Positions 1-20,858 of a stretch of 20,858 bases of DNA are shown piece after piece. The notes below the pieces were generated by a model. The model did not search any database, was not told where the DNA came from, and was given only the letters and a program-made list of their open reading frames with translations. The DNA lies in IMG/VR virus record IMGVR_UViG_3300003332_000011, positions 1-20,858 of that record. One strand, given 5' to 3'. The DNA comes from a virus. Each line of letters begins with the position of its first letter. Position 1 is the first letter of the stretch. The position numbers and the translations under genes were made by a program.

Positions 1-137
1 CCCTTACATCCGGGACTTTTGATGGCACTAATACCATAGCCACACTGAACGCGAATGGTGAAGGATTGTTGGTTTATGTCGGTTCTGATGGTAACGGCAT
101 TATCCTTTCAAATGTCGGCGCTGTAGCTCTGAGTTAA
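1..137 (+). CDS. Virion decoration-like protein, C-terminal end (5' truncated)
   Basis: Only the last 44 codons are present, read in frame from base 3 to the TAA at 135-137. The translation has the run TFDGTN, then an N-A-x-G-E-x-L-L-x-Y-V stretch, and ends in VGAVALS. This closely matches the C-terminus of the next gene (TFDGTN, FNAPGE, LLIYV, IGSVAMS). The match is 16 of 23 residues over the best block, so the two are tandem paralogues of one small beta-rich domain. From memory, similar endings occur in capsid-adjacent decoration or accessory structural proteins of environmental phages. Its place upstream of the adaptor genes fits a virion role. The start and full length lie outside the window. 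Confidence 0.75.
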   Translation, partial: LTSGTFDGTNTIATLNANGEGLLVYVGSDGNGIILSNVGAVALS

Positions 138-139
138 TC

Positions 140-673
140 ATGAGAATCCATAATGTGCTTGCCCGGAAGTATATGGCAATGCTATATCGCTCTGGGCTTA
201 ACAAAACGAAAGCTAACGCTCTGGCTGCACTAACTGTAGCCGAGGTTCAGATTCTTGATGGGGCTACTCTAACTACTGCCGAGATTAACAAGCTCGCAGG
301 GATTGGTTCTACACAGTCAGAAATTGACAATATGTGTGATAAATCTGCCCGCAAGCAGGAGCTTACTGAAAGCGGGGCTGTGTCTGATTGGATCAATATT
401 ATTGAACTAAATCACGCAACCGTAGCTATTGACGCAACAATCCAGTATTTAGACAGGCACCCCGGGCTGCTTATTATCAGAGACACCAGCGCAAGCGGTA
501 CAGCAGCTCACACAGTAACAATAGGGACGGCAGGCGAGACTTTTGATGGGACGAATAACAAAGCCACGTTTAACGCTCCCGGTGAAACCCTGCTTATCTA
601 TGTGCCTGAAAATGTTGCTGCTGACGGAGTGTTGTTTAAGAACATTGGCTCAGTCGCCATGAGTGCGGTATAG
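140..673 (+). CDS. Virion structural protein, decoration-like, paralogous to upstream gene
   Basis: This 177-residue protein begins 2 bases after the previous stop and has only a weak ribosome binding site, which suggests translational coupling. Residues 1-30 are basic and probably helical. Residues 31-66 hold three approximate repeats with the pattern (A/S)-E-(V/I)-x-x-(L/M), seen in VAEVQIL, TAEINKL and QSEIDNM; phage fibre and decoration proteins often carry such repeats. Residues 90-177 form a beta-rich domain with IIRDTSASGTAAHTV and TFDGTN, homologous to the end of the upstream gene. The neighbours are a probable adaptor gene downstream and the paralogue upstream. A capsid decoration or accessory virion role is inferred; the domain is a recurring phage type but I cannot name its family. 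Confidence 0.7.
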   Translation: MRIHNVLARKYMAMLYRSGLNKTKANALAALTVAEVQILDGATLTTAEINKLAGIGSTQSEIDNMCDKSARKQELTESGAVSDWINIIELNHATVAIDATIQYLDRHPGLLIIRDTSASGTAAHTVTIGTAGETFDGTNNKATFNAPGETLLIYVPENVAADGVLFKNIGSVAMSAV

Positions 674-681
674 GAGGATTT

Positions 682-1299
682 ATGACTGGACAAGAAATGC
701 TAGACCAACTCGCTCTGCGACTTGAAGACCCCAATGAAGAGGTGTTCACAGAGGCAACTAAACTGACTTCGTTGAACAACAATCAGCTCAGAATATGCTC
801 TTTTGTTAAACAGGAGTATTTGACTGAGATTGAGGTTTTGGAATCAGCGGTGGCCGTAGCCGGAACACCAACCAAACTCCTGGCGTTCTCAGGACTTGCC
901 AACACCCCGCTGGTTGATGGTATCCAGATGATCGCCGATGACAACGGTATCTTCTGTAACAAAGTTACCGTGAAAGACCTCAAGGCGCTGAATAACACAT
1001 ATTTGGCCGCAACCACATCAAATCCGTACTACTACATTTATTCCGAGAATATCTATGTAGTGCCGAGTTCAATCACGGCTATTGACGTGTATTACCTGAA
1101 ACAACCCACTGCTCTTGCTGCAAGCGCCACTGAGTGCGAACTTGCAACAGCACTTCACTGGATGATCGTAAACTTGGCCGAAGCCGACCTGTTTTATCAA
1201 ATAAACAGGCTTGATAGGGCACAGGCTGCCTATGAAAGGGCTTTTTCTGACGCCAAGATCATTAATGAAAAGCCAACGCTTGAAGAGGCTATATCATGA
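682..1299 (+). CDS. Probable head-tail adaptor (connector) protein
   Basis: The 205-residue product has a strong AGGAGG ribosome binding site at 672-677 ahead of ATG 682. The N-terminal helix (TGQEMLDQLALRLEDPNEE) leads into a helix-rich segment, a central beta portion containing YYYIYSENIYVVPSS and VYYLKQP, and a C-terminal helical pair rich in aromatic and acidic residues (LAEADLFYQINRLDRAQAAY). This helix-beta-helix layout and length are usual for the adaptor that sits under the portal in short-tailed phages. The next gene has the same overall plan and overlaps the stop codon, and the nozzle gene follows it, which supports a head-tail joining role. The exact family was not established; a tail completion protein is an alternative. 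Confidence 0.6.
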   Translation: MTGQEMLDQLALRLEDPNEEVFTEATKLTSLNNNQLRICSFVKQEYLTEIEVLESAVAVAGTPTKLLAFSGLANTPLVDGIQMIADDNGIFCNKVTVKDLKALNNTYLAATTSNPYYYIYSENIYVVPSSITAIDVYYLKQPTALAASATECELATALHWMIVNLAEADLFYQINRLDRAQAAYERAFSDAKIINEKPTLEEAIS

Positions 1300-2090
1300 C
1301 ATTCAGCGTAATGGCTGACAGGGTAATAAGGATCACAAAACAACTCAAGGCCGAAGCCCTGCATTATTTGTATGAAGCGCAAACTGACTTCATCCAGCGC
1401 ACTAATTGCATGCAGAAGATCAAATACTGGCCAATCACGCCCGCTACTGGGACAATAACAACCATTGAGACCGATAGCGGGTATGCGAAATATACCACTA
1501 GCGCAGCACACAGCCTTGCGGTTAATGATTGGGTGGCAATTTGGGACACATCTGGGTATAATGGTATTCAACAGGTAACAGCGGTTGCAGACACCACCCA
1601 TTTTACCACAGACAGGGCTTATAGTGCGGATGAAAGCGGTTTGACTGCTACATTCAGGTATGGGTTCCAATTCGACCTGCCAGATGATTATGTTGATTTC
1701 ACAAGGATTGACTGGGAAGGCCAGCGCCTTGATCAGTATAATTTATTTGATTATGAGACCCTGGCTGAAACAGACGGGTTTGAATTAAAGACCCAGGGCG
1801 ATCCAAGCGGGTTTTGGATGGAGGCTGATATTATCAGACTACTCCCAGCGCCCACAGATACAAGCTCGCTTACTATGAGATATGTGTATTATGATACAAC
1901 CAGCGCACCAACCAGCCCAATAATCCCATCTAAATATCACCAGTATTTGGTTGACTATGCTATTGCTACACAACTTGAGTCGCAAGACCTTAAAGGGAGT
2001 GATGATAGAGTTAGGTTTTATTGGGAGAAATACGGGACAAACGCTGACATGGTATCAGCTAATTATGCTATGAGGGCTATTTCAACATAA
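1296..2090 (+). CDS. Second adaptor or tail-joining protein with an inserted beta domain
   Basis: The ATG overlaps the previous TGA (ATGA), so the two genes are translationally coupled. The 264-residue protein starts with helices (residues 5-40) and has a core from about 125 on with FDLPDDYVDF, a beta stretch around RLLPAPTD and MRYVYYD, and C-terminal helices (KYHQYLVDYAIATQLES). This resembles the adaptor or tail-tube-A type proteins of podoviruses. Residues 50-121 look like an inserted small beta domain: AHSLAVNDWVAIW, SGYNGIQQVTAV and DTTHFTT match a mobile module that I recognise from many phage structural proteins. The neighbours, an adaptor upstream and a nozzle-like protein downstream, fit a connector complex. 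The family name is uncertain. Confidence 0.6.
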   Translation: MTFSVMADRVIRITKQLKAEALHYLYEAQTDFIQRTNCMQKIKYWPITPATGTITTIETDSGYAKYTTSAAHSLAVNDWVAIWDTSGYNGIQQVTAVADTTHFTTDRAYSADESGLTATFRYGFQFDLPDDYVDFTRIDWEGQRLDQYNLFDYETLAETDGFELKTQGDPSGFWMEADIIRLLPAPTDTSSLTMRYVYYDTTSAPTSPIIPSKYHQYLVDYAIATQLESQDLKGSDDRVRFYWEKYGTNADMVSANYAMRAIST

Positions 2091-2101
2091 AGGGGTAGCG
2101 A

Positions 2102-5100
2102 GTGATCCAACGCAAAGAATACATTGACTGGAAAGGTGTATTCACAAATGCTGACACAGCAAAGCTAGTCGATGGCATGGTCGAGGAGCTTAAAAACTTC
2201 CGACCCGTCAACGGACAGCTCGAAAAGACCTTTGGATTCGGTGAGGTAGCTGGTATTAATGCCGTTACTCTGGGTGGCGGTACAGTTATCAATGTCATTG
2301 TGTATAATCACACAGAATTTACGAATGAATATGCTTATATAGCTGTGATCCGAGCGTCAGATACCAGTATTGATGTAAAGTATTGGGATGGGAGCGCCTG
2401 GACATCACTTCTAGGCTCCGAGACACCATCAGCCTATAGAACGAGCGCTAGAGACCCTATTGTCATAGCCGACAAGGTTTTAAGAGTTTTAGCCTCTGAG
2501 GGTGAGGTTCCCTCTGGTGCTGTTTCATCCCTGTCTATAACAGATGGGGGGTCGAACTATCTTGATGGGAGTCTTGTATTCTCAGGTGGCGGGGGTTCAG
2601 GGGCTTCTGGAACCTTCACGGTTTCAGGTGGTGTAATTGACACACTTACCCTCACAGATGGAGGAACCGGCTATACATCCGCCCCAACAGTAACCCCTGA
2701 TCCACTAAAGAGTTTAAATTGGGCTTTAACCACAGAGGGGACTGACGATCAGGGTGATACATACGCCAAGGTAATTAATGTTGGCAATTATTATATAGTC
2801 TCTAATTTGGCAAAGTTGTTGTCATATACCTGGGACGGCACAACCCTTACCTATATTGATAGTGTTACAACAGCGAATGTAGCCCACGACTTAACAACAG
2901 ATGATACATATATTTATACCGTTACTGACACTGGCAAGGTTGAAGCTTATAGCCTAAATCAAAGTACTGGGGCAATGGCCTTGATAACGACACGCACAGG
3001 CGCAGGGAGTAAGGGAATATTGGCCTATGGCGGGTATATCTATTTTGCATCTACCAGCACTGTGTATAGTGTCACTTTCGATGGGTCATCTTTTTCTGAT
3101 GTTGATAATGAGTCGTTAGGGGGAACAGCCTCAGAAATCACAGGGTTGTGGCATGATGGCACGTATCTTCATGTTTTAGGCAGGGGGGGAACTCTTGGAA
3201 TCATGGCGTTCCTCACAACCTCTGGTAGTTTTGGGACGGTTATAAACAATATAGTCCCTACAGGTGATGTTGGGTATGATATAGGAGGCGATGGGACAAA
3301 TCTTTATGTAGCAGACGAGGCTAATGGAGTAGAAGCGTTTTCCTTCGATGGTTCAAATTATTCTACCGTTGGGAGTATTGATGATGGCGGTAATTATAAA
3401 GGTGTCCATTGTTACGGGTCAAGAATTTATTGCTCAAGTAGCGCAGGGATGTTTACCTATGTTATCAATAGTGGGACGTTCTCAGAATCACAATCAAGCC
3501 AGAATACAGACATTAATGGTATTGGATGTTTTGCCGATTCAAACGGGGTTTTAAATGCAAGGTCGGGTGCGGGACTGTCTGCCTATTCATTCACCAACAC
3601 CGACACAGCCATATTAGTAGCAAATGTAAATGCCAGCAATGAATCAACTGGTCTTTGGATCGGGTATATTGATAGAGATTTTTACGATGAGCTTTATAGC
3701 CCCACAGCAGGGTTCTATGCCTATGATAAAACACCCCTGACACCGGATTCATATGAGAACACAAGTGGGGTAGATGTAGATTTATCTCTTAATGGATGGG
3801 GAGATTCAGCATCCAACACAACAAAACGGTATGTACGATATGCCTGGGTTTATGATGGCAACCAAGAATCAATGCTTAGTGGGTTGATCTATACAACTAT
3901 TGATGATGACATTGATAAAGCATATTTTAGGTTAAAGCTGTATGATGGTACAGCCACTAATACCCGGAGCAACTACCGGATTACCGGGGTTAGGGTCTAT
4001 GAAATGGACTCTGCCAGCAAGACTGCCACAGCGACACTTATCAATGAATATTCTTTTACACAGAAAGCAGCGAATAAAGAGAACTTTAGTTCAGCGGGGA
4101 AGGCAAAAGATGCCTTCTGGATTAATGATGATGCAATAGGGTCTAAGACAAGCGGATCATACAGTGCTGATCAGGTTGGCGCCACCGTAAGAATTAAAAA
4201 CTATGTCTCTGGTGACGATTTTACCAATATAGGGGCTGCCTCAAATGCTACAGGGGTCGAATTTGTTATTTCAGGATCAACGCCTACAACATGGACAAAT
4301 GGGTCTGAGCTTGTATTCTTACCTCAAGTTGGCGATTGGGTTGATACAGGATATGATACGGCAGCGGATTATGAGCAAATCACTGCTGTAGAAGAACTAA
4401 CAGACGGGACGTGGGTCCTAACCACAGCCGGCATAACCTGGGTTGAATATACAGTGACATCAGGGGATTGGGACCTATCACAGTCAGACGCAGACAACTC
4501 TAAGTATGCAAGCGGGTCTGGGTCAGGCTATTATGGTGAGAATGTAATTATTGACGGCACTGTTGATTTTAACGACCAGAACTCTATTGGCTTGACAGTC
4601 GCATCATGTAAAACAGACGGCACGGCGGCGCATACGGGTGGATCAGCAGCAGGAGATAATGACCTTCTAACCGTTTTAGAGGTAAACAAACATTGTGTTT
4701 TGGTCGATAGCGATTCAAACGCGCAAACAACTTTTAGATACAACATAGCAGCACAACCTTATGTCTTCTATCTTAACAATAGCGATTATCATTTATATGC
4801 CATTCTTGATTTTGGGAACAAAGAGGGCAGCTCATACGGGTTACAGGATGTTGTGTCTATCAAGGTTAATTCTGATTACGCCAAGGTTATTGGTGGCAGG
4901 ATGTTTCTGGGGAATTGTGTCTTAGACCCGGGCGGGGAGAATGAAGAGCAAGGGTCTAGTATATGCTATTCTGAGCTTGATCAGTACGATGTCGTACCTG
5001 TTTCAAACAGAATCCCCATAAATGACCGTGAATCATCAGGAGTCACTGGTATAGAAGAACTTTTTGGGAACGTGGTGGTCGCTCTTGGTCAATCATTGCA

Positions 5101-5842
5101 GATCATAAATATAAAGGCCGACCCAAACACGCCCGCAAACTGGATTAAAACGGAATCACCCCATAACATAGGGAATATAGCCAAACAGGGGATGATCAGT
5201 GTTTTGGGCAAGGTTTATGTCTGCTATCACGACGGAATCTACGCCTTGAGTGCAAACAACCTGGCAGACACAGATTCCACACCAACCGAGAAATTGAAAA
5301 TAACCAATCCGATAGAAGATACCTACCAAGCCCTCACAACAACACAGAAAGAGGCGATAGAGGCCGAATACGACCAATTAAACAGTGAAATAGTCTTTAA
5401 CCTGAACAGCGAGTTTTGGGCTTATTCTGTTATAACAGGGTTTTGGAGAGAAATAACCACAGGTGAAACCGTTAGCATGATGATCGTTGACGAAGACGCC
5501 GATATTCTTGTATTCAACAACTCAGACCAAAAGTTTTATAATACAAAAGTGAGTGAATCAGTAGCCCCGGGTGTAAAGGTAAAACGTGAGCATGTTTCTT
5601 ATGATCGCAAAGAGCTTATAAGGTCAATAACGGTGAATAACCCATATACAGACCAACTCACAGTAACGCCTTATGTTGATGGGGTGGCAAAGACAGCAAC
5701 CAACGTGTCTGGGAGCACAGCAAAAGCCGTAGTGCCAGTGAATAACTGGGGCTATGATTTCCAGTTTAAACTTGAGTGGGCTGCAAGCACTAATGATGTT
5801 AAAGTAAAAAGGGTGGTGGCAGAATATGATCTTGAAAATTAA
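2102..5842 (+). CDS. Tail tube/nozzle protein with beta-propeller repeats
   Basis: A 1246-residue protein starting at GTG 2102, preceded by AGGGGTAG at 2091-2098. Residues 1-130 begin like other nozzle proteins (KLVDGMVEELKNFRP, then an LEKTFGF motif). Residues 141-198 contain two copies of a (S/T)-(I/L)-TDGG-x-x-Y glycine-rich module. Residues 206-500 are a run of short beta repeats alternating Y-x-W/F-DGT/S strands with IYTVTD, IYFAS, LYVADE and IYCSSS, which suggests an LVIVD-type propeller. Residues 692-740 carry a small common phage module (DDFTNIGAASNATGVEF). Residues 930-1140 (GGRMFLGN, ICYSELDQYD, NVVVALGQSLQIINI, YVCYHDGIYALS, ITGFWREI) form a second propeller-like region, and 1160-1246 is a terminal beta domain. 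This layout fits the protein closing the tail tube in short-tailed phages. The position after two adaptors and before ejection-type genes agrees. No catalytic motif is visible. Confidence 0.65.
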   Translation: MIQRKEYIDWKGVFTNADTAKLVDGMVEELKNFRPVNGQLEKTFGFGEVAGINAVTLGGGTVINVIVYNHTEFTNEYAYIAVIRASDTSIDVKYWDGSAWTSLLGSETPSAYRTSARDPIVIADKVLRVLASEGEVPSGAVSSLSITDGGSNYLDGSLVFSGGGGSGASGTFTVSGGVIDTLTLTDGGTGYTSAPTVTPDPLKSLNWALTTEGTDDQGDTYAKVINVGNYYIVSNLAKLLSYTWDGTTLTYIDSVTTANVAHDLTTDDTYIYTVTDTGKVEAYSLNQSTGAMALITTRTGAGSKGILAYGGYIYFASTSTVYSVTFDGSSFSDVDNESLGGTASEITGLWHDGTYLHVLGRGGTLGIMAFLTTSGSFGTVINNIVPTGDVGYDIGGDGTNLYVADEANGVEAFSFDGSNYSTVGSIDDGGNYKGVHCYGSRIYCSSSAGMFTYVINSGTFSESQSSQNTDINGIGCFADSNGVLNARSGAGLSAYSFTNTDTAILVANVNASNESTGLWIGYIDRDFYDELYSPTAGFYAYDKTPLTPDSYENTSGVDVDLSLNGWGDSASNTTKRYVRYAWVYDGNQESMLSGLIYTTIDDDIDKAYFRLKLYDGTATNTRSNYRITGVRVYEMDSASKTATATLINEYSFTQKAANKENFSSAGKAKDAFWINDDAIGSKTSGSYSADQVGATVRIKNYVSGDDFTNIGAASNATGVEFVISGSTPTTWTNGSELVFLPQVGDWVDTGYDTAADYEQITAVEELTDGTWVLTTAGITWVEYTVTSGDWDLSQSDADNSKYASGSGSGYYGENVIIDGTVDFNDQNSIGLTVASCKTDGTAAHTGGSAAGDNDLLTVLEVNKHCVLVDSDSNAQTTFRYNIAAQPYVFYLNNSDYHLYAILDFGNKEGSSYGLQDVVSIKVNSDYAKVIGGRMFLGNCVLDPGGENEEQGSSICYSELDQYDVVPVSNRIPINDRESSGVTGIEELFGNVVVALGQSLQIINIKADPNTPANWIKTESPHNIGNIAKQGMISVLGKVYVCYHDGIYALSANNLADTDSTPTEKLKITNPIEDTYQALTTTQKEAIEAEYDQLNSEIVFNLNSEFWAYSVITGFWREITTGETVSMMIVDEDADILVFNNSDQKFYNTKVSESVAPGVKVKREHVSYDRKELIRSITVNNPYTDQLTVTPYVDGVAKTATNVSGSTAKAVVPVNNWGYDFQFKLEWAASTNDVKVKRVVAEYDLEN

Positions 5843-6011
5843 GGGCAGGCAAAGGCCAACAAAAAAGAGCCTTAAAGAGGGTGAGGGCGTGGTTATTGAA
5901 CATAAAGCAGCGCAGTATTCGCCAGAAGAAAAGGCTGGTAAATTCCTTTATTTGAGGGTTGGTGATAGTTTATTGAGAACTAAATTAGAAGAAGTTGAGT
6001 GGAGGGAATGA
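5826..6011 (+). CDS. Small basic protein between nozzle and internal virion genes
   Basis: The 61-residue product overlaps the end of the nozzle gene by 17 bases and ends just before the next start. A purine-rich GGGTGGTGG stretch lies about 8 bases upstream of the ATG. The sequence starts with a lysine/arginine-rich tail (ILKIKGRQRPTKKSLKEGEG) and continues with a predicted beta segment (GKFLYLRVGDSLLRTKLEEV). No known motif is seen. Tight packing between late genes is the main argument that it is real; a virion accessory role is a guess from position. Confidence 0.55.
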   Translation: MILKIKGRQRPTKKSLKEGEGVVIEHKAAQYSPEEKAGKFLYLRVGDSLLRTKLEEVEWRE

Positions 6012-6012
6012 G

Positions 6013-6891
6013 ATGCCAGTAGCAGCAGCACTATTAGCAGGGGGCACAGCCCTTGCCAAATACGGGTTATCAAGATATAACATTAAGAAGCGTGGGAAAT
6101 TTGCCGGTACCCCGGAGGGCATAGAATTAGCCCGCAGAAAGCGTGAGGGGAACTTAACTCCTGAGATGGAGCGTGAAATTCTTGCACAACAGAACAGAAC
6201 ACTTTCTGCACAGTCAGAAGCCGAAACAGCACGAACCAAGGGTAGGCTTATAAAGAGTGGTATGGGTGATTCTATTTCCGGGATCAGGGCATTGTCCCAA
6301 CCCAACACAAGACGCATGGCGGAATTAGGCTATACATCCAGGAATATTGCCGCCAGTGAAGCGCAGGCTATGTCTGAGGCCAAAAGCCAGTTTGCCGGAG
6401 GCCAAAGTCGTTTTAATGAAGAAACGCGCCAGCTTAAATCCCAAGCCACAGGTGAGTTAATAGGCGGTCTCAGTGGTGCATTAGGTGGTTATTTACAGAG
6501 CAAACTTTCAACAAAACAATCAGCACTGGACTTTAGCCGGCAGAAAGAACTCGCTGAAATCAAATCCCTTACCCCTGAAGAAAGAATAATGAGGGACATC
6601 CAAGCAGAATCCGCAGGAGGCGGCGCACCACTTACAGAGCTTACAGGGAAGGGCTATACCCCGTCTTCATACAGGAACAGCGCTGATCTCATAGGTCAAG
6701 GAATGGATATTGGAGCCATCCTGGGGCGTGTCCAAAACAGTGCAAACCCAAACAAAGACGATGTTTTTAGACTACAGGAGTTGTTACAATCAGAGGGCTT
6801 GTACTCTGGGGCAATAGATGGTATAATGGGGCCGGGGACACAGCTAGGCATTGATCAATTAGCCGCAAGAAACAAATACAGAGCTAGATAG
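6013..6891 (+). CDS. Internal virion (ejection-type) protein with C-terminal peptidoglycan-binding domain
   Basis: The start chosen is ATG 6013, because the ribosome binding site GGAGGG at 6001-6006 lies just before it; a longer frame from TTG 5995 would contain that site. The 292-residue protein begins with a small hydrophobic segment (PVAAALLAGGTALAKYG). It continues as alanine, glutamate and glutamine-rich helices, and has a glycine-zipper segment near residues 146-162 (TGELIGGLSGALGGYLQ). Residues 249-286 match the PG_binding_1 pattern: FRLQELLQSEGLYSGAIDG followed by GPGTQLGID. The size, helix content and place before two larger helical proteins resemble the first of the three ejected internal proteins of T7-type phages. 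The peptidoglycan-binding tail suggests contact with the host wall during DNA entry. Ejection is inferred from context. Confidence 0.6.
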   Translation: MPVAAALLAGGTALAKYGLSRYNIKKRGKFAGTPEGIELARRKREGNLTPEMEREILAQQNRTLSAQSEAETARTKGRLIKSGMGDSISGIRALSQPNTRRMAELGYTSRNIAASEAQAMSEAKSQFAGGQSRFNEETRQLKSQATGELIGGLSGALGGYLQSKLSTKQSALDFSRQKELAEIKSLTPEERIMRDIQAESAGGGAPLTELTGKGYTPSSYRNSADLIGQGMDIGAILGRVQNSANPNKDDVFRLQELLQSEGLYSGAIDGIMGPGTQLGIDQLAARNKYRAR

Positions 6892-6901
6892 CAGGGTTAA
6901 C

Positions 6902-7759
6902 ATGCCACAACCCACAGCAGCGAATTTAATTGAGTACACAAAACGGACAGGGAAGTTATATCCCACAGTTAAGAACGAGGAACACTACTTTAAAGTAACT
7001 GGTCAGCGTGTCCCGTGGTATAAAGAGAAAAAGGAAACAGCAGTCCAGAGGCTCGCCAGGGTAAAAGCTGAGAGAGCGTTGGCTAAAAAGCCCGAGACTG
7101 TTCAAACAGTTGGTGGCAAACCCATAACAAAGATTACCAAGGAGACCAAAGAGCGTGTTGCCTACCGAAAGGCCAAGGCAGAGGAAAAGAAACAGCTTAC
7201 CCCTAAAAAGGGGAGAACTATTGAAAAAGCTGCTGCCAGCTTTGGGAAAAGAGCAGGTGAGTTGTCTGGGCTTGAGAAAACAGCAGCAGCAGTCGCAAGC
7301 AAAAGGATACAGGAGCAGATTGAAAGTGAGGGGTTAACCGACCCTGAGAAGATAGAGAAACGAAGAAAAGAGCTTAAATCTAAAATTGACCCTGTACGTG
7401 AAATACTGAAGACTACTCGCGCATCATTAGCAGACTCAAGCCAAATGCTTGTTAATATCCAACGTAGGCCAGAGATTTTCGGCAAAGATCCGGATGTGGA
7501 TGTTATTTTCCGCAACACCCAAAACTTTGAACAAGCCCTGGATGAATTTAATCAGACAACAGAAGGCTTAACAGCACAGATAGTTAATGAACTTGGGCAA
7601 AAAGGACAGTTGGGGCCAGCAGGGGAATATTACGACAAGCTCGCTCGCCAAAAAGCTCAAGAAGAAGCCTCAAAAGCTATTGCCGCAAAATATGGATATT
7701 CACTGGAAGATATGGAAAGATACCTAGCCCTTGTCAAGGAAGGCATTGATGCCCCGTAA
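6902..7759 (+). CDS. Basic helical protein, possible internal virion protein
   Basis: A 285-residue, lysine/arginine-, glutamate- and glutamine-rich protein with no membrane segment and no recognised catalytic motif. Only a weak AGGG lies ahead of ATG 6902. Residues 1-45 contain a small aromatic region (EYTKRTGKLYPTV, YKEKKE). Residues 45-185 are strongly charged and likely coiled coil (RLARVKAERALAKK, KRRKELKSKIDPVREIL). The C-terminal part has further amphipathic helices (YYDKLARQKAQEEASKAIA). It lies between the peptidoglycan-binding protein and the giant polyvalent protein, and its stop overlaps the next start. The position matches the middle member of a podovirus ejection set, but this is inference from order and composition only. 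Confidence 0.5.
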   Translation: MPQPTAANLIEYTKRTGKLYPTVKNEEHYFKVTGQRVPWYKEKKETAVQRLARVKAERALAKKPETVQTVGGKPITKITKETKERVAYRKAKAEEKKQLTPKKGRTIEKAAASFGKRAGELSGLEKTAAAVASKRIQEQIESEGLTDPEKIEKRRKELKSKIDPVREILKTTRASLADSSQMLVNIQRRPEIFGKDPDVDVIFRNTQNFEQALDEFNQTTEGLTAQIVNELGQKGQLGPAGEYYDKLARQKAQEEASKAIAAKYGYSLEDMERYLALVKEGIDAP

Positions 7760-10700
7760 ATTATTTGACCAAGACCCGCTAGACCTATCATCCTTTGACA
7801 TCAAGGGCATGGCAGACGACATCTACACCCAAGTGAGGGATGAGACCAACCCTGTCTATAAAGCAGCTAATATCCTAAAAACCCAGTATGAATCAGAAGT
7901 AGATGAGGCACTTAAGAAGGTTGAGGAGGAAGAGCTGAAAAGGGTTGAAAAACAATTAGGCCAGCTGGTTATCCCCGCAGACCCCACAGAGCGAGGGGAG
8001 CAATTAATTACGGCATTTAAAGCTGGTATTGGTGATGTGGGTCAACTTATTGGCCGAGGAATAGAATTGGGAGCTAAAGCCCTCAAGGAATCTCCATTAA
8101 TGGGCTTTAGTGTTGACCCAACACATGTGCCAGCCCTATCTACCCCGGGAATCACGAAGAAATTAATGACTCCGCTTCCAGAAAGCTCAAAAGCACAATT
8201 AGATAAATACGCAGAACTGGGCGATAGGATCAGAAAAGACGCCGAGAAATTGAGTGAGAAGAATACTCAATTTGCAGAGTTAAAAGAATTTGAGTGGATA
8301 GACTTGGCAGACCCAAACTTTTATTTTACAAAGGGGGCAAGAACGGTTCCCTTGTTAGCAACATTGATTCCTACAGCGGTAGCCGGAGGTGCTGTAGGAT
8401 CGGGGCTAGCTACAGCCGCAGGCGCAGGGGCGCTAGGCATAAACACTGCCGGTGCAATCATGTCGGCCATATTCTCAAGACCGGTTGAATCAGCAATGGA
8501 AGCTCTTGGCACTTATAATGAATTAACAGAAGCGGGGGTTGATCCGAGCGTCGTAGCGGAAGAATCAGCCAAGGTGTTCAAAAAGAACCTTGGTCTTGCC
8601 GGTATGGATGCGGTGCAGTGGGCATTAGCTTTTGGTAAAATACCAAAACCAGCCAGAAAGGGCTTCGTCAGGTTTGCTCAGAAGGTTGCAGCATCTAAAA
8701 CAGGCAGGGCGGCTAGATTTGCGATTGGGGCTGGCTCAGAGGGTGAAGAAGAGGTCATACAGGAATACTTTGTTGACCAAGCAAGAGCAGCAGTGAAGGG
8801 TGAGGCCGATCCAGACTTCTTAAAAGCACTAATGCTATCAACACCAGAACAACGCGAAGTCTTTGCCCTGGGCGCCATGACAGGCACTATATTCCAGACG
8901 GTTGGTGAGGTAACTACCGGGAAGATGTCAAAAGAGCAAGTGGATAATGTTATTGGAGAGGTATTGGAAGGAAACAAAATACCATCCGAAGAAACCAGGA
9001 GGGCAGAAGATGAACGTATTAAAAAGAATGAGATTATTCCTGAACCACCAAAGGTTGCTGAGGACTTATCAGAAATGGCAGTACAGCAACAACCCCCTAT
9101 TAGTGAAAAGAGGGAATACGACCCTTCGGGTAAAGCAATCGAAGATACGAGAATACTTAGAGAATCATTAGCAGAGGATATCCAACCATCCAAATTAAGC
9201 AAAGAGGACATTGAAACCCAAAAGACAGTGAAAAAAGTCCTTGATGTTGACCTTGTATTTACAGAGGGCATGGACACAGCCAACGGCGTTGTCATCCCGG
9301 AAGCAAAGGGCACAATATTCGTTGATAGAGGCGCTGACAACCCCGTGATGGCCGTTATAGGGCATGAATGGACACATGACCTTAAAGCACGGAACAAGGG
9401 CTTATATGACGAATTGCTGACTATTGCAGATGAAATGGATTCCAAGGGGTTAAGCCAAAAAAAGGCTAGCCTTAAAAGTCGCTATACCAGCGCCAATAAA
9501 AAACGGGCAGCCGCAGGGGAAGACCCACTCGCCATACCGACACAAGAACAGATTACTGACGAAATAATCGGTGATTTCATGGGTGAGAGGATGCACGACC
9601 AATCATTTTGGGAGCGTGTTGAAGCAAGAAGCCCGCAGTTACTTCAAGACATGATTGCTTACATGAAAAAGGTTGTTGCCAAGCTGAAGGGTGAAATCCC
9701 GGAAGCATACAAAACAGGTGACTTATTTAAGACCAAAGAATCCCTTGAGAAAGCTATTAACATAGCGTCTAATGTTGTAGCGAAAAAGTCGGCAGAAGCT
9801 AAGTTGGCAAAAAAGAGCGAGATTAAAAAGGCTACTCCCGAAACAGCAGACAGTTACAAGGAAAAGTATGCTAACAAAGACGGGTGGGTGACAGTCAGGG
9901 TATTAGACCCCACCAAGAAAAAGGGGACACTCAAAAGAAAGCCCTATATCCTAAAAACACGAGACATCCTTGAAACCCCCACTGGTATTGAGATAGTAGA
10001 TAACAACGAGGGCGTAACCTATAAACTTGATGAAGTTGAAATCGCCGGATCATCCCTACAGCGAGAAACGGCAAGAGCCAAGGCGAATACAGTAAACGCC
10101 AGACTTGATGAACTTGGATTAAAAGGAAAAGAGCGAGTAACCCAGAGGAAGAAGATTAATTCAGAATCAAAGAACTTTGGAAATCTGGCAATCGAAGTGG
10201 TGGAGCAAGAGAATCTCAACCCCGCCAGACTTAAAGAGATCGCCACTGAAATGGGCATGGAAGAATTGCTTGGCAAGCAAGGCACTGACAGCCAAATCCA
10301 ACAGATATACCGTGATGCAGCCAGCCAACTGGTCTTTGAAGAATTTGGATTTAAGGGCAATCCCAAAAATGTTGTAGATAGGCACAAGGCCACTGAGGGG
10401 TTAAAAAAGAAAGTCGGAGGGGGCGTCGGAGAAAAAGCACTAATTGATACAGATAAATATTATAAAGCTGTAGATCGTGGAATATTCCAAGAGATAGTCT
10501 CAAAATCAGTACAGAAGGATGGCCAAAAACTATTAGACGCCATAGATTCAGGTGATATAGATGTTTTGAACCAGCTAATTTTAAAATATCAGCGTGACGC
10601 GGGGATATCCCAAGGCGGCGGTGGAGTTGGCCCCAAGAAAACAAAACAAGCCAGACATGGTACAGCACAATTGTTTAGATTAGCCACTGATGCTATTAAG

Positions 10701-13700
10701 GAATTAAAGGGGAAACTCAAGGAGGCATCAGAAGGTAAAGCCTTAGAGGAAAAGGCTATATTTCAACTTAAAGACACCTACTTTTCACAACTCACCAAAT
10801 CTGTAGAGGACATGACCCAAAAGAAAGCCCCACCGAGTCAATGGATGGCGGTTATCCGCAAGCAACCAGGGGTTAAAAAAGAAGAAATTGAATGGTCTGG
10901 CTTGGAGGAGTGGCTATCCGACCAAAAGGGCAGTGTCGGCAGGGAAGATGTGGTAAACTACCTGAAGGCCAACGAGATCAAAGTTACTGAGACTGAGCTA
11001 GCAGACATTGGGACGGGTATAGTCACAACCCCGAATGAAGAAGAGCCAAATATATTTGAAGTGTTCAGGGCAGATGATCCAAAGGGCGAGTTCTACGGGA
11101 CTCTAGGCGAGATAATAGAACTCCCAGACGGCACATACAAGGTGAATGTCCCAAGCATAAATCAGGCGATATTTGACACCAAAATCGAAGCCGAAGAGTA
11201 TATTAAGTCATCAAAAGTTTTAGGGACTCAAACCAAATTCGGCCAATACACCACCCCCGGAGGCCAGACCTACAGGGAGTTATTGCTTACGTTGCCACAA
11301 CCAAAAATAAATAAAACATACAATGAGTGGCTAAACGAGAACTACACAGGCGTTGACAGTAAAGAAGCTCGTGAATTATACAAAATTCAAATAGACCCAG
11401 ACACCCCAAATTTCACATCATCCCACTTCGACCAACCCAATGTATTAGCCCACATCCGCTTTGATGAACGCACAGACTCAGAAGGCCGTAAGGTGCTCCA
11501 TATAGCAGAGATTCAGAGTGATTGGCATCAAAAAGGGCGCAAAAAGGGGTATATGGCGAATGATGCTGTCGGATATTATGGAGACCCAAAAACGAATGAC
11601 TGGGTTCTAACAGACAAAGACGAAAATGAAGTTGGAAGATACAGGCACTCTGAATTTGGGAATGGGAGTGCCGCAGTTCGCTGGCACAATAATACAGGTG
11701 TCCCCAACGCCCCATTCAAGACCACATGGCCTTTACTCGCCATGAAACGCATGATCCGATATGCCGCAGAAAACGGCTTTGATGCTGTCACATGGGACAC
11801 GGGAGAGATTCAGGCAGAACGGTATGACCTGAGTAAGCAGTTAGACAAGGTTGTCTGGAACAAAAGTAGCAAGTTATTGTATGGATATAAATCTGGTGAT
11901 GAGCTTATAAGAGAAAGCAATGTCACAGAAGCCAATCTTGCTGACTACGTGGGGAAAGAGGCGGCTAAGAAGTTGTCTATAGAGGACTTAGAAAGAACGA
12001 CCCCTCAAGACATACGCACAATCTCTGGCCTTGACCTAAAAGTTGGCGGCGAAGGCATGGCCGCATTCTACGACAAAATGCTCCCATCCATGATAAACAA
12101 GTATGTTAAGAAGTGGGGCGGGAGAGTTCAGCCGGTAAAGATTAGTATTGGTGCTAAATATGCAGCGCATAGTGGGAATAAATATGTTGTAGTAGATGAA
12201 CAAGGGCTTGATTGGTTTTCTACAGGCTCAAGGGAATCCGCGCAAAAAGAGTTGGAGCGCATGGTAAATGCGAATCCAGATGGTCTTTATAGGGTAGTTG
12301 AGAATATAGAATCAAATACAGCCCATTCCCTCACCATAACCCCCCAGATGAAAGAGGCGGCTCTTGCGGGACAGCCACTATTTCAACTAAAGCAATCTGC
12401 TTTTACAAAAGGCGAAGAGAAGAAAGAAATTAAATCTAAAGCCTTTCTAGAACACCTTGACTATTTTGGAGACAGAATATTGCCAGAAGACTCTAAAATC
12501 CGCACCCTCAAGAAGCGGATACAGCGCATCAACGGGTTAAGGTTGTCTGGCAAAATAACCACTCAAGAAGCCAACCGTAGGGCTAGGGGTATACACAGAG
12601 AGTTAATCCAGACAGCGCAAGCCGAGGGCGTTTCCATAAGGACAACCAGGGGGGGCAAAAGCTTTGTCTCAGTACGCAAATCCGGGGTGTATGTACCAGA
12701 AGAGTTTAGCAAATACGATAAGTTTAAGGATGTCAAGCCAACTTTTGGCGGAGGGAACGATTTAACAAGGTTTATACAGGAAATAGACGGCTCGCTAACT
12801 GTTAAGCAAAAAGCCAAAATGAAGGGGCAGGCGGGGCAGGTCGAGCAGAACATCCTTTGGCCTTCAAGAGATATTTCAATCCAAAAGATGAAATGGTTAT
12901 CAGAAAAACAGGCTGAATTGAAAATCTTATTAGCCGGTATCAAGCCCAGCTCTAAAAAAGACATTGCTGTAACTGATGTACTAAGGGTTATAAGTAGTGG
13001 TGATAATATTGAAACGGCACTTACTAAAAGTCAAACCAAAGATCGTGGTATTGCAGCCAAGGCAGTTAGGCTCAGAGACTTTTACGACACTATGCTAGAT
13101 GAACAGAATGTTGCCCGCGAAATGAGAAATCAACCATTAATCCCCTTCAGGCGAGACTATTCACCTGAGATGCTAAGGGACGCTACTATATGGGAACGCG
13201 TCTTTAATCGCAAAAAAGACCCAAATGAGATTATAAAAGATAAGACACTGCCTGACTATATAAGACCAAACAAGCCGTTTAACCCAAGAGAACTTGCCAA
13301 CGAACACGGCATTCCTTATGAAGAGCAGGTAAAATCAGCCGTTGACCTAGCTAGCAAATATATGGTAACAGCCTCTAAAGACATTTTCAACACTTCGATT
13401 ATTGAGAACAATAAAGCATTTATCCAACAAATGGAAGCCCTTGAGTTAAACAATGCAGCGCAAGCGCTAGGGCAGTGGACAGCCGAGACATACGCAGGCT
13501 TGGAAAATCCTATGGACAAGGCCATCCCTAAAAAAATGAAGTCTTATATGCGCAAGTTCAATCAAATAAGAAACATGGCTGTATTCCCCTTTAACTACGC
13601 CTGGTCATTAGTTACCCAACCGTCATCGTTTGCATTTACCGCCATGAGATATAAGCCCACAAACGTTTTAAAGGGTATGTATGATTGGGCGCAGCCAGAG

Positions 13701-14660
13701 ATTAGAAGGCAGGCCGCAGAAGATTATTATTCCTTTATAGTCAAAACAACCAAAGAGGGGCGGCTTTCACGGCAGGATGCAGAAAACCTTATTGGTGGTG
13801 ACGTTAGGATATATGAAAGCCCAGTAGATATGCTACACGATGTCTCAACACTCTTGCTTGACCAAATAGAGCGATTGCTTACAGGCATATCAATTAGAGC
13901 CGCATACCATGAGGGTAAATCCAGAGGGCTAAAGGGTGCGGCATTAAGACAGTTTGCCTCAGATGGTGGCGCTAAAACCCAATCCATGTATAATGATGAA
14001 GACAAGCCCAGGATACTCAAAAGTTTAGGTGTAAAAACGGCCGCACCGTTCCAAACCTTCGCCTTTGAGGTTAAAAATACAATAAGAGAAGTGGCTGGTA
14101 AAACAGGGACACCGCCAAGCACCCAGATGGAAAGGATTATGTGGGGAATAAGGTTTACTGCTGCTGCATCAGTCTTCCAGGCTTTTGCTAAGTGGTGGTT
14201 GGGCAAAGAGGTATGGAATTGGCGCAGACCGCCATTGCCTTTCGCTGAATTTTGGCTAAATCCCATAATTGACAAACTCTCAGGGACATATAGCAGCGGA
14301 ACGCGCAACCTCCCATCCCCAGTAAGCACAGCCACTCGTGTTTCTAAGGGGATTAATGATTATTTGGTAACTGGTGACACCAGAAAGTTTAGAAACGAAT
14401 TTATAAAATATGCACCGGGCTTTTTTAATATACCAGGTGGGGTTCAGATTTCACGACTTGTAGATGCTACAATAGCTTATTCAGAGGGTGGGATTTATGA
14501 CCGCAAGGGCAGACTCATGTTCCCAATAGAAACAGATGATGATTTGATAAAAGCAGTAATCGGAGGCGTTTGGGCAACCAAGGGCGGGCAAGAATGGCTT
14601 AAAAAGCGTAAGCCTAAAAAGTCACCCATAGAAATATTTATAGAGAGACAAAAAAAATGA
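7749..14660 (+). CDS. Giant polyvalent phage protein with metallopeptidase motif, probably ejected
   Basis: A 2303-residue protein. ATG 7749 is preceded by AAGGAAGG at 7736-7743, so the longer TTG 7731 start is not used. Residues 1-190 are charged helices. Residues about 198-245 are hydrophobic and glycine/alanine-rich (LLATLIPTAVAGGAVGSGLA), likely membrane-interacting. Residues about 498-620 hold a zinc metallopeptidase motif, GHEWTHDLK (H539, E540, H543), with E605 and D609 in DEIIGDFMGE as possible third-ligand residues. Residues about 1155-1465 carry a cassette that I recognise as recurring in large phage and plasmid polyvalent proteins (QTKFGQYTTPGGQTYRELLL, SSHFDQPNVLAHIRF, EIQSDWHQKGRKKGY, QAERYDLSKQ, DLKVGGEGM); its function is unknown. 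The last 700 residues are helical with hydrophobic patches, and the ending (GGVQISRLVDATIAYSEGG) is typical of giant phage proteins. By position and size it would be the large ejected protein. No lysozyme or transglycosylase motif was found. The LPD-type label is inference. Confidence 0.7.
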   Translation: MPRKLFDQDPLDLSSFDIKGMADDIYTQVRDETNPVYKAANILKTQYESEVDEALKKVEEEELKRVEKQLGQLVIPADPTERGEQLITAFKAGIGDVGQLIGRGIELGAKALKESPLMGFSVDPTHVPALSTPGITKKLMTPLPESSKAQLDKYAELGDRIRKDAEKLSEKNTQFAELKEFEWIDLADPNFYFTKGARTVPLLATLIPTAVAGGAVGSGLATAAGAGALGINTAGAIMSAIFSRPVESAMEALGTYNELTEAGVDPSVVAEESAKVFKKNLGLAGMDAVQWALAFGKIPKPARKGFVRFAQKVAASKTGRAARFAIGAGSEGEEEVIQEYFVDQARAAVKGEADPDFLKALMLSTPEQREVFALGAMTGTIFQTVGEVTTGKMSKEQVDNVIGEVLEGNKIPSEETRRAEDERIKKNEIIPEPPKVAEDLSEMAVQQQPPISEKREYDPSGKAIEDTRILRESLAEDIQPSKLSKEDIETQKTVKKVLDVDLVFTEGMDTANGVVIPEAKGTIFVDRGADNPVMAVIGHEWTHDLKARNKGLYDELLTIADEMDSKGLSQKKASLKSRYTSANKKRAAAGEDPLAIPTQEQITDEIIGDFMGERMHDQSFWERVEARSPQLLQDMIAYMKKVVAKLKGEIPEAYKTGDLFKTKESLEKAINIASNVVAKKSAEAKLAKKSEIKKATPETADSYKEKYANKDGWVTVRVLDPTKKKGTLKRKPYILKTRDILETPTGIEIVDNNEGVTYKLDEVEIAGSSLQRETARAKANTVNARLDELGLKGKERVTQRKKINSESKNFGNLAIEVVEQENLNPARLKEIATEMGMEELLGKQGTDSQIQQIYRDAASQLVFEEFGFKGNPKNVVDRHKATEGLKKKVGGGVGEKALIDTDKYYKAVDRGIFQEIVSKSVQKDGQKLLDAIDSGDIDVLNQLILKYQRDAGISQGGGGVGPKKTKQARHGTAQLFRLATDAIKELKGKLKEASEGKALEEKAIFQLKDTYFSQLTKSVEDMTQKKAPPSQWMAVIRKQPGVKKEEIEWSGLEEWLSDQKGSVGREDVVNYLKANEIKVTETELADIGTGIVTTPNEEEPNIFEVFRADDPKGEFYGTLGEIIELPDGTYKVNVPSINQAIFDTKIEAEEYIKSSKVLGTQTKFGQYTTPGGQTYRELLLTLPQPKINKTYNEWLNENYTGVDSKEARELYKIQIDPDTPNFTSSHFDQPNVLAHIRFDERTDSEGRKVLHIAEIQSDWHQKGRKKGYMANDAVGYYGDPKTNDWVLTDKDENEVGRYRHSEFGNGSAAVRWHNNTGVPNAPFKTTWPLLAMKRMIRYAAENGFDAVTWDTGEIQAERYDLSKQLDKVVWNKSSKLLYGYKSGDELIRESNVTEANLADYVGKEAAKKLSIEDLERTTPQDIRTISGLDLKVGGEGMAAFYDKMLPSMINKYVKKWGGRVQPVKISIGAKYAAHSGNKYVVVDEQGLDWFSTGSRESAQKELERMVNANPDGLYRVVENIESNTAHSLTITPQMKEAALAGQPLFQLKQSAFTKGEEKKEIKSKAFLEHLDYFGDRILPEDSKIRTLKKRIQRINGLRLSGKITTQEANRRARGIHRELIQTAQAEGVSIRTTRGGKSFVSVRKSGVYVPEEFSKYDKFKDVKPTFGGGNDLTRFIQEIDGSLTVKQKAKMKGQAGQVEQNILWPSRDISIQKMKWLSEKQAELKILLAGIKPSSKKDIAVTDVLRVISSGDNIETALTKSQTKDRGIAAKAVRLRDFYDTMLDEQNVAREMRNQPLIPFRRDYSPEMLRDATIWERVFNRKKDPNEIIKDKTLPDYIRPNKPFNPRELANEHGIPYEEQVKSAVDLASKYMVTASKDIFNTSIIENNKAFIQQMEALELNNAAQALGQWTAETYAGLENPMDKAIPKKMKSYMRKFNQIRNMAVFPFNYAWSLVTQPSSFAFTAMRYKPTNVLKGMYDWAQPEIRRQAAEDYYSFIVKTTKEGRLSRQDAENLIGGDVRIYESPVDMLHDVSTLLLDQIERLLTGISIRAAYHEGKSRGLKGAALRQFASDGGAKTQSMYNDEDKPRILKSLGVKTAAPFQTFAFEVKNTIREVAGKTGTPPSTQMERIMWGIRFTAAASVFQAFAKWWLGKEVWNWRRPPLPFAEFWLNPIIDKLSGTYSSGTRNLPSPVSTATRVSKGINDYLVTGDTRKFRNEFIKYAPGFFNIPGGVQISRLVDATIAYSEGGIYDRKGRLMFPIETDDDLIKAVIGGVWATKGGQEWLKKRKPKKSPIEIFIERQKK

Positions 14661-14725
14661 GAGCCTGGCTACAGGTGATTTCCATAATAAACTGCCGTTA
14701 TGCTGGTCATACGCCAGGCTCTTTT
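14660..14725 (+). terminator. Composite hairpin with T-rich tail, probable terminator
   Basis: AGAGCCTGGC (14660-14669) pairs perfectly over 10 bp with GCCAGGCTCT (14713-14722), and T residues follow directly. The 43-base interior can pair further: GTGA 14675-14678 with TCAT 14707-14710, and CATAA 14683-14687 with TTATG 14698-14702. The result is a long imperfect hairpin rather than a short-loop terminator. It begins on the last base of the giant gene's stop codon and precedes the fibre genes, so it would separate two late transcription units. The long interior is unusual, so a processing or regulatory hairpin is an alternative. The remaining bases up to 14775 are AT-rich with no convincing promoter. 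Confidence 0.55.
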
Positions 14726-14775
14726 ATATTATTATTTAACAAAGATAAGGCTATATTCACAGCAAGGAGCTAATT

Positions 14776-15144
14776 ATGCAAACAGCACTTTTAAGATTAA
14801 AAAACAAATACCACAAATTAGTCACAGACAATTCGGCTGAGATATTTTTAGATGAACCGTGTGTAGTGGGTGATTTAACAGTGAGCAACCCGAATACCTC
14901 AGAGGTTTGGATTCAGATATTTGACTTGGCTAATTCAGGGGTCACAGTGGGAACCACAACCCCAGACCTGTCATATCCATGTCCTCCGGGCGATGGGACG
15001 AACAGCAATACCTCAACTATCATAGGTAGTAGCTCACCGACTCACTTCGCTACAGGATTTTCTTATGCAATAACAACAACAAGAACTGGCAGTACAGCCC
15101 CGACACTAGATGTAGTAGTGAACGGGAAATATAGAAAGGGATAG
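14776..15144 (+). CDS. Small beta-sandwich virion protein, decoration or fibre-associated
   Basis: The 122-residue product has a good AAGGAG site at 14764-14769. After a short basic N-terminus it is entirely beta-rich: DLTVSNPNTSEVWIQIFDL, then TTTPDLSYPCPPGD, HFATGFSYAITTTRTG and LDVVVNGKYRKG. I recognise this order (NT-s-x-v-y-v-k-l-Y, then a T-P-x-x-x-x-P-x-P-x-G block, then F-x-x-G-x-x-Y-A-I-T, then a terminal strand) from small decoration-type virion proteins in environmental phages. It heads a unit of fibre genes after the hairpin. A decoration or fibre-base role is inferred. Confidence 0.55.
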   Translation: MQTALLRLKNKYHKLVTDNSAEIFLDEPCVVGDLTVSNPNTSEVWIQIFDLANSGVTVGTTTPDLSYPCPPGDGTNSNTSTIIGSSSPTHFATGFSYAITTTRTGSTAPTLDVVVNGKYRKG

Positions 15145-15147
15145 ATC

Positions 15148-16080
15148 ATGCCAGGCCAAAGATTCCCAGATGTGTTTAACTTTTCAGGGATATGGAGACC
15201 ACCCTCTGATGCTGTGGTAAAGCTTAGTGATAACGCAGGAGCCACAGCGTTTTCAATTCACGACTCTGACGATGTAGAAGTTGCCTATATAGATTCAGAT
15301 GGGAATATCTGGGCTGCCGGAAGCTCTACTATCGAGGTTGATGAATTAGTCGAAGGCACGTTAATTATTGATGTAACAGACACCGAAGCCCTGTTAGTTC
15401 GCAAGGACTCAGATGGCGGCGATGTTTTTACGGTTGACACCACAAATTCAAGGGTTATTGTTGGTGGGGATGTCTTAATCTCAGCCACATCTAAACTATA
15501 TCTGGACGGTGGGGGTAACACATATATTTACGAGAAGATTGCTGACCAGGCAGTCTTTTATGCTGGTGGTCAAGACATTCTTTATGTCGGAGAGGGGTCT
15601 AATCTTGGGACTGTTGCGATTGGGATAACCCCATCTATCACTTCAAAATTATTAATTGGCGGTACAGCGAATATAGGTGCTGGGAATTTTGGTCTATTTG
15701 TTAGCTACACCGGCTCGTCAGGAGGGGTAGCTGCTAGCTTTGCAGGGATTAGGGTAGCCCCAACATACAATCAAACAGATGCTACTGGTGCGACAAAGGG
15801 TTATATCACTGGCGTGTATGTTGATGCTCTTGATGTAGATATTACAAGTGGGGCTGTGACTGATGTTGCCGGGATATACATCGAAGGCGCACCGACAGTA
15901 ACTGGTTCTGGTTCAGCTACAAGCCTCTACGCTCTAAAGGTTGCAAGCGGTGATTCATATTTTGGTGGCAACTTAAATGCGGACGGCTCAGTTATCATGA
16001 TGGGTTCATTGCCAACTTCCGACCCTTCGAATACAGGTCAACTTTGGAATGATTCTGGAACCGTAAAAGTTTCGGCTTAG
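15148..16080 (+). CDS. Tail fibre or appendage protein
   Basis: A 310-residue protein with an AAAGGG site just upstream. It is rich in Gly, Ser, Thr, Asp and Val, with short beta repeats throughout, as expected of an elongated trimeric fibre. Residues 81-107 (ALLVRKDSDGGDVFTVDTT and IVGG) are a segment common in phage fibres. Residues 195-275 alternate glycine and hydrophobic residues (GIRVAPTYN, GVYVDALDVDITSG, GIYIEGAP, LYALKVASG), like a beta-helix shaft. The C-terminus, LPTSDPSNTGQLWND followed by SGTVKVSA, is a recurrent fibre-end motif. No intramolecular chaperone or peptidase motif is seen. A receptor-binding role is inferred from type and position before the lysis genes. Confidence 0.7.
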   Translation: MPGQRFPDVFNFSGIWRPPSDAVVKLSDNAGATAFSIHDSDDVEVAYIDSDGNIWAAGSSTIEVDELVEGTLIIDVTDTEALLVRKDSDGGDVFTVDTTNSRVIVGGDVLISATSKLYLDGGGNTYIYEKIADQAVFYAGGQDILYVGEGSNLGTVAIGITPSITSKLLIGGTANIGAGNFGLFVSYTGSSGGVAASFAGIRVAPTYNQTDATGATKGYITGVYVDALDVDITSGAVTDVAGIYIEGAPTVTGSGSATSLYALKVASGDSYFGGNLNADGSVIMMGSLPTSDPSNTGQLWNDSGTVKVSA

Positions 16081-16091
16081 AGGAGGACAAA

Positions 16092-16271
16092 ATGACAGCA
16101 AAGAAACAGGCGAAGAAAGAAATCAACCCACTGGAACTGTTGAAGGAAAAGCGAGACATGCTCCTTCAAAGCATCCAGCAAGCCCAGGCGGTGGTAGAGC
16201 AGAACCGTGGGGCTTTGGGGATTGTTGAGCAGATGCTTGATGAACTCGAAAACCCGAAGGAGAAAGATTGA
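16092..16271 (+). CDS. Small coiled-coil protein (59 aa)
   Basis: ATG 16092 has a perfect AGGAGG at 16081-16086, five bases upstream. The 59-residue product begins with a lysine-rich tail (TAKKQAKKEINP) and continues as a likely coiled coil (LELLKEKRDMLLQSIQQAQ and VVEQNRGALGIVEQMLDEL). Small helical proteins of this form are common in phage fibre and lysis neighbourhoods, with no agreed function. Its stop TGA overlaps the TTG start of the next gene (TTGA), and AAGGAG near its own end serves that start. Fibre assembly factor is one possibility. Confidence 0.75.
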   Translation: MTAKKQAKKEINPLELLKEKRDMLLQSIQQAQAVVEQNRGALGIVEQMLDELENPKEKD

Positions 16272-16531
16272 GTTTATACAGACATTGCAGCCAAGGGCAC
16301 GACCTGAGCATCCATTTTGGGGTCAGGTTTCTCCCCAAGCGTGTTGTCAAGGGCAGAAAAAGGGGCATGAAATACTTCCTTGTTCTGAACGGGAAACTCA
16401 TCAAGCAATCATCCAAACTTCCCATTATCGAAAAAGCCTATGTGGTTGAGGACAAAAAACTACATAAGGGCAATACCGGAGTAATGAAGATTGGCAAACA
16501 CAAGCTAAAAGGCGGGGTAGTCGTTGAATAA
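16268..16531 (+). CDS. Small basic protein of unknown function (87 aa)
   Basis: The start is TTG 16268, which overlaps the upstream TGA. AAGGAG at 16257-16262 lies five bases before it, which supports this unusual start. The 87-residue product is basic, with a His/Cys-containing N-terminus (YRHCSQGHDLSIHFG) and beta-rich middle and end (GMKYFLVLNGKLIKQSSKLP, AYVVEDKKLHKG, MKIGKHKLKGGVVVE). No domain is recognised. It sits between the fibre and membrane-protein genes and its end overlaps the next start. Confidence 0.6.
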   Translation: MSLYRHCSQGHDLSIHFGVRFLPKRVVKGRKRGMKYFLVLNGKLIKQSSKLPIIEKAYVVEDKKLHKGNTGVMKIGKHKLKGGVVVE

Positions 16532-16940
16532 GGTCTATAATATCTTCGGCTACAAAATGCGCCTGAACTGGTTTGAGGCACATCACATGTATTGGGGCAT
16601 TCTCATTATGCTCTATGGAATATGGGGCTGTCTATTTTCATACAGGCTCTTTCTAAACTCTCAAAGTCTTATTTTTTCCTCATTTGCAGTAATCCTCCAA
16701 GGTCTGCATATATCATTAATAGGACTTGGGGTATATGTAGCCCGTGATGACATAGAACAGCATCACAAACAGGTAGATAGCCCCTACTATCATTCAGAAA
16801 TTCATTATTGGTACAGGGGGGTATTACCACAATACCCGGGTATCCGATGGATAAATCAAAAGGTGGACTGGCTCTTAGGCCGCCCAGCGCTTGTTCTCCT
16901 AATAACAGCAGTGGCGGTCGCAATTTGGTATTGGAGTTGA
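16524..16940 (+). CDS. Histidine-rich multi-pass membrane protein
   Basis: The frame opens at TTG 16524, overlapping the previous gene by 8 bases, with a GGCGGGG stretch shortly upstream; ATG 16557 is an alternative start without a clear site. The 138-residue protein has hydrophobic segments at about 25-42, 46-72 and 121-137. Histidines cluster near the membrane: H20 and H21 (EAHHMYWG), H62, H80, H81, H90 and H94 (EQHHKQ, YYHSEIHYW). The HHxYWG element before a first membrane helix recurs in small prokaryotic and viral membrane proteins that I have seen, without known function. Position in the lysis block suggests a lysis accessory or superinfection-exclusion role, but metal binding and function are guesses. 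Confidence 0.6.
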   Translation: MNKVYNIFGYKMRLNWFEAHHMYWGILIMLYGIWGCLFSYRLFLNSQSLIFSSFAVILQGLHISLIGLGVYVARDDIEQHHKQVDSPYYHSEIHYWYRGVLPQYPGIRWINQKVDWLLGRPALVLLITAVAVAIWYWS

Positions 16941-16943
16941 AAA

Positions 16944-17183
16944 ATGGACATTGCCGTGGTGGATTTATTAAACCAGGGGTCAAGGCTGGTTGTGACGGCC
17001 GGGGTGCTTGGCACAGTGGGATATTTAAGGGTTATCATGAGAACTATTGAGCTAAACAGTTTTAAACAAGAGGCGACCGACTATGCTCTTGAAAAGTCGT
17101 TGGGTAATGGATATTCTGCTCACAGAAAAGAAAAGCTCGATGAGTTAATGACTGAAAGCAAGTACCGGAAAACAGGCAAATAA
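16944..17183 (+). CDS. Small single-span membrane protein
   Basis: A 79-residue protein with GGAG at 16932-16935 before ATG 16944. Residues 12-30 form one hydrophobic span (SRLVVTAGVLGTVGYL). The rest is a hydrophilic helix with mixed charge (RTIELNSFKQEATDYALEK, HRKEKLDELMTESKYRK). The stop overlaps the next ATG (TAATG). A holin or other lysis-cassette membrane protein is possible given the neighbours, but one span and a long cytoplasmic-type tail are not decisive. Confidence 0.55.
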   Translation: MDIAVVDLLNQGSRLVVTAGVLGTVGYLRVIMRTIELNSFKQEATDYALEKSLGNGYSAHRKEKLDELMTESKYRKTGK

Positions 17184-17488
17184 TGACCGAACAGCGGGAT
17201 ACAAGCACAAGGGGGAAATGGGAGCGCATTAAATACGCTGTCAAAGCTACTGTAAAAAAGCCCTTTACACTGTTTGAGAAAGACGGGAATGGTGGATGGG
17301 ATACTCACGCTGTATCAAGAGTAGCGGTCATGACGGGGTTTATGACTGAATGGATGCACGAAATCTTCTATACCACCGGCACGTATCAACCCGCATGGAG
17401 CATCATTGTTCTTGTAGTCTTAATCCTAGGCTATGAAAAAGCACTTGATAAGATGGCAGAGATAAAGAATGGCAAACCTAGTCCCTAA
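17183..17488 (+). CDS. Small membrane protein, holin candidate
   Basis: The ATG shares a base with the preceding stop (TAATG). The 101-residue protein has a basic N-terminus (RGKWERIKYAVKATVKKP), an acidic glycine loop (EKDGNGGWDTH), a semi-hydrophobic helix (RVAVMTGFMTEWMHEIF) and a clear span at about 70-85 (PAWSIIVLVVLILGYEKAL), with a basic tail. Size, one or two spans, charged ends and a place two genes before the endolysin make it the best holin candidate here. It matches no named holin class that I can recall. Confidence 0.5.
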   Translation: MTEQRDTSTRGKWERIKYAVKATVKKPFTLFEKDGNGGWDTHAVSRVAVMTGFMTEWMHEIFYTTGTYQPAWSIIVLVVLILGYEKALDKMAEIKNGKPSP

Positions 17489-18023
17489 GATCACGCCCTT
17501 TGTGCTTGCACTCATGGCAATAATCTTGGTCGGATATGCCACATGGACACTCAAGCCCCCAGAATACAGAGAAGTCCCCACACACGACACCCTGTATGTC
17601 CCCGCAGATTCAGCGACTATTATCAAGGAAGCCATTAGGGGTAAGATCGTAGGCACCTATGATGAGTTGGTCGAGAAGTTTGGCAAGGTGGTTAAGAAAG
17701 TACGGATTATTGACAGCCTTAATATTGTTGACAGCACTCATTGGGATACTCTTTTATACTCTATACCTACTCTCGAATCAAGGGATACCCTTAACTATTC
17801 AGGGGTGAGCCTATTAAATGAAGATACATTAAGAGTTAGTCTCAGGGTTAGGGTGTACAATCTTGCACTCTTAGAGCCAATTTACGCCATCCAAAACACG
17901 ATTGTAGTAGATAGTATCAAAATAATTGTCCCCCCCGAGCCAGGGGCAAGCCTGCTGTCCAGGATTAAGGAATTGTGGTGGCTTCCCTTGGCAGGTGCGA
18001 TTGCATGGGAGATTATTAGATAA
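17469..18023 (+). CDS. Bitopic membrane protein, possible spanin-like lysis component
   Basis: This 184-residue protein overlaps the previous gene by 20 bases. A hydrophobic helix at 8-27 (ITPFVLALMAIILVGYATW) anchors it. The long middle region is extracytoplasmic in type, with repeated DTL or DSL turns (THDTLYVP, IIDSLNIVDSTHWDTLLY, RDTLNYS). The C-terminus has a second short hydrophobic segment (LWWLPLAGAIAWEIIR). A membrane anchor with a periplasmic body just before the endolysin is typical of inner-membrane spanins in phages of Gram-negative hosts. However, no coiled coil or lipoprotein partner is seen, so this is only a candidate. Confidence 0.5.
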   Translation: MANLVPKITPFVLALMAIILVGYATWTLKPPEYREVPTHDTLYVPADSATIIKEAIRGKIVGTYDELVEKFGKVVKKVRIIDSLNIVDSTHWDTLLYSIPTLESRDTLNYSGVSLLNEDTLRVSLRVRVYNLALLEPIYAIQNTIVVDSIKIIVPPEPGASLLSRIKELWWLPLAGAIAWEIIR

Positions 18024-18469
18024 TGCCGAAGTTTGGACGCAGATCAAAAGAAAAACTGGAAACTGCTGATCCAATTTTGCAAAACCTGTTCAGGGTTGTA
18101 ATCCAATTTATAGACTGCTCAATCATCTTTGGCAACCGTGAATCAGCCGAGCAATTTGAATTATTCAAAAAAGGCCGATCCTTTATTGATAATAAGTGGG
18201 TGATTACAGACAAATCAAAAGTAGTAACCTACAAAGACGGGTTCAAGAAAAAGAGCAAACATAACTACCTGCCATCCAAAGCCGTTGACGTAGTCCCATA
18301 TCCTATTGACTGGGAAGATAGAGAGAAAGCATATTATTTCGCTGGAATTGTCAAAGGGATAGCGTACATGATGGGAATCAAAGTCCGCTGGGGAGGCGAT
18401 TGGGATAGCGACAACGACCTCAAAGACCAAACATTTAACGACCTGTGGCACTGGGAAATCGTCGAATAG
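18023..18469 (+). CDS. Endolysin, M15-type zinc peptidase
   Basis: The ATG overlaps the previous stop. The 148-residue protein has the M15 (VanY/Ply500-like L-alanyl-D-glutamate peptidase) core. SKHNYLPSKAVDV gives zinc ligands H80 and D89, and LWHWEI gives the third ligand H143, with D140 three residues before it as the likely catalytic acid. The spacing D-x-x-H matches that family. Upstream, residues 40-62 (SAEQFELFKKGRSF) form the usual helix before the active site. The enzyme would cut the stem peptide of peptidoglycan at the end of infection. No signal peptide or separate wall-binding domain is present, so release should depend on a holin; four membrane-protein genes lie directly upstream. 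Confidence 0.9.
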   Translation: MPKFGRRSKEKLETADPILQNLFRVVIQFIDCSIIFGNRESAEQFELFKKGRSFIDNKWVITDKSKVVTYKDGFKKKSKHNYLPSKAVDVVPYPIDWEDREKAYYFAGIVKGIAYMMGIKVRWGGDWDSDNDLKDQTFNDLWHWEIVE

Positions 18470-18488
18470 CTTAATATAATACCTCCTA

Positions 18489-18512
18489 GCCCCATGACTT
18501 CGGTTGTGGGGC
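18489..18512 (+). other. UUCG-capped hairpin between lysis and early-type genes
   Basis: GCCCCATGAC (18489-18498) and GTTGTGGGGC (18503-18512) form a 10-bp stem with two G-U pairs, closed by a C(UUCG)G tetraloop. It is very stable for its length but is followed by ATCCACTAAAATT, not a T tract, so it is not a standard intrinsic terminator. A processing or mRNA-stabilising role at the end of the lysis transcript, or an atypical terminator, is possible. Confidence 0.7.
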
Positions 18513-18550
18513 ATCCACTAAAATTGCGCAAACATAATTGCATAAAGTTC

Positions 18551-18578
18551 TTGCATTGTCGCTTTTTGTGTCTAAATT
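18551..18578 (+). promoter_or_regulatory. Weak candidate promoter for early-type genes
   Basis: TTGCAT (18551-18556) and TAAATT (18573-18578) are separated by 16 bases, a partial match to a sigma70-type promoter (3/6 and 4/6). The region 18513-18590 is non-coding and AT-rich, and also holds a TTGCGCAA palindrome at 18524-18531. Support is weak; the location at a module border is the main argument. Confidence 0.25.
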
Positions 18579-18599
18579 ATGTCAAACAATGGAGGTAAT

Positions 18600-18884
18600 A
18601 TGAGCGAAGAACCAGCCCAACCATCAAATTTCGAGCTAGCCCACTCCTCATATTGTAGCGAATGCGAACAACCTGTAGCCGATGAATACGTCAGGGCTGT
18701 CCCGGTTAGTGAAAATGAGGTTGCGAATATCTGTGACTCCTGTTTGGATGCTGAATATTACCAGTGTGAAGCATTTCGGGACGGAGAGCAATGTCAAACA
18801 TACCAGCGCGGGGTTGATGCTGACGACCCTTTAGGGATGTTCTGTAATTATTGTTACAAGCTTTTAAGGAGGCAGACAAAATGA
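18600..18884 (+). CDS. Zinc-ribbon protein with three CxxC motifs
   Basis: ATG 18600 is chosen over ATG 18579 because GGAGGT at 18591-18596 lies just before it. The 94-residue product has CSEC, CDSC and CNYC knuckles plus CEAFRDGEQC, so it probably binds two zinc ions. It is acidic overall with a basic C-terminal tail (KLLRRQTK). The first position after the lysis block and the small size suggest an early regulatory or DNA/RNA-associated protein, but no named family is recognised. The stop overlaps the next start (ATGA), and AAGGAGG near its end serves that gene. Confidence 0.65.
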   Translation: MSEEPAQPSNFELAHSSYCSECEQPVADEYVRAVPVSENEVANICDSCLDAEYYQCEAFRDGEQCQTYQRGVDADDPLGMFCNYCYKLLRRQTK

Positions 18885-19009
18885 AACTGTTTATCTACAA
18901 GCTAAAGGAAGCCATCATCTTTGCTCTTATATGCCTGATGACACTAGGTTTCCTGCACGTATTTTGGACAATCACCGCCTGGTTGTGTGGTGTGGATAGG
19001 GGGTATTAA
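18881..19009 (+). CDS. 42-residue single-span membrane protein
   Basis: ATG 18881 overlaps the previous TGA and has AAGGAGG at 18866-18872. The product starts MKLFIYKLKEA, then has one hydrophobic span (IIFALICLMTLGFLHVFW) and a short end (TAWLCGVDRGY). Its TAA is immediately followed by the next ATG. The strong site, clean frame and zero-gap packing support a real gene; the function is unknown. Confidence 0.65.
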   Translation: MKLFIYKLKEAIIFALICLMTLGFLHVFWTITAWLCGVDRGY

Positions 19010-19336
19010 ATGAAAGTGTTTAGTGTTGAGAAGTTCAAAAGCAGCATGGATGGGGACAGTGTACGTGAGGCGTTGGAATCTGGGTGGCCGCAAAAATGCG
19101 AGGGGTTAACCGCAGAGGAAATGCTTAAGGCTGACTACAGGGTAAACGAGAGTTGGATGATTAAAAAAGAGGCCATTACCGTAACGCTAAAGATGGGGAC
19201 TGGCAGGAAAATCGAAAGTTTTACAATCCCAGCAAAAACCAAAGACAACTTCACTTGGACAATCATTAACAAAATAACGGAACGGGGCTGGCAACTTGAG
19301 CCAGGTGATACAATCGAAATAAGGGAGGAATCTTGA
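19010..19336 (+). CDS. Conserved-type phage hypothetical protein (108 aa)
   Basis: It starts directly after the previous stop, with a GGGGG stretch 7-11 bases upstream. The N-terminal part, MKVFSVEKFKSSM and then W-P-Q-K-CEGLTAEEM and Y-R-V-N-E-S-WM, is a pattern that I recognise from small hypothetical proteins in early regions of phages. The C-terminal half is beta-rich (ITVTLKMGTGRKIESFTIP, LEPGDTIEIREES). No catalytic residue pattern is seen and no function is proposed. Confidence 0.65.
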   Translation: MKVFSVEKFKSSMDGDSVREALESGWPQKCEGLTAEEMLKADYRVNESWMIKKEAITVTLKMGTGRKIESFTIPAKTKDNFTWTIINKITERGWQLEPGDTIEIREES

Positions 19337-19530
19337 ACAGAATTGACCCAAAGAAGTTTGACACCTTCATGAAGCGCAGGGGGACGAAAAACAGTGTCAT
19401 AGCAGAACGCTGTAAGGTCAGTCCCAGCACCGTTACGCGCTGGCGCCGTGGTGAAATCCCAATCAAATCAAAGTATAACAGGGTGATCTGCTACACGCTA
19501 GACGTGCGCATTACAACCCTGAGAAAATAG
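19333..19530 (+). CDS. Small helix-turn-helix DNA-binding protein
   Basis: The start is TTG 19333, overlapping the previous TGA (TTGA), with GGGAGG at 19323-19328. The 65-residue product carries an XRE/Cro-type helix-turn-helix at about residues 21-44 (VIAERCKVSPSTVTRWRRG), with the usual AERCxVSxxTVxRW spacing, and basic flanks. It is about the size of a Cro-like repressor. Its targets are unknown; it precedes the nuclease gene and may regulate the early block. Confidence 0.7.
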   Translation: MNRIDPKKFDTFMKRRGTKNSVIAERCKVSPSTVTRWRRGEIPIKSKYNRVICYTLDVRITTLRK

Positions 19531-19538
19531 GTGGAAAC

Positions 19539-20504
19539 ATGGAAATTGTAAAGCCAGAACCAATCTATATCTCAGATGAAGCTCCTAGGCTAGAGGAGAC
19601 AATTTACAGACTTGATTCAGGGTCACGCAGATTCTATTATATTTTAGATAAAGAAATAGAGTTTTTCGAGTCCATAACTACACTGGCAGGCGAGACCCTA
19701 AAGACTTCACCCTTTTTGGACAAATGGCGAGCTGATCTAGGCTGGGAGGAATCCAAAGCCTTTATGAACGAAAGGGCGTGTTACGGGACATCACTTCACA
19801 TCTTGGCGGGTGAATACCTCATGGGGAACAAGCTGAACCTAGAGGATGACTATATTGAGGCCACACTACAGGCACAGGCGGCGTTAGATGGTGTAAGTTA
19901 TAGCCACCTATGGGTAGATGACTTGAAGCGCGATATGCTCGCTTTTGCTCGGTGGGTTTATGATTATGATGTGACCCCTTTACTGATTGAACAAGTCTTG
20001 GTTCATGACGGACTAGGTGGGGCTATTGATCTTTATTGTGCGCTGACAATCAAGGAAAAAGGATTTTGGGGCGAAGTCTATAAATCGGGGGTTAATAAGG
20101 GCAAACCCAAGGAATCCTATAAAGAGCGCAGGGTTTCAGCAATCGTTGACTTCAAGAGTGGCAGGAAGGGTTTTTATGAATCACATGAGATCCAACTTAA
20201 AATGTACCAAGACTTATTTGAGGCTGTATTCCCCGATGATCCTGTAGATAAACTCTATAACTGGTCGCCCAAAGACTGGCGAACCGAGCCGTCGTATAAT
20301 TTCAAAGACCAAACCCATTGTGATAGTCACGCTAAAATCCCTTATTTAAAAGGATTGGCTTTCTGTAATGGCAGGCCGAGGCCTAAAGACGTTACGGTCT
20401 ATGAAGGGTCGCTGGAAATCGGACAGGACATGACCAAGAATTTTAAAACCATCCCTATTGAAGATTGGATCAGGGGACAACATAAGGAAAATGAAAACAA
20501 TTAA
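19539..20504 (+). CDS. PD-(D/E)XK nuclease, Cas4/RecB-like
   Basis: The 321-residue protein starts at ATG 19539 with GGTGG just upstream. It shows the Cas4/RecB exonuclease order: a motif with histidine (YGTSLHILAGEYL, H87), E151 in LLIEQVLV, GGAID (D164), IVDFKSG (D204, K206) and the following Q-x-x-x-Y (IQLKMYQ, Q219 and Y223). An insertion of about 35 residues (GEVYKSGVNKGKPKES) lies between D164 and D204. The four-cysteine iron-sulphur pattern of many Cas4 proteins is not evident. Phage enzymes of this class process DNA ends in replication or recombination. There is no CRISPR array, so a phage DNA-metabolism role is the best reading. A nested hairpin follows its stop. Confidence 0.8.
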   Translation: MEIVKPEPIYISDEAPRLEETIYRLDSGSRRFYYILDKEIEFFESITTLAGETLKTSPFLDKWRADLGWEESKAFMNERACYGTSLHILAGEYLMGNKLNLEDDYIEATLQAQAALDGVSYSHLWVDDLKRDMLAFARWVYDYDVTPLLIEQVLVHDGLGGAIDLYCALTIKEKGFWGEVYKSGVNKGKPKESYKERRVSAIVDFKSGRKGFYESHEIQLKMYQDLFEAVFPDDPVDKLYNWSPKDWRTEPSYNFKDQTHCDSHAKIPYLKGLAFCNGRPRPKDVTVYEGSLEIGQDMTKNFKTIPIEDWIRGQHKENENN

Positions 20505-20559
20505 GGGTGGCGCTATTATTAGGCTTATCTCTTTGAGCCTTTAAGGGGGCGTCACCCTT
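20503..20559 (+). promoter_or_regulatory. Nested hairpin after the nuclease gene
   Basis: AAGGGTGGCGC (20503-20513) pairs with GCGTCACCCTT (20549-20559) over 11 positions with one G-U. Inside, AGGCT (20521-20525) pairs with AGCCT (20536-20540). The outer stem starts on the nuclease stop codon and ends about 7 bases before the AAGGAG of the next gene. Only TTTAAT follows, so termination would be weak; attenuation, RNA processing or translational control are alternatives. Confidence 0.5.
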
Positions 20560-20578
20560 TAATCTAAGGAGAAGAAAG

Positions 20579-20858
20579 ATGATAACAATTAAGACACAGA
20601 TAGGCAAAAACGTAATCGAGGTAACAGCAGACAACGCCAAGACAGCCATTGAGGAATGCGCTTTTTTCCAAAACCTGCCAACAAAATGTCCCGTGTGTGG
20701 CGAACCAGTTAAGTTCACATTCAGGACACCACAGGATTATAAATTCTATGGCCTTGAATGTACGGGGCCGGATCACCACTCAACGAGTTTCGGCCAGCAC
20801 AAAGACGGCGAAGGGTTGTTTTATAAAAATGCTGAACCGTGGACGTCATACAAGGATC
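20579..20858 (+). CDS. Zinc-ribbon phage protein (3' truncated by window end)
   Basis: ATG 20579 is preceded by AAGGAG at 20566-20571. The open frame runs without a stop to the window edge (93 codons). The sequence begins with a beta/helix segment (MITIKTQIGKNVIEVTADNA), then CPVCGEPVKFTFR, a YKFYGLECTG segment and FGQHKDGEGLFYKN, which looks like a zinc ribbon with CxxC and a later Cys/His partner. I recognise this order from phage proteins found near replication or recombination genes; some are loosely labelled single-strand DNA-associated. The nuclease upstream agrees with that context, but the biochemical role is not established. Confidence 0.65.
   Translation, partial: MITIKTQIGKNVIEVTADNAKTAIEECAFFQNLPTKCPVCGEPVKFTFRTPQDYKFYGLECTGPDHHSTSFGQHKDGEGLFYKNAEPWTSYKD

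Follow-up and report, generated by a model that had tools for sequence, protein, structure and literature searches.

A 2303-residue protein encoded in a viral DNA record is a phage polyvalent protein, known in kind and ordinary in place but new in its combination of modules, and it carries a protein-specific motif on both sides of an embedded, enzyme-like cassette. Both the paired flanking motif in such giants and the cassette family itself, which is unclassified and widespread, look new. We propose, with a probability of roughly 0.55, that a short-tailed phage uses this protein as its third, giant ejection protein, in the place of T7 gp16 and BPP-1 bbp10, and that its payload enzyme is cut out at the paired motifs by its own or another protease. 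The window analysed here is the whole of IMG/VR record IMGVR_UViG_3300003332_000011 (20,858 bases), the sole record for this phage and probably a phage genome fragment. Contigs and loci used for comparison are designated by L numbers.

The giant protein is a mosaic

An ORF check confirmed the coordinates and length of the giant gene in the initial annotation (Table 1). Its start codon is ATG 7749, with AAGGAAGG located 5 bases upstream; the ORF list opens earlier, at TTG 7731, and there is no internal stop. The protein consists of an N-terminal domain, a metallopeptidase, a cassette of ~540 aa and a helical C-terminal module of ~740 aa. Each of the four has its own relatives and a separate distribution, so that modules and mosaicism can both be established from sequence comparison. 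Searches of the PDB by sequence with the whole protein, the cassette or the C-terminus returned nothing useful, and no match to a T7-like RNA polymerase domain was obtained in Pfam, PHROG or the PDB. The protein itself had no LPD, ART or PBECR domain in Pfam (E<0.1); these named polyvalent domains occur in its relatives and are not required of every polyvalent protein.

Table 1 Features of the giant gene and its upstream neighbours in the window
Feature	Position	Strand	Basis
Two connector/virion proteins	682..2090	+	phrog_14543, phrog_399; weak, E about 3e-4
1246-aa tail hub/nozzle-like protein	2102..5842	+	phrog_460 head closure Hc2, E 6e-8
298-aa protein, weak C-terminal PG_binding_1; putative gp14-like position	5995..6891	+	E 8e-4, below Pfam cut-off
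285-aa charged protein, gp15-like position	6902..7759	+	overlaps giant gene by 11 bases
Putative giant ejection/polyvalent protein, 2303 aa	7749..14660	+	ORF check; no family in Pfam, PHROG or NCBIfam at E<0.1
N-terminal module, aa 157-388; hydrophobic patches aa 202-242	8217..8912	+	common to L058/L142/L185
Zincin-like metallopeptidase domain, aa 479-700	9183..9848	+	jackhmmer family, 31 hits; alignment A4
HEWTH, aa 539-543: predicted zinc ligands H539, H543; general base E540	9363..9377	+	A4
Predicted third zinc ligand E605	9561..9563	+	invariant A4 column
Flanking motif IFQLK, aa 1004-1008; proposed N-terminal excision site	10758..10772	+	
Conserved cassette, aa 1009-1543, predicted GNAT-like fold; EIQSDWHQ at 11508-11531	10773..12377	+	homology, model, fold matches
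Flanking motif LFQLK, aa 1544-1548; proposed C-terminal excision site	12378..12392	+	
C-terminal helical module, aa 1556-2303; proposed packaging/ejection backbone	12414..14657	+	identity to L097-L105; hhalign

The C-terminal module is 47-54% identical to nine phage contigs (L097-L105) that have neither HExxH nor the cassette and bear other N-terminal parts and payloads, including a J-domain (L100) and a weak ART-PolyVal (L105). In most relatives the homology begins about 7-15 aa past the LFQLK motif. The initial annotation had described a helical C-terminus; the module is indeed conserved in these nine phages and is predicted to be helical, in a model of low confidence (pLDDT 54.8, pTM 0.32). 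By hhalign it matched the C-termini of L005/L008/L011-type giants at 92-96%, compared to 0.7-5% for controls. The match to L008, whose C-terminus is 44% identical to BPP-1 Bbp10, reached 94% by profile and dropped to 37% with the single L008 sequence, indicating that this link is profile-dependent. Caulobacter phages SR18 and Jess A are cultured relatives of the L008 C-module. The window C-terminus had no direct match in the phage collection. Its assignment to LPD38 was rejected, as it had no Pfam hit and hhalign gave 0.2-0.6% to the C-termini of L001 and L010.

At the other end of the protein, the N-terminal module matches L058, L142 and L185 with E about 1e-103, and weak, short stretches align with the N-termini of L002/L005/L008/L011-type giants at 69-84% probability (hhalign). 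The membrane-type hydrophobic segment reported in this region exists, but its best Kyte-Doolittle value (1.57 over 19 residues) falls just below the usual membrane-helix threshold of 1.6. In our model, this mildly hydrophobic module and the C-terminal helical module would form the backbone for packaging and envelope crossing, and the middle region would be a swappable payload.

The giant gene lies in the place of T7 gp16

The giant gene lies among late virion genes in a podovirus-like block. In L018, too, a homologue of the 285-aa protein (E 3e-17) immediately precedes the giant gene, and in the window the giant gene is followed by an M15 endolysin (phrog_465, E 4e-32) and an exonuclease (phrog_298). 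The peptidoglycan-binding protein that was said to precede it is present upstream, albeit as a weak match, but two genes away, with the 285-aa gene between. In L100, one of the contigs sharing the C-terminal module, the tail tubular proteins A (phrog_394, E 2e-45) and B (phrog_376, E 2e-190) come first, followed by an internal virion protein (phrog_418, E 1e-18), a protein of 481 aa and the giant; a T7-like tail-fibre N-terminus (phrog_1640, E 1e-30) comes next. The gene plans of HTVC028P and BPP-1 are similar, and HTVC028P encodes the cassette protein in a gene of its own, beside the annotated internal virion protein. The orders in L100, HTVC028P and BPP-1 thus place the giant between the gp15-like and tail-fibre genes; the window's own gp16-type assignment was made by place only, because its neighbours are too divergent.

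Published virion proteomics on a giant of a related kind provides further support. JC1 gp69, a DarB-like giant, was detected in virions with 51 unique peptides (PMC9144972). The L001 giant matches the DarB-like class (phrog_10089), and it is through a family shared with L001, rather than by direct comparison, that the window protein is linked to gp69. Together with the module content and the L100 gene order, this evidence supports the earlier description of a polyvalent protein in the ejected-protein position. That description had gone on to suggest a distinct ejection machine. However, the nine contigs that join the same C-terminal module to other payloads, one of them in T7-like order, argue instead for the gp16/bbp10 place: T7 gp14-15-16 and BPP-1 bbp12-11-10 show the same arrangement, and the module combination is just one of many mosaics.

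We give very little credence to the idea that the giant is a tape-measure protein, or a non-virion protein merely placed among virion genes. Although the giant itself has no annotated family, which would fit such a protein, the profile searches returned no tape-measure or non-virion profile. Moreover, its C-module relative in L100 stands with short-tailed-phage tail genes, the JC1 giant was found in virions (PMC9144972), and the window protein combines a peptidase with a globular cassette.

A predicted metallopeptidase and a probably GNAT-like cassette

The HEWTH motif singled out in the initial annotation is embedded in a conserved domain: H, E, H and a downstream Glu are kept in 19 of the 20 aligned sequences. 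In alignment A4, H539, E540 and E605 are invariant and H543 is kept in >90%, consistent with a polyvalent-type zincin, in which HExxH is joined by a Glu on a later helix. HExxH arose by chance in 1.5% of shuffles of the giant protein. The best PDB profile match of the domain was to MMP-2 over its HExxH, and was weak (E 0.005). The family was found by jackhmmer in 31 stretches, and its order relative to the cassette varies: it precedes the cassette in the window protein and follows it in L001. More broadly, 93 of 120 cassette-bearing giants have an HExxH or HExxxH, compared to 10.9 in shuffles, and one of 68 small cassette-bearing proteins has one; this comparison of giant with small is confounded by size and domain number.

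The conserved unknown cassette proved to be real. By homology it spans aa ~1007-1544 and is present in at least 570 viral contigs, in 70 contigs from assembled bacterial and archaeal genomes and in only 5 cultured phage records; no Burkholderia phage record contained it. Cultured phages with the cassette include Nostoc phage Nsp-JY18, Microcystis phage Mel-JY33, Pelagibacter phage HTVC028P and Dolichospermum phage Dfl-JY45. Its closest relative, in L018 (44%), belongs to a protein with a different payload (LPD1, RadC and LPD5). The cassette had no match in Pfam or, by sequence, in the PDB, and the gene neighbours of bacterial free-standing cassettes gave no hint of function.

An AlphaFold2 model of the cassette built with 76 sequences had a pLDDT of 79.7 and a pTM of 0.78, with much of the core >90. 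Its strands (169-177, 228-239, 244-252, 342-346, 456-471 and 512-525) and helices (254-262 and, after an insertion, 323-337; 431-452) are predicted to follow the order of a GNAT acetyltransferase. In Foldseek searches of the PDB all E values were at least 0.056, and most of the best 50 matches were GNATs or isocitrate lyase 2 (ICL2). The ICL2 C-domain binds acetyl-CoA and is GNAT-like. Against viral models there were 27 matches below 0.001, which we take to be cassette family members from phages; the named proteins next in the list were mostly N-acyltransferases. No GNAT profile hit was obtained on the window protein in Pfam or for the cassette among PDB profiles. In the place after strand 4 where the Q/R-x-x-G-x-G/A acyl-CoA loop would lie, the cassette has a loop rich in Gly in which Q257, G259 and G263 (A5) are conserved; this loop is not canonical. 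We regard a GNAT-like fold as likely, though unproven. Strictly conserved polar residues (E42, Y171, E173, H222, R233, E250, Q252, S253 and R354 in A5 numbering) suggest that the cassette is an enzyme.

Paired motifs flank the cassette

In the window protein the cassette is bracketed by [IL]FQLK motifs. Its C-terminal end has the stretch G-x-P-[LM]-F-x, and free-standing cassettes continue for a median of 28 residues beyond the end motif, and for only a few in a chromosomal gammaproteobacterial branch. Since free-standing cassettes usually stop shortly beyond it, the end motif marks the natural end of the unit. Other giants have pairs of their own: FHRK/FHRK (L072), FSRPK/FSRPK (L051), FSNR/FSNR (L189), YSPADD/FSPADE (L169), FSPR/FSPR (L025) and FQGE/FQGE (L096). 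The motif also recurs at further domain junctions, as [FL]H[KRN]K in L072, S-x-[DE]-R in L075 and FSK in L003.

Within the 48 aa upstream of the cassette whose end it marks, 11 of 83 giants repeat the exact tripeptide that follows the anchor (null 0.67+-0.8), and 18 of 83 repeat at least three of four motif residues (null 1.75+-1.3); in this test of non-redundant proteins, the observed counts were reached in 0 of 5000 permutations. The other giants had a partial match or none. By contrast, 30 free-standing cassettes yielded no recurrent flank motif (0 versus 0.5 expected). ART domains are not homologous to the cassette, yet within a protein their independent ends match the end of the cassette (P 0.001 when the first residue is compared, 5e-5 when the best of three is taken). 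Across whole proteins, 7 tetrapeptides recurred versus 1.4+-1.2, and a 7-mer search, a weak test, gave 9 of 91 at p<0.05 versus 1-5 in offset controls; the window protein scored p 0.07. The targeted tests are stronger than the 7-mer search, and their significance is exploratory because they were designed after examples had been seen.

Could the pairs be scars of DNA duplication or of linker recombination when the cassette was inserted? Rampant domain shuffling speaks for the idea, and in L169 and L058 the residues that match between the two sites are encoded by identical codons. Over all pairs, however, codons differ at 50 of 92 matching residues (54%), compared to 52% for random same-residue pairs in the same genes, indicating that the pairs do not stem from recent DNA copying. 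In addition, L072, L075, L189 and L003 have the motif at more than two junctions. We consider this origin highly unlikely. A flank motif that is specific to each protein, kept at the protein level and missing from free units resembles the cut sites of a polyprotein, and we infer that the pairs are excision sites, cut most likely by the protein's own metallopeptidase.

Specifically, the payload of the window protein would comprise the zincin metallopeptidase and the ~540-aa enzyme of GNAT-like fold. The peptidase, or another protease, would cleave at the paired motifs around the enzyme and free it, in the head or after entry, with the same extent as its free-standing relatives. HExxH is present in all 11 exact-motif giants and also in 41 of the 48 giants without a motif match; the motif is thus not statistically tied to the peptidase, and the giant's own metallopeptidase is a likely cutter, not a demonstrated one.

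Alternatively, a prohead or host protease could cut at the motifs and the metallopeptidase act on host proteins instead. That motif presence does not track HExxH among giants fits this arrangement, as does the role of prohead proteases elsewhere: other phages use them to process their head proteins, which is presumed to happen to the P1 capsid protein (PMC9024508). When the motifs were sought in other ORFs of the same loci, however, hardly any were present and these matches were chance-like, although some capsid genes lie outside the loci. The motifs also differ between proteins, in keeping with a cis-acting protease. On balance, we regard cleavage by a prohead or host protease as unlikely.

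Relation to known systems

Release of parts of polyvalent proteins by their peptidases was proposed by Iyer et al. in 2017, who drew the polyprotein analogy; in the passages of its main text that were searched, we found no cut sites named (PMC5512222). Like the phage proteins described there, the window protein is giant, joins disparate domains with predicted activities in one polypeptide, has an HExxH zincin with a downstream Glu and adjoins virion genes. It is also related to proteins bearing ART, LPD and helicase domains. It differs from them in that neither the protein nor its cassette matches Pfam, the former with respect to LPD families.

The N4 virion RNA polymerase is similar in its design of N-terminal part, middle payload and C-terminal part and in its embedded zincin domain, and it is ejected; unlike the window protein, its payload is an RNA polymerase. 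It is described as packaged uncut despite its similar peptidase (PMC5512222), which favours a reading in which the whole giant is ejected in the same way and the motifs serve as linkers, or as unfolding or packaging signals. We find this quite unlikely, as a general linker role predicts neither the protein-specific identity of the two flanks nor their absence from free-standing cassettes.

T7 gp16, of the gp14-gp15-gp16 set, shares gene position, large size and a predicted helical C-terminus with the window protein, and in T7, as in L100, the three-gene set stands ahead of the tail fibre. Unlike gp16, the window protein has no PDB sequence match and no transglycosylase was found in it; its payload is the peptidase and the cassette. 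BPP-1 Bbp10 (2052 aa) occupies the same place, in the order bbp12 (internal virion protein), bbp11, bbp10, tail fibre, and Bbp10 and CLCA_X are predicted metalloproteases with HExxH (PMC3650047), as is the window protein. Unlike the latter, Bbp10 has no cassette, and its HESGH region was unmatched by the window peptidase profile. The BPP-1 paper is silent on whether virions contain Bbp10. JC1 gp69 (Bcep22/JC1 DarB-like, 4515 aa) is likewise a giant in a virion module, and mass spectrometry detected it in virions; it differs in being of the methylase-helicase type.

More generally, giant phage ejection proteins may be true polyproteins, with a private cleavage signal at their junctions that co-evolves with the embedded protease and a GNAT-like effector freed during packaging or after entry. 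We put this broader idea at even odds.

Implications

Processing of polyvalent proteins by an embedded metallopeptidase was proposed in 2017 without sites in the main text (PMC5512222). Should the paired motifs prove to be cut sites, the idea could be tested on single constructs, and virion proteomics would gain exact predicted termini to look for. The analysis also singles out a widespread, unclassified, enzyme-like family, with its at least 570 viral contigs and 5 cultured phage records. The paired motifs offer a testable signature of polyprotein processing and, if this reading is true, domain boundaries and free effectors would become readable from sequence across many unannotated phage proteins.

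Cassette arrangements and related giants

In the window and most of the giants (large multi-domain phage proteins in the ejection-protein position), the conserved ~540-residue cassette forms a single protein with the C-terminal part. By contrast, HTVC028P encodes the cassette protein and an "internal virion protein" in two separate, neighbouring genes. In Dolichospermum phage Dfl-JY45, a single protein contains two stretches that resemble the cassette, along with several ART-PolyVal-like domains. The giants of two other contigs, L001 and L003 (about 4700-4900 aa), join the cassette to methylase or helicase domains, to stretches with HExxH or HExxxH, and to a C-terminal part that is helical. 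Genome contigs (L207-L245), some of them hundreds of kb in size, encode ~30 free-standing cassette proteins of 350-650 aa, mostly in gammaproteobacterial assemblies, which are often those of sulfur-oxidising symbionts. These proteins appear to be a branch of the phage cassette family that resides in chromosomes.

Public records label the giants of Nsp-JY18 and BPP-1 "lysin" or "beta/gamma crystallin motif", which is probably misleading. A homologue of the window's endolysin is encoded in L011 (E 2e-17). Finally, the L100 giant, which has the window's C-terminal module, contains a DnaJ J-domain (PF00226, E 3.6e-10) that could recruit host DnaK after ejection.

Coordinates of the features discussed
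Feature	Locus	Position	Family
M15-type endolysin	window	18023-18469	phrog_465
Giant	L001	2-14755	
Giant	L003	2-14188	
Double-cassette protein, Dfl-JY45	L014	9925-17088	
Two-gene arrangement, HTVC028P	L015	8204-14078	
Ejection-position giant, Nostoc phage Nsp-JY18	L016	7168-19206	
J-domain giant	L100	6228-10230	
Free-standing cassette (example)	L215	9614-11290	
Ejection-position giant, BPP-1 bbp10	L246	4687-10845
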